Shown: positions 1 to 64,000 of the stretch, one piece after another
How the letters are laid out: each line of letters begins with the position of its first letter
How positions within the stretch are numbered: position 1 is the first letter of the stretch
From: Oharaeibacter diazotrophicus
Lineage (GTDB): Bacteria; Pseudomonadota; Alphaproteobacteria; Rhizobiales; Pleomorphomonadaceae
NCBI RefSeq assembly: GCF_004362745.1
Contig: NZ_SNXY01000006.1
Location: 744,001 to 808,000, forward strand
Reading direction: 5' to 3'
DNA: 64,000 bases
The notes under the pieces: model-generated
Databases searched by the model: none
Told to the model about the DNA's origin: nothing
What the model saw: the letters and a program-made list of their open reading frames with translations, nothing else
Program-made: the position numbers and the translations under genes

Positions 1-428
1 TGGGAACGGCGGTCCCACTTGTCGCTGGCGGTGGTGAAGGTGTCGCGGATGTTGGCCCAGTTCTTCAGGCTGGAAGCCGCGATCGGCTCGACGTTGTTGG
101 TCATCACGACGGCCGGCAGGCGCTCGGCGATCGTCTCCCAGCAGTCGTAGTCGGTCGAGCCCGACAGGATCTTGGTCTGGGCGTCCGGGAAGGTCGCGGC
201 GGTGCCGGTGGCCGAACCGACGCCCGAGGCGGCCTTGAAGTCGGCGAGGATGCGCTCCTGCACCGTGACCGACAGGCCGATGGTGCGCAGTTGCTGGCCC
301 GCGAGGTCCTGCGCCTGCGCCCAGGCGGCGCGCGAGTTCAGGAAGGGCGTGCCGGCGCCCATGGCGACGGCGGCGATGCCGGCGGAGCGCTTCAGGAGCG
401 CGCGCCGCGAGAGCTCGTATTTGTCCAT
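1..428 (-). CDS. ABC transporter substrate-binding protein, PotD-like (partial)
   Basis: This is the N-terminal 142 residues of a periplasmic binding protein; the gene runs off the left edge. The ATG at 428 opens a Tat-type signal with the twin-arginine stretch SRRALLK at residues 7-13, a hydrophobic segment and a likely cleavage site near SRAAWAQAQ (about residue 40), so export is probably in folded form. The mature start resembles the family 1 polyamine/iron-type binding proteins. It is the last visible gene of a leftward operon encoding an ATPase, two permeases and two dehydrogenases, so it should supply the ligand specificity of that importer. The substrate cannot be read from the sequence. 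Confidence 0.8.
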   Translation of the reverse strand, partial: MDKYELSRRALLKRSAGIAAVAMGAGTPFLNSRAAWAQAQDLAGQQLRTIGLSVTVQERILADFKAASGVGSATGTAATFPDAQTKILSGSTDYDCWETIAERLPAVVMTNNVEPIAASSLKNWANIRDTFTTASDKWDRRS

Positions 429-532
429 GGTCCCACCTCTCTCCTTATTGATCTCCCATCCGGCCGTGGCGGCGTGACGAGCACCGCCGCGGCCGGCAAC
501 CTCTCGCCCGACCGGGTCCCCGTAGGGGCCGG

Positions 533-1288
533 TCAGTAGCGGCCCGGCAGCAGGCCGCCGTCGACCACGACCACCTGCCCGGTCATGTACCGGGCCTTGG
601 CCGAGGCGAGGAACGTGGCGACGTCGGCGATCTCGTCGGGCTCGCCGATCCGCCCCATCGGAATGAAGGCGCCCGCCGCCTCGGCACCCTCGGGGCCGAG
701 CGAATGCTCCTTCGACAGGAGCTGGGCGGTGCGGATGTAGCCGGGGGCGATGCCGTTGACGCGGATGCCGTCGCGGGCGAGCTCGACCGCGAGGCCGCGC
801 ACCAGGCCGACGACGCCGTGCTTGGCGGCGGAATAGTGGACGTGCTCGTCCCAGCCGTAGGCGACGCCCATGATCGAGGACAGCGCCACGATCGCGCCCG
901 AGCGGCGCGCGCGCATCCCCGGCAGCGCCGCGCGGACGACGCGGAAGATGCCCTTCAGGTCGACCTCGAAGGTGTGGTCCCACTTGGCGTCTGTCATCTC
1001 GGCGAGCGGCACGCGGTGGGCGATGCCGGCGTTGGCGACGATCACGTCGATCGCGCCGCGCCGGGCCTCGACGTCGGCGACGACGGCGTCGACCGCCGCG
1101 GTGCCGGTGACGTCGAGCGCCAGGAACTCGGCCGAGCCGCCGGCGGCCCGGATCTCCTCGACCACCGCCGCGCCCTCGGCCGGCAGGACGTCGGTGACGA
1201 CGACGTGGTCGCCCTCGGCGGCGAAGGCCTTGGCGGTGGCGCGGCCGATGCCGATGCCGCCGCCGGTGATCAGGACTGTCCGGGACAT
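533..1288 (-). CDS. SDR family NAD(P)-dependent oxidoreductase
   Basis: This is a classical short-chain dehydrogenase of 251 residues, the normal length. It has the cofactor motif TGGGIGIG at residues 8-15, ANAG near 86-89, the catalytic serine around 137-138 and YSAAK at 152-156 (Tyr152, Lys156). The C-terminal VVVDGG is typical of the family. It lies 26 bp downstream of a second SDR and about 100 bp upstream of the binding-protein gene, all in one direction, so it probably oxidises or reduces the compound imported by the transporter or its first product. Acidic residue Asp33 after the second strand suggests NAD preference; that is an inference. Confidence 0.88.
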   Translation of the reverse strand: MSRTVLITGGGIGIGRATAKAFAAEGDHVVVTDVLPAEGAAVVEEIRAAGGSAEFLALDVTGTAAVDAVVADVEARRGAIDVIVANAGIAHRVPLAEMTDAKWDHTFEVDLKGIFRVVRAALPGMRARRSGAIVALSSIMGVAYGWDEHVHYSAAKHGVVGLVRGLAVELARDGIRVNGIAPGYIRTAQLLSKEHSLGPEGAEAAGAFIPMGRIGEPDEIADVATFLASAKARYMTGQVVVVDGGLLPGRY

Positions 1289-1314
1289 CGCGTGCGGTCT
1301 CCTCGAGAAGGGGG

Positions 1315-2055
1315 TCAGAGCATCACGTCGCCGCTGTTCGGGCCGAGCGTCTGGCCGACGAACAGGGAAGCGGCGGGCGAGGCGAGGAAGGACACGGTGG
1401 CGGCCACCTCCTCCGGCTCGCCGAAGCGGCCGAGCGGCAGTTCGGCGGCCTTGCGATTCCGCCAGTCCTCGGAGAGCGCCATCACGAGCGGCGTGTTGAT
1501 CGGGCCGGGCGCCACCGCGTTGACGCGGACGCCGCGCGCCGACACCTCGCGGGCGAGCGCCTTGGTCATGCCGACGATCGCCGCCTTGGCGCCGGAATAG
1601 TGCACGAGCTCGATGCCGCCGATCTGGCCGAGCTGCGAGGCGACGTTGACGATCACGCCGGATCCGGCCGCGAGCATCGCCGGCAGCACGGCGCGCATCA
1701 TCAGGAAGGTGCCGCGGACGTGGACCGCGAACATGCGGTCGAAGTCGGCCGGCGAAAGGTTCTCGAACAGCGCCTGATGGACGAAGCCGGCGTTGTTGAC
1801 GAGCAGCGTCACCGGCCCGAAGGCGGTGCGCGCCGCCGCGACGATCGCCTCGACGTCGGCTTCCGACGAAACGTCGCCGCCGGCCGAGGCGGCCCGTCCG
1901 CCGGCGGACGCGATCTCGGCGGCGACCGCGCCGGCGCGGCCGGGATCGAGGTCGTTGACGAGGACGGCGTAGCCGTCGCTCGCGAGGCGGGCGGCGACGG
2001 CCCGGCCGATGCCGGAGCCCGCGCCGGTGACGATCGCGGTGCCGAGGTCGGCCAT
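1315..2055 (-). CDS. SDR family NAD(P)-dependent oxidoreductase
   Basis: This classical SDR has 246 residues. TGAGSGIG (10-17), NNAG (87-90), Ser140 and YSGAK (153-157) complete the active site and cofactor site. The ATG at 2055 overlaps the TGA of the upstream permease gene by one base, which implies translational coupling. The C-terminus ends in LGPNSGDVML rather than the common VDGG form. Two different SDRs in the transporter operon suggest a two-step redox conversion such as polyol or sugar-acid oxidation; the substrate is unknown. Confidence 0.88.
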   Translation of the reverse strand: MADLGTAIVTGAGSGIGRAVAARLASDGYAVLVNDLDPGRAGAVAAEIASAGGRAASAGGDVSSEADVEAIVAAARTAFGPVTLLVNNAGFVHQALFENLSPADFDRMFAVHVRGTFLMMRAVLPAMLAAGSGVIVNVASQLGQIGGIELVHYSGAKAAIVGMTKALAREVSARGVRVNAVAPGPINTPLVMALSEDWRNRKAAELPLGRFGEPEEVAATVSFLASPAASLFVGQTLGPNSGDVML

Positions 2056-2900
2056 CACGCTTCCTCCTGGATGGCGATGCGCCGGGCGCGGCGGACCGAC
2101 AGGGACATCAGCACCGCGTAGACCGCGAGCAGGGCGAAGGAGAACAAGGTGGTGAGCACGCCGAAGGCGAACACGTTCGGGTGGATCTCCACCGAGAAGG
2201 TGCCGTAGATCGCCAGCGGCAGCGTCAGGTCGCGGCCCGAGGCGAACAGGGTGCGGGAGAACTCGTCGTAGGAGAGCGTGAAGGCGAACAGCATCGCCGA
2301 GAGCACGCCCGGGAAGATCAGCGGGAAGGTCACCTTGCGGAAGGTGCGGATCGGCGACACGCCGAGCGACCACGACGCCTCTTCGACGCTGGGGTCGAAG
2401 CGGTTGAAGATCGCCAGCATCACCAGGAAGGCGAAGGGGAAGGTGTAGACCACGTGGAGCACGAAGGCGGTGCCCCACCAGTGGCGGTCGATCCCGAGCG
2501 TGTTGGCGACCAGCGCCATGCCGAGGCCGACCAGCACACCCGGCACCATCATGCCGAGGACGATCAGGTAGAACACCGCGCCCGAACCCTTGAAGCGGGT
2601 GCGGAAGGCCTGGGCGGCGGAGACGCCGAGCACGGTGGAGACCACCATGGTGGCGCAGGCCAGCACCAGCGAGCGCAGCAGGCTCTCCTCGATCGGCAGC
2701 GGCGCGATGCGCGAAGGCGGCGCGAGGCCGAACAGGTGCTGGTACCAGTAGGTCGACCACTCGATGATCGGGAACTGCGGCCCGCCCTCCGGTCCGGTCT
2801 GGAACGACAGTATCGCCAGCACCACGAAGGGGCCGTAGAGAAACAGGATGAACAGCGCCGTGTAGACGGCGAGGATCGGCTTGATGACGGGCGCCTGCAT
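2055..2900 (-). CDS. ABC transporter permease, PotC-like
   Basis: This 281-residue inner-membrane permease belongs to the binding-protein-dependent transport family. It has about six transmembrane segments. The cytoplasmic EAA loop, which contacts the ATPase, reads EASWSLGVSPIRTFRKV and is followed by FPLIFPG. It starts 3 bp after the stop of the first permease, the usual PotB-PotC arrangement, and its stop overlaps the start of the following SDR gene. It should form the membrane channel as a heterodimer with the product of 2904-3803. Confidence 0.9.
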   Translation of the reverse strand: MQAPVIKPILAVYTALFILFLYGPFVVLAILSFQTGPEGGPQFPIIEWSTYWYQHLFGLAPPSRIAPLPIEESLLRSLVLACATMVVSTVLGVSAAQAFRTRFKGSGAVFYLIVLGMMVPGVLVGLGMALVANTLGIDRHWWGTAFVLHVVYTFPFAFLVMLAIFNRFDPSVEEASWSLGVSPIRTFRKVTFPLIFPGVLSAMLFAFTLSYDEFSRTLFASGRDLTLPLAIYGTFSVEIHPNVFAFGVLTTLFSFALLAVYAVLMSLSVRRARRIAIQEEA

Positions 2901-2903
2901 CGC

Positions 2904-3803
2904 TCAGAGTTCCTTCCTGAGATCGACGACGCGCAGCAGGCCGGCGACGACCGCGCCCATCACGATCGTCAGCACCACGCCGACGACCGCGGCGAAGGCC
3001 CATTTCAGCGAGCCGACCTGGGTGACGATGATGTTGCCGAGCAGGTTGACCTTGCGGCCCGACAGCGCGGCGGAGGTGGCGAACTCGCCGAGCACCATCA
3101 CCGACACGAAGATCGCGCCGACCACCACGCCGGGCATCGACATCGGCAGGATGATGGTGCGGAAGATCCGCCCGAAGCCGGCGCCGAGATCGCGCGCCGC
3201 CTCGATGACGTTGGGGTCGATCCGCCCGAGCATGAAGGCGATCGGCCCGACCATGAAGACGCAGTAGATCTGCGTCATGCCGATCACGACCGAGAGCTCG
3301 GAGAACAGCAGCGCCTCGATCGGCTGGTCGACCAGCCCGAGTCCTTGCAGGATCAGGTTGATCGCGCCTTCCTTGCCGAGCATCGGCCGCCAGGCGAGCA
3401 CGCGGATCAGGAAGGACGTCCAGAACGGGATGACGCAGAGCACCAGCAGCGCGGTCTGCAGCGTCTTGTTGCGCACGAACAGGCCGACGAAGAGTGCGGT
3501 CGGGTAGCCGACCACCAAGGTCGCGACGAGCACCGTCAGCCAGATCCGGACCGTGGTCCACAGCGCCGTGAGGTAGGTGTCGCTCGAGAAGAAGGTGACC
3601 CAGCTCTTCACCGTCAGCGTCGGCTCGATGGTGAAGGTGGTCTGCGTCCAGAAGGAGACGTAGACCATCATCAGGATCGGCAGCACCAGGAACAGCGTCA
3701 TCCACAGGACGCCGGGCGTGATCAGCCACAGGGCGGTGCGGCGCTGGGCGCGCCGGCGGGTCTCCGCCGCCCCGATCGCCTCGCCTACGGTGGTGGTCGT
3801 CAT
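2904..3803 (-). CDS. ABC transporter permease, PotB-like
   Basis: This 299-residue permease has an N-terminal cytoplasmic stretch, then transmembrane helices beginning near ALWLITPGVLWMTLFLVLP. The EAA loop reads EAARDLGAGFGRIFRTI and is followed by LPMSMPG. The start is taken as the ATG at 3803 (MTTTTVGEA), 35 bp after the ATPase stop. It is the partner of the PotC-like permease immediately downstream. Confidence 0.88.
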   Translation of the reverse strand: MTTTTVGEAIGAAETRRRAQRRTALWLITPGVLWMTLFLVLPILMMVYVSFWTQTTFTIEPTLTVKSWVTFFSSDTYLTALWTTVRIWLTVLVATLVVGYPTALFVGLFVRNKTLQTALLVLCVIPFWTSFLIRVLAWRPMLGKEGAINLILQGLGLVDQPIEALLFSELSVVIGMTQIYCVFMVGPIAFMLGRIDPNVIEAARDLGAGFGRIFRTIILPMSMPGVVVGAIFVSVMVLGEFATSAALSGRKVNLLGNIIVTQVGSLKWAFAAVVGVVLTIVMGAVVAGLLRVVDLRKEL

Positions 3804-3838
3804 CGGTCCATCGAGCTCCGGTTTCGCACGGCGGCGGA

Positions 3839-4948
3839 TCAGGAGAAGAGAAGGGCGTCGTCGCGCTTCCAGACGAGGCCGTAGCGGCGCTGCGGCTCGT
3901 AGGACGGCGGGGCGCGGTGGCTGAGGTGGTCCTCGACCTCGACGAGGCGGCCGTCGGGAAGCGCGAAGAAGGACAGCACCGAGGCGCCGGTGTACTCGCT
4001 GGCGACGAAGGCGCCCTCGATCCGGACTTCGTCGGCGGCAGGCGCGGCGGCGGGGTCGCGCACCGCTATGCGGTCGTAGCGCACGCCGTAGCAGACCGGC
4101 CGGCGCTCCGGCGCGGCGACGGGGAAGCGCCCGGCCGCCGAGACGAAGGCGGCGCCCTCGAGCGAGCCGTCGAACAGGTTGTAGCAGTTGAGGAAACGGG
4201 CGACGGCGCGGCTGGCGGGCCGGTTGTAGACGGTGTCGCCGTCGCCGATCTGGCCGATCCGGCCACGGTCGAGCACGATCACGGTGTCGCCCATGGCGAG
4301 CGCCTCGGTCTCGCTGCCGGTGACGTGCAGGAAGGTGACGCCGAGCCGCTCGCGGATGGCGCGGAGCTCGTCGCGCATGCGCATGCGCAGGTTGGCGTCG
4401 AGGGCGCCGAGCGGCTCGTCGAGCAGCACCAGCCGCGGCTCGGTGACGAGGGTGCGGGCGAGCGCGACGCGCTGGCGCTGGCCGCCGGAGATCTGCGCGA
4501 CGCCGCGGCCCTCGAGACCCTTCAAGCCGACGAGGTCGATCATGGCGCGGACGCGGTCGCGGATCTCGCCGGCCGCCATCGTGCGACCCTCGCCGTTCTC
4601 GAGACCGAAGGCGACGTTCTTCTCGACGGTGAGATGGGGAAACAGCGCGAAGTTCTGGAACACGAAGCCGATGCCGCGCCGGTGCGCCGGCGTGCCGTCG
4701 ACGCGGCGGCCGGCGATGGTGACGGAGCCGACGTCCGGCTCCTCGAATCCGGCGATCACGCGCAGCAGCGTCGTCTTGCCCGAGCCGCTCGGTCCGAGAA
4801 GCGAGACGTAGCGGCCGGCCGGCAGCGCGAGGTCGAGCCGATCGAGCGCGGTCAGTGTGCCGTAGGTCTTGGTGACACCGGCGAGCTGAAGGATCGTCGA
4901 CAAGCGAGAACTCCCGACTTCGGTTCGGTCCGGACAAGGCTCCGCCAT
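3839..4948 (-). CDS. ABC transporter ATP-binding protein, PotA-like, with altered H-loop
   Basis: This ATPase (about 369 residues from the ATG at 4948; a TTG at 4903 is an alternative start) powers the importer. It has Walker A GPSGSGKTT, signature ISGGQRQRVALAR, Walker B LVLLDEPLGALD and a C-terminal TOBE-like domain (NRPASRAVARFL onwards). The usual switch region VTHDQxEAL is replaced by VTGSETEAL, so the H-loop histidine is glycine. A longer reading frame extends to 5158, but it runs through the probable operator region and is unlikely to be translated. It is the first gene of the leftward operon. Confidence 0.88.
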   Translation of the reverse strand: MAEPCPDRTEVGSSRLSTILQLAGVTKTYGTLTALDRLDLALPAGRYVSLLGPSGSGKTTLLRVIAGFEEPDVGSVTIAGRRVDGTPAHRRGIGFVFQNFALFPHLTVEKNVAFGLENGEGRTMAAGEIRDRVRAMIDLVGLKGLEGRGVAQISGGQRQRVALARTLVTEPRLVLLDEPLGALDANLRMRMRDELRAIRERLGVTFLHVTGSETEALAMGDTVIVLDRGRIGQIGDGDTVYNRPASRAVARFLNCYNLFDGSLEGAAFVSAAGRFPVAAPERRPVCYGVRYDRIAVRDPAAAPAADEVRIEGAFVASEYTGASVLSFFALPDGRLVEVEDHLSHRAPPSYEPQRRYGLVWKRDDALLFS

Positions 4949-5113
4949 CGTCGGAACACGCGCCGAACGCCCGAGACGTTCCGCTAATGCTCCGCCGTTC
5001 GCACCTTCGCCACCGGCGAAGACGCGGTCGTGCCCGTATCGAACTGCGAATACCCTGACAGACCTCTGGAGGACGCTTCTGTCGGCGTCCGATACTGAAA
5101 CGGTAGTACGAAC

Positions 5114-5130
5114 GGATTTTGTATGCAACA
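5114..5130 (+). promoter_or_regulatory. Probable operator O1 for the 5545 regulator
   Basis: The sequence GGATTTTGTATGCAACA contains the inverted core TTGTATGCAA, typical in form of GntR/FCD-family operators. It lies about 165 bp upstream of the ATPase start and matches O2 at 15 of 17 positions. Binding by the adjacent regulator is inferred. Confidence 0.6.
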
Positions 5131-5433
5131 GCATTCTCGCGGCAGCCGTTGACCGCACCGGTGCAGCATGGCGCCGATCGCGGCAGCCCCTATCGGAAGT
5201 GCCGATGCACCGCGTCGGCCGCTGCGATGGCAGATTCCACGAGGTGGCGACAAACGCGGATTTCCCGCCGTTTCCTGGTAGTCGCGCGGGATCGGATCAG
5301 TTTTTCCGATCCCGTGCCACGCTTTCACGGATACCGGATTTTCCGCGCCTGCGGATCGGGGCGACCGATGCGGCGGTCTGGACCGACGCCCGCCCGACTG
5401 AGGCTCGGCGAGTCGAGGAATGGTCTCAACGAT

Positions 5434-5450
5434 GGATTTGGTATGCAATA
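5434..5450 (+). promoter_or_regulatory. Probable operator O2 for the 5545 regulator
   Basis: The sequence GGATTTGGTATGCAATA is a direct copy of O1 with two differences, 320 bp to the right and 94 bp upstream of the regulator's ATG. Its position suggests autoregulation. No further copy was noticed elsewhere in the window by eye. Confidence 0.6.
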
Positions 5451-5544
5451 GACGTTTTCCGCACCGCATCCCGACCGTGGCGGGCGGGCGCGGAGCGCGC
5501 TAGAAAGGGGCGGGATTTCTCCAGCCGGCGAGTGTCCGTCCGCG

Positions 5545-6558
5545 ATGTCCACGATCCGCCCCGGCACGAGCGGCGCGCAGCACCGCTACGAGATCGTCGA
5601 GGACGTGCTGCGCGCCAACATCGCGGCCGGCCGCCTGCCCGAGGGTCTGGTGCTGCTCGAGGGCCCGATCGCGGAGATCCTGCAGACCTCGCGCGCGCCG
5701 GTGCAGAAGGCGCTGCAGCGCCTCGAGGCCGACGGCCTCGTCCGCCGCTTCGAGGGCCGCGGCTTCCTGGTCGGCGCCCCGGACAGCCGCACCGCGCCGA
5801 TCCGCACCGACGTCAAGACGCTCGGCCTCGACGTGCCTACCGAGGTCGACGAGGCGCTGCAGAGCCGCGCGTCCTGGGAGCGGATCTACGACGTGGTCGA
5901 GGCCGACGTCGCCGCCTGCGTGGTGTTCGGGCAGTACCGCATCGTCGAAACCGTGCTCGCCGAGCATTTCGGCGTCAGCCGCACCGTGGTCCGCGACGTG
6001 CTGAGCCGGCTGCAGGAGCGCGGCCTCGTGCGCAAGAATCAGTCGTCGCACTGGATCGCCGGCCCGCTCACCGCCAAGACGATCAAGGACCATTTCGCGC
6101 TCCGGCGCCTGCTCGAACCCCCGGCGCTGGTCGGCGCCGTGCCGCTGATCGACATCGGCCGCCTCGAGGCGCTCTACGAGCGGCTGGTCGCCGCCGAGCG
6201 CGACCAGGGCGCGCCGCACCACGACAGCCTCGAGGCCTTCGAGACCCAGCTGATCGACGTCTGCGTGCTGTCGACGCCGAACGAGAAGCTCGCCGGCCTG
6301 ATCCGCGACAACCTGCTGCCGGTGCAGGCTTCGGAACGGCTGCTGCGCCAGCTCGGTCTGCCGAGCGACCGCGCCGCCGTCACCGAGCACCGCCTGATCG
6401 CCGAACTGGTGCTGCGCGGCGCCACGGACGCGGCCGCCGCCATGCTCGACCGCCACCTCGACGCCGCGATGAACCGCAACATCGCGCAAATGAAGATCGT
6501 GGCGGTGATCTCCGAACCGCGCAGCGTCGCGGCCTACCTCACCCGCGTCGCGGATTGA
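5545..6558 (+). CDS. GntR-type regulator with two winged-helix domains and an FCD-like domain
   Basis: This 337-residue protein carries two consecutive GntR-like winged helices. The first is about residues 14-77 (VQKALQRLEADGLV, then RGFLVG); the second is about 110-172 (VSRTVVRDVLSRLQERGLV). A helical FCD-like ligand-binding region follows at about 178-325, with the typical segment EHRLIAELVLRGATDAA near the end. Ordinary FadR/FCD regulators have one DNA-binding domain and about 230 residues. The gene diverges from the transporter/SDR operon, and paired sites in the shared promoter region suggest that it controls that operon and itself. The ligand is unknown but is probably the transported compound or a metabolite of it. 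Confidence 0.82.
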   Translation: MSTIRPGTSGAQHRYEIVEDVLRANIAAGRLPEGLVLLEGPIAEILQTSRAPVQKALQRLEADGLVRRFEGRGFLVGAPDSRTAPIRTDVKTLGLDVPTEVDEALQSRASWERIYDVVEADVAACVVFGQYRIVETVLAEHFGVSRTVVRDVLSRLQERGLVRKNQSSHWIAGPLTAKTIKDHFALRRLLEPPALVGAVPLIDIGRLEALYERLVAAERDQGAPHHDSLEAFETQLIDVCVLSTPNEKLAGLIRDNLLPVQASERLLRQLGLPSDRAAVTEHRLIAELVLRGATDAAAAMLDRHLDAAMNRNIAQMKIVAVISEPRSVAAYLTRVAD

Positions 6559-6567
6559 ACCACGTTC

Positions 6568-6597
6568 CGCAAAGTCCCGACTCGTCGGGACGTTGCG
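6568..6597. terminator. Bidirectional hairpin between convergent genes
   Basis: The stem GTCCCGAC/GTCGGGAC (6574-6591) has a 2-nt loop and is extended by CGCAA/TTGCG with one mismatch. It lies just after the regulator's stop and before the convergent AraC-family gene. There is no long T-tract, so termination is inferred from position and stability. Confidence 0.55.
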
Positions 6598-6654
6598 CGG
6601 TTCCGGCCATCTGGCCGGCGCCCGGTCGGGCGCTCCTCGCTCGCGAGCTCGGTG

Positions 6655-7602
6655 TCACCCGCCCGCCCGGCGGAAGTCGCGCGGGGTCGTGCCGTAGCGC
6701 GCCTTGAAAAGGCGCGAGAACTGGGCCTGGTCGGTGAAGCCCCAGGCGTAAGCGATCTCGGCGACGCCCATGCGGCAGGTCGGATCGGCCAGCATGGCGC
6801 GGCAGGCGTCGAGCCGCTCCTCGCGGATCCAGGCGCCGACCGAGCGTCCTGTCTCGCCGACGAGGTCGTGCAGGTAGCGCACCGAGATGCCGCAGGCGCC
6901 GGCGATCCGCTCCGGGTCGAGACCGGGGTCGGCGAGGTTGCGCCGGACGTAGGCCTCGACGCGCGAGAGATGGGCGTCGCGGATCGGCGAGGCGGACGAG
7001 GTCAGCGTGCGGTCGTCCTCCTTCACCGCGAGCGCCATCAGGTCGACCAGCTGCTGGCCGAGCGCGCCACGCGCCTCGGCCGAGAGGCCGGCGAAGCGCA
7101 GCGGCAGCAACGTGAGAAGGTCGACGAACAGCTGGCCGACACCGGTGCGGGCGTCGAATTGCAGCGTGCAGAAGCGGTCCGGCTGGCGGATCCGCCCGGC
7201 GAGGGCCGCGTAGGGCACCTTCAGCACCCAGAGGTCGTTGCGGCCGTCGTGGCTGAACTCGTAGGGCTCGTTGGAGCGCTCGAGGATGAAGCCGCCGGGG
7301 CGGCAGCGCACCGCCCTGCCCGACTGGGCGAAGTGGACGTCCGACAGCGCCGGCACCGTCACGAGGTAGTGCTCGCCGCTCTCGTTGGCGAGGTGACGGC
7401 GCCGCCGGACGTAGCAGAGCGGATCCGACGTCAGCCGCGACAGCGACACCGGGCCGAAGGTCCACGCCTCCAGGCGGCCGTCGAAACGCTCGGTGTCGCG
7501 GAAGGTGAGGTCGAGCGGGAAATAGGCGTCGGCGATCACGTCGCGCCAGTGCCGGCTGCGCCGGTTCGCGTCGGTCCCGTCGGTGGTGGCGATGCTGTGC
7601 AA
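6655..7602 (-). CDS. AraC family transcriptional regulator
   Basis: This 315-residue regulator has an N-terminal AraC_binding_2-like sensing domain and a C-terminal pair of helix-turn-helices. The second HTH includes VAEIAYAWGFTDQAQFSRLF, followed by KARYGTTPRDFRR. I chose the TTG at 7602 because GGGAGG lies 5 bases upstream and the length fits this subfamily; an ATG at 7731 would add a low-complexity leader. It is divergent from hyuB (7899), so control of the hydantoinase/oxoprolinase genes is likely. Confidence 0.82.
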   Translation of the reverse strand: MHSIATTDGTDANRRSRHWRDVIADAYFPLDLTFRDTERFDGRLEAWTFGPVSLSRLTSDPLCYVRRRRHLANESGEHYLVTVPALSDVHFAQSGRAVRCRPGGFILERSNEPYEFSHDGRNDLWVLKVPYAALAGRIRQPDRFCTLQFDARTGVGQLFVDLLTLLPLRFAGLSAEARGALGQQLVDLMALAVKEDDRTLTSSASPIRDAHLSRVEAYVRRNLADPGLDPERIAGACGISVRYLHDLVGETGRSVGAWIREERLDACRAMLADPTCRMGVAEIAYAWGFTDQAQFSRLFKARYGTTPRDFRRAGG

Positions 7603-7898
7603 GACGACCTCCCGGCGGTCGGCGCGACGATCCCGAGACGGGGCCCGAGCCCAGGCCGCACCGATCCCTCCCGAACACCGAGACTGCGGGGCGCCCGGCC
7701 GGCCTGTCAACGGCACTGCACGGATTCGCAAATGTTGGCGCGCTCACCGCCAAGACCGCCGCCGCGAGCCGGCTCTAGCCTTCTCGAAACGGCCGGGCAC
7801 ACGGCCGGGGAACGGTTCGGCATCGGCGGCGGCGCGCAAGGGGATCGGACGGCTCGTCCGGCCCGACGGCGGCGCTCGCCCTCCAAGGCGAGGACGAC

Positions 7899-9650
7899 AT
7901 GACGACGAAGGTAGATCCCATCACGCTGTCGGTGGTCCGCGGCGTGCTCGAGACCACGCAGCGCGAGATGACGCTCAGCCTCGAGAAGACCGCGCGCTCC
8001 TCGGTCTTCAATCTCGCCCACGACTATTCCACCGCCCTCTTCAACCACGTGCCGGAGATGATCCTGCAGGGCCAGGACATCCCGATCCACATGGGCTCGC
8101 TGATCCCGGCGATGAAGGCGGTGGCGCGCTTCTTCGGCGACGACATCCACGAGGGCGACCTCGTGATGCACAACGACCCCGCCTATTCCGGCAGCCACAT
8201 CCTCGACACCTGCGTCTACAAGCCGGTGTTCCACCGGGGCGAATTGGTGTTCTGGACGGTGTGCAAGGGCCATCTCACCGACATCGGCGGGCCGGTGCCG
8301 GCCGGCTACAACCCGAACGCCACCGAGATCTACGCGGAGGGACTGCGCATCCCGCCGATCAAGATCTGGGACCGCGGTAAGCCGCGTCACGACGTCCTCA
8401 ACCTGCTGCTCACCAACATGCGCGCCCGGCGCGACCAGGAGGGCGACTTCAACGCCCTGATCGGCGCCTGTCAGGTCGGCGAGCGCAACCTCCTGGCGTT
8501 GATCGACAAATACGGCCTCCCGACCGTCCGGGCCGCGATCGGCGAGCTCCAGGACATGGCCGACCGCCACATGCGCAAGCTGATCGCCGAGGTGCCCGAC
8601 GGCACCTACACAGGCACCGCCATCCTCGAGGACGCCGGCCACGGCTACGGCGACTTCGAGATCACCGCCACGGTGACGATCGCCGGCGACAGCTGCCACA
8701 TCGCGATCGCGAGCCCGCCGCAGATCCCGTATTTCATCAACTCCTACGAGGGCAACAGCCACTCCGGCGTCTACCTCGGGCTGATGATGTTCGCGCAGCT
8801 GCCGCCGCCCTACAACGAGGGGCTCTACCGCTGCGTCACCGTCGACATGGGACCGAAGGGCACGCTCTGCAACGCCAGGGAGCCGGCGCCGCACGTCAAC
8901 TGCACGACGACGCCGATGGAGACGCTGACCGACGCCGTCCGCCTCGCCTTCGAGAAGGCGGCGCCGGCCAAGGTGGCGGCGTCCTGGGGCCACGCCAACG
9001 GCTGCAACATCGCCGGCTGGGACACCCGCCACGACGAGGAATACGTGACGATGGTGCTGGCCTCGATCATATCGGGCGCCGGCGCCACCCCGAGCCAGGA
9101 CGGCTGGCACGCCTGCGGGCCGGAATGCTGCTTCGGCGCCCTCACCTCCGGCGACATCGAGCTTTTGGAATACTCCTACCCGATCATCATCCACCGCTAT
9201 TCGCTGATGACCGACAGCGGCGGCGCCGGCAAGTACCGCGGCGGTTCCGGCACCTGCTGGGAGGTCGAGCCGCTCGACCGGCCGATGACCTTCATCACCT
9301 TCGGCGAGGGCCGCCGGATCCCGGCGGTGGGCGCCGCGGGTGCCACGTCGGCGCTGGTCGAGCCCAAGGTCGGCCGTCTCGTGGTGACGCGCGAAGGCGG
9401 CACCGAACTGATCAAGAAGAACGTCATCGAGACCATCCGCCCCGGCGAGCGCGCCGCCAACATGAACCCGGGCGGCGGCGGCTACGGCGATCCGTTCGAG
9501 CGGCCGGTCGAGAAGGTGGTCGAGGACGTCCGCAACGGCCTCGTCTCGCTCGAGGGCGCCCGCGCCGACTACGGCGTGGTGATCGCCGACGCCGGCAGCC
9601 TCGCGGTCGACGAGGCCGCGACACGGGACCTCCGCACCCGCGCCGCGTGA
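7899..9650 (+). CDS. hyuB: Hydantoinase B / oxoprolinase family protein
   Basis: This 583-residue protein belongs to the HyuB family, the B subunit of ATP-dependent hydantoinases, 5-oxoprolinases and acetophenone/acetone-type carboxylases. It begins with VDPITLSVVRGVLETTQREM and ends with the glycine-rich NPGGGGYGDPFERP that is characteristic of HyuB. It precedes hyuA by about 190 bp in the same direction, so the two products should form one complex. The exact cyclic amide or ketone substrate cannot be told from sequence. Confidence 0.9.
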   Translation: MTTKVDPITLSVVRGVLETTQREMTLSLEKTARSSVFNLAHDYSTALFNHVPEMILQGQDIPIHMGSLIPAMKAVARFFGDDIHEGDLVMHNDPAYSGSHILDTCVYKPVFHRGELVFWTVCKGHLTDIGGPVPAGYNPNATEIYAEGLRIPPIKIWDRGKPRHDVLNLLLTNMRARRDQEGDFNALIGACQVGERNLLALIDKYGLPTVRAAIGELQDMADRHMRKLIAEVPDGTYTGTAILEDAGHGYGDFEITATVTIAGDSCHIAIASPPQIPYFINSYEGNSHSGVYLGLMMFAQLPPPYNEGLYRCVTVDMGPKGTLCNAREPAPHVNCTTTPMETLTDAVRLAFEKAAPAKVAASWGHANGCNIAGWDTRHDEEYVTMVLASIISGAGATPSQDGWHACGPECCFGALTSGDIELLEYSYPIIIHRYSLMTDSGGAGKYRGGSGTCWEVEPLDRPMTFITFGEGRRIPAVGAAGATSALVEPKVGRLVVTREGGTELIKKNVIETIRPGERAANMNPGGGGYGDPFERPVEKVVEDVRNGLVSLEGARADYGVVIADAGSLAVDEAATRDLRTRAA

Positions 9651-9841
9651 ACCTCGGCGCGCCGCGTCTCCGTCCGACGTCGCGCGAGCGGAACGCGGCG
9701 GCCGCGTCCTCCTACCTCCACCGGTGACGGAACGGCGCGGCCGACGCGAGCGATCCCGAAGCCGGCCGCGACCCGGCCGAACGGGCATGCCGCCACCGCC
9801 GTAGCGACCTCCCATTCCCCCATCCTTCAGGAACCACCGCC

Positions 9842-11920
9842 ATGCTCTCCCGCTTCCGCCTCGGCATCGACGCCGGCGGCACCTTCACCGACTTCGTGCT
9901 GGCCGAGGACACCGGCGAGATCCGGCTCTACAAGGCGCTGTCCACCCCATCGGATCCGACCCTGGCGATCCACGCCGGCCTCGACCAGATCGCCGCCGAC
10001 CTCGGGCTGACGCCGGCCGAGATCGTCTCGAACTGCGACCTCTGCATCAACGGAACCACCGTCGGCCTCAACGCGCTGATCCAGCACAAGGGCGCCAGGA
10101 CCGGCCTGATCTGCACCGCCGGCCACGAGGACTCCATCGAGATTCGCCTCGGCCACAAGGAGGACGGCTACCGCTACGACGCCGAGTATCCGCCGGCGCG
10201 GATGCTGGTGCCGCGGCACCTGCGCCGCGGCGTGCGCGAGCGCGTCATCTCCGACGGCAGCGTCCGGGTGCCGATGGAGGAGGAGGACGTCCGCGCCGCC
10301 TGCGAACTGTTCGCCCGCGAGGGCGTCGAATCGGTCGCGATCTCCTTCGTGTGGTCGGTGCTGAACCCGGCGCACGAGCGCCGCGCCGCCGAGATCGTGC
10401 GCGAGATGCTGCCGAACGCGGTCGTCACCGTCGGCTCGGAGCTCTATCCGCAGGTGCGCGAGTACACCCGCACCTCGACCGCGATCACCAACGCCTATCT
10501 CGCCCCGATCATGGGCCGCTACGTCGCGGCGGTCGACCGCACCTTCCGCGCGCTCGGCGCCCGCCAGCCGGTGCGCTATTTCCAGTCCAACGGCGGCCTC
10601 GCCACCGGCGAGGCCATGACCGACCGCGCGGTCTACGCCATCAACTCCGGCCCGGCCTCGGCGCCCCAGGCGGGCCTCTACGTCACCGCCCCGCTCGGCG
10701 TGAAGAACGTCATTACCGTCGACATGGGCGGCACGTCCTTCGACATCACGCTGACCCGCGACGGCGTCACCAACGTCTCCAAGAACACCGACTTCCTGCG
10801 CTACCGCATCGGCATGCCGATGATCCAGGTCGAGACGCTCGGCGCCGGCGGCGGCTCGATCGGCTGGATCGACGCCATGGGCCTGTTGCAGATGGGTCCG
10901 CAGAGTGCCGGCTCCGATCCCGGCCCGGCCTGCTACGGCCGCGGCGGCGCCGAGCCGACCGTCTCCGACGCCAACCTCGTGCTCGGCTACCTCAGCCCGG
11001 CCGGCCTGCTCGGCGGCCGCCTGCCGCTCGACCGCGACCGCGCCGTCGCCGCGATCGAAAGCCGGATCGCCGCGCCGCTCGGCCTGACGGTCGAGCAGGC
11101 GGCCTACGGCATGTTCACGATCGTCAACAACAACATGGTCAATGGCATCCGCCGCGTCTCGGTCGAGCGCGGCTTCGACCCGCGCGACTTCGTACTGGTC
11201 GGAGCGGGTGGCGCGACCGCGGCGCACATCACCGCGCTCGCCCGCGAGATCGGCATCGACACCGTGGTGATCCCCAAGCTCGCCTCGGGCCTCTGCGCCT
11301 TCGGCCAGATCATCTCCGACGTGAAATACAATCACATGGCGACCTGCCCGGTCCGCCTCGACGGCGACGACGTCTATGCCCGGGTCGGCGCCCTGTTCGA
11401 GGAGATCGAGGCGCGCGGCATCGCCGAGCTCGAGGCGAACGGCTTTCCGCGCGACCGAATCCGGATCCAGCGCTCGCTCGACATGCGCTACGTCGGCCAG
11501 GTCCACGAGTGCACGGTGGAGATCGACCGCTTCCGCCTCGACGCCGGCAGCATCGGCGCGGTCAAGGAGGCGTTCCACCGCCGCCACGAGGAGCTCTACA
11601 CCTACGCCGAGCGCCACAACGCGGTGGAAGTGGTTAACCTCGAGGCGACGCTCTACGGCATCGTCGACAAGCCGCCGCAGAAGCCGCTGCGCGCCGGGTC
11701 GGGCGCGGCGACGGCTCTCGCGGGCCGGCGCGTCGCGATCTTCTCGGCGGACGGCGCGGGCGTCGAGGTACCGGTCTACGACGGCAGCCGGCTCGGCGCC
11801 GGCGACGTGGTGGTCGGTCCCGCCATCCTCGAGGAGACCACCACCACCATCGTGCTGGAGCCGTCGTGGACGGCGCGGCTCGACGCCGGTGGTTCCTACG
11901 TGATCACGCGCGGGGCATGA
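9842..11920 (+). CDS. hyuA: Hydantoinase A / oxoprolinase family protein
   Basis: This 692-residue protein is the ATP-using A subunit partnering HyuB. The N-terminal phosphate-binding strand IDAGGTFTDFVL and a later VDMGGTSFDITL mark the actin-like ATPase fold, and ETLGAGGGSIGW is typical of the family. The ATG at 9842 is preceded by AGGA. Its TGA overlaps the ATG of the next gene (ATGA at 11917). Such pairs hydrolyse 5-oxoproline, hydantoins or related lactams at the cost of ATP. Confidence 0.9.
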   Translation: MLSRFRLGIDAGGTFTDFVLAEDTGEIRLYKALSTPSDPTLAIHAGLDQIAADLGLTPAEIVSNCDLCINGTTVGLNALIQHKGARTGLICTAGHEDSIEIRLGHKEDGYRYDAEYPPARMLVPRHLRRGVRERVISDGSVRVPMEEEDVRAACELFAREGVESVAISFVWSVLNPAHERRAAEIVREMLPNAVVTVGSELYPQVREYTRTSTAITNAYLAPIMGRYVAAVDRTFRALGARQPVRYFQSNGGLATGEAMTDRAVYAINSGPASAPQAGLYVTAPLGVKNVITVDMGGTSFDITLTRDGVTNVSKNTDFLRYRIGMPMIQVETLGAGGGSIGWIDAMGLLQMGPQSAGSDPGPACYGRGGAEPTVSDANLVLGYLSPAGLLGGRLPLDRDRAVAAIESRIAAPLGLTVEQAAYGMFTIVNNNMVNGIRRVSVERGFDPRDFVLVGAGGATAAHITALAREIGIDTVVIPKLASGLCAFGQIISDVKYNHMATCPVRLDGDDVYARVGALFEEIEARGIAELEANGFPRDRIRIQRSLDMRYVGQVHECTVEIDRFRLDAGSIGAVKEAFHRRHEELYTYAERHNAVEVVNLEATLYGIVDKPPQKPLRAGSGAATALAGRRVAIFSADGAGVEVPVYDGSRLGAGDVVVGPAILEETTTTIVLEPSWTARLDAGGSYVITRGA

Positions 11921-12663
11921 GCCCGGCGCGGGGACGCTCCGTTCGGATCCCGGGCGGCCCGGGCGGAACCGGACTTGGCGAAGCCGAAGCACGGGGAGGG
12001 GTGTCGACCCGCGCCCTCGCCTCTTCCCGCGATCGTCCGCGCGTCGGCGGCACCACCGGCCGCGGCAATGCCACCCTCGGACGCGGCCGCGAGGGCCCCG
12101 ACGGCGGTGCGCCGCCCATCGATCTCGCCCGCGTGCTGGTGGAGACGATCGGCCGGCGTCGCCCCTTCGGCGACGTCCGCCTCGACGCCGCGGCGATCGC
12201 GCGGGCGGGCGGCGTGCAGCAGACACTGATCGAAGGGGCGTTGCGTCGTCTTGCGCTGCTCGGCTTCGTGAGGCCGACCGGGCATGGCTGCTACGTGGCG
12301 GCCATGCTGACGGCGCGCCGGACCCGCGAGGAATTCGCGGTTTGGGCGGACGGCGGGGAAACGCCCGCCCCGGCCTCGGCGGCGGCGCTCTGTCGGTTGG
12401 CGCTCGAGGCCGGGACGGCAGCGCTCGGCATGGCCGGACTGCCCGACGACCCGGTGGCGCTCGCCCGTCTGCGCGACGTCGAGGCCGCACGCCGGAGCGG
12501 CGAGCCGCTGCTCGCCGCCGCGCTCGAGGCGCGCCACCGGCGCCTGCTCGAGACCGAGTTCGTGGCGCGCCTCAAGCTCGCCCACGCCCTGCCCTTCGCG
12601 GGTCTCAGCCCGGCTTCCGTCCGCTCTTCAGAGCTTCCAAACGCGCCAGGAACCAGCGCTTGA
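11917..12663 (+). CDS. Putative winged-helix regulator coupled to hyuA
   Basis: This ORF of 248 residues starts in an ATGA overlap with hyuA. The first 65 residues are low-complexity and Gly/Arg-rich. Residues of about 68-130 look like a GntR-type winged helix (IARAGGVQQTLIEGALRRL, then GFVRPTGHGCYVA), followed by an alanine- and arginine-rich helical region that could be an FCD-like domain. The last 59 bp overlap a small gene on the other strand. The overlap with hyuA and the DNA-binding signature favour a real gene, but the N-terminus is doubtful and an internal start (GTG at 12001) is possible. Confidence 0.5.
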   Translation: MSPARGRSVRIPGGPGGTGLGEAEARGGVSTRALASSRDRPRVGGTTGRGNATLGRGREGPDGGAPPIDLARVLVETIGRRRPFGDVRLDAAAIARAGGVQQTLIEGALRRLALLGFVRPTGHGCYVAAMLTARRTREEFAVWADGGETPAPASAAALCRLALEAGTAALGMAGLPDDPVALARLRDVEAARRSGEPLLAAALEARHRRLLETEFVARLKLAHALPFAGLSPASVRSSELPNAPGTSA

Positions 12664-12751
12664 AGAAGGGATCGGCGTGCATGCGCGCGACGATGTCGCC
12701 GTCGCTCTTGCGACGCTCGGTCCATTGCAGCCAGTCGCTCATGTAGCTCAT
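12605..12751 (-). CDS. Small conserved-looking protein, 48 aa
   Basis: This short frame begins MSYMSDWLQWTERRKSDGD and is preceded by GGAGGAGA at a proper distance from the ATG at 12751. It encodes an amphipathic, Trp/Arg-rich protein ending FFKRWFLARLEALKSGRKPG. It lies downstream of pncB in the same direction, 121 bp after its stop, and overlaps the end of the convergent winged-helix gene. I do not recognise the family. The strong ribosome-binding site and non-random composition support expression. Confidence 0.55.
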   Translation of the reverse strand: MSYMSDWLQWTERRKSDGDIVARMHADPFFKRWFLARLEALKSGRKPG

Positions 12752-12872
12752 CGCGAATGTCTCCTCCGGTCGGCGTTGCGGAACGGACCGCCGTCGCGGC
12801 GGTCCTCAGACCGAACCGCCGGGGCAACGGAAGGTTCCGGGCGAGTGAGCGACCGCGCCCGACCTTGCGGGC

Positions 12873-14174
12873 CTACACCGTCAGCGCCCGCTCCTCGCGC
12901 CCGACCGCACCGAAGATGCGCAGGTAGCGCTCGATCTCGGCGGGGTCGCCTGTCGCCTTGGCCGGATTGTCGGACAGCTTGACCGCCGGACGGCCGTTGA
13001 CGCTGGTGACCTTGCAGACCAGCGAGATCGGGTCGAGATCCTCGCGTGCCGCGGGAGCACATCCGCGGAAGTCGTTGGTTAGATTGGTACCCCAGCCGAA
13101 GGACATGTTGACCCGACCGTCGAAGTGGCGGAACACCTGCTCGATCTCGTCGGTATCGAGGCCGTCGGAGAACACGATCAGCTTGTCGCGCGGGTCCTGG
13201 CCCTTGGCGCGCCACCATTCGACGATCTGCTCGCCGGCCTCGATCGGCGGCGCGCTGTCGGGGCGGAAGCCCTTCCAGTGCGCGACCCAGTCCGGCGCGT
13301 CGCGCAGGAAGGCGGCGGTACCGAAGGCGTCGGGCAGCACGATGCGCAGGTTGCCGTCGTACATGTCGCGCCAGTCGCGCAGCACCTTGAACGGAGCCTG
13401 CCGGACCTCCTCGTCGGTGGTCGCCAGCGCGGCCATCGCCATCGGCAGTTCGTGGGCGTTGGTGCCGATCGCCTCGAGGTCGGACTTCATGGCGATCTCG
13501 ACGTTCGAGGTGCCGATGAAGGCCTCGCCGAGCCCCTCCTTGAGCGCGTTCACGCACCAGTCCTGCCAGAGGTAGGAATGGCGGCGGCGGGTGCCGAAGT
13601 CGGCGATGCGGAGGCCCTTCAGCTTCTGCAGCCGCTCGACCTTGGCCCAGAGCTTGGCCTTGGCGCGGGCGTAGAGCACGTCGAGCTCGAAGCGGCCCAT
13701 GGTGCGCATCACCGACCGCGAGCGCAGCTCGTTGATGATGGCGAGGGCCGGGATCTCCCACATGGTGGTATGGGTCCACGGGCCGTGGAAGTCGAGCTGG
13801 TACTGGCCGTGGCGGCGGCTGAGCTCGTATTCCGGCAGCTGGAAGTCCTTCAGCCACTCGAGGAAGCGCGGCTCGAAGATCTGCTTGACGCCGTAGAAGC
13901 TGTTGCCGGCGAGCCAGATCCACTCCTTCTTGCCGAGCTTCAGCGAGCGGGCGTAGTCGAGCTGGGCGCGCAACTCGCCCTCGTCGATGTCGTCGGCGAG
14001 GCGAACGTGGCGTGTCCGGTTGATCAGCGAGAAGGTCACCTCGACGTCCTGGTAGCGACGCCAGATCAGCTGCAGCATCAGCAACTTGTAGAAGTCGGTG
14101 TCGAGCAGGCTGCGGACGATCGGGTCGAGCTTCCAGCTGTGGTCGTAGACGCGCTTGGCGATGTCGGTGGTCAT
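12873..14174 (-). CDS. pncB: Nicotinate phosphoribosyltransferase
   Basis: This 433-residue enzyme converts nicotinate and PRPP to nicotinate mononucleotide in the NAD salvage pathway, in the cytoplasm. The N-terminal [17 protein letters not shown] is a hallmark of PncB, and the active-site region [12 protein letters not shown] is intact, as is SDGLDTDEI near the phosphate-binding end. The ATG at 14174 follows GGGAGA; upstream in-frame codons would add an unrelated leader. Its promoter should lie in the 263-bp divergent region shared with the SulP gene. Confidence 0.93.
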
Positions 14175-14437
14175 GGATCCGTCTCCCGAGCGGGGGCCTC
14201 GGGGATGTGTCGAAGGGCCGGCCGGGCCGGCCCGGACGGGCGCGACACCGGCGGGCATCATCGCCGATCGCGCCGCAAACGGCAAACCGGGGGACATCGC
14301 CATGGACGGTTGCCGAAAAGCGGGAATCCGGGGCCGACCGGCCGAGTCCTTGTCCGTATGAATACATATGCCCGCTGACTTCGCCTCATGCGAGGCGCTA
14401 ATGTCGGGGCCCCGACTCCAAAAAGCCTTATCGCGCC

Positions 14438-16117
14438 ATGACCGCACTCCCGGGCCCTCGCCCCTCGGGCGAATCCGATTTCGCCGCCCTGTTCACGCCC
14501 AAGCTCGTCACCGCGCTGCGCGAGGGCTACACGCTCGAGAAGTTCCGCGCCGACGCCGTCGCCGGTCTGACGGTGGCGATCGTCGCGCTGCCGCTGGCGA
14601 TGGCGATCGCGGTCGCCTCCGGCGTCGGCCCGGAGCGCGGCCTGTTCACGGCCATCGTCGCGGGCTTCCTGATCTCGGCGCTCGGCGGCAGCCGGTTTCA
14701 GATCGGCGGGCCGACCGCGGCCTTCATCGTGGTGGTGTTCAACGTCGTCGAGCGGGTAGGCTACCAGGGCCTCGTGCTGGCGACGCTGATGGCCGGCGTG
14801 ATCCTGGTGGTGGTCGGCTTCCTGAGGCTCGGCACCTACATCAAGTACATCCCCTACCCGGTCGTCACCGGCTTCACCGCGGGCATCGCGGTTTCGATCG
14901 GCGCCAGCCAGCTCAAGGACGCCCTCGGCCTCGACGCCGCCATGCCCGGCGACTTCGTCGCCAAGATGGAGACCATCGCCGGTCACATCGGCGAGGCGCG
15001 GCCGGCGACGGTGGCGATCACGGTGCTGTCGATGGCGCTGATCCTGGTGCTGCGGCGCTTCCGGCCGCACTGGCCGGGCTTCCTGATCGCGGTGGTGCTC
15101 GGCTCGCTCGCGGTCACCCTGCTCGGCCTCGACTCGGCCACGATCGGCTCGCGCTTCGGCGGCGTGCCGAGCATGCTGCCGGCCCCGACCCTGCCCGCCT
15201 TCGACCTCGCGACGCTGCGCGCCGTAACGCCCGACGCCCTCACCATCGCATTGCTGGCGGGCATCGAGAGCCTGCTGTCCGCCGTGATCGCCGACGGCAT
15301 GACCGGCCGGCGCCACCGCTCCAACTGCGAACTGGTCGCCCAGGGCGTCGCCAACGTCGCCTCGGCGATGTTCGGCGGCATCTCGGCGACCGGCGCGATC
15401 GCGCGCACGGCCACCAACATCCGCTCGGGCGCGCGCACGCCGGTCGCCGGCATGCTGCACGCCGCCTTCCTGCTCGCGTTCATGCTGGTGGCCGCGCCGG
15501 TGCTCGCCTACGTGCCGCTGGCGACGCTGGCGGCGATCCTGCTGGTGGTGGCCTGGAACATTTCCGAGATCCACCACATCCACAAGATCATGACCACCGG
15601 CGGCAACGGCGACCGCTTCGTGCTGGCCGGCACCTTCCTGCTGACCGTCGGCGTCGACCTCACCGTCGGCATCGGCTTCGGCGTGGTGGTGGCCGCGGTG
15701 CTGTTCATGCACCGCATGGCCGAGTCGGTGGCGATCGAGCACCACGACCGGCTGTTCGACGAGGACGTCGCCGACCGGCCGGGCGAGCACGAGGATCTCG
15801 CCGTGCCACCGAAGGACGTGGTGGTCTACCGCATCCGCGGGCCGTTCTTCTTCGGCGCGACCCAACAGGTCGGCTCGGTTCTGGAACGCATCGGCGACCC
15901 GCCGCGGCTGTTCGCGCTCGACTTCTCCGGCGTGCCCTTCGTCGATTCCACCGCGGCGACGGCGCTGCAGAGCTTCGCCGGCAAAGCCGCCCGCCGCGGC
16001 ACCCGGGTGGCGATCGCCGGCGCGTCGACACAGGTCAGGGCGGAGTTGGAGCGCTTCGGTGTCCGGCCCCCCGAGGTCTCCTACGTCGCGGATGTCGAGG
16101 CCGCCCTCGCCGAATAG
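14438..16117 (+). CDS. SulP family anion transporter with STAS domain
   Basis: This 559-residue membrane protein has about 10-12 transmembrane helices beginning near residue 40 ([21 protein letters not shown]). It has a SulP signature region with [11 protein letters not shown] and [13 protein letters not shown], and a C-terminal cytoplasmic STAS domain (about 470-559). The STAS domain carries [14 protein letters not shown], whose DST is the conserved serine context of anti-sigma-antagonist folds. Family members move sulfate, bicarbonate or other anions. No carbonic anhydrase or sulfate-reduction gene is adjacent, so the ion cannot be assigned. Confidence 0.9.
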
Positions 16118-16129
16118 GCGGCGCGACGC

Positions 16130-17317
16130 TCAGACGCCGCGCGAGCCGCGGCGCACCACCGAGCCGTCGCCGGCGTGTTCCGGCGGCGGCGCTCCGCTCC
16201 ACACCCCGGCGAGGACGCAGCGGTTTCGGCCCGCGCGCTTGGCGTCGTAGAGCGCCCGGTCGGCCTCGATCACCAACTGGTCCAGCACGTCGCCGTCGGC
16301 GGACGAAACCGCGACGCCGATGCTGACGGTGATGCGCGGCGGCAGCCCGTCCGCCGCCGGCGCGGGTACGACCACCGCCGCCCGGACCCGTTCGGCGAGC
16401 GCCATCGCCCGCTCCGGCCCCGCAGCCGGCACGAAGACGACGAACTCCTCGCCGCCGAGGCGGGCGTGGCGGGTCGGGTCGGGGATGGCGCCTCGGATCC
16501 GGCCGGCGATCGCCTTGAGGACGAGGTCGCCGACGGCGTGGCCGTGGCCGTCGTTGATCGCCTTGAAATGGTCGACGTCGACCAGCAACACGGCGTCGCC
16601 GGCGGCGCAGCGCGCCGGTGTCACCGCGAAGAAGTATCTTCGGTTGTAGGCGCCGGTGAGCACGTCCACGGTCGCCATGTCGACGAGTTCGCGAGCGACG
16701 CGCTCCTGGGCGAGCAGGATCACCGCCACGGCGAGCCCGAACTTCATCACGATCGCGATCATGAAGGCGTCGACCGGGCGCGGAATGCCGTCGTAGAGCC
16801 CGAGCATGCCGAGCGCCGACGCCAGATGCGTCACCGCCAGGAACGCCAGCACGGCCGAAAGCAGCAGGCGAGCCGGCAGCGGCTCCTGGCGGTATCCCGC
16901 CGCCATGGCCCGTCCCGACACCGCGTAGGCGGCCACGGCGGTCAGGTTGAACACGGCGCCGCGGATCCCGTTGTCGGCGTCGAAGTCGGTGGCGAGCGCG
17001 ATCACGACGAGGACCGCCGGATAGGTCATCACCAGCCAGCGCCGGGCGGAGGCGCGTCGCGTCTCGATCTCGGCGAGCCCGATCCAGAGTGCTCCATAGG
17101 CGGCGGCACCTACCACCAGAGTGAAGAGGCGCCAGGACGGCCACGTCAGGATGCCCATTTCGCCCCAGCCCGCCACGGTGGAACCGACGGCCAACAGCAG
17201 GAAGGCGAGGCAGAGCGGCGGGGCGCCGAGCCGCTCCCGGCGCACGATCGCGGCATAGGCGAAGATCACCACGCCGACCAGCAGCGAGGTCTTGTAGAGC
17301 TCCAGCACGGTGGCCAT
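16130..17317 (-). CDS. Membrane diguanylate cyclase (GGEEF)
   Basis: This protein of about 395 residues has six or seven N-terminal transmembrane helices (about residues 8-205) and a C-terminal GGDEF domain with the active-site motif RLGGEEF. It should make cyclic di-GMP from GTP. The upstream RxxD inhibitory site is not present, so product inhibition through that site is unlikely. The ATG at 17317 is used; an in-frame GTG at 17374 would add 19 residues. It is convergent with the SulP gene, with 12 bp between stops. Confidence 0.87.
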   Translation of the reverse strand: MATVLELYKTSLLVGVVIFAYAAIVRRERLGAPPLCLAFLLLAVGSTVAGWGEMGILTWPSWRLFTLVVGAAAYGALWIGLAEIETRRASARRWLVMTYPAVLVVIALATDFDADNGIRGAVFNLTAVAAYAVSGRAMAAGYRQEPLPARLLLSAVLAFLAVTHLASALGMLGLYDGIPRPVDAFMIAIVMKFGLAVAVILLAQERVARELVDMATVDVLTGAYNRRYFFAVTPARCAAGDAVLLVDVDHFKAINDGHGHAVGDLVLKAIAGRIRGAIPDPTRHARLGGEEFVVFVPAAGPERAMALAERVRAAVVVPAPAADGLPPRITVSIGVAVSSADGDVLDQLVIEADRALYDAKRAGRNRCVLAGVWSGAPPPEHAGDGSVVRRGSRGV

Positions 17318-17485
17318 GTCGAGCGACGGCAAAGACCACCTCGCGAGCGCGCTGGAGAGGGACCCCGCGGGCACGCCGACGGGGCTACCGGATCACCGGT
17401 CGCGCCGAGGATAGCCGAAGACCGACATCAGAAGGTTTACGGACCCGAACGACAACGCGACGGGCGGATCGCCGCCCGGTCTCGG

Positions 17486-18208
17486 TCAGAGCTTCAGCCG
17501 TTCCAGGATCTGCTGGACCGCAGCGACGGTGGAAAGGTAGGCCGACGTCAGCGCGAAACCGATCTTCACGGCGTCCGGCGGATCGAGGCGGAAGGCCAGC
17601 GCCGCGCTGGCGAACACGAACCACGCCGCCGTCACCGCCAGCGTCAGCGGACGCCAGCGCTCGACCCGGACCGGATGCACGAAGGCGACCGGCATGAAGG
17701 TCAGCACCGCGAGCGCGACCACCACGGCGATCACGAACCACGCCGGCGGCTGGAAGACGAAGAACACGAAGACGACGCCGTTCCAGACGGCCGGGAAGCC
17801 GCGGAAAGCGTTGTTCTTCATCTTCATGCGGGTGTCGGCGAAGTACATCGCGCTGGTGAAGACGATGATGCCGGCCAGCACCAGCGCGATCGGCGTCGAG
17901 GTGAAGCCTGCGGTCACGATCGCGAAGGCCGGCAGGAACACGTAGGTGACGTAGTCGACCACGAAATCGAGCGAGGCGCCCGAGAAGGTCGGCAGGCGCC
18001 GTTCCACCGCGAATCGCCGGGCGATCGGGCCGTCGACACCGTCGACGAACAGCGCCACGCCGAGCCAGCCGAAGAACTCCGTCCAGTTGCGCTGGTAGGC
18101 CGCGAAGGCGGCGAGCATGGCCAGCACCACGCCGCTCGCCGTGAAGGCGTGGACGGCGAGCGCGATGGCGGTGTTCTGGTGCTTTTCCACGAGGGTCAGC
18201 TGCGCCAC
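17486..18208 (-). CDS. pcs: Phosphatidylcholine synthase
   Basis: This 240-residue integral membrane enzyme condenses choline with CDP-diacylglycerol to give phosphatidylcholine, the one-step route known from rhizobia. The CDP-alcohol phosphatidyltransferase motif is spread over DGPIARRF and GASLDFVVDY, with the catalytic aspartates in place. The GTG at 18208 is chosen because GGGAGG lies 5 bases upstream and the length then equals that of known Pcs proteins. It indicates a membrane containing phosphatidylcholine and growth where host or environmental choline is available. Confidence 0.9.
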   Translation of the reverse strand: MAQLTLVEKHQNTAIALAVHAFTASGVVLAMLAAFAAYQRNWTEFFGWLGVALFVDGVDGPIARRFAVERRLPTFSGASLDFVVDYVTYVFLPAFAIVTAGFTSTPIALVLAGIIVFTSAMYFADTRMKMKNNAFRGFPAVWNGVVFVFFVFQPPAWFVIAVVVALAVLTFMPVAFVHPVRVERWRPLTLAVTAAWFVFASAALAFRLDPPDAVKIGFALTSAYLSTVAAVQQILERLKL

Positions 18209-18339
18209 GGGAACCTCCCGCACGCGAGCGCGGCGGCCGCGGCCGGGCGGAGTGCCGGGGCGAACCCCCGCGTCCTCGAAAAATTGACCAAGCCCGTCTC
18301 CATGCGCCTCGAGAAGCCCCTCGTCACAGACCCGTTACA

Positions 18340-19287
18340 TTACCCGAAGAACAGGCCCGACGCCAAGCCGAAGCCGCCCGCCAGGAAGACGATCCCGAGG
18401 AAACGGGTGAGAAAAAGCCCCGACGTCGTCTTCTCGAGGCCCATCAGCACGCCGAGCACCGCCATGGCGACGAGATTCATCAGACCGGTGGCGAACATCA
18501 CCGCCATCATCGCCCAGCAGCAGCCGAGGCAGGCGAGGCCCTCCTCGACGCCGATGCGGAACGCGCCCTCGCCGTCGAGGAAGGCGGCGTGCGGGTTGCG
18601 GCAGCGCACGAGGCAGGCGAACTTCAGCGGCGTGAACTGGTAGATGCCGGCGGCGACCAGCACGCTCGCCGACAGCGCGACTCCGGCCGGCGCCATGTGC
18701 GGCGCGAGGGCCCCGATCGCCGTGAGCCCCGCCTGCGCCGCCGTCGCGAGCACCGCGAGCGCCAGCCAGACCGAGGTGTAGCCGGCCATCACCGCCGCGG
18801 CGGCGCGCCCGCCGGCCGCCGCGTAGACCCGGAAGGTCGGCGCCGCGGTCGGCAGCATCATCGCGAACACCATGGCGGCCCACATCGCGAACACCGTCGC
18901 GACATCGACGGCGCCCCAGGCCGACATGCCGGGCATCAGCGGTCCGTGCCCGCCGCCACCGGCCGCGAGCCCGGGCGCGAATGCGGCGATCCGGTCGAAC
19001 AGCGCGGCGAAGACCGCCATGCCCGGCCCCATGTCGGCGGCGCTGCCGCCGAGCGAGACCGCCAGCACCAGCCAGCCCCAGCCGAGCGCCGCCATCACCA
19101 GCACGGCGCCGAGCGTCGCCCGGCGCCAGCCGCGCGCCAGCGCCGCCGCGACGCGGCCGGCGGCAGGTGCGTCGCCGGCCACGGCCGACGCGGGCGCGTT
19201 GCTCGGCCGGTCGGCCGTGTCGTCGCGAACCATCGAGATCATGGCGGCACCATCGGCTCCCGGCGCCCTGAAGGCAATCCGGTCCAT
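18340..19287 (-). CDS. DUF2182 integral membrane protein
   Basis: This membrane protein of up to 315 residues matches the DUF2182 (predicted metal-binding membrane protein) family. Seen features are the first hydrophobic helix near 60-80, the segment MWAAMVFAMMLPTAAP, and the conserved region GLACLGCCWAMMAVMF with three cysteines, followed by GLMNLVAMAVLG. The start is uncertain: ATGs at 19287, 19242 and 19233 are in frame and none has a strong ribosome-binding site. It lies 26 bp downstream of the malyl-CoA lyase gene. Its function is unknown; relatives often sit with DUF1326 genes, which are absent here. Confidence 0.82.
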   Translation of the reverse strand: MDRIAFRAPGADGAAMISMVRDDTADRPSNAPASAVAGDAPAAGRVAAALARGWRRATLGAVLVMAALGWGWLVLAVSLGGSAADMGPGMAVFAALFDRIAAFAPGLAAGGGGHGPLMPGMSAWGAVDVATVFAMWAAMVFAMMLPTAAPTFRVYAAAGGRAAAAVMAGYTSVWLALAVLATAAQAGLTAIGALAPHMAPAGVALSASVLVAAGIYQFTPLKFACLVRCRNPHAAFLDGEGAFRIGVEEGLACLGCCWAMMAVMFATGLMNLVAMAVLGVLMGLEKTTSGLFLTRFLGIVFLAGGFGLASGLFFG

Positions 19288-19313
19288 TGCCGACGTGCCG
19301 CCGCTCCCGCCTC

Positions 19314-20363
19314 TCAGCCGATGCCGTATTCGGCGGCCTTGGCCGGGTCGCGCGCGGCGACCTGGCAGGCGAGGTCGTAGATCACCTTGGCCTGCTTCCA
19401 GGTGGCGTCGTCCTGCATCTTGCCGTCGATCATCACGGCGCCGGTGCCGTCGGGCATGGCGTCGAGGATGCGCTTGGCGAAGGCGACCTCCTTCGGGTCC
19501 GGCGAGAACACCTTCTTGGCGATGTCGATCTGGGTCGGGTGCAGCGACCACGCGCCGGCGCAGCCCATCAGGAAGGCGTTGCGGAACTGGGCCTCGCAGG
19601 CGGCCGGGTCCGAGAAGTCGCCGAACGGGCCGTAGAACGCCTTGATGCCGGCGGCGAGACAGGCGTCGACCATCTTGCCGACCGTGTAGTGCCAGAGGTC
19701 CTGCTGGAAGGCGACGCGCGGCGCCGTGCCCGCGGCGTCGGCGAGCACCGCGTAGTCCGGGTGGCCGCCGCCGACGCGCGTGGTCTTCATGCCACGCGAG
19801 GCCGCGAGATCGGCCGGACCGAGGCTCATGCCGTGCATGCGCGGGCTGGCGGTCGCGATCGCCTCGACGTTCTTGACGCCCTCGGCGGTCTCGAGGATGG
19901 CGTGGATCAGGATCGGCTTCTTGACGCCGTGCCGGGCCTCGAGCTGCGCCAGCAGCTGGTCGAGGTAGTGGACGTCCCAGGGACCCTCCACCTTCGGCAG
20001 CATGATGACGTCGAGCTTGTCGCCGATCTCGCCGACGATCGTGGCGAGGTCGTCGAGCACCCAGGGGCTGTTCAGGCAGTTGATGCGGGTCCACACGCCG
20101 GTGGCGCCGAAGTCGGTGGCCTTGACCATCTCGACGAAGCCGGCGCGCGCCGCCTCCTTGGCGTCGGCGGGGATGGCGTCCTCGAGGTTGCCGAGCACCA
20201 CGTCGACCTGACGGGCGAGCTCTGGCACCTTGGCGCGGACCTTCTCGATGTGCGGCGGCACGAAGTGGATCATGCGCTCCACCTTGACCGGCAGTTCGCG
20301 GTAGGGCTCGGGCGCGCCGATGGCGAGCGGCTTGTAGAAGGCGCGCGGCGTCTTGACGGTCAT
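19314..20363 (-). CDS. mcl1: L-malyl-CoA / beta-methylmalyl-CoA lyase
   Basis: This 349-residue HpcH/HpaI-CitE family lyase cleaves malyl-CoA to acetyl-CoA and glyoxylate and acts on beta-methylmalyl-CoA in the ethylmalonyl-CoA pathway. [11 protein letters not shown], the acidic site [10 protein letters not shown] and [10 protein letters not shown] are in the places expected for substrate, CoA and magnesium binding. GGAGGAG precedes the ATG at 20363. No other ethylmalonyl-CoA pathway gene is in the window. A related malyl-CoA thioesterase role is possible, but the sequence looks more like the lyase. Confidence 0.85.
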
Positions 20364-20482
20364 GACGGGATCTCCTCCGGTCGGTCGCAACGAGCGCTAA
20401 CCGATCGCGGGTGCGCCGCACAATGCGCCAAGGGTCGCAACGCCCAGCGTCGGCGGGCCGACGCGGCCCGCACCGGCCGGCG

Positions 20483-21436
20483 TCAGTCGCGGCCGTCGTC
20501 GACCTCGGGCGCCCTGGCGAAAGCCCATTTGCGGTGCGCCCACATCCACTGCGACGGCGTCTCGGCGATCCAGCCCTCGAAGACGGCGTGCATGGCGAGC
20601 GCCGCCGCGGCGATGTCGGCCTCGGCGTCGTCGGTGCGCGGCACCTCGACCGGCCGGGCGTCGAGGCGGAAGCGGGCGCCCTCGGTGCGGACGACGCGGC
20701 CGACGATCAGCGGCACGCCGAGCCGGCGCGCCAGCACCGCCGGGAAGGTGGCGAGCCGCGCCGGCCGGCCGAAGAAGGGCGCGACGATGCCGGACCGGTC
20801 GCGCAGGTCCGCCAACATCCCGACGGCGACGCCCTGCCGCACCAGCGTGCGCAGCCGGATCGGCGTCATCCGCTCGCGCGGGAAGATGCCGGCGTCGTAG
20901 AGCGGTTCGCGCAAGCCCCGCAGGAACGACTCGGCCAGCGGGTTCTTCATCGGCTGGTACACCGCCGCGACGCGGAAGCCGGCGAGGTGGATTCCCCAGC
21001 CGCAGAACTCCCAATTGCCCATGTGCAGCGAGGCGAACACGGCGCCCTTCGCGATCGCGTCGCGGCAAGGCTCCAGCGCCGTGGTGTCGACGGTGAAGCG
21101 GGAACGGTCGGCGGCGAGGCGGGGCAGCAACAAGCCTTCCGCCGCGGTGCGGCCGAGGTTGTCCCACATGGCGAGCAGGATCGCGCGCCGCTCGGCGGCG
21201 GAAAGCTGCGGCATCGCCGCGGCGAGGTGCTCGTCGGCGCGGCGATGCCGCGACAACCGCGGCGCCACCAGCCGCCAGATCGCCCCCATGGTCGCCGACG
21301 CCCGGTCGACGCCGAGCAGGCCGACGAGACCGGCCACGGCGCGCAGCGCCGCGAACTCGAACCGGTGCGCGAGCGAGGGCGTCGCCGCCGCTTCGGCGGG
21401 CGCGGTTCGCGGGGTCGGCTCGGGGCTGTCCGTCAT
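20483..21436 (-). CDS. Lysophospholipid/lipid A acyltransferase (LpxL family)
   Basis: This 317-residue protein belongs to the LpxL/HtrB family, which transfers late acyl chains to lipid A or related lipids at the inner face of the inner membrane. The catalytic HX4E box is SLHMGNWEF, and the acceptor-side segment QPMKNPLAE is conserved. The N-terminal 30 residues are Pro/Ala-rich and may be partly untranslated. It is divergent from the AEC carrier. Another lipid acceptor (for example ornithine lipid) is possible. Confidence 0.85.
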   Translation of the reverse strand: MTDSPEPTPRTAPAEAAATPSLAHRFEFAALRAVAGLVGLLGVDRASATMGAIWRLVAPRLSRHRRADEHLAAAMPQLSAAERRAILLAMWDNLGRTAAEGLLLPRLAADRSRFTVDTTALEPCRDAIAKGAVFASLHMGNWEFCGWGIHLAGFRVAAVYQPMKNPLAESFLRGLREPLYDAGIFPRERMTPIRLRTLVRQGVAVGMLADLRDRSGIVAPFFGRPARLATFPAVLARRLGVPLIVGRVVRTEGARFRLDARPVEVPRTDDAEADIAAAALAMHAVFEGWIAETPSQWMWAHRKWAFARAPEVDDGRD

Positions 21437-21569
21437 GGCGGGCGTTCGGGGATTCGCGGGGTTCGGGCGGGGCGCGCCGGGTCGGCGTTGACCGCCCCTC
21501 GATAACCGTCTAGGCGGGAGAAGGCCAGTCCGCACCGCCCTCCCCGCCTCCCCGCGAACCAGGCTCCCG

Positions 21570-22535
21570 ATGCTCCAGGTCCTCACGCTCGCGACACCCT
21601 TCTTCGGGGTGATCCTGATCGGCTTCGTTTCCGGCAAGATCGCCCGCATCCCGCGCAGCGGCCTCGCCTGGCTCGACTTCTACCTGATCTACGTCGCCCT
21701 GCCCGCGCTGTTCTTCGACCTGATCTCGAAGACGCCGGTCGAGGAACTGACGCGCTGGACCTTCATCGTCGCCACGACGACGTCGACCTTCCTCGCCTTC
21801 CTGATCTCCTTCGCGCTCGGGCGGGCCATCACCGGCTCCGACGTCAAGGTCGCGACGATCCAGGGCCTCGTCGGCTCCTACGCCAACGTCGGCTACATGG
21901 GCCCGGGCCTGACCCTCGCCACCCTCGGCAGCGCCGCGGCGGCGCCGACGGCGTTGATCTTCTGCTTCGACGTGGCGCTCGTGTTCACCATCGTGCCGAT
22001 GGCGATGGCGCTCGCCGGCGGCGCCGAGCGCTCGCTCGGCCACACGCTGGCGCTGGTGGCGCGGCGGATCTTCACCCATCCCTTCATCATCGGCTGCATC
22101 GCCGGCGCACTCGGCGCCGTGTTCGAGGTCCACCCGCCCGAGGCGATCCAGGCGACGGTGACCTTCCTGCGCAATTCCGCCGCGCCGGCCGCGCTGTTCG
22201 CGCTCGGTGTGACGGTGTCGTTGCAGCCGGTCGGCTCCGGCGCCCGCGAGATCCCGGCGCTGGTGGCGGTGAAATTGCTCGTCCACCCGGCGATCGCCTG
22301 GGCGCTGGTGACGCTGGTCGGCGGCTTCCCGCCGGTGTGGATCGAGACGGCCGTGCTGATGGCGGCGATCCCGCCGGCGGCGACCATCTTCGTCGCCGCC
22401 CAGCAATACGACACCTATACCCACCGCGCCGCCACCGCGATCCTGGTCGGCACCGCGGCGAGCGTGGTCACGGTCACCGCCGTGCTCTACCTCGCGACCC
22501 ACGACCTGATCCCGCTGAATCCTTGGGGTGGGTGA
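21570..22535 (+). CDS. AEC family transporter
   Basis: This 321-residue protein has about ten transmembrane helices and belongs to the auxin efflux carrier (AEC, PF03547) family, which includes malonate and other organic-acid carriers. The mid-protein segment GSYANVGYMGPGL is typical of the inverted-repeat fold, as is AIPPAATIFVAAQQYD near the C-terminus. The neighbours do not identify a substrate. The 3' end is 24 bp from the convergent transglycosylase gene. Confidence 0.87.
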   Translation: MLQVLTLATPFFGVILIGFVSGKIARIPRSGLAWLDFYLIYVALPALFFDLISKTPVEELTRWTFIVATTTSTFLAFLISFALGRAITGSDVKVATIQGLVGSYANVGYMGPGLTLATLGSAAAAPTALIFCFDVALVFTIVPMAMALAGGAERSLGHTLALVARRIFTHPFIIGCIAGALGAVFEVHPPEAIQATVTFLRNSAAPAALFALGVTVSLQPVGSGAREIPALVAVKLLVHPAIAWALVTLVGGFPPVWIETAVLMAAIPPAATIFVAAQQYDTYTHRAATAILVGTAASVVTVTAVLYLATHDLIPLNPWGG

Positions 22536-22559
22536 CGGGGGCCTGGTGACGGTGCGCCG

Positions 22560-23402
22560 TCAGCGGCTGCGGAACACCACGCAGGCGCCGCCGGCCCGCT
22601 TCAGCGCCCGGCAGAGTTCGCCCGCGGCCTCGCGCGTCGCCGCGGGGGCGCGGACCCGGTAGAAGCGGCGGACGCCGCGGTTCCGCAGCCGCGTTCCCAC
22701 GATCATCGGCTGCGCGTCGCCGAGCACGGCGGCGTAGCGGGCGCGGACGCGCTCGTAGCGGGCGAGCGCGCGCGCCTTGGAGAAGTTGCCGGCGAGTTGG
22801 ACGCCCCACGGCGCGAACGGCCCCTCGACCGCCGCCTCGGCCGGCCGCTCGATCCGGATCTGCGCGACGAGGTCGACGCAGGGCTTGTCCGCCGCCTCGG
22901 GGTCGGCGGGCGGAGCCGCCGCCGCGCCCTTTGCCTTCCAGTCGTAGACCGAGGCGCCGGTGACGAAGGCGACGTAGTCCTCGGTCTCGAGCGGCAGCAC
23001 GCCGTCGGCGCGGCCGAGCCAGCCGGCGACGCGGGTCGGGCCGCCGTTGTAGGCGGCGGCGGCGAGGCCGAGGCTGCCGAAGCGGTCGCGCAGGTCCGCG
23101 ATCAGCGCCGCGGCGGCCGGGATAGCCTGCTCGGGATCGAAGGGGTCGAGGAGGCCGCGCTCGGCGGCGGTGCCCGGCATGAACTGCGCGACGCCCTGGG
23201 CGCCCGCCCGGCTGGTGACGCCGGTCCGAAAGCTCGATTCGCGCCAGATCAGCCGCGTCATGAAGGCCACGGGCAGGCCGTGGTCGCGCGCCGCCGGCTC
23301 GATCAGGTCGCACAGCGCCCGGTCGACGCTCTCCTCCTCGGCCGCCGCGGGCGCGGCGACGGCGAGAACGGCGAGGCAGAGGGTGACGAGGGTCCGGCGC
23401 AT
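22560..23402 (-). CDS. Secreted lytic murein transglycosylase with SPOR-like tail
   Basis: This 280-residue exported protein has a signal peptide (MRRTLVTLCLAVLAVAAPAAA) and an SLT goose-lysozyme-like domain with the catalytic glutamate in IWRESSFRTGV, then GAQGVAQFMP and AAAYNGGPTRV. The last ~80 residues (VQLAGNFSKARALARYERV to the end) resemble a SPOR-like peptidoglycan-binding repeat. It should cleave the glycan strands of peptidoglycan with anhydro-muropeptide formation in the periplasm. Confidence 0.87.
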   Translation of the reverse strand: MRRTLVTLCLAVLAVAAPAAAEEESVDRALCDLIEPAARDHGLPVAFMTRLIWRESSFRTGVTSRAGAQGVAQFMPGTAAERGLLDPFDPEQAIPAAAALIADLRDRFGSLGLAAAAYNGGPTRVAGWLGRADGVLPLETEDYVAFVTGASVYDWKAKGAAAAPPADPEAADKPCVDLVAQIRIERPAEAAVEGPFAPWGVQLAGNFSKARALARYERVRARYAAVLGDAQPMIVGTRLRNRGVRRFYRVRAPAATREAAGELCRALKRAGGACVVFRSR

Positions 23403-23464
23403 GGCCGCGACCATGCCCGATCGCGGCCGGCGGGAAAAGCGGGTGGCGGCGGTGGCGCCGCCCG

Positions 23465-23692
23465 TCAGCCCTTGCCGCCGGAGCGGACCAGCTTGACGAT
23501 CTGCGCCGGCGGCAGGCCGGACTGTTCGGCGATGCGGCGGTCCTGGTCCTCGATCGCGGCGCGGGCCGGCTCGTCGCCGTCGAGACCGCCGAGCAGCTCG
23601 GCCGGGACGCGGCGGTTGGAACGGCGCGAGCCGTCGTCGTAGAACACGTCGAAGAGGACGAAGTCGGACTTCGCCTTGCTGGGCTTGGCCAT
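23465..23692 (-). CDS. Conserved small hypothetical protein, 75 aa
   Basis: This short charged protein begins MAKPSKAKSDFVLFDVFYDD, continues with RRVPAELLGGLDGDEPAR, and ends in a helical segment RIAEQSGLPPAQIVKLVRS. An AGGA precedes the ATG by 8 bases. Composition and codon use match the neighbours. I recognise no domain and can give no function; it could be a small nucleoid- or ribosome-associated protein, but nothing here shows that. Confidence 0.65.
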   Translation of the reverse strand: MAKPSKAKSDFVLFDVFYDDGSRRSNRRVPAELLGGLDGDEPARAAIEDQDRRIAEQSGLPPAQIVKLVRSGGKG

Positions 23693-23864
23693 GGGATGGG
23701 TCCTTGGAGGCGCGCGGGGAGGCGGGCGCTGAAGTGGCGCGGAAGGAGCGCGGGCGACCTGTAGCAGGAATGGGCGGACTTGCCACGAAAAACGCGGCCG
23801 TCCGGCTCCCTCGCATACCGGCGTGGCGTTTCCGTGACGGCCGGGCCCGCGGCGCCCGGCCCGC

Positions 23865-25046
23865 TCAGGTGCTGCGCAGCAGCCGCGGGCTCAGACCCTC
23901 CCGCATCATGAGCTTGCGCAGCGGGCCGACGTCGCGGGCGAGCTGGAGCAGAACGGCGCGGCCGACCTGGACCGGCAGGAAGTCGGTCAGCAGCGAGCGG
24001 TTGAGGAGGTCGACGCCGGTGGTGCGGGTCCACACGTCCGACCGGCGCGCGGCGGCATAGCGCTCGCCGATCGTCTCGGCGGGAAGCCCGCCGCCCGTGC
24101 GGGCGCGGCGGACGATTTCGGCGAGCGCGGCGATGTCGCGGATGCCGAGGTTGAGGCCCTGGGCGCCGATCGGCGGGAAGGCGTGGCAGGTCTCGGCCAC
24201 CAGCACCACCGGCCCGCGGGCGAGCGCCTCGGCGGAAAGGCCCGCCATCGGCCAGAGCTGGCGCGGGCTCGCGACCGTGAAGCGGCCGAGCATGGAGTGG
24301 GCCCGGCGCTCGAGGTCGGCGGCGAGCGCGTCGTCGGAAAGCGCGTTCAGGGCCTCGGCGACGGCAGGCTTCTCGATGCAGACCAGCGCCGAGCGCCGAG
24401 CCGCGAGCGGGACCAGGGTGAACGGGCCGGTCTCGGTGTGGAACTCGGTCGAGGTGTCGAAATGCGGCGCGGTGTGGTCGAGGTTCAGCACCAGCGCCGT
24501 CTGCGGATAGCTCCAGGTCTTGACCGCGATGCCGGCGGCCTCGCGCACCTTCGAGCCGCGGCCGTCGGCGCCGACGACCAGCCGCGCCGTCACCGTGCGG
24601 TCGTCTGCCGTGACGAGTTCGGGGCGCGGGCCGGCGAGGTCGAGCCGGTCCATCGTCGCCTCGACGCGGCGGATCCGCCCGTCGGCGGCGACCGCGGCGG
24701 CGAGGCCCTCGGTGAGCGCGGCGTTGGCGACGTTCCAGCCGAAGGCGTCGAGGCCGAGCTCGCTGGCGTGGAAGGCGATTTCCGGCGCCCGCACCAGCCG
24801 GCGCGTGCCGTCGACCAGCCGCATCGTCTTCAGCGGCGCCGCCCGGTCGGCGACGCGGTCCCAGCCGCCGACGGCGCGCAGCACCTCGACCGAGCCGGCG
24901 AACAGCGCCGTCGTCCGATGATCGGCCGGCGGCGCGGGCGGCGCCACCAGCGCCACCTCCGCCCCCGCGGCCGACAGCGCCAGCGCCGCGGTCAGCCCCG
25001 CAGGCCCGCCGCCCACCACCGCGATCTCGACGTCGATCGTCCCCAT
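23865..25046 (-). CDS. UbiH/UbiF/COQ6 family FAD-dependent hydroxylase
   Basis: This 393-residue flavoprotein monooxygenase probably hydroxylates the ubiquinone ring. The N-terminal dinucleotide site is VVGGGPAGLTAALAL, and the second FAD motif GADGRGSKVREAAG is intact. The third motif, usually GDAAH, reads VAETCHAFPPIGAQGLN, so the ribityl-binding aspartate position is a glutamate. The ATG at 25046 gives the normal length; earlier codons run into the repeat region. Which ring position it acts on cannot be read from sequence. Confidence 0.85.
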   Translation of the reverse strand: MGTIDVEIAVVGGGPAGLTAALALSAAGAEVALVAPPAPPADHRTTALFAGSVEVLRAVGGWDRVADRAAPLKTMRLVDGTRRLVRAPEIAFHASELGLDAFGWNVANAALTEGLAAAVAADGRIRRVEATMDRLDLAGPRPELVTADDRTVTARLVVGADGRGSKVREAAGIAVKTWSYPQTALVLNLDHTAPHFDTSTEFHTETGPFTLVPLAARRSALVCIEKPAVAEALNALSDDALAADLERRAHSMLGRFTVASPRQLWPMAGLSAEALARGPVVLVAETCHAFPPIGAQGLNLGIRDIAALAEIVRRARTGGGLPAETIGERYAAARRSDVWTRTTGVDLLNRSLLTDFLPVQVGRAVLLQLARDVGPLRKLMMREGLSPRLLRST

Positions 25047-25148
25047 GGCACCGCTCCGGATGTTCACGCCGTTGTTCTGGCGCGGGCGGGCCGGTTCGGC
25101 AAGGCGGGTGCGACGCGGACAGGGCACTCGCCGGACGTTTCTATTCAT

Positions 25149-25192
25149 CCTTCCCCTCAGGGGAAGGTGGCCCGAAGGGCCGGAAGGGGTCG
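25149..25192 (+). repeat. REP-like two-hairpin repeat, copy A
   Basis: Stem 1 is CCTTCCCC/GGGGAAGG with loop TCA; stem 2 is GGCCC/GGGCC with loop GAA; the unit ends GGAAGGGGTC. It has the same layout as copies C and D at 37.8-38.3 kb but different stem sequences. It faces copy B. Confidence 0.75.
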
Positions 25193-25275
25193 TCTTCGTG
25201 GGTCGGGCCAAGCACGTTTTGGACGAAATGGAGCCTCGTTCAAATTCAAAACGGGCAGGCTGACGGGAAGAAGGG

Positions 25276-25325
25276 CGACCCCTCCCCCTCGCTTCGCTCG
25301 GCCCCTCCTCCCCTTGAGGGGAGGG
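25276..25325 (-). repeat. REP-like two-hairpin repeat, copy B
   Basis: Read on the minus strand, stem 1 is CCTCCCC/GGGGAGG with loop TCAA. A weaker second hairpin follows around CGAGCGAAGCGAG (it needs tandem G-A pairs), and the unit ends GGGGTCGC. It is inverted relative to copy A, with the GGGGTC ends facing each other. Confidence 0.72.
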
Positions 25326-25379
25326 ATGGAAGGCCGCTCCAAGCGATCGCCCTGGCGACGCGGATGCCGCTCGCGCCCC

Positions 25380-26822
<1,443 letters not shown>

Positions 26823-26846
26823 GGATTGTTATCCTTCTTGGGATCG

Positions 26847-27965
26847 TCAGTCCGAGGACTTTTCGGTGAAGGCGGGGAGGAGGACGCGGAAGACGGTGCG
26901 ACGGGGCTGGCTGTCGCACTCGATGACGCCGCCGTGGTCGCCGATGATCTTGGCGACCAGCGCGAGGCCGAGGCCGGTGCCGTTGGTCTTGGTGGTCACG
27001 AAGGGGTCGAACATGTGCGACTGGATCTCCTCGGGCACGCCCGGGCCGTTGTCGCGCACGCAGAATTCGAGCGGCAGGCTGACGCGCTCGCGCGCGCCGG
27101 GAACCGACAGCCGCACGCCCGGCCGGAACGCGGTCGACAGCACGATCTCCGCGTCGGGCGTGTCGTCGAGCGCCTCGGAGGCGTTCTTGACGAGGTTGAG
27201 GAACACCTGCACCAGCTGGTCGCGGTTGGCGTAGACCGGCGGCAGCGACGGGTCGTATTCCTCGAGGATGCGGATGCCGCGGGCGAAGCCCGACTGCGCC
27301 AGCCGCTTCACGTGCTCCAGTACCGCGTGGATGTTGACCGGCTCGCGCTCGATCGGGCGCTCGTCGGAGAACACCTCCATGCGGTCGACCAGCTTGACGA
27401 TGCGGTCGGCCTCGTCGGTGATCAGCTGGGTCAGCGCCCGGTCCTGGTCGTCGACCGACTGCTCGAGCAGCTGGGCGGCGCCGCGGATGCCCGACAGCGG
27501 GTTCTTGATCTCGTGGGCCAGCATGGCCGCGAGCCCGGTCACCGAACGGGCGGCGCCGCGGTGGGTGAGCTGGCGGTCCATCTTGTCGGCCATGGTGCGC
27601 TCCTGGAGCATCACCACCACCTCGCCGGTCGGCTCGGGCGCCGCGAAGATGTCGACGACGCGCTCGCCGCCGTTGCGCGGGGTGCCGACGTCGACGCGGT
27701 ACTCGTTGACGCTGGAGCCCTGTTCGCGCACCTGCTCGATCAGCGTCAGCAGCGGGCTGCCGAACGGCACGAAGTGCTTGAGCGGATGGCGGGCGAGCAC
27801 GGTCGCGCTCGCCTGGAAGAACACCTGCGCGGCGTCGTTGGCGGCGCGGACGTGGTCGTCCGCGCCGACCTGGATCACCGGGTGCGGCAAGGCGTTCAGG
27901 ATCGAGACCTCCCGCGCCGACGCGGCGGTGCGGTCGTCGTGGCTGCGGCGCTCGGCCTTGCTCAT
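26847..27965 (-). CDS. ntrB: Nitrogen regulation sensor kinase/phosphatase NtrB
   Basis: This 372-residue soluble histidine kinase phosphorylates NtrC. It has an N-terminal PAS domain (about 22-120), the H-box [19 protein letters not shown], the N-box [10 protein letters not shown] and the ATP-lid motifs DNGPG and GTGLGLALV. The ATG at 27965 overlaps the TGA of dusB, so the genes are translationally coupled. It is expected to be controlled by PII proteins, which are not in the window. Confidence 0.95.
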
Positions 27966-29026
27966 GCGGCCCTCCTCGCGGGATCGGCGTCTGGCACCCC
28001 GTCGAACCAGCGCCGGATGTCGGCGACGACCGACGAGGGTTCGTCGGCGGTGAAGATGCGCGCCTTCAGCGCGGCGGCTTCGGCGTCGGCGCGCGGGACG
28101 CGGTCGAGCGTCCAGCCGACGTGCTTGCGGGCGATCCGCGTGCCGAGCGCCTTGCCGTAGAGCGCGAGGATCGCCTCGTAATGCTCCAGGATCACGTCGC
28201 GAATCTCGTCCGCCGACGGATCGGCGTCGGAGCCGCCGGAGGCGAGCGCGGCGGCGATGGCGCCGGGCGCCCACGGCCGGCCGTAGGCGCCGCGGCCAAC
28301 CATGACCGCGTCGGCGCCGGAGGCGGCGAGGGCCGCGCGGGCGCTTTGCGCGTCGACGACGTCGCCGTTGACCACGACCGGGATCGAGACCGCCTCCTTG
28401 ACCGGGCGCACCGCGGCCCAGTCGGCGGTGCCCTTGTAGAACTGGCAGCGGGTGCGGCCGTGCACCGTGACCATGGCGACGCCCGCCGCCTCGGCGCGGC
28501 GGGCGAGTTCGGCGGCGTTGAGGCTGCGCTCGTCCCAGCCGAGCCGCATCTTCAGCGTCACCGGCACGGAGACGGCGCCGACCACCGCCTCGATCAGCGT
28601 CGTCGCATGATCGAGGTCGCGCATCAGGGCGGACCCGGAATAACCCGTGGTGACACGCTTGGCCGGACAGCCCATGTTGATGTCGACGACGTCGGCGCCG
28701 CCGGCCTCGGCGCGAATCGCCCCCTCGCGCATCCAGCGGGCCTCGCGGCCGGCGATCTGGACGACGTGGGTGCGGATGCCCTCGCCCTCGGCGCGGGTGA
28801 CCGTTTCGGGATCGCCTTCGAGCAGCGTCTCGCAGGCGACCATCTCGGAGACGACGAGGCCGGCGCCGTGACGCTGGGCGAGCCGGCGGAACGGCAGGTC
28901 GGTGACGCCTGACATCGGCGCCAGGAACACGCGGCCGGGCAACTCGACCGCGCCGATGCGGAGCCCGCCAACCCGGGGCTCACTCAGTTCCGCCGACGGC
29001 CGCAGGGCCGACTCGTTCATGCTCAT
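27962..29026 (-). CDS. dusB: tRNA-dihydrouridine synthase DusB (NifR3)
   Basis: This 354-residue flavin enzyme reduces specific uridines of tRNA to dihydrouridine. It has the family signatures [25 protein letters not shown] (catalytic Cys) and [13 protein letters not shown]. It is the first gene of dusB-ntrB-ntrC, the usual arrangement (nifR3-ntrBC) in alphaproteobacteria. A second ATG 6 bases inside (29020) is an equally good start. It is divergent from ispDF across 158 bp. Confidence 0.94.
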
Positions 29027-29184
29027 TCACTATGCACCGGTTTGTCGTGCTCACATTTTACGCAGCGCGCGCGCGGGCGCAAGCCGATATCGACGGCTTG
29101 CCCACCGGATTGCCAACACCTATTGCGTTCTGGTGAAAAGCCCGGGACGACAGCCCGCGGCGGACGACCCGGAGTTATCGCGAC

Positions 29185-30408
29185 GTGGCCATTTCTTCAC
29201 CCAGGGTTGCCGTCGTCGTGGTCGCCGGCGGGCGCGGCCTGCGCGCCGGCGGCGAGGTGCCCAAACAGTATCGCCTGCTCGGCGGACGGCCGGTGATCGC
29301 CCGCACGATCGGCGCCTTCCTCGCCCATCCCGCGGTCGCGACCATCCTGCCGGTGATCCATCCGGACGACGCCGCGCTCTATGCGGCCGCCGCGTCCGGC
29401 TGGCGCGATCCGGCGGGGCGGGTCCGCGCGCCGGTGCTCGGCGGTGCGGAACGTCAGGCGAGCGTCCGTGCCGGCCTCGAGGCGCTCGCGGCCGACGCCC
29501 CCGACCTCGTGCTGATCCACGACGCCGTCCGCCCCTTCGTCACGCCCGCCGCGGTGGACGCCGCGATCGCCGCCCTCGCCGACCACGTCGCGGTGGTCGT
29601 CGGAACGCCGGTGGTCGACACCGTCAACCGCACCGACGCCGCCGGCGCGGTGGTCGAAACCGTCCCGCGCGAAGGCCTGTGGCGCGCCGCGACGCCGCAG
29701 GGCTTCCGCTTCTCCGCCATCCTCGCCGCCCACCGCGCCGCCGCCGCGGCCGGCCGGAACGGCTTCACCGACGACGGCGCCGTCGCCGCCGCCGCCGGCC
29801 ACGCCGTCCACATGGTCGCCATCGCCGAAGGAAACGTGAAGTTGACGACACCGGCCGACTTCGCCGCCGCCGAGGCCCGCCTCGCCGCCGAGACCTTCCT
29901 GCGCCTGCCCGACGTCCGGGTCGGCGTCGGCTACGACGTCCACGCGCTCGAGCCGGGCGACGCGGTCTGGCTCGGCGGCGTCCGCATCCCGCACGACCAC
30001 CGGCTCAAAGGGCACTCCGACGCCGACGCCGCCCTGCACGCCCTCACCGACGCCATCCTCGGCGCCATCGGCGACGGCGACATCGGCCGCCACTTCCCGC
30101 CGTCGGACGAGCGCTGGCGCGGCGCGGCGTCGTCGCTGTTCCTCGCCGACGCGGTTCGCCGCGTGCGCGAGCGCGGCGGCGTCGTCGCCCACTGCGACGT
30201 CGCCATCGTCGCCGAGGCGCCGAAGATCGGCCCGCACCGGGAGGCGATGCGTGCGGCGATCGCCGCCGCCTGCGGCATCCCGGTCGACCGGGTCGGCGTC
30301 AAGGCCACCACCAACGAGGGCCTCGGCTTCACCGGCCGGCGCGAGGGCATCGCCGCCATCGCCACCGCCACGATCCGCCTGCCGTTGCCGGAGGACGACG
30401 CGTCGTGA
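29185..30408 (+). CDS. ispDF: Bifunctional IspDF (MEP pathway)
   Basis: This 407-residue fusion catalyses two non-consecutive steps of isoprenoid precursor synthesis. The N-terminal IspD part (1-230) carries [19 protein letters not shown] and the [10 protein letters not shown] motif for CTP-dependent cytidylyl transfer. The C-terminal IspF part (about 240-400) carries [25 protein letters not shown] and [16 protein letters not shown] for cyclisation to MEcPP. The fusion is typical of alphaproteobacteria. Its stop overlaps the GTG of cinA. Confidence 0.96.
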
Positions 30409-30899
30409 CCGACCTGTCCCCGCTCCACGCCCGCGCCGCCGCCCTGCTCGACCGCTGCCGCGCCGCCGGCGCCGTGATCGCCACGGCGGAGTCCTGCACC
30501 GGCGGCCTGATCGCGGGCCTGCTCACCGAGATCGCCGGGTCGTCGGACGTGGTCGACCGGGGCTTCGTCACCTATTCCAACGCCGCCAAGACCGACATGC
30601 TCGGCGTGCCCGCCGACCTGATCGCGGCGGAGGGCGCGGTGTCCGAGCCGGTCGCCCGTGCCATGGCGGAAGGCGCCCTCGCCCGCTCGGCCGCGACCCT
30701 CGCCGTCGCCGTCACCGGCATCGCCGGCCCCGGCGGCGGCTCCGCCGACAAGCCGGTCGGCCTCGTGCATTTCGCCCTCGCCGCCAAAGGCCGCCCCACC
30801 CGCCACCGCGCCTGCCGCTTCGGCGACCGCGGCCGCGACGGCGTGCGCGCGGCGACGATCGCGGTGGCGTTGGAGATGCTGGAGGAGGCGACGGGCTGA
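30405..30899 (+). CDS. CinA C-terminal family nicotinamide-nucleotide amidohydrolase
   Basis: This 164-residue protein corresponds to the PncC/CinA-C domain, which deamidates NMN to nicotinate mononucleotide. [16 protein letters not shown] holds the catalytic serine, and [12 protein letters not shown] and [10 protein letters not shown] are conserved. The GTG start overlaps the ispDF stop (GTGA at 30405), showing coupling. Only the C-terminal domain is present, as in many proteobacteria. Confidence 0.92.
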
Positions 30900-30913
30900 G
30901 GCGGCCGGCTCGC

Positions 30914-31873
30914 TCAAGGCGAGTAGTCGCAGGCCTTCTGGTCGTTCACCCAGCAAGCGACGGACATCAGCGTGTCGAAGGCGTTGCCGAGAGAGCCGTA
31001 GACGTTCCGCTCGGGGCTGCCTTGGACGGCGTAGAGCCAAGCGGCGTTCCGCCGTGCCGGCACGACGTAGAGGAGTTCGCGTGCCACACCGCAGAAGCGA
31101 GCGCGCGCGGTTCCGCCCGGCAGCTTGCCGGCGTGGTGCACGATGAAGGCCTGCTTGTCCGGGGCGCCTTGGCGGACCCAGGCAGGGTAGGATCTTTCCT
31201 TCGTCCACTCCGCGCCGCTGTTCTCGTAGATCACGATGGTGTCGAACAGATCCCGGTACTGAGCGGCGTGCGGCCACGCGGCCGTATCCTCGGAGTAATC
31301 ACCCCCGTTGAAGACGGTGTACGCGCTCGCCCCGAAAGCCAGATACACGGCCTTTCGAATATCGCGATAATAATCGACATTGCTCTTGTTTGCGAGATTG
31401 ACGTCGAGAAATACGCCGTCGACCTTGGGGTAGAACTTTTTATAGTACGACAGGTTCGTGGCGATGTCGCCGACGGGCCGCTGCACGCTCGGCAGCTTGC
31501 CGGGTTGCGGCTTCTGGTAGGGGTGAACATAGGCGAGGATCAGCGCGCCCGCCGCGTCGAGGCGATCGACGACGGCGGCGTAGTCCGGCGAGAAGTCGCT
31601 GTCGTCGTCGAGTTCGCCGTTGTTGGCGTTGACGATGACGGCCAGCCTGAAACCGGCCCGCGTCGCCGCGCGGGCGGAGGCCACGAGCTTGTCCCACTGC
31701 TCCGGTGCGCCCGGGTCGGTCGGATAGAAATACGCGGGCACGATGATGTTCAGGCTGCGCTTGGCCGTCAGCGCGGGACAGACCGGCGTCTCGGCAAGGG
31801 CGGGCTCCATGATCCCGATCGAAGCGGCCACGGCGAGCGCGGCGGCGAAGCCTCGCGACAGGATGCTGCCCAT
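30914..31873 (-). CDS. Secreted spherulin-4 / GH135-like protein
   Basis: This 319-residue protein has a signal peptide ending near EPALAE (27-28). The body resembles the spherulation-specific family 4 (TIM-barrel, GH135 clan): IIVPAYFYPTD, LAVIVNANNGE, ILAYVHPYQ, then VDGVFLDVN and FDTIVIYENSG. Characterised GH135 enzymes hydrolyse galactosamine-containing exopolysaccharides. The C-terminus carries a cysteine pair in SVACWVNDQKACDY. It sits between conserved housekeeping genes, 14 bp from the convergent cinA stop, so it is an accessory insertion. Enzymatic activity is inferred from fold similarity only. Confidence 0.72.
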   Translation of the reverse strand: MGSILSRGFAAALAVAASIGIMEPALAETPVCPALTAKRSLNIIVPAYFYPTDPGAPEQWDKLVASARAATRAGFRLAVIVNANNGELDDDSDFSPDYAAVVDRLDAAGALILAYVHPYQKPQPGKLPSVQRPVGDIATNLSYYKKFYPKVDGVFLDVNLANKSNVDYYRDIRKAVYLAFGASAYTVFNGGDYSEDTAAWPHAAQYRDLFDTIVIYENSGAEWTKERSYPAWVRQGAPDKQAFIVHHAGKLPGGTARARFCGVARELLYVVPARRNAAWLYAVQGSPERNVYGSLGNAFDTLMSVACWVNDQKACDYSP

Positions 31874-31981
31874 GTCCCTCTCTCCCGACGTCCGATGGCG
31901 ACGGAAGAATCTTAACCAAAACCTGGAGCTGTCCGCAACGCGCGAATCACCGCCGGTGAGTGGTGCTTCGCGCGTCCCTCC

Positions 31982-32437
31982 TCACCCCACCCCGTAGACC
32001 GCATCCGCGCGCGCCTCGAACGCGTCGGCGAACTTGCGGAAGGCGCGGTCGAACATGGCGCCCATCAGGGCGCCGAGGGTGCGGCTCTTGAACTCGTAGG
32101 CGATGAAGAAGCCGACCTCGCTGTGGTGGTCGTCGATCGGCCGGAAGGTCCAGCGGTTCTCGAGGTGGCGGAACGGGCCGTCGAGATATTCGACGACGAT
32201 CTCGTTCGCCGCGCGGTCGAGCGTGACCTTGGAGGTGAAGGTCTCGCGCACGAGGGCGTAGGACACGGTCATGTCGGCGACCATGACCTCGCGCCCCTCC
32301 GGCAGCGCGCGGCGGGCGCGCACGACCAGGCTCTCGCAGAGCGGCACGAACTTCGGATAGGTCTCCACGTCGGCGACGAGATCGAACATCGCTCCGGCGG
32401 GGTGACGGACCTTGCGGGTGGTGCTGAACGACGGCAT
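31982..32437 (-). CDS. COQ10/RatA-type START domain protein
   Basis: This 151-residue SRPBCC/START-domain protein is of the coenzyme Q-binding COQ10 (RatA/PasT) type. The family is recognised by the start MPSFSTTRKVRHPAGAMFDLVADVETYPKFVPLCE (first 20 residues typical), FRHLENRWTF and the C-terminal FDRAFRKFADAFE. It most likely binds ubiquinone or lipid and supports respiration; the RatA ribosome-inhibiting role reported in E. coli is the alternative. It is a usual neighbour of lipA in this group, here separated from it by a cNMP-binding gene. Confidence 0.88.
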   Translation of the reverse strand: MPSFSTTRKVRHPAGAMFDLVADVETYPKFVPLCESLVVRARRALPEGREVMVADMTVSYALVRETFTSKVTLDRAANEIVVEYLDGPFRHLENRWTFRPIDDHHSEVGFFIAYEFKSRTLGALMGAMFDRAFRKFADAFEARADAVYGVG

Positions 32438-32444
32438 GGCCCTG

Positions 32445-33215
32445 CTATGGGGCAGTCGCGCGGCCCTGTCCAGACCCGTCGGCGACCGGCACGGCGACGG
32501 CCGCGCTCCAGCCCGCGCCGCGCTCGTTGGCGGCGGCCAGCTTGCGGGCGAGATCCTCGCCGAGCAGTCGGTAGACCGCGGTGGAGACGACGTCGTCGCG
32601 GCCGGCCTCCGCCGCAAGTCGGGCCGGATCGAGCGCCAGCACCTCGCCGTCCTCGGCCATGGTGACGGTGGCGCTCGCCGGCCGACCGGTCAGGAAGGCC
32701 ATCTCGCCGACCACCAACCCGGCACCGCGGCGGGCGACCTCGCGGCCGCCGGCGACGACGGCGCAGCTGCCGGTACGGACTACGAAAAGCCGGCGCACCG
32801 GCCGGCCCTCCTCGGTGAGGTTGGCGCCGGCCGGCAGCGTCTCGAAGCCGCCGCAGGCGAGCAGGCGGACGAGCCGGGCCGGATCGAGCACCGGGAAGGT
32901 CGCCTTCAGGAAGGCGCGCTGCTCCGGCGAGATCGCGAGCCCGAAGCGGCCGCGGAGGATCACGCCGATGTGGAACAGGTTGATGGCGACGAAGATCGCG
33001 CTCCAGGCCAGCCCGGCGCCGAGGTCGCCGCCGGAATAGGCGAAATAGATCATCTCGAGCACGATCCCGACCACTGCCAGGACGCGCAGCCACAGCATGC
33101 TGGAGACGAGGTAGGAGAGGGTCAGCGCCAGATAGGCGGCATGGCCGAACGGGCTCGCGCCGTCGAACAGGGCGGCCCGTACCGCGGCCGCCGCCTCGCC
33201 GAACGTCCACTCCAT
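32445..33215 (-). CDS. Popeye-like membrane protein with cyclic nucleotide-binding domain
   Basis: This 256-residue protein has three transmembrane helices (about 20-95) followed by a cytoplasmic cNMP-binding domain (about 120-215). The domain contains LPAGANLTEEGRPVRRLFVV and the phosphate-cassette-like GEMAFLTGRPASATV. This layout matches the Popeye-domain family known from animals and scattered bacteria. The ATG at 33215 follows GGGGAGGA. It lies between lipA and the COQ10-like gene, 7 bp from the latter. Whether it binds cAMP or cGMP, or merely acts structurally, cannot be told. Confidence 0.75.
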   Translation of the reverse strand: MEWTFGEAAAAVRAALFDGASPFGHAAYLALTLSYLVSSMLWLRVLAVVGIVLEMIYFAYSGGDLGAGLAWSAIFVAINLFHIGVILRGRFGLAISPEQRAFLKATFPVLDPARLVRLLACGGFETLPAGANLTEEGRPVRRLFVVRTGSCAVVAGGREVARRGAGLVVGEMAFLTGRPASATVTMAEDGEVLALDPARLAAEAGRDDVVSTAVYRLLGEDLARKLAAANERGAGWSAAVAVPVADGSGQGRATAP

Positions 33216-33336
33216 CCGGTCCTCCCCGCCACACCCCGACAGAGGGGCATGGTAGGCCGGACCGGCGGTCGCGAAAACCACCTATGCGCGCCGCGCGCCC
33301 CCGTTCGGCGGGAACGCCGACGCGGTCCGCGGGCGC

Positions 33337-34299
33337 TCAGCGGCCGGCGAGACGGGCGGCGCGGTTGGCGCGCAGGCGCTCGAAGTCCTCGCCGGCGTGG
33401 TGCGACGAGCGCGTCAGCGGGCTCGACGAGGCCATCAGGAAGCCCTTGGCGAAGGCGACCGCCTCGTAGGACTTGAACTCGTCGGGGGTGACGAAGCGCA
33501 CGATCGGGTGGTGCTTGCTGGTCGGCTGCAGATACTGGCCGATGGTGATGAAGTCGACCTCGGCCGAGCGCAGGTCGTCCATCAACTGCAGCACCTCGTT
33601 CCGCTCCTCGCCGAGGCCGACCATGATGCCGGACTTGGTGAAGATCGTGGGATCGAGTTCCTTGACCCGCTGCAACAGGCGGATCGAGTGGAAGTAGCGG
33701 GCGCCGGGGCGCACCGTCAGGTACTTCGACGGCACGGTCTCGAGATTGTGGTTGAAGACGTCCGGCCGGGCCGCGACCACCACTTCGAGGGCGCCGTCCT
33801 TGCGCAGGAAGTCCGGCGTCAGCACCTCGATCGTAGTCTTCGGTGAACGGGCGCGGATAGCGCCGATCACCGCGGCGAAATGGGCGGCGCCGCCGTCGGC
33901 CAGGTCGTCGCGGTCGACCGAGGTGATCACCACATGGCTGAGGCCGAGCTTCTCGACCGCGATCGCGACGTTGTCCGGCTCGGCCGGGTCGAGCGGGCCG
34001 GGCATGCCGGTCTTGACGTTGCAGAAGGCGCAGGCGCGGGTGCAGGTGTCGCCCATGATCATCATGGTCGCGTGCTTCTTCGACCAGCACTCGCCGATGT
34101 TCGGGCAGCCGGCCTCCTCGCACACCGTGACGAGGCCGTTCTCCTTGACGATGCCGTGGGTCTCGCGGAACACCGGCGAGCCCGGGGCGCGCACGCGAAT
34201 CCAGTCGGGCTTGCGCTGGATCGGATTGTCGGGCCGGCGCGCCTTCTCGGGATGGCGGGGCTTCGGCGGGTTCGAGATGGTGTCGACCAGCGTGACCAT
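33337..34299 (-). CDS. lipA: Lipoyl synthase LipA
   Basis: This 320-residue radical SAM enzyme inserts two sulfurs into octanoyl groups on E2 and related subunits. The auxiliary cluster motif [12 protein letters not shown] and the radical SAM motif CTRACAFC are complete, and the C-terminal SSSPLTRSS is conserved. The ATG at 34299 (MVTLVDTIS) is used. It supplies the lipoyl cofactor for the pyruvate dehydrogenase proteins encoded just to the right. Confidence 0.96.
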
Positions 34300-34452
34300 G
34301 GGTGCTCGCGTCGTCCTCTCCGTGGGGCCCCGCCGCCCGTCCGGGCATGGTGTCGCGGCCGCGTCTCCTCGTCGCACCAGATGCACCAGCGCGGCGGTTT
34401 TCTCAACGGGTGCGGTGCACGGCGGCCATGCGCGCCGGGCGGGACCGCCGCG

Positions 34453-34707
34453 TCAGCGGCCCTCGCCGCGGATCGCGCGCCAGCCGAGGATCAGCACGAC
34501 GGCCCCGATCACGCCGGCGACGAGGTTGGCGACGAGGCCGTGGGTCGAGACGCCGAACTTGCCGGCGACGTAGCCGAACACCACCGCACCGACGACGCCG
34601 AGCACGAGATTGGTGAGGAGGCCGTGGTCGGAGCGCGTGAAGCGCTCGGCGAGCCAGCCGGCCAACATGCCGATCACGATGGTTCCGATCAGTCCGACGC
34701 CTTGCAC
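34453..34707 (-). CDS. GlsB/YeaQ/YmgE family membrane protein
   Basis: This 84-residue protein has three hydrophobic helices with glycine-rich packing (IGTIVIGMLAGWLAE, LVLGVVGAVVFGYVAG, LVAGVIGAVVLILGW). It belongs to the transglycosylase-associated/GlsB family of stress-linked inner-membrane proteins. The GTG at 34707 is chosen because GGAGA lies 7 bases upstream and the length then fits the family; an upstream ATG would add 13 residues. Its function is unknown. Confidence 0.82.
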   Translation of the reverse strand: MQGVGLIGTIVIGMLAGWLAERFTRSDHGLLTNLVLGVVGAVVFGYVAGKFGVSTHGLVANLVAGVIGAVVLILGWRAIRGEGR

Positions 34708-34803
34708 GTGCGCGTCTCCGGGTCCGAAGGCGGCCGGGGCGGCCACCCGTCCAAGCGAACATGGGGGACCGGCGGCCCCGGCGCCAGCCCCCGGCCCCGC
34801 AGG

Positions 34804-35829
34804 TCAGGACAGCAGGATCACGCCGTACCAGCCGAGGCCGGCGTAGGTCTCGTAGCCCGGCGTCGCCGAGAAGGCGAGGAAGCCGCCGCCGGGCCGTTCG
34901 ATCACGCCGGCGGCGCGGCCGGCGGCGTCGAAGGCGATCCGCTCGGTGAGGATGCCATGGCCGTCGGAGGCGGCGATGACGCGGTGGCCGGCGTCGACCA
35001 GCAGCACGCGCGCCCGCGCCTTCTCGTCCTCGGTCAGGCGGACGCCGGTGACGACCGTGTGCGCCTGCGGTTCCCAGTCGAAATGGACGGCGAGGACGCC
35101 CGTCGCCGCACCGCGCACCGCGCCGTCGGCGCGCACGGCGGTGGCGTAGGTGGCGACCCTGGCGCCGCCGAGCAGCGGCTCGTCGCGGATGTCCTCGGCG
35201 TGGAAGTCGTCGCCGGTCGCGAGGCGGCGGGCGGCGCGGAACCAGTCGGCCTCGGCGACGCTGCGGCCGACGACGTCGTGGCGCTCGGGTCGGCCGGAGG
35301 CGATCACCGTGCCGTCGAGATCGACCAGCCAGATGTCGAGGTAGACGGTGTAGGCGCGCAGCACCACGCCGAGCCGGGCACCGGCATGGCGGCACTCGGC
35401 CGCCCCGGCGCTCGCCGCGGCCGCGACCACGGCGGCGTCGGTCGCCCACCAGCGCACGTCGCAGGTGCGTTCGTACAGGTTGCGGTCGATGATCTCGATG
35501 GCGTTGAGGGCGAGGTCGACGAGGCGCTGGCCCTCGGCGCTGCGCGCCATCGCGCTCGCCATCGCCGACAGCGCCTCGATCTCGGAGGCGACCTCGGTCT
35601 CGAGCGCCTGCGACAGCGCCTCGACCTCGTCGGATATGCCGCGGACCTCCTGCGACACTACCGCGAAACCACGCCCGGCGTCGCCGGCGCGCGCCGCCTC
35701 GATCAGGGCGTTGAGGGCGAGGATGCGCATCCGCCGGTTGATGGCACGGATCTGCCCGACCTTGCCGATGGCGACGTCACGGGCCGCCTCCGACTTCCGC
35801 GAGATCGCCTCGATCGTCAGTTCACTCAT
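34804..35829 (-). CDS. Soluble chemoreceptor-like protein with C-terminal sensor domain
   Basis: This 341-residue protein begins with a truncated methyl-accepting signalling hairpin: INRRMRILALNALIEAARAG and then DAGRGFAVVSQEVRGIS at about 29-68, matching the CheA/CheW-contacting tip. It has no transmembrane segment and no HAMP domain. The C-terminal two-thirds (from about 105) resemble a Cache/PAS-type sensor (LDIWLVDLDGTVIASGRPER, then VGRSVAEADWFRAA). Normal chemoreceptors have the sensor first and a long coiled coil. It may report a cytoplasmic ligand to a chemosensory array or act as a decoy; no che genes are nearby. Confidence 0.75.
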   Translation of the reverse strand: MSELTIEAISRKSEAARDVAIGKVGQIRAINRRMRILALNALIEAARAGDAGRGFAVVSQEVRGISDEVEALSQALETEVASEIEALSAMASAMARSAEGQRLVDLALNAIEIIDRNLYERTCDVRWWATDAAVVAAAASAGAAECRHAGARLGVVLRAYTVYLDIWLVDLDGTVIASGRPERHDVVGRSVAEADWFRAARRLATGDDFHAEDIRDEPLLGGARVATYATAVRADGAVRGAATGVLAVHFDWEPQAHTVVTGVRLTEDEKARARVLLVDAGHRVIAASDGHGILTERIAFDAAGRAAGVIERPGGGFLAFSATPGYETYAGLGWYGVILLS

Positions 35830-35904
35830 GCGGGCACCGTCCCGAACGCATCGCAAAGCGCTTGCAACACGTGTGTATAGTGGCGATCAACACCGCGAAA
35901 TCAA

Positions 35905-35917
35905 TGACATATTGTCA
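35905..35917. promoter_or_regulatory. Inverted repeat TGACA-TAT-TGTCA, possible operator
   Basis: A perfect 5-bp inverted repeat with a 3-bp centre lies 76 bp upstream of the chemoreceptor-like start, in the most AT-rich part of the region. A regulatory role is a guess from form and place. Confidence 0.35.
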
Positions 35918-36281
35918 AAAGAATGGTCAAAAATGAAGCAGGTCCAACGAAAGTCGAAATTGTATTAAGTCGTGCTGATGGCCGATGAAAGACGTGTGCA
36001 GATCAGTATGAACACGCACAACCTCCCCCACCCGTGCGACGTCTCCCCGGATCGCCGCGAGTTGGCGATGGCGGTGTTCGCTACAGGTCACTGGACGGTT
36101 CGCGCGCGAGATGGCACGGTTGCCGTGCCCAAGCCCTAGATCGTTCGTCGGGCGAGATCGCGGGCGGCCCGGTGGAACGAGAGGGCCGGCGGGTGACGCC
36201 TCGCGGCCGGACGGGGCGTGTTCGCCTTCGATTGGCACCACACGGGCGAAAGGCCCGGCAGGGCGCCGACCGGATCGCAGT

Positions 36282-36313
36282 GACCGAGGTCGCGACATGT
36301 CGCGACCTCGGTC
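36282..36313. terminator. Perfect 32-bp palindrome after lpdA
   Basis: The 16-base half GACCGAGGTCGCGACA is followed exactly by its reverse complement, starting 9 bp beyond the lpdA stop. On the minus strand it would form a very stable hairpin ending the pdh-lpdA transcript. There is no T-tract, so termination is inferred. Confidence 0.55.
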
Positions 36314-36321
36314 TTGGCGCA

Positions 36322-37758
36322 TCAGATGTGGATCGCGCGACCGTAGGCCGAGAGCACGCTCTCGTGCATCATCTCGGACAGCGTCGGATGCGGGAAGACC
36401 GTGTGCATCAGGTCCTCCTCGGTGGTCTCGAGCTGCATCGCCACGACGAAGCCCTGGATCAGCTCGGTGACCTCGGCGCCGATCATGTGGGCGCCGATCA
36501 GTTGGCCGGTCTTGGCGTCGAAGATCGTCTTGACGAGGCCCTCGGGCTCGCCGAGCGCGATCGCCTTGCCGTTGCCGACGAACGGGAAGCGGCCGACCTT
36601 GACGTCGTAGCCCTCTTCCTTCGCCTTCTTCTCGGTGAGACCGACCGAGGCGACCTGCGGGTGGCAATAGGTGCAGCCCGGGATCTTGCGCTTGTCCATC
36701 GGGTGGACGTGCTTGCCGGCGATCGCCTCGATCGTCAGCACGCCCTCGTGCTCGGCCTTGTGGGCGAGCATCGGCGGGCCGGCGACGTCGCCGATGGCGT
36801 AGACGCCCGGCACGTTGGTGCGGCCGAGGCCGTCGGTGACCACGCAGCCGCGTTCGATCTTCACGCCGAGCTTCTCGAGGCCGAGATTCTCGATGTTGCC
36901 GACGACGCCGACGGCCGAGATGACGCGGTCGACGGTGATCTCCTGCTTGGAGCCGTCCTTGAGCTCGACGGTGGCGGTGACGTCGTCGGCGCCCTTCTTC
37001 AGGCCGGTCACCTTGGCCTCGAGCAGGATCTTCATGCCCTGCTTCTCGAAGCGCTTCCTGGCGTGCTCGGCGATCTCGTGGTCCTCGACCGGCATCACCT
37101 GCCCCATCACCTCGACCACGGTCACCTCGGCGCCCATGGTGCGGTAGAAGCTGGCGAACTCGATGCCGATGGCGCCGGAGCCGACCACCAGCAGCTTCTT
37201 CGGCATCGTCTCGGGGACCATCGCCTCGAAATAGGTCCAGACCAGCTTGCCGTCGGGCTCGAGCCCGGGCAGCACGCGCGGGCGGGCGCCGGTGGCGACG
37301 ATGACGTGCTTGGCCTTGTAGGTGCCGGCGCCGAGCGCGCCGCGCGGGGCGGGGTTCGGCTTGCCGTGCTCGGTCTCGGCGGCGGCGGCGACCTCGACGG
37401 TGCCCGGCGCCGACAGCGCGGCGCGGCCCCAGATCACGTCGACCTTGTTCTTCTTCAGGAGCCCGCCGACGCCGGCGTTCAGCTGCGCCGACACCCCGCG
37501 CGAGCGCTTGACGATCGCGGCGGGATCGAAGCCGACGCCCTGCACGGTCAGCCCGTAGGCCTCGGCGTGGGTGGCGTAGTGGTAGACCTCGGCCGAGCGC
37601 AGCAGCGCCTTGGTCGGGATGCAGCCCCAGTTCAGGCAGATGCCGCCGAGGTGCTTGTTCTCGACGACGGCGGTCTTGAAACCGAGCTGCGCCGAGCGGA
37701 TGGCGGTCACGTAGCCGCCGGGCCCGCCGCCGATGACGATGACGTCGTAGTCGGACAT
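36322..37758 (-). CDS. lpdA: Dihydrolipoyl dehydrogenase (E3)
   Basis: This 478-residue FAD enzyme reoxidises dihydrolipoyl groups of the pyruvate dehydrogenase complex with NAD. The redox-active disulfide is in GGICLNWGCIPTKALLRS (two cysteines five apart), and the C-terminal catalytic HPTLSE is present. It has no N-terminal lipoyl domain. It belongs to the leftward pdh cluster but is separated from pdhC by the DUF559 gene, whose stop is only 6 bp upstream of this start. Confidence 0.96.
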   Translation of the reverse strand: MSDYDVIVIGGGPGGYVTAIRSAQLGFKTAVVENKHLGGICLNWGCIPTKALLRSAEVYHYATHAEAYGLTVQGVGFDPAAIVKRSRGVSAQLNAGVGGLLKKNKVDVIWGRAALSAPGTVEVAAAAETEHGKPNPAPRGALGAGTYKAKHVIVATGARPRVLPGLEPDGKLVWTYFEAMVPETMPKKLLVVGSGAIGIEFASFYRTMGAEVTVVEVMGQVMPVEDHEIAEHARKRFEKQGMKILLEAKVTGLKKGADDVTATVELKDGSKQEITVDRVISAVGVVGNIENLGLEKLGVKIERGCVVTDGLGRTNVPGVYAIGDVAGPPMLAHKAEHEGVLTIEAIAGKHVHPMDKRKIPGCTYCHPQVASVGLTEKKAKEEGYDVKVGRFPFVGNGKAIALGEPEGLVKTIFDAKTGQLIGAHMIGAEVTELIQGFVVAMQLETTEEDLMHTVFPHPTLSEMMHESVLSAYGRAIHI

Positions 37759-37764
37759 GTCTCG

Positions 37765-38220
37765 TTATCCCTTGGGTTTTCGACGCGGGAGGCGGGAGCC
37801 GCTACCCTCCCCCTTGCGGGGAGGGTCGACCGCCGGAACGGCGGGCGGGGTGGGGTCGGCGCCGTGCTCCACGATCTTTTGGAAGATTGTGTCGAGAACC
37901 CCGTCGAGATTCTCGGTGAGTTCGTTGTTCCAGAAACGCAAGACCTCGAAGCCGCGACTCTCGAGCCACGCGTCGCGGACACGATCCTTCGCACCGTCGT
38001 CGTGGCCATGGTGATCGCCGTCGAGCTCGATCACCAGCCGCCCGGCGAGCCAGGCGAAGTCCGCGATGTAGGGTCCGATCGGCGCCTGCCGCCGAAAGTT
38101 GGCGCCATACGGGCGCAGGTCCCGCAGTTTGGTCCAGAGCAGGACCTCGTGCCCCGTCATGTCCGCGCGCAGACGCCTCGCCCGGTCTCGCGTGACGGAG
38201 TCGATCGAGGTCCGCGGCAT
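37765..38220 (-). CDS. DUF559 (PD-(D/E)XK-like) endonuclease-domain protein
   Basis: This 151-residue protein has the DUF559 domain at about residues 10-120: MTGHEVLLWTKLRDLRPYG, FRRQAPIGPYIADFAWL, LVIELDGDHHGHDDGAKD and FEVLRFWNNEL. The IADF...VIELDG pattern fits the restriction-endonuclease-like fold. Related proteins are widespread in this order but have no established role. The last ~30 residues (PPAVPAVDPPRKGEGS and on) are not part of the domain: they are the translation of repeat copy C. The gene sits between pdhC and lpdA and is bracketed by inverted repeats C and D, so it looks like an insertion into the pdh operon that keeps the reading direction. Confidence 0.85.
   Translation of the reverse strand: MPRTSIDSVTRDRARRLRADMTGHEVLLWTKLRDLRPYGANFRRQAPIGPYIADFAWLAGRLVIELDGDHHGHDDGAKDRVRDAWLESRGFEVLRFWNNELTENLDGVLDTIFQKIVEHGADPTPPAVPAVDPPRKGEGSGSRLPRRKPKG
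37804..37857 (+). repeat. REP-like two-hairpin repeat, copy C (inside DUF559 3' end)
   Basis: Stem 1 is ACCCTCCCC/GGGGAGGGT (9 bp, loop CTTGC); stem 2 is CCGCC/GGCGG (loop GGAAC); then GGGGTGGGGTC. It overlaps the 3' end of the DUF559 gene and encodes its tail. It is inverted relative to copy D. Confidence 0.82.
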
Positions 38221-38263
38221 CGCCAATCCCTCTCGGAAGAAGTCACCGGCTCGCGGGTGGAAG

Positions 38264-38316
38264 CCACCCCACCCCGGAATGCTGCGCATTCCGACCCTCC
38301 CCGCAAGGGGGAGGGT
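38264..38316 (-). repeat. REP-like two-hairpin repeat, copy D (upstream of DUF559)
   Basis: Stem 1 is identical in sequence to that of copy C. Stem 2 is GGAATGC/GCATTCC (7 bp, loop GCA on the minus strand), entirely different from copy C yet perfectly paired; then GGGGTGGGG. It lies 43 bp upstream of the DUF559 start, between it and pdhC. Confidence 0.82.
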
Positions 38317-38396
38317 ATTCGTGTGCGGCACCGGCGCGGCCGGAACTCCGAGAGGATCCCCGCCGGGCGAAACGTCCCCGTCCCGCCCTCGCCGGC

Positions 38397-39740
38397 TCAG
38401 ACCAGCATCGAGAACGGCTTCTCGACGTAGCCCTTGAAGGCTTGGACCAGCTGCGCGCCGAGCGCGCCGTCGACCGCGCGGTGGTCGGTGGAGAGCGTGA
38501 CGCTCATCACTGTGGCCACCGCGAGCTGGCCGCCCTTGACCACCGCGCGCTGGTCGCCGGCGCCGACCGCCAGGATGGTGGCGTGCGGCGGATTGATGAC
38601 GGCGGCAAAGTCCTTCACCCCGAACATGCCGAGGTTGGACACCGAGGTGGTGCCGCCCTGGTATTCTTCCGGCTTCAGCTTGCGGTCCTTGGCGCGCTTG
38701 GCGAGGTCCTTGATCTCGTTCGAGATCTGCGACACCGGCTTCTTGTCGGCGCCGCGGATGATCGGTGTGATCAGGCCGCCCGGGATCGACACGGCGACGC
38801 CGACGTCCACGACCTTGTGGCGGAGCATGCCGCCGTCGGTCCACGACACGTTGGCGTCCGGCACCGACCGCAGCGCGAGGGCGTAGGCCTTCACGACGAG
38901 GTCGTTGACCGAGAGCTTGTAGGTCGGCTTGCCGTCGACCGTCGGCGCGGCGTCGTTGAGCTGGGTGCGCAGCGCCAGCAGCGCGTCGAGCTCGATGTCG
39001 ACCGTCAGGTAGAAGTGCGGGACGGTCTGCTTCGACTCGGTGAGCCGCCGCGCGATCGTCTTGCGCATACCGTCGTGCGGGATCACCTCGTAGCTGCCCG
39101 GCTCGAACAGCTTCAGCGTCATCTCGTCCGACGGGCCGGTCGCGAGCGCCGGCTTCGGCGCGGGGGCCGGAGCGGCGGCGGCCGGGGCCGGCGCCGGGGC
39201 GGCCGCGGCGGGCTTGGCACCCGGCTCGGCCTTCTCGACGTCGCGCAGCACGATGCGGCCGTGCGGGCCGGAGCCCTTGACCGCGGCGAGGTCGACGCCC
39301 TTGTCCTTCGCCACCCGGCGGGCGAGCGGCGAGGCGAAGATGCGGCCGCCCTCGGCCTTGGCCGGCGCAGACGCCGCGGCGGGAGCCGACGCGGCCGGCG
39401 CCGCGGGCGCCGGAGCGGGAGCCGACGCGGGGGCCGTGGCGGGCGCCGCCTCGGCCTTGGCCGGCGCCTTGCCGGCGCCGGCGGCCGCGACGTCCTCGCC
39501 CTCGGCGGCGAGCAGCGCGATCACCGCGTTGACCGCCACGTCCTGGGTGCCCGCGGGCACCACTATCTTGGCGACGACGCCCTCGTCGACGGCCTCGACC
39601 TCCATGGTGGCCTTGTCGGTCTCGATCTCGGCGATGACGTCGCCGGACTTGACCGTGTCGCCCTCCTTGACGGTCCACTTGGCCAGATTGCCCTTCTCCA
39701 TCGTGGGAGAGAGCGCCGGCATCAGGATCTCGATCGGCAT
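38397..39740 (-). CDS. pdhC: Pyruvate dehydrogenase E2, dihydrolipoamide acetyltransferase
   Basis: This 447-residue E2 subunit has one lipoyl domain (lysine in [17 protein letters not shown], about residue 43), a long Ala/Pro linker, a peripheral-subunit-binding domain ([16 protein letters not shown]) and a catalytic core ending with the active-site [14 protein letters not shown]. It transfers acetyl groups to CoA. The ATG at 39740 gives the [14 protein letters not shown] start shared with E1-beta. It is 17 bp after pdhB. Confidence 0.96.
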
Positions 39741-39757
39741 TGGTTTCCCTCCCAGGA

Positions 39758-41158
39758 TCACGCCGTGTAGGTCACGGCGCGGACCGCGTCGATGACTTCC
39801 TTGACGTTCGGCAGCGCCAGCTTTTCCAGGTTCGCCGCGTAGGGCATCGGCACGTCCTTGCCGGTGATCCGGGCGACGGGCGCGTCGAGATAGTCGAAGG
39901 CGTTGGCCATGATCTGGTAGGCGATCTCGGAGCCGACGCCCGACTGCGGGTAGCCCTCCTCGATCGTCACCACGCGGCCGGTCTTCTTGACGCTCTCGAC
40001 CACGGTGGCGACGTCCATCGGACGGATGGTCCTGAGGTCGACGATCTCGGCGTCGATGCCCATGCCGGCGAGTTCCTCGGCCGCCTTGACCGCGTAGGTC
40101 ATGCCGATCCCGAAGGTGACGAGCGTGACGTCCTTGCCGCGGCGGTGGATGCGCGCCTTGCCGATCGGCAGGACGAGGTCGTCCACCTTCGGCACCTGGA
40201 ACGACTGACCGTAGAGGATCTCGTTCTCGAGGAAGATCACCGGGTTGGGATCGCGGATCGCGGCCTTGAGCAGGCCCTTGGCGTCGGCGGCCGAATAGGG
40301 CTGCACCACCTTGAGGCCGGGGATCTGCGAGTACCAGGCGGCGTAGTCCTGGCTGTGCTGGGCGGCGACGCGGGCGGCCGCGCCGTTGGGGCCGCGGAAC
40401 ACGATCGGGCAGCCCATCTGGCCGCCGGACATGTAGAGCGTCTTGGCGGCCGAATTGATGATGTGGTCGATCGCCTGCATGGCGAAGTTGAACGTCATGA
40501 ACTCGACGATCGGCTTCAGGCCCGCGAAGGCCGCGCCGACGCCGAGGCCGGCGAAGCCGTGCTCGGTGATCGGCGTGTCGATGACGCGGCGGGCGCCGAA
40601 CTCCTGCAGCAGCCCCTGCGTGATCTTGTAGGCGCCCTGGTACTCGGCGACCTCCTCGCCCATGACGAAGACGTCGCCGTCGCGGCGCATCTCCTCGGCC
40701 ATGGCGTCGCGGAGCGCCTCGCGCACCGTCATCGTGACGTACTGGACGTCGGACGGCAGGTCGGGATCGGCGAGCGGCTCGGACTTCGGCTGCGCCGGTA
40801 CGCCCGAGACGGTCTCCTTCGTGTTCTCGACCGTCGCGATCTTGTCGCCTTGGGCAGGCGCGTCGATGGCGGTCGCAGGGGCCGGAGCGGCGTCGGCCTT
40901 CGGCGCGGCGGCCTCGCCCTCGCCCTGGATGCGGGCGATCGGGGTGTTGACCTTCACGCCCTCGGTGCCTTCCGGCACCAGGATCTCGGTCAGCGTGCCC
41001 TCGTCGACCGCCTCGACCTCCATGGTCGCCTTGTCGGTCTCGATCTCGGCGATGACGTCACCGGACTTGACGGTGTCGCCCACCTTCTTGGTCCACTTGG
41101 CGAGTTTGCCCTCTTCCATCGTCGGCGAGAGGGCCGGCATCAGAATGTCGGTCGGCAT
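39758..41158 (-). CDS. pdhB: Pyruvate dehydrogenase E1 beta subunit with N-terminal lipoyl domain
   Basis: This 466-residue subunit combines a lipoyl domain (1-80, [17 protein letters not shown]), an Ala/Pro linker and the E1-beta transketolase-like domains (from about 140, [30 protein letters not shown]). The lipoylated E1-beta is typical of alphaproteobacteria. With PdhA it decarboxylates pyruvate using thiamine diphosphate. Between it and pdhA lies an unrelated ORF, which is not the usual arrangement. Confidence 0.96.
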
Positions 41159-41179
41159 TCGGTCAATCCTCCCCTGCCC

Positions 41180-41866
41180 TCATCCGACGATGCGGAATGA
41201 CAGGCCGGTCATCTGGTTGAGTGCGTCGATGTCCTTCGGCGTCCTGCAGACGACGAGAAAGTCCTGCCCCAGGTCGTGCTTGGCGAAGCGCAGGCCGGAA
41301 CTGCACCGCGTGAGCCGGTCGGCGAGTACGTCGATGATGCGCCCGTCCAGCCAGTCGTTGTCCACGACCAGATCGACACGCGAGACTTCGTCGCCATCGA
41401 CGAACTCGACGAAAGCATGCCCCGCCTCGACGTCGACGCTGTCGCGCACCGCGTCGTAAAGGCGGATGCCGCCGGCGAGCGCCGCCATGTGCTCCACGAA
41501 AGTGACGTAGCTGCCGTGGTCCTCGACGCATTCCGCGTCGAGGTGAGCGACGTCGGCCGAAAGCGCCGGCAGCGGGGAGAAGTCCTCGGTGCAGCGCTCG
41601 TTGCCGAGAGTCGCGAGCAGCACCTCGAAGTCCACTGCTCGTGCGCGGCCGACATCCCTCGGCTCGCGTTGCCCGAGAAACGCGGCGAGCCGCCCCATGA
41701 GGCCCGGTGCGACCTCCCTCAGGGCCGGCGCCCCGTCCTCGGTCAGGGCGGCGGCGATCTCCTCGACCGAGACCCCCTCCCGAGCACGGATGCCGACGTT
41801 CGCGAGAACGTCCAGCAGCCGTGCGAGATGGGCACGATCGATCTCGGGGCGGGCACGTCGGTCCAT
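41180..41866 (-). CDS. Unknown protein encoded between pdhA and pdhB
   Basis: This 228-residue acidic, soluble protein starts 10 bp after the pdhA stop and ends 21 bp before pdhB, so it is co-transcribed with them. Residues 1-65 look helical. The rest mixes strands and helices, with ALAGGIRLYDAVRDSVDVEAG and a C-terminal part DNDWLDGRIIDVLADRLTRC, then GQDFLVVCRTPKDIDALNQM. I do not recognise the family. The C-terminal pattern recalls small immunity- or barstar-like folds, but that is weak. No ribosome-binding site is obvious. Composition is close to that of its neighbours. Confidence 0.7.
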   Translation of the reverse strand: MDRRARPEIDRAHLARLLDVLANVGIRAREGVSVEEIAAALTEDGAPALREVAPGLMGRLAAFLGQREPRDVGRARAVDFEVLLATLGNERCTEDFSPLPALSADVAHLDAECVEDHGSYVTFVEHMAALAGGIRLYDAVRDSVDVEAGHAFVEFVDGDEVSRVDLVVDNDWLDGRIIDVLADRLTRCSSGLRFAKHDLGQDFLVVCRTPKDIDALNQMTGLSFRIVG

Positions 41867-41876
41867 GGGACGACCG

Positions 41877-42917
41877 TCAGAGCAGGATGTCGGTGTAGAG
41901 CTCGGAGGGATCCGGCTCCGGGTCGACGGTGGCGAAATCGGCCGCCTCGGCGACGATGCCGCGCACGTCCTTGTCGATCTGCTTGAGGTCGTCCTCGCTG
42001 GCCCAGCCCTTCTCGATCAGGCGCAGGCGGACCTGCTCGATCGGGTCGTGCTCGGTCCGCATCTTCTGGACCTCGTCCTTGGTGCGGTACTTGGCCGGAT
42101 CGGACATCGAGTGGCCGCGGTAGCGGTAGGTCTGCATCTCGAGGATGTAGGGGCCCTCGCCGGCGCGGCACAGCGCGACGGCGCGCTCGCCGGCCGCCTT
42201 GACGGCGCGGATGTCCATGCCGTCGACCTGCTCGCCCGGAATGTTGAACGACAGGCCGCGCTTGGAGAAGTCGGTCTGCGCCGAGGCGCGGGTCACCGCC
42301 GTACCCATGGCGTAGCGGTTGTTCTCGATGATGAACACGACGGGCAGGTTCCAGAGCGCCGCCATGTTGAAGGCCTCGTAGACCTGGCCCTGGTTGGCCG
42401 CGCCGTCGCCGAAATAGGTGAGCGAGACGCGGTCGTTGCCGCGGTACTTGTTGGCGAAGGCGAGGCCGGCGCCGAGCGGCACCTGCGCGCCGACGATGCC
42501 GTGGCCGCCGAAGAACTGCTTCTCGCGGCTGAACATGTGCATCGAGCCGCCCTTGCCGCGGGAGTAGCCCCCGCGCCGGCCGGTCAGCTCGGCCATCACG
42601 CCCTTGGCGTCCATGCCGCAGGCCAGCATGTGGCCGTGGTCGCGGTAGCCGGTGACGACCTGATCCTCGCCCTCGCGGATGCACATCTGCATGCCGACGA
42701 CGACGGCTTCCTGGCCGATGTAGAGATGGCAGAAGCCGCCGATCAGGCCCATGCCGTACATCTGGCCCGCCTTCTCCTCGAAGCGGCGGATCAGCAGCAT
42801 GTCGGTGTAGGCCTGGATCTCCTCTTCCTTCGAGAACTCGGCGATGGCGGGAACGTCGCGTGCCGCGTCCTGTTTGGACGAGCGTGAACGCTTCTCGGCG
42901 GTGGGTCGCACGGCCAT
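41877..42917 (-). CDS. pdhA: Pyruvate dehydrogenase E1 alpha subunit
   Basis: This 346-residue subunit holds the thiamine-diphosphate site GDGAANQGQVYEAFNMAALW, ending in FIIENN. The phosphorylation-loop-like region YRYRGHSMSDPAKYR of the E1-alpha family is also present. The ATG at 42917 follows GGGGAGGA. It is the first gene of the leftward pdhA-X-pdhB-pdhC-DUF559-lpdA cluster. Confidence 0.96.
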   Translation of the reverse strand: MAVRPTAEKRSRSSKQDAARDVPAIAEFSKEEEIQAYTDMLLIRRFEEKAGQMYGMGLIGGFCHLYIGQEAVVVGMQMCIREGEDQVVTGYRDHGHMLACGMDAKGVMAELTGRRGGYSRGKGGSMHMFSREKQFFGGHGIVGAQVPLGAGLAFANKYRGNDRVSLTYFGDGAANQGQVYEAFNMAALWNLPVVFIIENNRYAMGTAVTRASAQTDFSKRGLSFNIPGEQVDGMDIRAVKAAGERAVALCRAGEGPYILEMQTYRYRGHSMSDPAKYRTKDEVQKMRTEHDPIEQVRLRLIEKGWASEDDLKQIDKDVRGIVAEAADFATVDPEPDPSELYTDILL

Positions 42918-43038
42918 ATGGTCCTCCCCGGATCTGGGTTCGTATGCCCGGGAACGACGGAACGCGATCGGCCTCTGCAAGTCAACGGTGATGGCGCATA
43001 TCGATCATGCGATCGGCGCAAGCCTAGGTTATCTAATC

Positions 43039-43053
43039 AACCGAAATTCGGTT
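43039..43053. terminator. Short inverted repeat between ftsB and pdhA
   Basis: AACCGAA and TTCGGTT with one central base form a 7-bp inverted repeat in an unusually AT-rich stretch just after the ftsB stop and about 120 bp before pdhA. It could end ftsB transcription or be an operator for pdhA. Confidence 0.35.
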
Positions 43054-43076
43054 CATTTTATCTGATTGACTGGATT

Positions 43077-43412
43077 TCAGTTATCTTGCACTGCAGCACG
43101 GCCGTTCAGCAGGATCACGACCTCGTTCGGATGCACCATGTTGAGCTGCTCGCGGGCGCGCTCGTCCACCATGTCCTGGTCGAGGCTGCCGGAGCGCATG
43201 AGTTGAACGCGGTTCTCCAGCGCCGCCCGTTCGGTCGAGATCCGGTTCAGGTCGGCCTTCAGTTGGGACATCTTCGTCTCGAGCCGCTGGCGCCCGACGA
43301 TGCCGTATTCGCCGTGGAAGGCGTGGTACGCGAAGTACCCGAGGAACACCGCGGTGACCGCCGGGAGGATCAGGTGGCGGGACCGCGAGGGCCGGTACTG
43401 ACGGGTGGTCAT
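43077..43412 (-). CDS. ftsB: FtsB/DivIC family septum formation initiator
   Basis: This 111-residue bitopic protein has one transmembrane helix (LILPAVTAVFLGYFAYHAFHG, about 13-33) and a coiled coil (LETKMSQLKADLNRISTERAALENRVQL from about 45; first residues quoted). It probably links FtsL and FtsQ in the divisome. It sits upstream of pdhA, its usual place in alphaproteobacteria (normally after eno, which is outside the window or elsewhere). An alternative ATG is 9 bases upstream. Confidence 0.9.
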   Translation of the reverse strand: MTTRQYRPSRSRHLILPAVTAVFLGYFAYHAFHGEYGIVGRQRLETKMSQLKADLNRISTERAALENRVQLMRSGSLDQDMVDERAREQLNMVHPNEVVILLNGRAAVQDN

Positions 43413-43596
43413 GCGACGCAACTCTCGAACGCGGGACGTCCTGTCCCCTGCCCGGAGAGCATGGCGTGGTCATGGTAAAGGGGGCGTTTACCGCGCTGCG
43501 GCGACGAATTGCGCGCCCACCCCGGATACATGCCCGTTACATATCTCCGGAAATCGGTTAGCGTCCGCCTCCGCAGGATCGACGGGGAGCTTGGAA

Positions 43597-44808
43597 ATGC
43601 GCGTCGCGGCCGTGGTCGGTGTGCTGATGTCACTCGGAATCGCCGGTTTCGCCGGACCGGCGGCGGCCGGTCCCCGCGAGACGCCCTTCGCCATCACCAC
43701 GCCTCCGCAGGGCGCGATGGACCTCTCCGCGGACGCCGCGACGTCGCCGGGGGGATTCGTGGCGACTTGGACGCGGGTCGACGTCGGCGGCAAGGGCAAC
43801 AGCGTCCGCATCCGCGAATACGACCGCGCCGGTCGCGCCGCGGGGCCGGAGGTGGTGGTGGCCGCCGGGCCCTCGACGCTCGGCGGCTTCTCCCGCGTGA
43901 TCTCGCTCGGCGGCAACCGCATGCTGGTGACGTGGCGGGACATGATCACGCTCTACGGCGCCGTCTACGACGTCGGCACCAACAAGGTCGGCCCGAAGCG
44001 CGCGATCGCCTACAGCAACGAGCAGCTGACCGATCTGGTCACGCTCGCCAACGGCAACGTCGCCGTCGTGACCTCCGGCTACAAGCCGGGCACGACCAAC
44101 TATTACGTCACCCTCACCATCCTCTCGAAGACCAACCTCGCCGTGCTGCGCGGCCCGACGCCGGTGCACGACACCTCCTACTTCGGCTTCAACACCATCG
44201 GCCAGGACTACGCCGTGGCGCGACTCGGCAACGGCGGCGTCGTCGTGCGCATGGACCGGGTCGACGGTCAGGTCTACGTCCGCCGCTTCGCCGCCAACGG
44301 CACCTTCGTCGCCAAGGAGCGGCGCATCAACACCACCGTCAACCAGTCCGGCAGCCTGTTCGAGCGCGTCTATCGCAACGTCGAGGCGGTGCGGCTGACG
44401 AACGGCAAGGTCTTCGTCGCCTGGGCCAGCCTTGAGGGCAACGCCTTCATCGACGGCCTGGAGATCCGCGGGCGATATCTCGACGCCAACGGCGTGCCGA
44501 CCGGTGCCGAGGTCCACGTCAACGCCGACGCCAAGGGCCGCCAGACCAAACCCGAACTCGTCGCCCTCGCCGGCGGCGCGGTGCTCGCCGGCTGGGCCAC
44601 GGAGCGGATCGACGCTACGCAGGAGACCCAGTTCCGCAAGTTCGCGGCCACCGGCAAGGGCGGCCCGGTCCGCACCCTCGACACCAACGCCGACGGCGCA
44701 ATCGGATTGCGCTCCGACTTCAGCCTGCTCGGCGACGGCTCGGTCGCGAACGTCTTCTCCGGCCCGTCGGCGGTGATGGCCGAGGGCATCCCGGCCAAGC
44801 AGTTCTGA
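43597..44808 (+). CDS. Secreted propeller-like protein of unknown function
   Basis: This 403-residue protein has a signal peptide ending near PAAAG (about residue 25). The remainder is made of beta-rich repeats of about 50-60 residues in which a strand such as VRIREYDRAGRAAGPEVVV, LYGAVYDVGTNKVGP, or IRGRYLDANGVPTGAEVHV is preceded by a WTR- or W-containing strand. This is typical of secreted beta-propellers with FG-GAP-like or Kelch-like blades. GGGGAG precedes the ATG at 43597. It is unrelated in detail to the cysteine-paired propellers at 54-56 kb. Its function is unknown; an extracellular binding role is likely. Confidence 0.7.
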   Translation: MRVAAVVGVLMSLGIAGFAGPAAAGPRETPFAITTPPQGAMDLSADAATSPGGFVATWTRVDVGGKGNSVRIREYDRAGRAAGPEVVVAAGPSTLGGFSRVISLGGNRMLVTWRDMITLYGAVYDVGTNKVGPKRAIAYSNEQLTDLVTLANGNVAVVTSGYKPGTTNYYVTLTILSKTNLAVLRGPTPVHDTSYFGFNTIGQDYAVARLGNGGVVVRMDRVDGQVYVRRFAANGTFVAKERRINTTVNQSGSLFERVYRNVEAVRLTNGKVFVAWASLEGNAFIDGLEIRGRYLDANGVPTGAEVHVNADAKGRQTKPELVALAGGAVLAGWATERIDATQETQFRKFAATGKGGPVRTLDTNADGAIGLRSDFSLLGDGSVANVFSGPSAVMAEGIPAKQF

Positions 44809-44815
44809 CCGCCCC

Positions 44816-44835
44816 GGGGAGGGCGCGCCCTCCCC
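44816..44835. terminator. Bidirectional terminator hairpin
   Basis: GGGGAGGGCGCGCCCTCCCC is a perfect 20-base palindrome between the convergent stops of the secreted-protein gene and ntrX. It is followed by a short T-containing stretch on the + strand. Confidence 0.6.
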
Positions 44836-44847
44836 TTGCCCGGAGTC

Positions 44848-46218
44848 TCAGCCGCCGACCGCGAGGCTCTTCAGCTTGCGATGGAGGGCCGAGCGCTCCA
44901 TGCCGACGAACTCGGCGGTGCGCGAGATGTTGCCGCCGAAGCGGTTGAGCTGGGCCTTGAGATACTCGCGCTCGAAGATTTCGCGGGCGTCGCGCAGCGG
45001 CAGCGCCATCAGGTGCTCGCCGCCGGTGGACGTCGGCAGCGTCGGCAGCATGGTGCCGACCTCCGAAGGCAAGAGGTCGGCGGTGATGACCGCCTCGGGA
45101 TCGCCGCGGGTCAGGATCATCAGCCGCTCGACGTTGTTGCGCAGCTGACGCAGATTGCCGGGCCAGTCGTGCGCCTGCAGCACGGCCATGGCGTCGTCGC
45201 CGATCCGGCGGATCGGCAGGCCGGTGGCCCGGGCGATCTGGCGCATCATGTGGTCGATCAGGAACGGGATGTCCTCGCGCCGCTCCGACAGGCCGGGCAC
45301 CCGGATCGGCACCACCGCGAGGCGGTGGAACAGGTCCTCGCGGAAGCGGCCCTCGGCGATCTCGCGCTCGAGGTCGCGGGCGGTGGAGGAGACGAGGCGA
45401 ACGTCGACCTGGACCTTCTGGGTGCCGCCGACACGCAGGAACGACTGGTCGACCAGGACGCGCAGGATCCGCGCCTGGGTCTCGCGCGGCATGTCGGCGA
45501 TCTCGTCGAGGTAGATCGTGCCGCCGTGCGCCTCCTCGAGCGCGCCGACCGTGCGCCGGCCGTTCTCGTCGGCTTCGACGCCGAACAGCTCGGTCTCCAT
45601 CTTGTCCGGCGTGATCGCGGCGGCGTTCAGCACCACGAAGGGCCCGTTGGCGCGGCCCGACTGGGCGTGGATCGCCCGCGCCACGATCTCCTTGCCGGAG
45701 CCGGACGGACCGGTGATCAGGATGCGGCTGTTGGTGGGGGCGACGCGCTCGACCGTGTTGCGCAACTGGTTCACCACCGGCGAGACGCCGACGATGCCGT
45801 CGGGGCGGTCGGAGCGCAGCTTGAGCTCCTGGACCTCGCGCTTCAGCTTGAACGCCTCGAGGGCGCGGTCGGCGACCAGCAGCAGGCGGTCGGCCTTGAA
45901 CGGCTTCTCGATGTAGTCGTAGGCGCCGCGCTTGATCGCCGACACCGCGGTCTCGACGTTGCCGTGGCCGGAGATCATCACCACCGGCAGGTCGGGATGG
46001 TCCTTGCGGATCTCGTCGAGCAGCGCGAGGCCGTCGAGCCGACTGCCCTGCAGCCAGATGTCGAGGAAGACCAGCTGCGGCCGCCGCTCGGCGATCGACG
46101 CCAGCGCGCGGTCGGCGTCGCCGGCGGTGCGGGTGCCGTGGCCCTCGTCGTCGAGGATCCCGGCGACCAGTTCGCGGATGTCGGCTTCGTCGTCGACGAT
46201 GAGGATGTCGGTGGCCAT
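44848..46218 (-). CDS. ntrX: Response regulator NtrX
   Basis: This 456-residue regulator has a receiver domain (VFLDIWLQGSRLDG region), an AAA+ domain with Walker A GPSGSGKEIVARAIH and a Fis-type HTH at the C-terminus (SRTAEFVGMERSALHRKLK). The sigma-54-contacting GAFTGA loop is missing: the corresponding stretch is GVEADENGRRTVGALEEA. That is the known hallmark separating NtrX from NtrC. It follows ntrY by 12 bp and is its cognate regulator for nitrogen/redox-linked control. Confidence 0.94.
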   Translation of the reverse strand: MATDILIVDDEADIRELVAGILDDEGHGTRTAGDADRALASIAERRPQLVFLDIWLQGSRLDGLALLDEIRKDHPDLPVVMISGHGNVETAVSAIKRGAYDYIEKPFKADRLLLVADRALEAFKLKREVQELKLRSDRPDGIVGVSPVVNQLRNTVERVAPTNSRILITGPSGSGKEIVARAIHAQSGRANGPFVVLNAAAITPDKMETELFGVEADENGRRTVGALEEAHGGTIYLDEIADMPRETQARILRVLVDQSFLRVGGTQKVQVDVRLVSSTARDLEREIAEGRFREDLFHRLAVVPIRVPGLSERREDIPFLIDHMMRQIARATGLPIRRIGDDAMAVLQAHDWPGNLRQLRNNVERLMILTRGDPEAVITADLLPSEVGTMLPTLPTSTGGEHLMALPLRDAREIFEREYLKAQLNRFGGNISRTAEFVGMERSALHRKLKSLAVGG

Positions 46219-46230
46219 GGGCGTGCTCGT

Positions 46231-48495
46231 TCAGGCTCGCTCGGTGTCTCGTGTCGGCGCGGGGTCGGCGGCAACGGGGCCGACCTTCGGGGCGACGGGC
46301 AGCGTGACCCGCACCATCGCGCCGCGGCCGCCGGATGCGACCGCGGGTGAATCCAGGAGTTCGATCGTGCCGTCGTGCTCCTCGACGATCTTGCGGACGA
46401 TCGCGAGGCCGAGGCCGGTGCCCTTCTCGCGGGTCGTCATGTAGGGCTCGAGCAGGCGGTGGCGGTCGTGGGTCGGCAGGCCGATGCCGGTGTCGATCAC
46501 CTCGACCACGTTGGCGGCGCCTTCGCGGCGGGCGAAGACGTCGACGCGCATGCCCTCGCGCTCGTCGGGCGGCAGGCCGGTGATCGCCTCGACCGCGTTC
46601 TTGACGAGGTTGGTGATCGCCTGGCTCATCAGACGGTGGTCGAACAGCCCCGTCAGCGGCGCGTCCGGCAGGTGGGTCTCGAAGGCGATGTCCGGGTGGC
46701 CGACGCTCATCAGGAAGATCGCCTCGCGGATCGGTTCGGCGAGGTCGCGCTGCTCCATCGCCGGCTTCGGCATCCGGGCGAAGGCGGAGAACTCGTCGAC
46801 CATGCGGCCGATGTCGCCGACCTGCCGCACGATGGTGTCGACGCACTGGTCGAACACCTTGCGGTCGTCGTCGGCGACGTTCTTGCCGAAGCGGCGGCGG
46901 ATGCGCTCGGCCGAGAGCTGGATCGGCGTCAGCGGGTTCTTGATCTCGTGGGCGATGCGGCGGGCGACGTCGGCCCAGGCCGAGGTGCGCTGCGCCTGCA
47001 TCAGGTCGGTGATGTCGTCCAGGGTGACGACGTAGCCGTGCTCGCGGTCGGGCGACTGGTCGGAGGCGACGCGGGCGGAGACGATCCGCTCCTTGCCGCG
47101 ACGCACCAGCGTCACGGTCGCCTGATGGACGCGGCCGTCGTCGCGGGCGGCGGCGGCGACGAGCGGCCCCAGTTCGGGAACCTCGTCGACGAGACGGCGG
47201 CCGATCAGGTCGAACTCGTCGAGGCCGAGCAGCAGGGTCGCCGAGCGATTGGCGAGCGAGACGTGGCCGTCGTTGGAGACGCCGACGACGCCGGCGGTGA
47301 CGCCGGTCAGCACCGCCTCGGTGAAGCGGCGGCGGCGGTCGACCTGATCGTTGGCGGCGAGCAACTCGTTGCGCTGCGAGCGCAGTTCGTTGGTCATGGT
47401 GTTGAAGGTGGTGCCGAGGCTGGCGAGGTCGTCGCCGCGGGCGCCGACCGGCACCTCGGCCGAAAGGTTGCCGTGCGCCACCGCCTCCGCCGCCACGATC
47501 AGCCGTCGGATCGGCGCCACCAGCCCGTTGGCGAAGGAGAGGCCGAGCCAGACCGCGCTCAGCAGCAGCACTACCGACAGCCCGGCGAAGACGAGGCCGA
47601 AGCCGCGCTGGATGTCGCCGCGCGAGGCCTCGAGTTCGCGGTACTCGACCGCGCTCTCGCGGGCGAGGCGGAGGTTGTCGAGCACCTTGGCGTCGAGCAG
47701 GCGGACGACGTAGAGGTAGACGTCGTCGTAGGCCTTGAGCTTCAGGACGCCGCCGACCTGATTGGAATCGCCCGGCGAGATCAGCACGACGCCGCCCTTG
47801 CCCGCCTCCTCGATCGCCCGCGGCGGCGGCATGATGGTGGTCTGGTCCGGCTCGAGTTCGGTGCGCAGGATCACCGTGCCGCCGTGGTCGAGCAGGTAGA
47901 GCGAGGTGACACCGCGCAGCGACGCCTGCGCCTGCATGGCCGAGTCGAACCGGCCGGGCTCGTAATCGTAGAGCGGCTTGGCGGCGTCGAGCGCCGATGC
48001 GATGCCGATCAGGTCGCCGCGCAGCACCCGCGCGTGCTCCTGCATGTAGGCGCTGGCGACCGTGAGCACGTTGTCGACGATCGTGCGGGTGCGCTGCTCG
48101 AACCAGCGGTCGAGGCCCTGGTCGATGGTGATGGCGAAGGCGCCGGCCACCAGCGCCGCCGGCAGCGCCGCCATCAGCGAGAACAGCGCGACGATGCGCA
48201 GGTGCAGCCGCGCGGCGGCGCGCCCCTCGTACCACGACTTCCAGAGCTTCCACGCCTCGACGCCGACGACCGCGACGACGCCGAGCACCAGCACGGCGTC
48301 GATGCCGAGGGCCGGGCGGACGATGGCGGTGGTCGGCTGCCAGGGGGTCAGGTTGGTGATCAGCGCGAAGGTCGCGAGCGAGGCCGCCAGCGCCAGACCG
48401 ACGAGGACGATGCCGATCCACCGGCGCAGTCGCCCGTCGCCGCTGCCGCCGCCGCCGAACGGCACGCCGGCCGGTGCATGCACCTCGATCGCCAC
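46231..48495 (-). CDS. ntrY: Membrane sensor histidine kinase NtrY
   Basis: This 754-residue kinase has about three N-terminal transmembrane helices, a periplasmic segment, a fourth helix near residue 305, a HAMP domain, a PAS domain (NRSATLLLGLDEFDLIGRRL), the H-box [20 protein letters not shown] and ATP-lid motifs (DTGIGLP, GTGLGLAIV). The GTG at 48495 gives the usual length; an ATG at 48633 would add 46 atypical residues read across the presumed promoter. Confidence 0.93.
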   Translation of the reverse strand: MAIEVHAPAGVPFGGGGSGDGRLRRWIGIVLVGLALAASLATFALITNLTPWQPTTAIVRPALGIDAVLVLGVVAVVGVEAWKLWKSWYEGRAAARLHLRIVALFSLMAALPAALVAGAFAITIDQGLDRWFEQRTRTIVDNVLTVASAYMQEHARVLRGDLIGIASALDAAKPLYDYEPGRFDSAMQAQASLRGVTSLYLLDHGGTVILRTELEPDQTTIMPPPRAIEEAGKGGVVLISPGDSNQVGGVLKLKAYDDVYLYVVRLLDAKVLDNLRLARESAVEYRELEASRGDIQRGFGLVFAGLSVVLLLSAVWLGLSFANGLVAPIRRLIVAAEAVAHGNLSAEVPVGARGDDLASLGTTFNTMTNELRSQRNELLAANDQVDRRRRFTEAVLTGVTAGVVGVSNDGHVSLANRSATLLLGLDEFDLIGRRLVDEVPELGPLVAAAARDDGRVHQATVTLVRRGKERIVSARVASDQSPDREHGYVVTLDDITDLMQAQRTSAWADVARRIAHEIKNPLTPIQLSAERIRRRFGKNVADDDRKVFDQCVDTIVRQVGDIGRMVDEFSAFARMPKPAMEQRDLAEPIREAIFLMSVGHPDIAFETHLPDAPLTGLFDHRLMSQAITNLVKNAVEAITGLPPDEREGMRVDVFARREGAANVVEVIDTGIGLPTHDRHRLLEPYMTTREKGTGLGLAIVRKIVEEHDGTIELLDSPAVASGGRGAMVRVTLPVAPKVGPVAADPAPTRDTERA

Positions 48496-48798
48496 CCTGG
48501 CCTCGCTTTCCCCCGATCCCGAATCCGCACCGTCCCGGCGCGACAGAGGCAGGGGTGTAGCACGATTGTTGCAAAATTGCGACACCGCGCCATGCTGCAG
48601 GGCGGCATTTCGGCGTGGTCCGTCCACGGTCACGCTTGACTCCGTGCGCGTGCGGTTGCTCAGTGGATCCCTTGTCGATCGCCCGCCGGCGCGAGGCGCG
48701 CGCCCCTATGCGCCGCGCGGACGGAGGGCGACGAGGCGGCGAGAGGTCGACCGGTCGCAGAACCGGCGGCCGGGTCTATCCGACGACCGGTTCAGGAC

Positions 48799-49131
48799 AT
48801 GCGAAAGCTCAGGACGGCCAAGTTCCAGATCGGCGATGTGGTCAAGCACCGCCATTTCCCCTTCCGCGGCGTGATCTTCGACGTCGATCCCGTCTTCTCC
48901 AACACCGAGGAGTGGTACGAGGCGATTCCGGAGGCGATGCGCCCCTCGAAGGATCAGCCCTTCTACCATCTCTACGCCGAGAATGCGGAGAGCGAGTACG
49001 TCGCCTACGTCTCGGAGCAGAATCTCGAGGCGGACGAGTCGGGCATGCCGATCCGCCATCCGGAGGTCGAGAGCACGCTGATCGTGCGCGACGACGGCTC
49101 CTACTCCCTGCCGCGCGCCTCGCTGAACTGA
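48799..49131 (+). CDS. hspQ: Heat shock protein HspQ
   Basis: This 110-residue protein is of the HspQ family, which in E. coli binds hemimethylated DNA and acts as a specificity factor for Lon. FQIGDVVKHRHFPFRGVIFD, the WYEAIP segment and QPFYHLYAE are all conserved. It is a monocistron divergent from ntrY, with a strong terminator downstream. Confidence 0.93.
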   Translation: MRKLRTAKFQIGDVVKHRHFPFRGVIFDVDPVFSNTEEWYEAIPEAMRPSKDQPFYHLYAENAESEYVAYVSEQNLEADESGMPIRHPEVESTLIVRDDGSYSLPRASLN

Positions 49132-49185
49132 GGCCGGTCGGCGCCGGGCGCCGATCCGCCGCGACCCGAATCCCTTCCGAAACGC

Positions 49186-49223
49186 GAAGGGCGCGCCGAT
49201 CCGCGGGGATCGACGCGCCCTTC
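49186..49223. terminator. Strong bidirectional terminator after hspQ and ialB-like gene
   Basis: GAAGGGCGCG pairs with CGCGCCCTTC, and CGATCC with GGATCG inside it. The hairpin lies between the convergent stops of hspQ and the IalB-family gene, with TTC-rich flanks. Confidence 0.65.
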
Positions 49224-49260
49224 TCGATTCCGGCCCTGCGGCGGGCTCGGCCGGTTCGCG

Positions 49261-49947
49261 TCACTGCGCCGGCTGCTGGCCCTCGGCGGCCTTCTGGGCG
49301 TCGATCAGCTTCTGCTGGGCTTCCTTGGCCTTGCGCTGCAGCTCGGACTGCAGCTGCTCCTGCTGGCGCTGCAGCGCCGCGGTGTCGATCGCCGGGCCGT
49401 CGAAGGCGGCGGTGAAGCCCTTCAGCGACAGCTTGAAGGTGACCGCCTTGGCCTGCTGGTTCAGCGTGGTCAGGACGAGGTCGTTGCCCTTCTTCATCGA
49501 CGCGATGTAGGCGTCGTTGACCGGCAGCTCGGCGAAGCAGGCGTTCGGGAAGCAGATGGTGTACTTCGCCGCGTCCTGCTTGCCGTTGTCGATCTGAACG
49601 CGCATGCCCGGCTGGACGAGCATGCCGACGGGGGTCTGCAGCAGCAGGATGCGACGGGCCTCGCCGTCGACCGAGCGGACGCCGGCCGAGGCCAGGAACT
49701 GGCCGCCGTCGGTGCGCAGCTCGCGCTGGACGAAGCAGATCTGCTTCTTGGCGGTCTTGTCCTCGCCGCAGAGCTTGATCCAGTCGTTGGCGGGAGCGCC
49801 GGAAGCGGCGGCGCCCGCGGCCTGATCGGCCGCCGGGGCGGCGGGGGTGGCGGCGTTCTGGGCGACCGCCTGGGTCGCGAGGATCGCGAAGCCGAAGGTG
49901 GCCGCGACCGCGCCGCCGAGCATCCGCCTGGAAGAAATCTGCGCCAT
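49261..49947 (-). CDS. Invasion-associated locus B (IalB) family protein
   Basis: This 228-residue exported protein has a signal peptide (cleavage near ATQAVAQ, about 29), an Ala/Pro-rich linker, and the IalB fold with two cysteine pairs: WIKLCGEDKTAKKQICFVQ and TICFPNACFAELPV. After it comes a Gln-rich coiled-coil tail (about 185-228). IalB proteins are periplasmic or outer-membrane proteins first linked to erythrocyte invasion in Bartonella but common in free-living alphaproteobacteria. Confidence 0.88.
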   Translation of the reverse strand: MAQISSRRMLGGAVAATFGFAILATQAVAQNAATPAAPAADQAAGAAASGAPANDWIKLCGEDKTAKKQICFVQRELRTDGGQFLASAGVRSVDGEARRILLLQTPVGMLVQPGMRVQIDNGKQDAAKYTICFPNACFAELPVNDAYIASMKKGNDLVLTTLNQQAKAVTFKLSLKGFTAAFDGPAIDTAALQRQQEQLQSELQRKAKEAQQKLIDAQKAAEGQQPAQ

Positions 49948-50282
49948 GTCGAAAGGATCCCCTGAATCTGGGTCCCGCGCGAGCGGGGGAAGACGTCGGG
50001 CTACGGTTCGTCAGATTTCGTGCCGGATGTCAACCGCCGCGACCCGCCCCGAGGGGCCGGCGCCGACCGGCCCGGAATCGAACCCGGCGGCGGTGTCTTT
50101 CCGGTCACGCCCGGCCGACCGACCGAACCCGCGACATGACCGGCTTGGTGCCGATCAATTGGGGCGACACGGTGACCTCGCCGCCCCTTCCGCCCCACCG
50201 CAGGACACCGGATCGCGACGTACGCAGCGCGAACGTGTTATCGTCGCAGGCGGATTCGGGAGAGATTCGGAGACCTTCGTCA
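49948..50282. other. Divergent intergenic region, IalB-family / YejA-like
   Basis: These 335 bp contain no gene that I can support. A perfect TTGACA hexamer on the minus strand (50033-50028) could be the -35 box of the IalB-family gene, but the hexamer 17 bp further (CGAACC) is a poor -10. A tRNA-like loop in this stretch was rejected. Confidence 0.4.
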
Positions 50283-52097
50283 GTGCTGTCCGCCGTCCGT
50301 CGCCTCGCCGTCGCGCTCGCCGCCGCGCTGCCGCTCCTCGCCGGAGCCTCCGCGCTCGCCGCGCCCGCCCACGGCATCGCGATGCACGGCGATCCGGCGC
50401 TGCCCGCCGGCTTCGACCACCTGCCCTACGCCAACCCCGACGCGCCGAAGGGCGGGCGGCTGAGGCTCGGTTTCACCGGCACCTTCGACAGCCTGAACCC
50501 GTTCATCGTCAAGGGCAACGCGCCGCGCGGCCTGCACGATGCGCTCTACGGCAGCAACGTCTGGGACACGCTGCTCACCCGTTCGGCCGACGAGCCGTTC
50601 TCGCTCTACGGGCTCCTCGCCGAGACCGTCGACGTGCCGGACGACCGCAGCTGGGTCGAGTTCCAGCTCCGCCCCGAGGCGCGCTTCTCGGACGGCACGC
50701 CGCTCACCGTCGACGACGTCATCTTCACGGTCGACCTCCTGAAGTCGAAGGGCCGGCCGATCTACCGGACCCGCTTCGCCAAGGTCGCCTCGCTGGACAA
50801 GGTCGGCGAACGCGGCATCCGCTTCGTGTTCGGCGACGGCGCCGACCGCGAACTGCCGCTGCTGATCGGACTGACGCCGATCTTCTCGCACCTGAAGACC
50901 GATCCGGCCACGTTCGAGAAGTCCGGCTACGCCGCCCCGCTCGGCGCGGGGCCCTACGTGATCGCCGAGGTCGACCCGGGTGCCCGCGTGCTCCTGAAGC
51001 GCAACCCGGACTACTGGGGCCGCAACCTGCCGATCAAGCGCGGCGTCGACAACTTCGACGAAATCTCGATCGAGTATTTCGGCGACCAGACCGCCTATTT
51101 CGAGGCCTTCAAGAAGGGCGAGTTCGACATGCTGCTGGAGGCCGATCCGGGCCGCTGGGCAACCGGATACGGCTTCGCCGCGGCCAAGGACGGCCGGGTC
51201 GCGCTCGAGGAACTGCCGAACGGCTCGCCGCGCAACATGATCGGCTTCGTCTTCAACACCCGCCGCGAGCAGTTCCGCGACATCAGGGTGCGGCAGGCGC
51301 TGGTGCGCCTGTTCGACGGCGAGTGGATCGTCCGCAACCTCTACCACGGCGCCTTCGCCCGCACAGGCTCCTATTTCCAGGGCACGGCCCTGTCGGCGCT
51401 CGGCGTACCGGCCGACGAGGCCGAGCGCGCCCTGCTCGCGCCCTACGCCGACGCCGTCGACCCCGTGGTGATGGAGGGCACGTGGCAGGTGCCGAAGAGT
51501 GACGGCTCGGGCCGCGACCGCAAGGCGCTGCGCGAGGCGCTCGACCTCCTGCGCGCCGCCGGCTGGACGCTGAAGGACGGCAAGCTGGTCGACGCCGCCG
51601 GCAAGCCGTTCTCCTTCGAATTCATGGCGAAGTCGCCCGACGAGGAGCGCATCGCGCTGGCGTGGCAGCCGACGTTGAAGCTGCTCGGCATCGACATGCG
51701 GGTGCGTACCGTCGATTCGACCCAGTATTACGACCGCCAGAAGACCTTCGACTTCGACATGCTGCAGATGGTCTGGCTGTCGTCGCTGTCGCCCGGCAAC
51801 GAGCAGGGCAACCGCTGGTCGTCCGCCGCGGCGACGACCGAGGGCAGCTTCAACTATCCCGGCGTCGCCTCGCCGGGGGTCGACGCCATGATCGACGCCC
51901 TGCTCGCCGCCCGCGAGCGCAAGGACTTCGAGGCCGCCGTGCGCGCGCTCGACCGGCTGCTGATCTCCGGCGTCTACTGCGTGCCGCTGTTCCACATGCC
52001 CAAGGACCTCGTGGCGCGCTGGACCCGCGTGGCGCGCCCCGACAAAGTCGCCCTCACCGGCATCCAGCCCACCACGTGGTGGGCGTCGAAGCCCTGA
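50283..52097 (+). CDS. Extracellular solute-binding protein family 5, YejA-like
   Basis: This 604-residue periplasmic oligopeptide-type binding protein has a signal peptide (cleavage near ASALAAPAHG) and family 5 landmarks: LPYANPDAPKGG, FDSLNPF, FSDGTPLTVDDVIFTVDLL, GAGPYVI and the C-terminal PTTWWASKP. Length and ends match YejA of the microcin C/peptide importer. The GTG at 50283 follows GGAGA at 9 bases. The usual yejB, yejE and yejF partners do not follow: the next gene is an ANL-family homologue. Confidence 0.87.
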   Translation: MLSAVRRLAVALAAALPLLAGASALAAPAHGIAMHGDPALPAGFDHLPYANPDAPKGGRLRLGFTGTFDSLNPFIVKGNAPRGLHDALYGSNVWDTLLTRSADEPFSLYGLLAETVDVPDDRSWVEFQLRPEARFSDGTPLTVDDVIFTVDLLKSKGRPIYRTRFAKVASLDKVGERGIRFVFGDGADRELPLLIGLTPIFSHLKTDPATFEKSGYAAPLGAGPYVIAEVDPGARVLLKRNPDYWGRNLPIKRGVDNFDEISIEYFGDQTAYFEAFKKGEFDMLLEADPGRWATGYGFAAAKDGRVALEELPNGSPRNMIGFVFNTRREQFRDIRVRQALVRLFDGEWIVRNLYHGAFARTGSYFQGTALSALGVPADEAERALLAPYADAVDPVVMEGTWQVPKSDGSGRDRKALREALDLLRAAGWTLKDGKLVDAAGKPFSFEFMAKSPDEERIALAWQPTLKLLGIDMRVRTVDSTQYYDRQKTFDFDMLQMVWLSSLSPGNEQGNRWSSAAATTEGSFNYPGVASPGVDAMIDALLAARERKDFEAAVRALDRLLISGVYCVPLFHMPKDLVARWTRVARPDKVALTGIQPTTWWASKP

Positions 52098-52140
52098 GCC
52101 CCGAGCACCCCGAGCGATCGCAGAAGGACCGGAGGTCGCC

Positions 52141-53802
52141 ATGATCCTCACTCCCGACGAAACCAGCCGACGGAACATCGAAACGGGAGTCTGGTCGCGC
52201 GTCACCCTCGATCAGGTGTTCCGCAAGCGCCTCGCCGCCGACGGCGACGACGTCGCCTTCCGCGACTGCGGCGCCTCGCACGTGCCGGGTCTCTCGGCCT
52301 CGCTGACCTTCGCGGAGGCCGAACGGCGGATCGAGGGCCTCGCGGCCTTCTTCGCCAGTCTCGGCCTCAAGCCCGACACGGTCCTCGGCATCCATCTGCC
52401 GGCCTGCGCCGACGCGGCGATCATCATGCTGGCGGCGCTGCGCGCCGGCATGGTGGTGTGCCCGTTGCCGATCTACTGGACCAAGAAGGAGATCGAGACC
52501 GCGATCGCCGCGGCCGCGATCCGCGGCATCGTCACCGCCTCGGAGATCGAGGCCGATCCGTCGGGCGAACTGGTCCGCGACGTCGCCGCCGACACCTTCG
52601 CCATCCGCTTCGTGTTCTCGGTCGGCCGCGGCGCGCCGGACGGCCTGATCACCCTCGACGACATCTGGGCCGACCTCGACCATCTCGGCCCCGCCCCCGA
52701 GGTGACGCGTCGCGGCAACGCCGCCGACCACACCGCCCTGCTCTCGATCGCGGCGGCGCCGGACGACCGCCTCGTCGTGGTGCCGCACAGCCACAACCAC
52801 CTCGTCGCCTCCGCCCTCGCCCACCTGCTCGAGGGCGGCATCGCCGGTCCGGAGACGATCCTGACCACGATGCACCCGGCGAGCGTCGCCACGGTGGCCG
52901 GGGCGATGTTGACCGCCTTCCTCGCCGGCGGCGCCGTCGCCTTCCACCACGGCGTCTCGCTCGAGGACCTCGGCGAGGCCGTCGCCGCCGCCGGCTGCGA
53001 CCGACTGCTGCTGCCGGCCGCCTTCGCCGCCGCGGCCGACGTGGTCACCGCGCCCGAGATCGCCTTCTCGATGGTGTCGACCGGTCTCGAATCCGTCGCG
53101 CCGCCGCATCTCGCCCGCGCCCGCAAGGCGGTCGACCTCGTCACCGTCGGCGGCACCTGCCTCCTGCCGATCGCGCGCGGGGCGGACGGCGCACCGGGCG
53201 TGCTGCCGATCGGCCCGGCGCACCTGCCGAGCCGCGGCGGTGCCGGCGGTCCGGTGTTCTACGAGACGCGCGTTCGCAGCCGCCAGCCGCGCACCGGCGA
53301 ACGCCGGGGCGAGCGCGCCCCGTCGGAACTGCAACTGCGCGGTCCGATCGTGCCGGACGCGCCCTGGCCCGAGCCGACCTCGGGCGCGTCGGGCGCCGTG
53401 CTCGGCTTCACCAGCGACGGCTTCCTGCGCACCGGCCTCCTCGCCGAGCCGAGCGAGGACCAGACCGGATTATCGATCGACGGCCCGGTGCACGACAGCG
53501 TCGTGGTCGCCGGCCGTGCGCTGTCGGCGTCCCGCCTCGACGCCCTGTTCCGCCGCCATCCCGACGTCGCCGACGCCGCGGTGTTCCGCATCGCCGGCGG
53601 CGAGGGCCCGGATCGGCTCGGTCTCGCCGTGGTCGCCCGTTCCGGCCGTCAGCCCGACTACTACGCCCTGCTCGACTGGCTCGACGCCGAGGGCGCCGGC
53701 GCGCTCGACCGTCCCGGTTCGATGATCGCCGTGCCCGAGATCCCCCGCGCCGCCGACGGCACCGTCCTGCGCGACACCCTGCTGTGGAAGGCGGTGGCCT
53801 GA
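52141..53802 (+). CDS. Degenerate acyl-CoA synthetase-like (ANL superfamily) protein
   Basis: This intact 553-residue ORF follows the YejA-like gene by 43 bp with a good GGAGG site, so it is co-transcribed. N-terminal features match AMP-forming synthetases (LTFAEAERRIEGLAAFFASLG; GIHLPACADAAIIMLAALRA). The catalytic motifs are lost. The P-loop motif (normally TSGTTGxPKG) reads SIAAAPDDRLV before the recognisable HNHLVAS. No YGxTE is seen. The TGD motif is RTGLLAEP, and the C-terminal catalytic lysine position reads RAADGTVLRDTL with no lysine. It is probably a pseudoenzyme that still folds, or binds an acyl/aryl ligand without adenylating it. Confidence 0.78.
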   Translation: MILTPDETSRRNIETGVWSRVTLDQVFRKRLAADGDDVAFRDCGASHVPGLSASLTFAEAERRIEGLAAFFASLGLKPDTVLGIHLPACADAAIIMLAALRAGMVVCPLPIYWTKKEIETAIAAAAIRGIVTASEIEADPSGELVRDVAADTFAIRFVFSVGRGAPDGLITLDDIWADLDHLGPAPEVTRRGNAADHTALLSIAAAPDDRLVVVPHSHNHLVASALAHLLEGGIAGPETILTTMHPASVATVAGAMLTAFLAGGAVAFHHGVSLEDLGEAVAAAGCDRLLLPAAFAAAADVVTAPEIAFSMVSTGLESVAPPHLARARKAVDLVTVGGTCLLPIARGADGAPGVLPIGPAHLPSRGGAGGPVFYETRVRSRQPRTGERRGERAPSELQLRGPIVPDAPWPEPTSGASGAVLGFTSDGFLRTGLLAEPSEDQTGLSIDGPVHDSVVVAGRALSASRLDALFRRHPDVADAAVFRIAGGEGPDRLGLAVVARSGRQPDYYALLDWLDAEGAGALDRPGSMIAVPEIPRAADGTVLRDTLLWKAVA

Positions 53803-54021
53803 GCCGACCGCCTCCGACACCCGTGCCGGCCGTTTGACATTTCATGCAGGGTCGCCGATCCTGCTTTCCTGTTCGCTGCGCCCGACCAACGGGGTGGTTG
53901 CGACAATCGATTGTGATGCTCGCGTCGGCCGCCCGTTTCGGGACGGCGGAGGGATGCGGCAGCCCCGACCCATTTCGGTTCGCCCGGTTCGTCCGGGACG
54001 CTTTCGTGCGGGAGGCCGTCC

Positions 54022-55047
54022 ATGTTCAGGTGCCTCGCAGCAGCCCTCGCCGCCATCTTGATGGCGACCACGTTCGCGGCGGCCGCTTGGAAGCCGCTCG
54101 CCCGCGCGATCGACCGCGGCTACATCTCGGTACCGTCCTGCGCCAATCTCGCGGACGGGACGCTCCTCTGCGGTGGACGCAAGTACGACGGCGACATCCA
54201 GTGGCTGAAGTTTTCGGGCGGGGTCTGGACCAGGCTCAACGAAACCACGCCCTACCTGTCGCTGACCCGCCCCGAATGCGTCGGGACCCCGTCGGCCGGC
54301 ACCCCGGTCAACTGCGTCTTCAACAGCGGAGCGGGGCTGCTCGTCGTCGCCGGATACGACCGGTCGGGCGATCGCTTCAGGCTCCTGTCCCGTTTCGACC
54401 GGCCGGTGATGTCCGACATCGGCTGCGCCACCGTGCCGGACCAGCGGCCCGGGGTGCCGTTCTGCTCCTATCGCAACGCCGACGGCAACTTGGACAATCT
54501 CGTCGACGGAACGCGTCGACCGATCCATTCCGCGCCGTCCTGCACGAACGACGGCGACGGCAACGTCGTCTGCGTCGCCCTCGGCGACAAGAAGAACGTC
54601 CTCGCCTTCCGCTATCGAGGCGGCCTCTGGCGGGTCGCGGACATCGGCGGCACAGGCACGACGCTCCCGACCTGCACCACGCTGTCCCTCGGTGATCAGG
54701 TCTATTGCACCGTGCGCGGCCTCGACCTGAAGATCTGGCACACGCGTTTCCAGGGTGGCGACTGGAACGCGACGCGCTGGCTGCCGTGGTCGCCGCTGTC
54801 CGGCGAGATCGCGGCCCGGCCGTCCTGCGCCGGTATCGGCGAGAACGCGATCGCCTGCGCCGTCACGGGCGCGCGCGACAATGCGGTCTACGTCTATTCC
54901 TTCCAGGGGGCGTGGACGCCGCTCGCCTCGCTTGGCGTCGGACCGGGCTACGTCGGCGAGCCGAGTTGCACCCATCTCTCGCCGGGACGCGCGGTCTGCA
55001 TGATCCTCGGCGTCGATACCCGCATCTACTACACCGTCGGCCCCTGA
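54022..55047 (+). CDS. Secreted seven-repeat Cys-pair propeller-like protein (paralogue 1)
   Basis: This 341-residue protein has a signal peptide (about 1-21) and seven repeats of 39-51 residues. Each repeat has a cysteine after a P(S/T/E)-like turn and a second about 10-13 residues later: pairs 40/50, 86/98, 135/148, 174/184, 218/229, 269/279 and 316/326. The consensus reads P-S-C, ~9 residues, C, then a strand such as GLDLKIWHTRFQGGDW. The even spacing suggests a seven-bladed beta-propeller with one disulfide per blade, similar in plan to secreted lectin-like propellers. GGGAGG precedes the ATG. A closely similar paralogue follows by 104 bp. The ligand is unknown. Confidence 0.75.
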   Translation: MFRCLAAALAAILMATTFAAAAWKPLARAIDRGYISVPSCANLADGTLLCGGRKYDGDIQWLKFSGGVWTRLNETTPYLSLTRPECVGTPSAGTPVNCVFNSGAGLLVVAGYDRSGDRFRLLSRFDRPVMSDIGCATVPDQRPGVPFCSYRNADGNLDNLVDGTRRPIHSAPSCTNDGDGNVVCVALGDKKNVLAFRYRGGLWRVADIGGTGTTLPTCTTLSLGDQVYCTVRGLDLKIWHTRFQGGDWNATRWLPWSPLSGEIAARPSCAGIGENAIACAVTGARDNAVYVYSFQGAWTPLASLGVGPGYVGEPSCTHLSPGRAVCMILGVDTRIYYTVGP

Positions 55048-55151
55048 GACGCGAAGCTCGTCACCGTCGCCCTCGCGACGTGGTCGTTCGTGTCGCGGGC
55101 ATCCCGCTCCGACGCCCTTCGGGTCCTGCACCCCTCAACGGGAATCCGTCG

Positions 55152-56198
55152 ATGATCAGGTTCCTCGCAGTCGCACTTGCCGCCATCCTCCTCACCGGCA
55201 CGCTCGCCCGGGCGGACTGGTCTCCGTTCGAGCGCTACGAGGAGACCGAATTCTACGACGTCCCGACCTGCGCGTACATGGGCAACTCGAATGTCGTCTG
55301 CGGTGCACGAAAGCGCGACGGCAGCATCCGATGGTTGCGGTACCTCGGCCGGTTCTTCGACGCCGGCCTCGAGACGCGCTATCGCACCTTGACGCGTCCC
55401 GAATGCACGCTGTCGCGGAATACCACCTATCCCGCGATCTGCGCCTTCAACAGCGGGTCCGGCTACCTCGTCGTGATGGGCTACGTCGGGGGGAGAGGCG
55501 GGTTCGAGAAGATCGCGGCGAACGGCAAGGCGTTGTTCTCCGAAATCGACTGCACCTTTTCGGGTTTGCCCGGCCCCAATTCGCGCGGCTACATCTGCGC
55601 GTGGCGCAACAATCTCGGACGCTTCGACAGCACGACCGGGAAGGGCGCGGCGCGGATCTTCTCCAAACCGTCGTGCGCCACCAACGGCTTCGGCGATACG
55701 ATCTGCACGGCACTCGGGGCCCAGAACAACATCCTGGCCTTCCAGTACGACTTCTCGAAGAACGAAATTTGGCGGGTGATCAACCTCGCCGGTACGGGCA
55801 CCTCGGCGCCGGAGTGTATTCCCGCCGCCGACCTGGAAGAGATCTATTGTGCCGTCGTCGGGCTGGACCTGAAGATCTGGCACACCCGCTTCAAGGGCGG
55901 GGCGTGGAGCGCGTCGAACTGGCTGCCATGGTCGTCGCTGCAAGGTGCCTTCGCGACCAAGCCGTCCTGCGCCTACATCGGCGACCGTGGCATCGCCTGC
56001 ACCGTCGGCGGGGCGCGGGACAGCGCGGTCTACGGCTATTCCTACCAGGCCGGTGCCTGGGCTGCGCCCGTGCGGATCGATCCCGGCAAATCGCCCGGAT
56101 TCGTCGGCGAACCGAGTTGCACCAAGGTCGCGCAGGGGCGGGCGATCTGCTTGGCGCTCGGCATCGACAGCCGGATCTACTACACCTTCGGACCCTGA
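55152..56198 (+). CDS. Secreted seven-repeat Cys-pair propeller-like protein (paralogue 2)
   Basis: This 348-residue tandem paralogue of the preceding gene has a signal peptide and cysteine pairs 40/50, 85/97, 134/149, 175/185, 222/233, 273/283 and 323/333, collinear with paralogue 1. The most similar stretch is blade 5, with LDLKIWHTRF in both. The C-terminal blade ends RIYYTFGP (RIYYTVGP in paralogue 1). Divergence elsewhere suggests an old duplication with different specificities. The function is unknown; carbohydrate binding at the cell surface or in the medium is a reasonable guess. Confidence 0.75.
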   Translation: MIRFLAVALAAILLTGTLARADWSPFERYEETEFYDVPTCAYMGNSNVVCGARKRDGSIRWLRYLGRFFDAGLETRYRTLTRPECTLSRNTTYPAICAFNSGSGYLVVMGYVGGRGGFEKIAANGKALFSEIDCTFSGLPGPNSRGYICAWRNNLGRFDSTTGKGAARIFSKPSCATNGFGDTICTALGAQNNILAFQYDFSKNEIWRVINLAGTGTSAPECIPAADLEEIYCAVVGLDLKIWHTRFKGGAWSASNWLPWSSLQGAFATKPSCAYIGDRGIACTVGGARDSAVYGYSYQAGAWAAPVRIDPGKSPGFVGEPSCTKVAQGRAICLALGIDSRIYYTFGP

Positions 56199-56267
56199 CC
56201 GGGAGATCCGGCATCCCGGGCACCGCCGGAATGCCGGATGTCGTCGCATCCGAATTCGATCGGGCCG

Positions 56268-56630
56268 TCAGGGCCGGACGGTGACCTCGATCTGGTCGCC
56301 TTCCAGGAAGAAGGTCTCCACGCCGGTCTTCTTGGCGGTGTAGGCGATGCCGCGGGCGGGTACGAAGCCGTTGCAGCGGCCGCTGTAGCGCCAACCGGCA
56401 CCGCCGTCGGAGAACACACCGAACTTCGGCTTCGGCAGACTCGCCTTGATCGCGGCGAAGCTCGGGGCGGCCCTGCCGCAGGTCTCGTTGCGGATGCCGT
56501 GCACGACCGCCTTCTGACCGACGCCGAGCAGCACCCGCGGCTGCCAGTTGACGTTGAAGTAGGTCTTGGCGGCCGCCGGCAGCGCGAAAGCGACCACACC
56601 CGCCAGCACCAAGGCTCCAAGTTTGGACAT
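56268..56630 (-). CDS. Small secreted protein of unknown function
   Basis: This 120-residue protein has a signal peptide (MSKLGALVLAGVVAFALPAAA) and a mature part of about 99 residues with two cysteines (51 and 86) that could bridge. It contains NETCGRAAPSFAAIKASLPK and GWRYSGRCNGF. GGAGGGG precedes the ATG at 56630. It is convergent with the propeller paralogue 2 and lies downstream of recO. I do not recognise a family. Confidence 0.65.
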   Translation of the reverse strand: MSKLGALVLAGVVAFALPAAAKTYFNVNWQPRVLLGVGQKAVVHGIRNETCGRAAPSFAAIKASLPKPKFGVFSDGGAGWRYSGRCNGFVPARGIAYTAKKTGVETFFLEGDQIEVTVRP

Positions 56631-56731
56631 TGTCCACCCCTCCCCGTATGAACGCCGCATCCGGAGGGCATCCTAACTGGTGCTTCGGCGTGGTCAACGA
56701 TGCGCATCGCTCCCGCGCAGGCCAGCGGAGT

Positions 56732-57454
56732 TCAACCCTCCAGCAGCCCGGCCAGTGCCGCGCGCGACGGCGACAGCGGCTGCGACCGCGGACCGGCGAC
56801 GTGGCGGTCGAGGAAATGGCCGGTGAGCGCCAGCGCCGCGCGCAGCGCGGCGGCATCCGGGCGCTCGGCACGGGTGGGGTCGAGCAGGAACGGCGGCAAC
56901 GGCAGCAACCGGTCGCGCCAGGGCAGGCCGGCCTCGCGACCGACCGCGCGCCCGGTCTTCGGGCTCACCCAGGCGAGGTCGGTGTCGGCCCCGGTGGCGG
57001 CGCAGCGCGAGAGGTCGAGCCCGAAGCCGAGTTCGTCGAGCAGTGCCAACTCGAAGCGCACGATCAGCCGGACGGCGTCGGCGGGATCGGAGAGATGGTC
57101 GAGGATGACGCCGGCGGCACTGTGCAGGGCCGGATGGGGGTCGCGCTCCGGCAGGTAGCGCAGGTGCGCCGCGATCACCTGGACGCCGTGGAGGCCGACC
57201 GCGCTCGCCATCAGCGTCGCCGCCCGCGACACCAGCGTCTCCGCGGTGAACAGGCCGAGATGGCTGTCGAGCCGGGCGCGCCAGGTGGCGCGGAGCGTGT
57301 TGCCGGGCTGCAGCATCGGCTGCATCCGCCGGCTGCGGCCGCCCTTGACGAGGCCGAGATGACGGCCGTGCTCGGCCGTCATCACCTCGAGCACGACGCT
57401 GCTCTCCCCGTGCGGACGGGCTCCGAGGACGACGGCGTCGGCGGTCCATTCCAT
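56732..57454 (-). CDS. recO: DNA repair protein RecO
   Basis: This 240-residue protein starts with the RecO OB-fold (MEWTADAVVLGARPHGESSVVLEVMT; first residues quoted) and continues with the helical C-terminal domain (ALLDELGFGLDLSRCAATG). It loads RecA with RecR at single-stranded gaps. It is the last gene of the leftward lepB-rnc-era-recO cluster, the usual order in alphaproteobacteria. Confidence 0.93.
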   Translation of the reverse strand: MEWTADAVVLGARPHGESSVVLEVMTAEHGRHLGLVKGGRSRRMQPMLQPGNTLRATWRARLDSHLGLFTAETLVSRAATLMASAVGLHGVQVIAAHLRYLPERDPHPALHSAAGVILDHLSDPADAVRLIVRFELALLDELGFGLDLSRCAATGADTDLAWVSPKTGRAVGREAGLPWRDRLLPLPPFLLDPTRAERPDAAALRAALALTGHFLDRHVAGPRSQPLSPSRAALAGLLEG

Positions 57455-57485
57455 CGCGACGGCGGCCCTCCGGTCGCGCTCGGCA

Positions 57486-58589
57486 TCAGCCCTTGCGGGG
57501 ATACTCGAGCCCCATCTCGCGGTAGCGCTCGGGGTCGTCGGCCCAGTTCTCGCGCACCTTGACGTAGAGGAACAGGTGGACCGGACGCTCCAGCAACTCC
57601 TGCAGTTCCTCGCGCGCCGCCATCGAAATGGCGCGGATGGTCTGGCCGCCCTTGCCGAGCACGATCTTGCGCTGGCTCTCGCGCTCGACGAACAGGGTCT
57701 GCTCGATCCGGACGGCGCCGTCCTTGAGGTCCTTCCACTGCTCGGTCTCGACCGTGGAGGCGTAGGGCAGTTCGTCGTGCAGGCGCAGGAACACCTTCTC
57801 GCGCGTGATCTCGGCGGCCAGCATGCGCATCGGCAGGTCGGAGATCTGGTCCTCCGGATAGAGCCAGGGCCCCTCCGGCAGCTTCTCGGCGAGATGGCGC
57901 GTCAGGTCGTGGACGCCCGAGCCGTTCAGCGCCGACACCATGAAGGTGGCGTCGAAGGCGACCCGGGCGTTGATGTCGGCGGCGAGCGCCAGCAGGCTGT
58001 CGCGCTTGACGGTGTCGATCTTGTTGAGGACCAGCACCTTCGGCAGCCGGACGTCGGCGAGGCGGGCGAGGATCGGCTCGACGTCCTCGGAGACGCCGCG
58101 CTTGGCGTCGATCAGCAGCGCGACGACGTCGGCGTCCGACGCACCGCCCCAGGCGGTGTCGACCATGGCGCGGTCGAGCCGGCGCTTCGGGGTGAAGATG
58201 CCGGGGGTGTCGACGAAGATCACCTGCGCCGCGCCGTGCATGACGATGCCGCGCATGATCGCGCGCGTCGTCTGCACCTTGTGGCTGACGATCGAGACCT
58301 TGGCGCCGACCAGCTGGTTGATCAGGGTCGACTTGCCGGCGTTCGGCGCGCCGATCAGCGCGACGAAGCCGGCGCGGGTCGGCCCGTCGAGCGGCGGCGC
58401 CGCCGGCACGGGCACGGCCGCGGCGAAGTCCTCGTCGTCGCCGAAGTCGTCGTCCTCGCCCTCGTCGAGATCGTCCCCGTCGAAGACGTCCGCGTCGTCC
58501 TGGCGCGTGTCGGTTTCCGGCGCGGCGGTCTCGACCGTCGGCGGGGTGGCGTCGTCGTCGGGTCCGCGGTCGCGGCCGGCCGTCGTCAT
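57486..58589 (-). CDS. era: GTPase Era
   Basis: This 367-residue GTPase assists 16S rRNA maturation and 30S assembly. G-motifs are GAPNAGKST, DTPG and NKID; the KH RNA-binding domain has LGKGGQTIRAISMAAREEL. It is longer than the usual ~300 residues because of an N-terminal extension of about 70 residues that is strongly acidic (DDADVFDGDDLDEGEDDDF). It starts 1 bp after the rnc stop. Confidence 0.94.
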   Translation of the reverse strand: MTTAGRDRGPDDDATPPTVETAAPETDTRQDDADVFDGDDLDEGEDDDFGDDEDFAAAVPVPAAPPLDGPTRAGFVALIGAPNAGKSTLINQLVGAKVSIVSHKVQTTRAIMRGIVMHGAAQVIFVDTPGIFTPKRRLDRAMVDTAWGGASDADVVALLIDAKRGVSEDVEPILARLADVRLPKVLVLNKIDTVKRDSLLALAADINARVAFDATFMVSALNGSGVHDLTRHLAEKLPEGPWLYPEDQISDLPMRMLAAEITREKVFLRLHDELPYASTVETEQWKDLKDGAVRIEQTLFVERESQRKIVLGKGGQTIRAISMAAREELQELLERPVHLFLYVKVRENWADDPERYREMGLEYPRKG

Positions 58590-58590
58590 C

Positions 58591-59301
58591 TCATGAACTC
58601 CAAAGTCCCTCGCGGACGAGGACGCCCTGTGCCGCGGCCTGCTCGGCGTCGCGCTTGGACTTGCCGCGCCCCTCGCCCGCCGGACCGCTGCCGACCGTCA
58701 CCCGCACGGTGAATTCCGGCGCGTGGTCGGGGCCCGACCGGTCGATCGCCTCGTAGACGGGCGTCGGCAGGCCGCGCCCCTGCGCCCATTCCTGCAGCAT
58801 GGTCTTGGCGTCGCGCAAGGGGCCGGACAGGCCCTCCATGCGCGGTCGCCAGTGCCGCTCGACGAAGGCGCGCGCCGCCTCGAAGCCGCCGTCGAGGTAG
58901 ATCGCGGCGATCACCGCTTCGGCGACGTCGCCGAGGATCGCCTCCTTCTGCCGCCCGCCCGACTGGCGCTCGCCGGTGCCGAGCCGGATCGCCTCGCCGA
59001 GCCCGAGCTCGGCGGCGACCTCGGCACAGGTCTCGCGGCGGACCAGCTGGTTGAGGCGGCGGGCGAGATCGCCCTCGTCGGCCCGCGGATGCGCCTTGTA
59101 GAGCATGTCGGCGACCACGAGCGCCAGCACCCGGTCGCCGAGGAACTCGTGACGCTGGTAGCTCTCGTGGGCGGCACGGTCGCCCGGCACGGCGCTGCGG
59201 TGGGTCAGCGCGCGCGACAGGCTCTCGCGATTGGCGAAGACGTGCCCGAGGCGCTCGGCCACCGCGTCCAGCGGACGGATGGTCTGGACGACCTTGGCCA
59301 T
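58591..59301 (-). CDS. rnc: Ribonuclease III
   Basis: This 236-residue endonuclease cleaves double-stranded RNA such as rRNA precursors. The signature is HEFLGDRVLALVVAD (a His replaces the usual Leu at the first position), with acidic metal ligands in DVAEAVIAAIYLDGG and a C-terminal double-stranded RNA-binding domain. The ATG at 59301 overlaps the lepB stop. Confidence 0.94.
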   Translation of the reverse strand: MAKVVQTIRPLDAVAERLGHVFANRESLSRALTHRSAVPGDRAAHESYQRHEFLGDRVLALVVADMLYKAHPRADEGDLARRLNQLVRRETCAEVAAELGLGEAIRLGTGERQSGGRQKEAILGDVAEAVIAAIYLDGGFEAARAFVERHWRPRMEGLSGPLRDAKTMLQEWAQGRGLPTPVYEAIDRSGPDHAPEFTVRVTVGSGPAGEGRGKSKRDAEQAAAQGVLVREGLWSS

Positions 59302-60059
59302 CAGCCGAGCGTCTGGAACAGGCGGTCCCAGCGCACGGTCCACGGCCAGGTCCAGAACATCCAGGGCCGGGCGCTCTCGTCGATCGAGAAGAAGATCACG
59401 TCGGCGCGGCCGACGAGGTTCTCGAATGGGACGTAGCCGACACCGGAGCCGTCGACGCGGCTGTCGGAGGAGTTGTCGCGGTTGTCGCCCATCATGAAAT
59501 AATGGCCCGGCGGCACCTCGAACACGCGGGTGTTGTCGGCCCCGCCGTTCGGCGTCAGGTCGAGCGTGTCGTAGGAGACGCCGTTCGGCAGCGTCTCGCG
59601 CCAGATCTCGGCGGCGTGCTCGGTGCCGAACACGTCGGGCTCGACGAATCGGCCGGTGTGCTCGCGCTTCACCGCGACGTCGTTGATGTAGAGGACGCCC
59701 TCGCGCATCTGGATCCGATCGCCCGGCAGGCCGATGACGCGCTTGATGTAGTCCGTCGAATTGTCGGCCGGCAGCTTGAACACGGCGATGTCGCCGCGCT
59801 GCGGCGCGCTCGCCCACACCCGCCCCTCCATCGGCACGATGCCGAACGGGAAGGAATAGCGGCTGTAGCCGTAGGAGAACTTCGAGACGAACAGGTAGTC
59901 GCCGATCAGCAGCGTGTGCTTCATCGACGCCGAGGGGATCGAGAAGGGCTGGTAGAGGAAGGTGCGGACCACCAGCGCGAGGAGGAGCGCCTGGACGACG
60001 ACCTTGATCGTCTCGCCGATTCCGCCGCCGCTCGCCGCCTTGTCGTTCGTCACTGCCAT
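59301..60059 (-). CDS. lepB: Signal peptidase I
   Basis: This 252-residue membrane protease removes signal peptides at the outer face of the inner membrane. One N-terminal transmembrane helix (VVVQALLLALVVRTFLY) precedes the catalytic serine in PSASMKHTLLIGDYLFV and the lysine in STDYIKRVIGLPGD; GHYFMMGDNRDNSSDSR is the C-terminal box. The ATG at 60059 is used. In related genomes acpS lies directly upstream; here two secreted-protein genes intervene. Confidence 0.94.
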   Translation of the reverse strand: MAVTNDKAASGGGIGETIKVVVQALLLALVVRTFLYQPFSIPSASMKHTLLIGDYLFVSKFSYGYSRYSFPFGIVPMEGRVWASAPQRGDIAVFKLPADNSTDYIKRVIGLPGDRIQMREGVLYINDVAVKREHTGRFVEPDVFGTEHAAEIWRETLPNGVSYDTLDLTPNGGADNTRVFEVPPGHYFMMGDNRDNSSDSRVDGSGVGYVPFENLVGRADVIFFSIDESARPWMFWTWPWTVRWDRLFQTLG

Positions 60060-60295
60060 TGGATCCCCGGGGTCCCTGCCGCGTGCTCCGGCGCCGCCCA
60101 CCGGAACCGGGTCTTGATACCGGCTCGCGCCGATCGGCGCAACGCGTCGCGGAGAAAACGAGCGGAATTGCGGCGTCGGGGGATCGCACCCGCTTGGGGT
60201 GCCGACGCCGCGCTCCGCCCGCGTTCGGGGCTGCCGGCCGGGGCGGCGCGGGGGCATGGATCGGCTCCATCGCAACGCGCCTCTCGGAGCATCCC

Positions 60296-61885
60296 GTGAA
60301 GACCCTCCGCACCACCCTTCTCGCCGCCGCCGTCGCGGCCCTCGCCACCGCCTCGGTCGCCGAGGCGCGTACGCAGGTGTTCGCTCCGCGCAACGACGAG
60401 TTCGCCGACGCCTTCGCGCTGACCTCGTCCACCCTGCTGCGTCCCGGCCATCTCTACAACGCGACCCGCGAACTCGGCGAGCCGCGCGCCACGGCCGCCG
60501 CCATCGGCCGGTCCGTCTGGTACGTCCACAAGGCGACGGCGACCGGCCGCGTCGTCGTCACCGTCGCGCTCGGCCGGATGGACCCGGCGCCGATCCAGCT
60601 CGCGGTCTACCGCGGCACGGCGATTTCAAACCTCGTCAAGCTCGGGTCCGGCGGCTTCAGCGGCGTCGGCAACGCCAACGCCACCGCGGTGGTGTTCGAC
60701 GCGGTCGCCGGCGAGACCTACATGGTCCAGGTCGACAGTGCCGCTCAGGACGGCTATTTCGAGGGCAATTTCCAGATCGGCCTCGCCGCCTTCGGGGCCG
60801 CCGGCGGCCTGCCGCTGTTCGTGCAGGAGCCGACCATCCTGCGCGAGGAATACTACGGCGTTCAGCGGCTCCTCGCCGTCAACGGATTCAAGGCGCGGGC
60901 GGCGATCACGCCGACGGTCGAGACCGTCGGCGGCGTCGTGACGCTGACCGCCACCGCGGATGCGCTCGACGTCGCCGGCACCGCCTGGTTCGAGATCAAG
61001 GACGACTACGCCCGCGACCTCGCGAAGAACGGCATCGTCGAGGGCGCCCTGGCGGTGGCCGCGAAGAACGCGGCGACCGGAGGAGCGCTCGGCGCGGGCC
61101 GCGCCGGCGTGCAGTTGATCCGCGACGACCGCTACGCCCGGCCCAAGCTGCTGGTCCGCTTCGACCATCCCGGCATCGGCACCCGCGCCACCGAGGCGAT
61201 CACGGCGACCGCCATCGTCACCAACACCTCGACGTCGAAGGCCGACGGTTGCCGCTTCCTGCCGAGCGCCGACGCCTTCGCGCTGCGCACCGTCGCCCTC
61301 GACGCCACCGGCAAGCCGACCGCCGAGGTGAACCGGGCCTTCCCGCTCGCGCCCGGCGAGGTCCGCCGCTTCCAGGTCGGCATGACCGGCACCGGCGACG
61401 CCTACGAGGACGTCACCCTCGACTGCGGCGGCTACGCCGCGGTCAACTACGACTACCTCGCCCGCTTCTACGCCGCCGAGCAATACGGCCTCGCCTCGCG
61501 GATCCTGGTCGACGCCCAGGGCGTCGACGCCTTCGAGCGGCTCGCCGTGCCGGCGCGCACCACCGGCCACCCCGTCGTCGTCAAGCTCTCCAACACAGGC
61601 GAATACGCCGGCGACTTCGTGGTCAAGGTCCAGGACGACGAGTACCAGACCAAGGCGGACGTCACCGCGGTCTGCGAGTCCGACGCCGCCGGCAGGTGCA
61701 TCGGTCCGTCGACGGCCTCGCGCGCCACGATCAACCTCGCCAGGCGCGAGGTCGGCTACGTCACGGTGAAACTCAACCGCGGCGTGGAACCGGCGAGCGG
61801 CTTCGTCTACTTCGACGTCGAGAGCATCGGCAGCCCCGACACCCGCGACGCCGGCTTCGGCGGCTTCGAGGTGATCACGAAGTGA
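60296..61885 (+). CDS. Secreted pre-peptidase-domain protein, paralogue 1
   Basis: This 529-residue exported protein has a signal peptide (cleavage near VAEA, about 23) and an N-terminal PPC-like beta-sandwich ([47 protein letters not shown]). A middle domain follows, then a C-terminal region with cysteines including [12 protein letters not shown]. The GTG at 60296 has GGAG 6 bases upstream. It is transcribed against lepB and is paralogous to the 62171 gene. No protease or lectin domain is evident; an extracellular structural or adhesive role is possible. Confidence 0.75.
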
Positions 61886-62045
61886 CGGCACCGGCGGGGG
61901 GCGGCGAACCCGCCGCGCCCCACCCCTCGGGCCAGGCCGAGATCACCACGAAGGCCTGGGCGAGGGGGTCGTCGTCGGTGATGGTGACGTCGATGCGGGG
62001 CGTGAAGCCCGGCGGCGTCATGGCGGCGAGGCGGGCGGCACCTCG
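61875..62045 (-). pseudogene. Truncated acpS 3' fragment
   Basis: Read on the minus strand, this stretch encodes the last part of holo-ACP synthase ([15 protein letters not shown], then [16 protein letters not shown] and [12 protein letters not shown]). It has no start region, and the frame runs past the normal stop into the end of the neighbouring gene. Its 61914-62003 part matches 63911-64000 at 88 of 90 positions. The 5' border of the fragment, about 62045, adjoins AT-rich DNA. Confidence 0.8.
61914..62003. repeat. 90-bp duplicated segment (direct repeat of 63911-64000)
   Basis: The two copies differ at two bases, one silent and one changing TDDD to TDDH in AcpS. The second copy reaches the window edge, so the repeat may be longer. 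The copies flank the second pre-peptidase-domain gene. Confidence 0.9.
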
Positions 62046-62086
62046 CACACCGGACGCCTTCGATCGCAGCGCTCAAATCTCTCGCT

Positions 62087-62113
62087 TTGATTGCTGATTT
62101 TTAGTGGTATATT
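62087..62113 (+). promoter_or_regulatory. Candidate promoter of the 62171 gene
   Basis: TTGATT (62087-62092) and TATATT (62108-62113), 15 bp apart, lie in a markedly AT-rich patch about 58 bp upstream of the start. The spacing is short, so this is tentative. Confidence 0.35.
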
Positions 62114-62170
62114 AGCTTTTGCCGAGTTTGCCATCATGGGATGTCCTCGGAAGAGCATCGGGGTACGGCA

Positions 62171-63796
62171 ATGCGAAGTGGTGCTATGAAGATTGGCTTC
62201 TGGGTAATCACCGCCCTGCTCCTCGGAGGTTCAAACGCGGAGTCTGCTGCCAAAAGAACACAACCTTATGCGTCGACGAACGACAATTTCGAGTCGGCCC
62301 TCGATCTTCCGTCGTCGACGATCGCGATACCTGGAACTTTGACATACAATTCGAGGCAATTTGGCGAACCGCGCGCCCGCAGCACGAGCATCGGCCGCAC
62401 CGCGTGGTATACTTTCACGGCAACGGCTACCGGCCGGGCGGTCGTCGCCATCACGTCGAACGAATCCGCCAGCGCCCCGTTGGACCTCGCAGTCTACACC
62501 GGGAGCACCCTGTCGGCGCTCAAGGTCGTCGGTACGACCCAGATCACCAAGACGGGCACGCGCGGATCGGGTTCTGTCGCGTTCAACGTGATCGCCGGCA
62601 ACACCTATCGCATCCAGGTCGATGCCAGTCGGAAGCTCGGCTACAACGACCGCCACTACTGGATCGGTGCGCAGTTGCTCTCGCCCGCGGGTGGCATCGC
62701 CATTTTCGGCGCTTCACCCTGGTTCATCCGCGAGGGTGACGGCGACACTCTGTCCTTTTTCTCGGCAAACGGCTACGCGGTCCCGGTGAAGATATCGGAG
62801 AAATTCGGTCGCCTGAGCCCGTACTTCACGATCAAGAAGACCAGTTCGACGCTGCAACCCGGACGGGTCAGCTGGTATACGATTTCCGATCGGCCGACCG
62901 CAACGCTCCCCGACTCGAACGTTCGAGCCGCCACGCTGGAAATCAGCGCGACCAGCACTTCCACCGGCTCGAAGCTCGGAACGAATTCAGTCGTTATCGC
63001 CGCCAGCACAAAGACCTACGAGTTGGCCCCGAACCTCGTAACCCAATTCGACTATCCCGAACAGGGAAGCAGGGCCTTCGACCAGATCACCAGCGACGTA
63101 ACGGTCTACAATGATTCCGAGACCGACACGGCGGTTGCTTGCATCTTCCGTGGTGACAACGACTGGAGTTCGCCGGTCGACTTCGCCGCGCTCGACCGAT
63201 CCAGCGGGGCGACCTCGGACGACGACACCCCCTTCGATCTCGCGCCGGGCGAATCCAGGGACTTTCGTGTGAGCGTGCGTACCGAGACCATCTACCAATC
63301 GTACGCCAGGGCGTCGCTCGACTGTGGCAACGTCTACTCGGGATACAACTCGGACAAGCGCGCCTACCTCCAGGCCGACGGTTACTTCGGTGCCGTGTCG
63401 CAGGTCCAGATCGACGCGCTCAACACCCTGGATCGCTATCGGATCAAACTCGACGTCTTCCAGACGAAGCGGGTGACCGTCGCCGTCCGGAACACGGGTG
63501 ACTACGCGGGCTTCTTCCGAGTGCAGGCGCAGCCCTCCGGATCGGTCGGAATCACGCGGACATGCGAATCCGACGAGAGCGGCAACTGCATAGGCGATGC
63601 CGACATTTCTTCCACCGAGGTGAACATCGGACGCGACGAGACCGTCTACGTCACCTTCCGCATGAACCGCAGCAGCGGTTCCGACGCGGACTTCGTGGAC
63701 ATCTCGGCCACCAGCATCGACGGTCCGGAGGAACGGACTGCCGGAGCTACCAACGTGCAGATGATCGTGCCCGCGGACGAGTCCGGGCGGCACTGA
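62171..63796 (+). CDS. Secreted pre-peptidase-domain protein, paralogue 2
   Basis: This 541-residue protein is collinear with the 60296 product. It has a signal peptide (MKIGFWVITALLLGG region), a PPC-like domain (NDNFESALDLPSST; GRTAWYTFTATATGRAVV; PLDLAVYTGSTLSAL) and a C-terminal part with TCESDESGNCIG. I use the ATG at 62171, with GGGG upstream; 62141 and 62186 are alternatives. Its base composition is less GC-rich than the neighbours, especially upstream, which suggests acquisition. It lies between the acpS fragment and acpS itself. Confidence 0.75.
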   Translation: MRSGAMKIGFWVITALLLGGSNAESAAKRTQPYASTNDNFESALDLPSSTIAIPGTLTYNSRQFGEPRARSTSIGRTAWYTFTATATGRAVVAITSNESASAPLDLAVYTGSTLSALKVVGTTQITKTGTRGSGSVAFNVIAGNTYRIQVDASRKLGYNDRHYWIGAQLLSPAGGIAIFGASPWFIREGDGDTLSFFSANGYAVPVKISEKFGRLSPYFTIKKTSSTLQPGRVSWYTISDRPTATLPDSNVRAATLEISATSTSTGSKLGTNSVVIAASTKTYELAPNLVTQFDYPEQGSRAFDQITSDVTVYNDSETDTAVACIFRGDNDWSSPVDFAALDRSSGATSDDDTPFDLAPGESRDFRVSVRTETIYQSYARASLDCGNVYSGYNSDKRAYLQADGYFGAVSQVQIDALNTLDRYRIKLDVFQTKRVTVAVRNTGDYAGFFRVQAQPSGSVGITRTCESDESGNCIGDADISSTEVNIGRDETVYVTFRMNRSSGSDADFVDISATSIDGPEERTAGATNVQMIVPADESGRH

Positions 63797-63807
63797 GGTC
63801 GTTCGAT

Positions 63808-63846
63808 CCGGACGGGTGCAGGCACTCGCGACCGGAGCCCGTCCGG
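63808..63846 (+). terminator. Hairpin after the 62171 gene
   Basis: CCGGACGGG pairs with CCCGTCCGG across a 21-base loop, 12 bp beyond the stop, and is followed by CCTTT. Confidence 0.45.
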
Positions 63847-63901
63847 CCTTTGGGGATGGCGTGGGTGCGCCATAGCGTCGTGCCCACGCTCTCCCGTTTC
63901 T

Positions 63902-64000
63902 TCACTCCCCCGCGCCCCACCCCTCCGGCCAGGCCGAGATCACCACGAAGGCCTGGGCGAGGGGGTGGTCGTCGGTGATGGTGACGTCGATGCGGGGCGT
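63902..64000 (-). CDS. acpS: Holo-[acyl-carrier-protein] synthase, C-terminal part (partial)
   Basis: Only the last 32 codons are in the window. [18 protein letters not shown] and [11 protein letters not shown] match the end of rhizobial AcpS, which attaches the 4'-phosphopantetheine arm to acyl carrier protein. The stop lies at 63902-63904. Its place upstream of lepB-rnc-era-recO supports the call. Confidence 0.75.
   Translation of the reverse strand, partial: TPRIDVTITDDHPLAQAFVVISAWPEGWGAGE

Follow-up and report, generated by a model that had tools for sequence, protein, structure and literature searches.

REP-like repeats of the Alphaproteobacteria, and triplex repeats of the BoxC type, have long been catalogued without a dedicated enzyme. 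The CGTC-tagged REPs are described as having no transposase of their own (Di Nocera et al. 2013, PMC3733652), and in the main text of the study that describes the BoxC/PIT triplex motifs (Holder et al. 2015, PMC4666352) no partner enzyme is named; neither 'endonuclease' nor 'Vsr' appears in it. The triads of the antiparallel purine motif are given there as GGC and A(T)AT, and the triplexes are described as stable in vitro, whereas their stable existence in vivo found no support. The same authors tie such motifs to genome instability, invoking repair, and cite PIT elements as having neither promoter nor terminator activity. REPINs, the doublets formed by REP sequences, are associated with RAYT (Y1/HUH) transposases (Bertels and Rainey 2011, PMC3116915). 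In Caulobacter, the DUF559 protein VsrA has been described as a putative repair endonuclease that causes SOS in one mutant background (PMC12907096).

The window, that is, the whole stretch of 64,000 nucleotides of the Oharaeibacter diazotrophicus genome that was analysed, contains two pairs of facing two-hairpin repeats, A/B and C/D. The A/B pair lies between the start of one minus-strand gene (ATG at 25046) and the 3' end of another (25380–26822, minus strand), which, from their translations, we take to be a ubiH-like FAD monooxygenase gene and ntrC, respectively. Unit A (25149–25192, plus strand) consists of a G/C-rich stem 1 (25149–25167), made of a pyrimidine arm (25149–25156), a loop and the purine arm GGGGAAGG (25160–25167), followed by hairpin 2, GGCCCGAAGGGCC (25169–25181), which is variable with its pairing kept and would form the loop of a putative triplex, and by the tail GGAAGGGG-TCG (25182–25192), whose first eight bases repeat the purine arm exactly in mirror image. 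In unit B (25276–25325, minus strand), stem 1 occupies 25325–25307, hairpin 2 is of the CCGAGCGAAGCGAGG type and the mirror tail GGAGGGG lies at 25285–25279. The stems start with CCTT in A and CCCT in B, and the GGGGTCG ends of both tails point inward across an 83-bp core (25193–25275). Units C (37802–37858, plus strand) and D (38262–38318, minus strand) are class I repeats on either side of a DUF559 (PF04480) gene (37765–38220, minus strand; conserved domain at about 37873–38190), with C on the 3' side, where the DUF559 frame reads through it, and D on the 5' side. When the isolated units were folded as DNA, both hairpins formed in A (z −3.15), C (z −3.67) and D (z −4.63), and did not in B (z 0.09).

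The sequence-only reading had proposed that A and B share the architecture of C and D (G/C-rich stem, variable second hairpin, GGGGTC end), face each other in inverted orientation and enclose a core of 83 bp. All of this was borne out, with the refinements that B does not form both hairpins when folded alone, that the tail mirrors the purine arm and that the element itself runs about 25–30 bp past both hairpins. The further proposal of a single repeat family holds for the layout, which is one and the same, but not for the class, A and B belonging to class III and C and D to class I.

A 251-bp query comprising A, core and B retrieved six further copies from the genome, with 78–83% identity over most of the query. 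When the seven copies were aligned with 100 bp of flank, identity was high across approximately 25117–25354 and dropped to 0.35–0.54 outside, and therefore the outer inverted repeats, which reach about 25–30 bp past the hairpins, belong to the element. The left one (25117–25147, plus strand) is of the GGGC-A-TCGC..CATTCAT type and has diverged in the A/B copy, and the right one spans 25326–25354. The whole element, assigned to subtype IIIa, thus measures about 235 bp (25117–25354, plus strand). Given the six other copies at 78–83% identity, A-core-B is a dispersed non-autonomous element and not a scar. The stem structure of A and B is also far above chance: on each strand, the genome contains CTCCCCN{2,8}GGGGAG 149 times vs 2 for the reversed-pattern control, and TTCCCCN{1,6}GGGGAA is present 19 times vs 0 for the reversed pattern.

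Units were surveyed in stretches of contig C6 (1.82 of 4.99 Mb) chosen for holding an exact palindrome, so that decayed single units are under-counted. Among the 103 units (class I, 50; class II, 33; class III, 20), 74 formed 37 tail-facing pairs, of the same class in 36 of 37. Centre-to-centre spacing was 105–157 bp in class I, 91–120 bp in class II and 134–160 bp in class III, with C-D as the sole long pair (491 bp). Orientation alternates, 57 of the 63 pairs of adjacent units within 350 bp being inverted. The two arms differed in the second hairpin or the tail in 34 of the 36 same-class pairs, which gives the doublet a distinct left and right end. A pattern scan of the chosen stretches found 13 class III doublets with at least two core subtypes. 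The earlier suggestion that A-B is a non-autonomous unit is supported by these figures, as inverted doublets are the commonest form in the C6 stretches, copies of the A/B subtype have a conserved core and each class keeps to a narrow range of spacing; the outcome that would have spoken against it, mostly single copies at no regular spacing, did not occur.

At G000:C6:488483–489120 and 1751171–1751802, class I doublets are arranged in tandem, with a period of about 205 bp. In one other genome (locus L208, G058), the 3' end of ntrC is duplicated downstream of the gene as an 87-nt copy with one mismatch, with a single repeat unit between the ntrC end and the copy and a full doublet past the copy; this arrangement is a rearrangement built on these repeats. 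At the A/B site itself, a comparison of the ntrC neighbourhood across 20 genomes of the family showed the ubiH-like gene beside ntrC in two relatives only, in diverged form; one relative has an 89-bp repeat-free gap at the site, next to a gene of no more than 55% identity, and the comparison yielded no clean empty site among these relatives. No target-site duplication was detected (3.30 vs 3.30 in swapped flanks).

The GGGGTCG tail is best viewed as a third strand that mirrors the purine arm. The mirror is complete in A (8/8, GGGGAAGG by GGAAGGGG), B (7/7) and C and D (8/8 each, with T opposite A). Stem and tail also change together. In class I, a four-G stem occurred with a T tail in 32 of 32 cases and a three-G stem with an A tail in 7 of 7 (p 6.5e-8), with 7 four-G units with another tail and 4 units with another stem set aside; in class III, 13 units had a double A in both stem and tail and 3 a single A in both, with no cross cases (p 0.0018; 4 units with another tail set aside). 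Near DUF559, exact third-strand matches were counted as mirror in 192 of 471 cases and as direct in 115 of 471, and in 55 and 40 of 196, respectively, in the O. diazotrophicus genome. Direct, same-direction matches are frequent because the tracts are G-rich, and the co-variation is therefore the stronger evidence for the mirror tail. Hairpin 2 varies yet keeps its pairing, with mean stems in real and chimeric sequences of 3.58/2.32, 4.86/3.58 and 3.80/2.00. Dispersal, pairing, polarity, mirror tail and stem–tail co-variation can all be read from the repeat sequences as properties of the unit.

Since the tail mirrors the purine arm, the units match the BoxC/PIT intrastrand-triplex motif with hairpin 2 as its loop, and A, B, C and D each have the pyrimidine arm, the purine arm and the antiparallel purine third strand of that motif. 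The second loop, of 14 nt in A and longer in B, exceeds the 1–6 nt of the ITxF loop rule. The A/B layout is thus that of a purine-motif intrastrand triplex, the triplex itself being putative.

The gene between C and D matches PF04480 with 117.1 bits (Pfam cut-off 20.6; E 4.3e-34). An AlphaFold2 model of its product (mean pLDDT 82.9) resembles 3hrl (Z 14.1), I-Bth0305I (Z 12.7) and Vsr (Z 9.8 for 1cw0, and 9.4), and the residues D54, E65, D67 and H71 are invariant across 59 sequences. From the modelled fold and the conserved acidic and histidine residues, the protein is predicted to be a small Vsr-like PD-(D/E)XK nuclease. The genome holds two DUF559 genes, the second of which (DUF559-2) is located between two genes that, from their translations, are presumably pheS and pheT, and has class II repeats at its 3' end only. 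In this genome, no DUF559 gene is framed by class III (A/B-type) repeats.

DUF559 genes near pheS/pheT, mostly with class II-type repeats, were seen at nine loci in several families, as if fixed there long ago, and another DUF559 gene with class I repeats occurs near lpd in four genomes. The domain is rare on plasmids, with 36 matches among 72,556 records, at less than 60% identity, and a phage collection gave 2 weak matches. A partner gene that is vertically kept and rarely found on plasmids is a RAYT-like trait, and DUF559 shows it, the order pheS-DUF559-pheT recurring in several families. On two cyanobacterial plasmids, DUF559 adjoins DUF1156 genes.

Repeats are concentrated at the borders of DUF559 genes. 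Of 80 loci from other genomes, 79 were usable (one being too short), and exact inverted repeats of at least 15 nt lay across DUF559 in 35 of them; mock positions within these loci gave 1 of 567, and swapped flanks 10 of 237. A further set of 30 loci of the order, with 300-bp flanks, had such repeats in 9 cases vs 6 of 434 mock positions. With two weak family matches left out, a palindrome was located within 350 bp of DUF559 in 106 of 121 loci and on both sides in 44, sharing its class across the gene in 40 of these 44. Among the 61 of 80 loci with full flanks, a repeat lay within 350 bp in 55 (both sides in 24) vs 11 of 334 mock positions (both sides in 0), and repeat density peaked sharply at the DUF559 gene. 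The 18 loci from the plasmid collection (of the 36 matching records), which span Deinococcus, Neisseria, cyanobacteria, gamma- and alphaproteobacteria, had inverted repeats of at least 15 nt in 8 cases vs 1 of 72 swapped flanks, and at several further loci of that collection hairpin repeats of the same layout stand beside DUF559 in Deinococcus, Neisseria and cyanobacteria. No G/C repeat was found at two E. coli DUF559 loci. In E. coli KE47, where the DUF559 gene has no G/C repeats, its 5' flank contains a perfect hairpin with 19-bp arms of quite unrelated sequence.

On the DUF559 tree, repeat class changed 23 times vs 47.1 after shuffling, and 22 times vs 36.5 after thinning at 70% identity; repeat class thus follows the DUF559 lineage. 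Across 30 loci, genomes with a class IV repeat at the DUF559 gene held more class IV palindromes (p 0.0016), and in the relative G260 one DUF559 gene has a class III array directly upstream, on its 5' side only. Repeats are so consistently found beside DUF559 that it is the best candidate for spreading them.

Repeat load was compared across the 297 genomes of the order, 151 of which contain DUF559, a common domain of unknown function. The median number of palindromes was 38 in the 131 genomes with a strong DUF559 match and 1 in the 146 with none (p about 1e-37; twenty genomes with weak matches left out), and the direction was the same in 17 of 20 families holding both kinds and in 19 of 23 genera. 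A reversed-pattern control gave means of 3.1 with DUF559 and 1.7 without, a slight yet significant difference, and the contribution of base composition is therefore small at most. A second pattern, which was derived from the DUF559 flanks of other genomes, was present at least five times in 64 of the 131 genomes vs 4 of the 146 (p about 6e-23). In the sister genus, the A-B unit is matched 81 times in G260, which has two DUF559 genes, and not at all in another genome, which has no DUF559. There are exceptions, namely eight DUF559-free genomes with at least 20 palindromes and nine DUF559 genomes with fewer than five. The E. coli control genome has no DUF559; for E. coli K-12, 23 BoxC motifs are given by Holder et al. 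(PMC4666352). The link is thus one of association: repeats flank DUF559 genes and repeat number follows DUF559.

These data make it fairly probable that A-B belongs to a REPIN-like system in which a Vsr-like endonuclease (DUF559) takes the place of the RAYT as the partner that mobilizes the repeats. The DUF559 protein would recognize its cognate end, folded as a hairpin or triplex, while that strand is single, as on the lagging strand, and would cut there; subsequent repair or template switching would yield further doublet copies. C-D would be a unit that includes the gene for the enzyme. As the genome holds no DUF559 gene framed by class III repeats, A-B may be a unit served in trans or the leftover of an earlier enzyme. 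Several points count against this mechanism: the data contain no transposition or excision event, no target duplication and no clean empty site, DUF559-2 has repeats on one side only, the eight repeat-rich genomes without DUF559 and the nine repeat-poor ones with it are exceptions, as are the two E. coli loci, and BoxC motifs are present in K-12 although the E. coli control genome is free of DUF559. A broader proposal, which we advance tentatively and hold at somewhat less than even, is that of a widespread mobile-DNA system unlike known transposons, in which stand-alone Vsr-like DUF559 proteins read polar triplex-forming hairpin ends and thereby generate the REPIN-like doublets of Alphaproteobacteria; the BoxC/PIT/triplex repeats of Neisseria, Deinococcus, cyanobacteria and others would be part of the same system.

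A correlation between DUF559 and repeat load would also be expected if DUF559 were a repair-type nuclease that resolves or tolerates triplexes or cruciforms at repeats spread by slippage or by another enzyme, the gene being kept and framed because repeat-rich genomes need it. The Vsr-like fold of the model, the link to instability and repair drawn by Holder et al. (PMC4666352) and the description of VsrA as a putative repair endonuclease (PMC12907096) are in keeping with such a role. It does not readily account, however, for the inverted, class-matched repeats at the borders of the gene or for the agreement between repeat class and DUF559 lineage, and we regard it as unlikely.

A terminator, an RNA-processing site or a structural DNA element without mobility is less probable still. 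The A/B pair lies between two same-strand genes, and as RNA it can fold as a whole into one long hairpin (−104.5 kcal/mol, z −5.1). A terminator was nevertheless rejected, as no terminator-like site was found at A/B; PIT elements, in the account cited by Holder et al. (PMC4666352), show no promoter or terminator activity, and seven dispersed copies with a conserved core point to spread. Searches against Rfam returned nothing at the gathering score within the window and sub-threshold matches only at the A/B locus. Unit B (25279–25327, minus strand) resembles Rfam whalefall-1 (19.8 bits, cut-off 37), a family that may likewise represent DNA repeats of this type and not an RNA gene.

Mobilization of an ordinary REPIN by a RAYT (Y1/HUH) transposase seems very improbable. 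Inverted doublets, intergenic sites and tandem arrays do resemble those described for REPINs (PMC3116915). However, Y1_Tnp (PF01797) gave 0 matches at E≤0.001 in the O. diazotrophicus genome, and among the 297 genomes, 46 of which carry it, it had no effect on repeat load (p 0.41), the median number of palindromes being 1 in genomes with Y1_Tnp and no DUF559 and 38 in those with DUF559 and no Y1_Tnp; on both grounds a RAYT partner was rejected. The GTAG tag is, moreover, absent beside the palindromes of A and B and in the alignment of 13 class III doublets. The REPIN analogy drawn from the sequence alone therefore survives for the inverted doublets and fails for the partner, as it is DUF559, and no RAYT-type gene, that tracks the repeats here. 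Least probable of all is the other earlier suggestion, that A-B is the scar of a C-D-like unit after loss of its DUF559 insert, since, for all that orientation and layout match those of C-D, the 83-bp core belongs to the unit and is conserved in seven copies at different places, and A/B are class III and C/D class I.

The repeats themselves are of known kinds, REP-like doublets and BoxC/PIT triplex motifs; the partnership between DUF559 and repeats was not found in literature searches of open-licence papers. If the proposed partnership is true, a single small protein and a single oligonucleotide would suffice to test how a large class of intergenic repeats in bacteria originated, and REPIN-like elements would have a second, non-HUH route to persist in genomes.

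Compared with the systems described previously, the A/B repeats resemble the CGTC REPs (Di Nocera et al. 2013, PMC3733652), which are likewise common in Alphaproteobacteria and described as prevailing as head-to-head dimers with frequent heterodimers, but differ from them in stem composition and tag, the sequences being distinct; neither A nor B has the CGTC tag with an 8–9 bp stem and A-T in its first two pairs. Among enzymes, Caulobacter VsrA (PMC12907096) belongs to the same Pfam family as the C-D gene, whereas it is presented as a protein of the mismatch-repair type with a link to cytosine methylation, and flanking palindromes are unmentioned in the text available. I-Bth0305I shares the Vsr-like catalytic fold in a mobile-element enzyme (VIA Z 12.7), a likeness of fold only, and the match is to its catalytic domain alone.

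With BoxC/PIT (Holder et al. 2015, PMC4666352), the units share the pyrimidine arm, purine arm and antiparallel purine third strand with the same triads, and the formation of inverted pairs that always join two types (5/5 in E. coli K-12). High numbers of these motifs are reported for Neisseria and cyanobacteria, two groups whose DUF559 loci carry such repeats. The second loop here, in contrast, is mostly 11–18 nt long and forms its own hairpin, whereas the ITxF search used loops of 1–6 nt. With REPIN/RAYT as described by Bertels and Rainey (2011, PMC3116915), A-B shares the prevalence of inverted doublets, two inverted REPs being the main form in the C6 stretches, and their intergenic, clustered location, as well as a nuclease gene flanked by its cognate repeat, with a repeat class specific for each gene; flanking by the prevailing repeat class of the genome, a trait of RAYT-like partners, is shown by DUF559 with exceptions. 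The differences are that no RAYT (Y1_Tnp) gene flanked by the repeat occurs in the O. diazotrophicus genome, that the doublet arms are unlike each other and have a mirror purine tail in place of a GTAG tag, and that the partner would be a Vsr-like PD-(D/E)XK nuclease instead of an HUH tyrosine transposase. A resident gene that stays at fixed sites, seldom occurs on plasmids, has its own repeat class on its borders and is accompanied by many gene-less doublets is the RAYT/REPIN pattern with another fold.

Follow-up and report, generated by a model that had tools for sequence, protein, structure and literature searches.

The window, the 64,000-nucleotide stretch of DNA analysed here (C6:744001-808000 of a 5.0-Mb genome), contains a DUF559 (PF04480) nuclease gene at 37765..38220 on the minus strand, encoding a protein of 151 amino acids with a predicted PD-(D/E)XK fold of the Vsr/EDxHD type. 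Its host genes are pdhC (E2 component; 38397..39761, minus strand) upstream and lpdA (dihydrolipoyl dehydrogenase; 36322..37758, minus strand) downstream. The coordinates confirm the original prediction, made from the sequence alone, that the DUF559 gene lies between pdhC and lpdA and runs in the same direction. The protein reaches 117 bits (E = 4e-34) with the PF04480 profile, which is above the curated cut-off of 20.6, and its only profile matches are to PF04480 and the related MTES_1575 nuclease. The same 5.0-Mb genome has one more DUF559 gene, and the repeat that adjoins it is of a different type.

Two repeat copies, C and D, flank the gene in the window. Stem 1 of copy C (37804..37826, plus strand), defined by folding and genome counts, is made up of a pyrimidine arm, the loop CTTGC and a purine arm. 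It is followed by a second stem found by folding (37830..37844, plus strand; CCGCCG-GAA-CGGCGG) and by a purine tail, GGGGTGGGG (37847..37855, plus strand), which points toward the gene body and is the proposed third strand of a triplex. Copy D lies on the minus strand, with stem 1 at 38294..38316 (from the fold and the inverted arm), stem 2 (CGGAATGC-GCA-GCATTCCG, from the fold) at 38275..38293 and the purine tail GGGGTGGGG (CCCCACCCC on the plus strand) at 38267..38275, also directed toward the gene. That the two copies have opposite orientations, as had been proposed, is evident from their arms (37803-37828 and 38292-38317), which are 26 nt long, 100% complementary, inverted and 463 nt apart. 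Also as proposed, both copies have the same 9-bp stem 1 (ACCCTCCCC/GGGGAGGGT) with a 5-nt loop and share the end GGGGTGGGG, and their second stems (CCGCCG/CGGCGG and CGGAATGC/GCATTCCG) are unlike in sequence yet both pair. A further claim, that repeat C encodes the C-terminal tail of the protein, is borne out by translation: the 3′ part of the DUF559 frame (37768..37857, minus strand) coincides with this copy. Similar repeat-encoded protein tails are present at other DUF559 loci. In copies C and D alike, the purine tail mirrors the purine arm in antiparallel sense, T replacing A, and scores 0.89 in each. As single-stranded DNA, the two copies fold with energies of -21.1 and -18.8 kcal/mol (z of -3.2 and -4.5), calculated with a program that has triplexes outside its model.

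The exact stem pattern occurs at 66 sites in the source genome, compared with 0 for the reversed control. Among 50 stems listed there are 16 neighbour pairs, 115-170 bp apart, and these doublets are arranged head-to-head with their tails inward; in other words, they have the ends of the DUF559 unit with the gene missing. Doublets are found at many unrelated intergenic sites, and the repeat is therefore a genome-wide REP family, often in doublets. Among the sites listed, the window holds only the two copies that flank the gene, and the chance that a random gene unit has one of the 66 stems within 100 bp on each side is approximately 2e-6.

DUF559 genes and repeats across genomes

The repeats are not placed at random with respect to DUF559 genes. 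A pyrimidine-arm hairpin is present within 250 bp of 62 of the 63 DUF559 loci analysed in Pseudomonadota, a set made up of best-scoring matches in which divergent family members are consequently under-sampled, while none of 30 control loci with small GIY-YIG nuclease genes has such a hairpin within that distance. Hairpins lie on both sides of the gene at 32/63 loci and on one side only at 30/63. Their number falls off steeply with distance from the DUF559 gene (136, 14, 10, 5, 3, 0, and 1 in successive 200-bp bins), and of the nearest REPs on either side, 81 of 102 have their tail directed toward the gene. Hairpins are also found near the DUF559 genes of Neisseria gonorrhoeae, Sinorhizobium, Azospirillum, and Shinella.

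The presence of a DUF559 gene also predicts the number of stems in a genome. For the order, 199 genomes were sampled, and the 74 that carry a full-length DUF559 gene were compared with 107 without one; the median number of stems is 30 in the former and 0 in the latter, and at least 10 stems are present in 56/74 versus 7/107 genomes (OR 44, p = 5e-23). When labels were shuffled within families, the observed value was reached in 0 of 5000 trials, and 15 of the 18 informative families agree. Outside Alphaproteobacteria, where 31 DUF559-positive and 156 DUF559-negative genomes from a sample of 213 genomes of the phylum were compared, the corresponding numbers with at least 10 stems are 19/31 and 7/156 (OR 34, p = 1e-12; 0/5000 in the within-family permutation, with 7 of 8 families in agreement). 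The fourteen stem-rich genomes that are DUF559-negative (7/107 in the order and 7/156 outside Alphaproteobacteria) would be compatible with gene loss or incomplete assemblies. By the one pattern counted, stems number fewer than 5 in eleven DUF559-positive genomes of the order, and since a single stem pattern was used, other repeat types are missed in the genome counts. The reading of the locus as a nuclease-associated REP-like element is thus supported by the 62/63 loci and by genome co-occurrence, and it extends beyond this locus. The reversed-pattern control is near zero in the genome surveys generally. Two genomes, G428 and G475, stand out with 25 and 23 occurrences of the reversed pattern, many more than in any other genome, a hint that they have a further repeat family.

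Paralogues were compared in three genomes that have several DUF559 genes, namely G234 (seven, 34-63% identical), G080 (eight, 40-69% identical), and G152 (four). Most are flanked by a distinct REP type, often inverted and with the tails inward, and the most similar paralogues have their REP type in common. Across 80 loci, the outer 9-nt arm is the same in the nearest protein neighbour at 38 loci, compared with 8.3 expected, and the Mantel rho between protein and repeat is 0.23 (0/1000 permutations). Within single genomes, protein and repeat are significantly correlated in G234 (p = 0.019), whereas G080 gives no significant correlation (p = 0.41); specificity between nuclease and repeat is therefore supported without being uniform. 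Divergent paralogues of one genome tend towards repeat types of their own.

In a purine-motif triplex, the tail is expected to mirror the purine arm, each A being faced by A or T. For 144 hairpins, the best match between arm and tail is 0.937, compared with 0.755 when flanks are shuffled. Tails match their own arm better (0.925) than swapped arms (0.849; 0/5000 permutations). The tails across the repeats are of the type GGGGTGGGG or GGRTGAGGG, and they covary with the arms: GGGAGAAGG arms go with GGATGAGGG tails, GGGAGAGGG with GGGTGAGGG, and GGGGAGGG with GGGGTGGGG. Judged by the criterion for BoxC and TMECO, the purine tail could serve as a third strand on stem 1, and in its sequence the repeat has the layout of a BoxC/PIT/TMECO intrastrand-triplex motif.

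Relation to known repeats and nucleases

BoxC/PIT/TMECO repeats are likewise intergenic, occur in inverted pairs and consist of a pyrimidine arm, loop, purine arm, loop, and purine tail (PMC4666352). TMECO was shown to form a triplex in vitro; triplex motifs are linked to genome instability, and no activity that confers mobility was reported in their vicinity (PMC4666352). These repeats are present in hundreds of bacterial genomes, and no source of their spread was known. What differs here is the link with a cognate nuclease. PMC4666352 is silent on DUF559, ycjD, and endonucleases, and searches of full-text papers (preprints and most subscription journals aside) yielded none that connects the DUF559 family with REPs, with BoxC, or with triplex motifs. 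By architecture the repeats belong to a known class, and the protein belongs to a known family; for their pairing into one system, no precedent was found in the literature searched.

In E. coli the DUF559 family is represented by ycjD, located between sapF and fabI. In the K-12 strain NCM3722, the stretch from ycjD to fabI has a TMECO-like sequence just downstream of ycjD, together with a degenerate copy. With ycjD present, a cognate nuclease makes the origin of triplex repeats testable in E. coli K-12. We considered ycjD as a clean insertion polymorphism and rejected this, because strains without ycjD carry eefRABCD there (PMC12817139), so that the site is not a simple pair of empty and filled states. 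In Klebsiella pneumoniae CP125156.1, a two-piece DUF559 match with no annotated gene (L099) lies between cysP and a gene for a Dyp-type peroxidase, with a triplex-type repeat directly downstream; from its sequence, this looks like a decayed unit. The PLSDB records NZ_CP141089.1, NZ_OL790696.1, NZ_CP119142.1, and CP125156.1 are chromosome-sized (2-5 Mb) yet labelled plasmids, and PLSDB plasmid counts therefore need care.

In its organisation, the system resembles REP/RAYT systems. There, too, short palindromes are repeated at many intergenic sites, frequently paired as inverted doublets, one protein gene lies between inverted cognate repeats, and several divergent systems, each with its own repeat type, are possible per genome. 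However, RAYT (TnpAREP) is an HUH Y1 transposase, whereas the window protein is a PD-(D/E)XK protein of the Vsr/I-Bth0305I type, and in place of the GTAG tag at the palindrome's foot there is a purine tail mirroring the purine arm (triplex architecture). Given the Vsr-like fold, the absence of an HUH Y1 match for the window protein and the tail instead of the GTAG tag, we rejected membership of the RAYT family: the system is organised like a RAYT system, but enzyme fold and tag set it apart.

CGTC-tagged REPs are a further REP class that is abundant in Alphaproteobacteria and forms head-to-head dimers, seemingly without a dedicated transposase (PMC3733652). They differ from the repeats described here in their tag (CGTC, then an AT-initial stem) and in their stem, and none is present within 400 bp of the 63 DUF559 loci. 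Small GIY-YIG genes (PF01541; among L201-L230) do adjoin CGTC-tagged REPs; with a relaxed pattern, a CGTC-type REP lies within 300 bp of 16/25 GIY-YIG loci versus 0/63 DUF559 loci.

The AlphaFold2 model of the window protein has a mean pLDDT of 89, and its Foldseek matches are 3hrl (E = 8e-7), 3r3p (4e-5), and 1vsr (3e-3). The first of these, NGO0050 from N. gonorrhoeae, is also the PDB entry nearest in sequence. Second among the fold matches comes the homing endonuclease I-Bth0305I (EDxHD), whose catalytic domain is the nearest one solved apart from NGO0050, itself uncharacterised. Vsr is a structural relative as well, and both I-Bth0305I and Vsr are DNA-cutting enzymes. An alignment of 34 sequences has E25, D54, E65, D67, H71, and D79, among others, as invariant residues. 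On the basis of the model, the protein is a predicted nuclease with a Vsr-like PD-(D/E)XK fold and conserved acidic and histidine residues. Values of dN/dS are 0.09-0.14 in four pairs of close homologues, indicating that the DUF559 gene is under purifying selection.

The known relatives differ in their setting. I-Bth0305I is part of a homing element, whereas the DUF559 gene is intergenic and has REPs on either side. Vsr of E. coli and VsrA of Caulobacter, the latter with a DUF559 domain, belong to the same superfamily and have the same fold, but Vsr works in mismatch repair that is tied to a methylase. VsrA causes an SOS response in a cytosine methylase mutant and has been proposed to work in very-short-patch repair (PMC12907096); the SOS response suggests that at least one member of the DUF559 family damages DNA in vivo. 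Palindromes, hairpins, and transposition are not mentioned in the text of the VsrA paper (PMC12907096).

Movement of the unit and its explanation

The DUF559 gene is not present between pdhC and lpdA in all relatives. The junction is empty, with 108-116 bp between the two genes, in ten family members, and G004 has a DUF559 gene there that is 58% identical. A second case is provided by G390 of genus g66, in which the unit occupies 604 bp between its host genes. This junction is contiguous without the unit in approximately 54 of 90 species of the genus, and each of the 30 contiguous loci compared has just 12-71 bp separating the host genes; several other species of the genus have REP doublets at the same junction. 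G390 has a second copy of the unit approximately 5 kb away, which is 86% identical over 589 bp. Homology between the two copies begins approximately 3 bp beyond one outer hairpin and ends approximately 20 bp beyond the other; their flanks are unrelated and their sites non-allelic. The duplicate and the empty sister sites are consistent with a whole unit that has moved or been copied. Inverted ends, a classical trait of insertion sequences, are present in the window and in G390. The original prediction noted no target-site duplication, which holds for the window, and none was seen in the G390 comparison, where the sister species have diverged too far to give a clean junction. On this lack of a duplication we provisionally set aside membership of the classical insertion sequences.

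From these data we infer that the nuclease may mobilise the unit. REP-DUF559-PER is, we think, probably a complete nuclease-bearing element, i.e., a REP/RAYT-like system with a different enzyme that would spread by repeat cutting. The scattered head-to-head REP doublets would then be non-autonomous versions of the DUF559 unit. The repeat, when single-stranded or extruded, would fold its stem 1 and purine tail to an intrastrand triplex in this organism, with stem 2 as the connecting loop. The DUF559 protein would recognise and bind its own repeat type and cut there, and host repair or replication would copy or move the REP-bounded unit, mostly to intergenic sites. The route could be homing-like or single-strand, leaving no clear target-site duplication.

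The unit could, alternatively, serve maintenance, DUF559 being a Vsr-like repair or resolving nuclease that removes or nicks triplexes and so keeps repeat-rich genomes viable, the position of the gene amid the repeats being due to regulation or to linked selection. This would agree with Vsr as a structural relative, with the VsrA SOS response and the very-short-patch repair proposal (PMC12907096), and with the tie between triplex motifs and genome instability (PMC4666352). A general repair enzyme, however, needs no place between inverted copies of its own substrate and would not be expected to have a separate repeat type for each paralogue, and the whole unit is duplicated, with REP-bounded ends and empty sites. 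We consider this explanation to be unlikely.

It is quite improbable that the protein acts by homing only, cutting repeat-free alleles or one REP, after which gene conversion would copy the unit to sites that are allelic or contain a REP, with genome-wide spread of REPs as a by-product of recombination from repeat to repeat. I-Bth0305I as the second-best fold match, the lack of a target-site duplication in the two comparisons above and the REP doublets that are often back to back, with spacings of 49-55 bp, are all in line with homing, but the two copies in G390 are non-allelic with unrelated flanks, and REP doublets are scattered over many intergenic sites that are unrelated. GC-rich genomes commonly have hairpins between genes, and the 3′ copies are close to the ends of genes, but the notion that these are terminators or attenuators next to an ordinary accessory gene that is intergenic by chance is highly implausible and was rejected on the GIY-YIG control (0/30 for this other small intergenic nuclease family, versus 62/63) and on co-occurrence that holds across genomes within families, with arm-tail covariation beyond the needs of a terminator and a reversed-pattern control near zero as further points against it.

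If the element reading is right, the DUF559 family, widespread and with little experimental work, would gain a function, and nucleases with no relationship to HUH transposases could run REP systems. The PD-(D/E)XK enzymes known to take part in transposition are mostly partners, as is TnsA, and a stand-alone role would be unusual. The sequence data suggest that the DUF559 family may spread a widespread repeat class without a previously known mobilising enzyme, E. coli included, and there is a real chance that the DUF559-REP system is a new class of mobiliser. More tentatively, and short of what we would call probable, REP-associated nucleases might be general mobilisers, with DUF559 acting on triplex REPs (including BoxC) by cutting triplex ends and GIY-YIG on CGTC REPs; two non-transposase folds would then independently have the role that RAYT has for GTAG REPs.

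Several minor observations concern the insertion sites. The pdhC-lpdA junction (37759-38396 in the window, and its equivalents in relatives) is an insertion hotspot with contents that differ by genome: a DUF559 unit in G000 and G004; a GIY-YIG unit in G002, G005, and G003 (L059, L063, and L064), with the GIY-YIG genes flanked by CGTC-tagged REPs; and other inserts in G001, G010, and G014. Other inserts are also found at the junctions of locus L041 in genus g55, for which there are five genomes only. Finally, the two G390 loci (L161 and L196) have a much longer second-stem region, which extends their inverted ends to approximately 100 bp.

Follow-up and report, generated by a model that had tools for sequence, protein, structure and literature searches.

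The closest described systems to the locus reported here are the PLL/PHL lectins of Photorhabdus (PLL, PLL2-PLL5 and PHL), which are seven-bladed propellers with a W motif. According to the portions available of the articles cited, DUF346 (PF03984) is described as a PLL-like lectin, PropLec7A (PMC7778903), and strand A of PLL lines a central cavity (PMC6943638). In the same portions, the fucose site 4H of PLL3 uses W251, W265 and S246 (PMC12203525), polar (galactose) sites with an Arg-x-Glu and a second Trp are found in PHL (PMC5584973), and the disulfides of PLL and PHL are formed between subunits (PMC6943638, PMC12203525, PMC5584973).

The window, that is, the whole stretch of 64,000 nucleotides of Oharaeibacter diazotrophicus analysed here, contains two neighbouring genes whose products we compare with these lectins:

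54022..55047, + strand: P0001, a secreted-looking, PLL-like seven-bladed propeller of 341 aa with predicted Cys staples; signal peptide at about residues 1-21.
55152..56198, + strand: P0002, a secreted-looking paralogue of P0001 of 348 aa with seven Cys pairs; signal peptide at about residues 1-21.

The genes are separated by 104 bp, and their G+C content at third positions (0.89 for P0001 and 0.87 for P0002) indicates coding-like codon usage. The two proteins are 47% identical in a MAFFT alignment (46% by BLASTP, E 3e-99). By eye, both N-termini resemble Sec signal peptides, ending in AAA-A(W) and ARA-D(W), whereas the N-termini of PLL are not recognised as signal peptides in the available part of PMC12203525. 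The original prediction of tandem secreted paralogues at 54022-56198 therefore agrees with the ORFs found there and with the signal peptides seen by eye.

Of the 15 Cys of P0001, one lies in the signal peptide and the other 14 form seven pairs with spacings of 10, 12, 13, 10, 11, 10 and 10 residues; P0002 contains exactly 14, as seven pairs with spacings of 10, 12, 15, 10, 11, 10 and 10. A four-way alignment of the pair with two homologues (24% and 26% identical to P0001) has 328 gap-free columns, 39 of them invariant. Among these are 14 of the 15 P0001 Cys in gap-free columns, compared with 25 of the 313 other gap-free columns. Because the 14 paired Cys are invariant at around 25% identity, the pattern is not attributable to chance, and the seven regular pairs 10-15 residues apart that had been proposed for both proteins are confirmed by Cys count and by four-way invariance.

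Searched alone, neither P0001 nor P0002 has a convincing match in Pfam, NCBIfam or the PDB sequences, and a PF03984 search of their own genome returned no matches. The link to the PLL/PHL group is provided by intermediate sequences. P0001 matches one protein encoded on a Methylomagnum ishizawai plasmid (27%, 2e-14), which in turn matches a Cys-paired DUF346 protein of genome G853 (3e-22), a 668-aa protein with seven Cys-paired blades and a DUF346 match of 8.4e-19, above the Pfam cut-off. The homologue from Chenggangzhangella matches PLL2 directly (8.8e-6). Genome G130 has a further homologue, a fragment as its sequence stops at the contig end, with DUF346 repeats (3.1e-13, above the Pfam cut-off) and a match to PLL3 (1.2e-87); its Cys pair lies at 'PxC...DCF', where Cys-free PLL-like repeats have 'PAV...EVF'. 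At the profile level, hhalign of alignment A2 against A5, a two-row PLL-like alignment, gave 99.8% probability (E 1.6e-27), and the A2 profile also matches a Cys-free PLL-like gene of genome G053 (1.5e-9).

AlphaFold2 models of the two proteins, built from three-row alignments, reached pLDDT values of 80.2 and 81.9 and a pTM of 0.82. In Foldseek, ranks 1-22 are all PLL/PHL chains, both for P0001 (E 4.4e-14 to 1.2e-11) and for P0002 (E 3.9e-14 to 1.2e-11), with the row directly below at 1.6e-8 (CV39L lectin) for P0001 and at 1.9e-9 (WDR61) for P0002. VIA-align of the P0002 model likewise placed only PLL/PHL structures in ranks 1-18 (Z 30.0-31.8, rmsd 2.4-2.8, 292-299 residues). BP39L (Z 28.8), the CylK propeller (28.0) and CV39L (26.7) follow; they share the propeller fold with P0002 and are its next best structural rows, but with lower Z than the PLL group, and no sequence link from them to P0001 or P0002 was found. 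The models thus support the predicted seven-bladed propeller fold that had been anticipated for both proteins, with the Photorhabdus lectins as the best match for each; these share the seven-bladed W-motif architecture and the repeat register with the pair at approximately 13-19% identity.

A reading as an unknown family was rejected, since G130 with PLL3, Chenggangzhangella with PLL2, hhalign, Foldseek and VIA-align all lead to PLL/PHL, and the original statement that the pattern matched no described family is contradicted by profile, intermediate sequences and fold. On the same three lines, P0001 and P0002 are placed among the PLL/DUF346 propellers, in a diverged branch with predicted Cys staples. 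As they have no direct PF03984 match above the cut-off, unlike the Cys-bearing proteins of G853 and G130, we file them under the PLL superfamily and not under DUF346 in the strict sense. The claim of novelty is thereby narrowed to a diverged form of a known lectin propeller, one with predicted Cys staples.

Some of these matches could also be taken to suggest a propeller glycoside hydrolase: the Methylomagnum homologue (WP_221067246.1) is annotated 'glycoside hydrolase', and from Foldseek rank 24 on many of the rows for P0001 are sialidases. Those rows score far worse than the PLL ones (E 4e-8 vs 4e-14), no enzyme family of Pfam or NCBIfam is convincingly matched, and few charged residues are present among the invariant positions of the four-way alignment, so that an enzyme seems highly improbable. 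The hydrolase annotation itself is unsupported by the Pfam and NCBIfam searches.

In the AlphaFold models of both P0001 and P0002, the Cys pair of each blade is placed face to face on adjacent (first and second) strands, and in 14 of 14 pairs the two Cys positions add up to the same value as the inner ends of the hairpin, or differ from it by one. Both models and this hairpin register uphold, as a prediction, the proposal of one disulfide per blade. As strand A of PLL lines the central cavity according to the available part of PMC6943638, the staples are expected to be arranged in a ring close to the channel. The intra-blade pairs differ from the inter-subunit disulfides of PLL and PHL, and no description of a per-blade pattern in PLL propellers was found in the accessible parts of the open-access literature searched, which does not prove its absence.

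We propose that the gene pair is an old tandem duplicate whose products would be exported as PLL/DUF346-type seven-bladed beta-propellers. Each blade would consist of strands A-B-C-D; in blade 7 the C-terminus would supply A-C, and D would most likely come from the N-terminal end, closing the propeller in velcro fashion. Within each blade, strand A, the innermost, would have its Cys stapled to the one directly opposite on strand B. The seven resulting disulfides, all within one chain, would encircle the central channel and would presumably be made in the periplasm by Dsb oxidation; a DsbB gene is encoded in the genome. Each protein would most likely bind a glycan, with a deoxy sugar or an O-methylated one as the probable ligand, at a site in blade 5 (W239 and W256 of P0001). 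We assign a probability of roughly 0.7 to this reading as a whole, an exported, Cys-stapled PLL/DUF346 tandem duplicate that most likely binds glycans through blade 5. The PLL/DUF346 lectins would thereby be extended to exported proteins missed by present profile libraries, and a natural propeller stapled seven-fold would be a test case for disulfide stabilisation of the fold.

The candidate sugar site lies in the following motifs:

54718..54789, + strand: blade 5 motif of P0001, GLDLKIWHTRFQGGDWNATRWLPW, residues 233-256, with W239 and W256, assigned from sequence by eye against PLL3.
55860..55931, + strand: blade 5 motif of P0002, GLDLKIWHTRFKGGAWSASNWLPW, residues 237-260, in which the equivalents of W239 and W256 are kept, assigned from sequence and alignment.

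The strong conservation originally ascribed to blade 5 holds for the stretch LDLKIWHTRF, identical in P0001 and P0002, but not for the whole blade, in which 28 of 51 positions are identical, a lower share than in blade 6 (28/47) and blade 7 (19/29). Two outside homologues keep the stretch in part, with an aromatic residue (W/Y) followed by F and GG. When the repeats are aligned by eye with PLL3, W251, W265 and S246 correspond to W239, W256 and L234 of P0001, and by this alignment LDLKIWHTRF is the ordinary PLL blade motif 'GxDxxLWH', best kept in blade 5. The stretch itself contributes one of the two Trp, and the second is retained as well. The suggestion of a functional site in blade 5 is reasonable, in that the blade holds both Trp positions of a PLL hydrophobic (H) sugar site. 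Judged from these residues, glycan binding through the single hydrophobic site that seems to remain is likely.

By eye, the other six blades of each protein lack the Trp pair of the H site, the Ser/Thr of the PLL3 site (S246) is replaced by Leu234 in P0001, and the polar-site residues described in the available part of PMC5584973 were not found at the matching places of the P0001 and P0002 blades. Having one H site and no recognisable polar sites, unlike the Photorhabdus lectins, the pair appears to be a relative and not a member of their dual-specific group. The same losses would allow sugar binding to have disappeared altogether, leaving a Cys-stapled PLL-like fold as a structural or protein-binding envelope propeller with blade 5 as a protein interface. 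Many propellers are protein binders, which fits such a role. However, P0001 and P0002 carry the single canonical Trp pair unchanged, and both outside homologues have aromatic residues (W/Y) there; we consider the loss of sugar binding, the main alternative, rather unlikely. If the pair does bind glycans through blade 5, it would allow a test of whether the multivalent binding of PLL lectins can be reduced to a single site.

The pair is flanked by genes for an SBP_bac_5 protein, an AMP-binding protein and recO-era, and shares its segment with one further gene:

56268..56660, - strand: small secreted-looking protein, convergent with the pair and located with it in an extra segment that the AMP-binding gene and recO enclose.

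The small protein has no Pfam or NCBIfam match, and a single further match to its gene was found, at another place in genome G005. Two of six relatives (G007 and G010) contain the SBP, AMP-binding and recO genes, the last two nearly abutting, and show nothing of the pair; in the remaining four, the stretch read has no AMP-binding neighbour. Segment 53803-56731, with the pair and the small gene, is thus missing where the AMP-binding gene meets recO in G007 and G010, owing either to a gain here or to a loss there. Since the flanking genes lie next to each other in two of the six relatives, with no pair between them, the pair is regarded as accessory. We lean slightly towards the more specific proposal of a distinct exported PLL branch encoded by tandem accessory genes, with seven A-B stapled blades and a single hydrophobic site, as a hyper-stabilised lectin scaffold.

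Among 20 genomes of the same family, only the pair's own genome has it; matches were found in 3 of 397 genomes of the order (A1 profile), 4 of 385 of the class and 6 of 398 of the phylum (both A2 profile), and 2 of 18 of the family of G377, where the counts include the own genome if searched, the samples overlap and many matches are Cys-free PLL-like proteins. The A1 profile matches a protein of G377 and the G130 fragment. Among the GTDB contigs there is one locus, in Chenggangzhangella methanolivorans (Methylopilaceae), the same as that of G377. Phage origin was also considered and rejected, as neither phages nor viral contigs gave a match.

Among the PLL-like proteins examined, the Cys-paired ones are P0001, P0002 and those of Methylomagnum (L003), Chenggangzhangella (L004 = L017), G130 (L005) and G853 (L018), while L009, L010, L011, L019, L020/L027, L025, L041, L042, L043 and L044 are PLL-like without regular Cys pairs; this tally excludes the repeat protein L021, which has some Cys, and the unresolved L030. 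The Methylomagnum and Chenggangzhangella hosts are users of C1 compounds, which may be a coincidence with two records. The Methylomagnum plasmid record (NZ_AP019785.1) has a second place that matches the query, two in all.

PLL-type propellers also occur in other architectures. In four genomes (L010, L011, L019 and L025) a Cys-free propeller is inserted in the middle of a baseplate-assembly-like protein, so that a propeller of sugar-binding type is built into a baseplate protein of contractile-tail type. L010 (1-3264, - strand) matches TIGR02243 (2.9e-55), and L011 (160-3306, + strand), L019 and L025 are baseplate-like by eye. L018 (1177-3180, - strand) combines its Cys-paired propeller with an N-terminal region containing GHSAGG, hydrolase-like by eye; in this protein Pfam reports DUF346 only. 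In L020/L027, a Cys-free PLL propeller is joined to a region containing HEIGHWLNLNHIWG that by eye resembles a metalloprotease.
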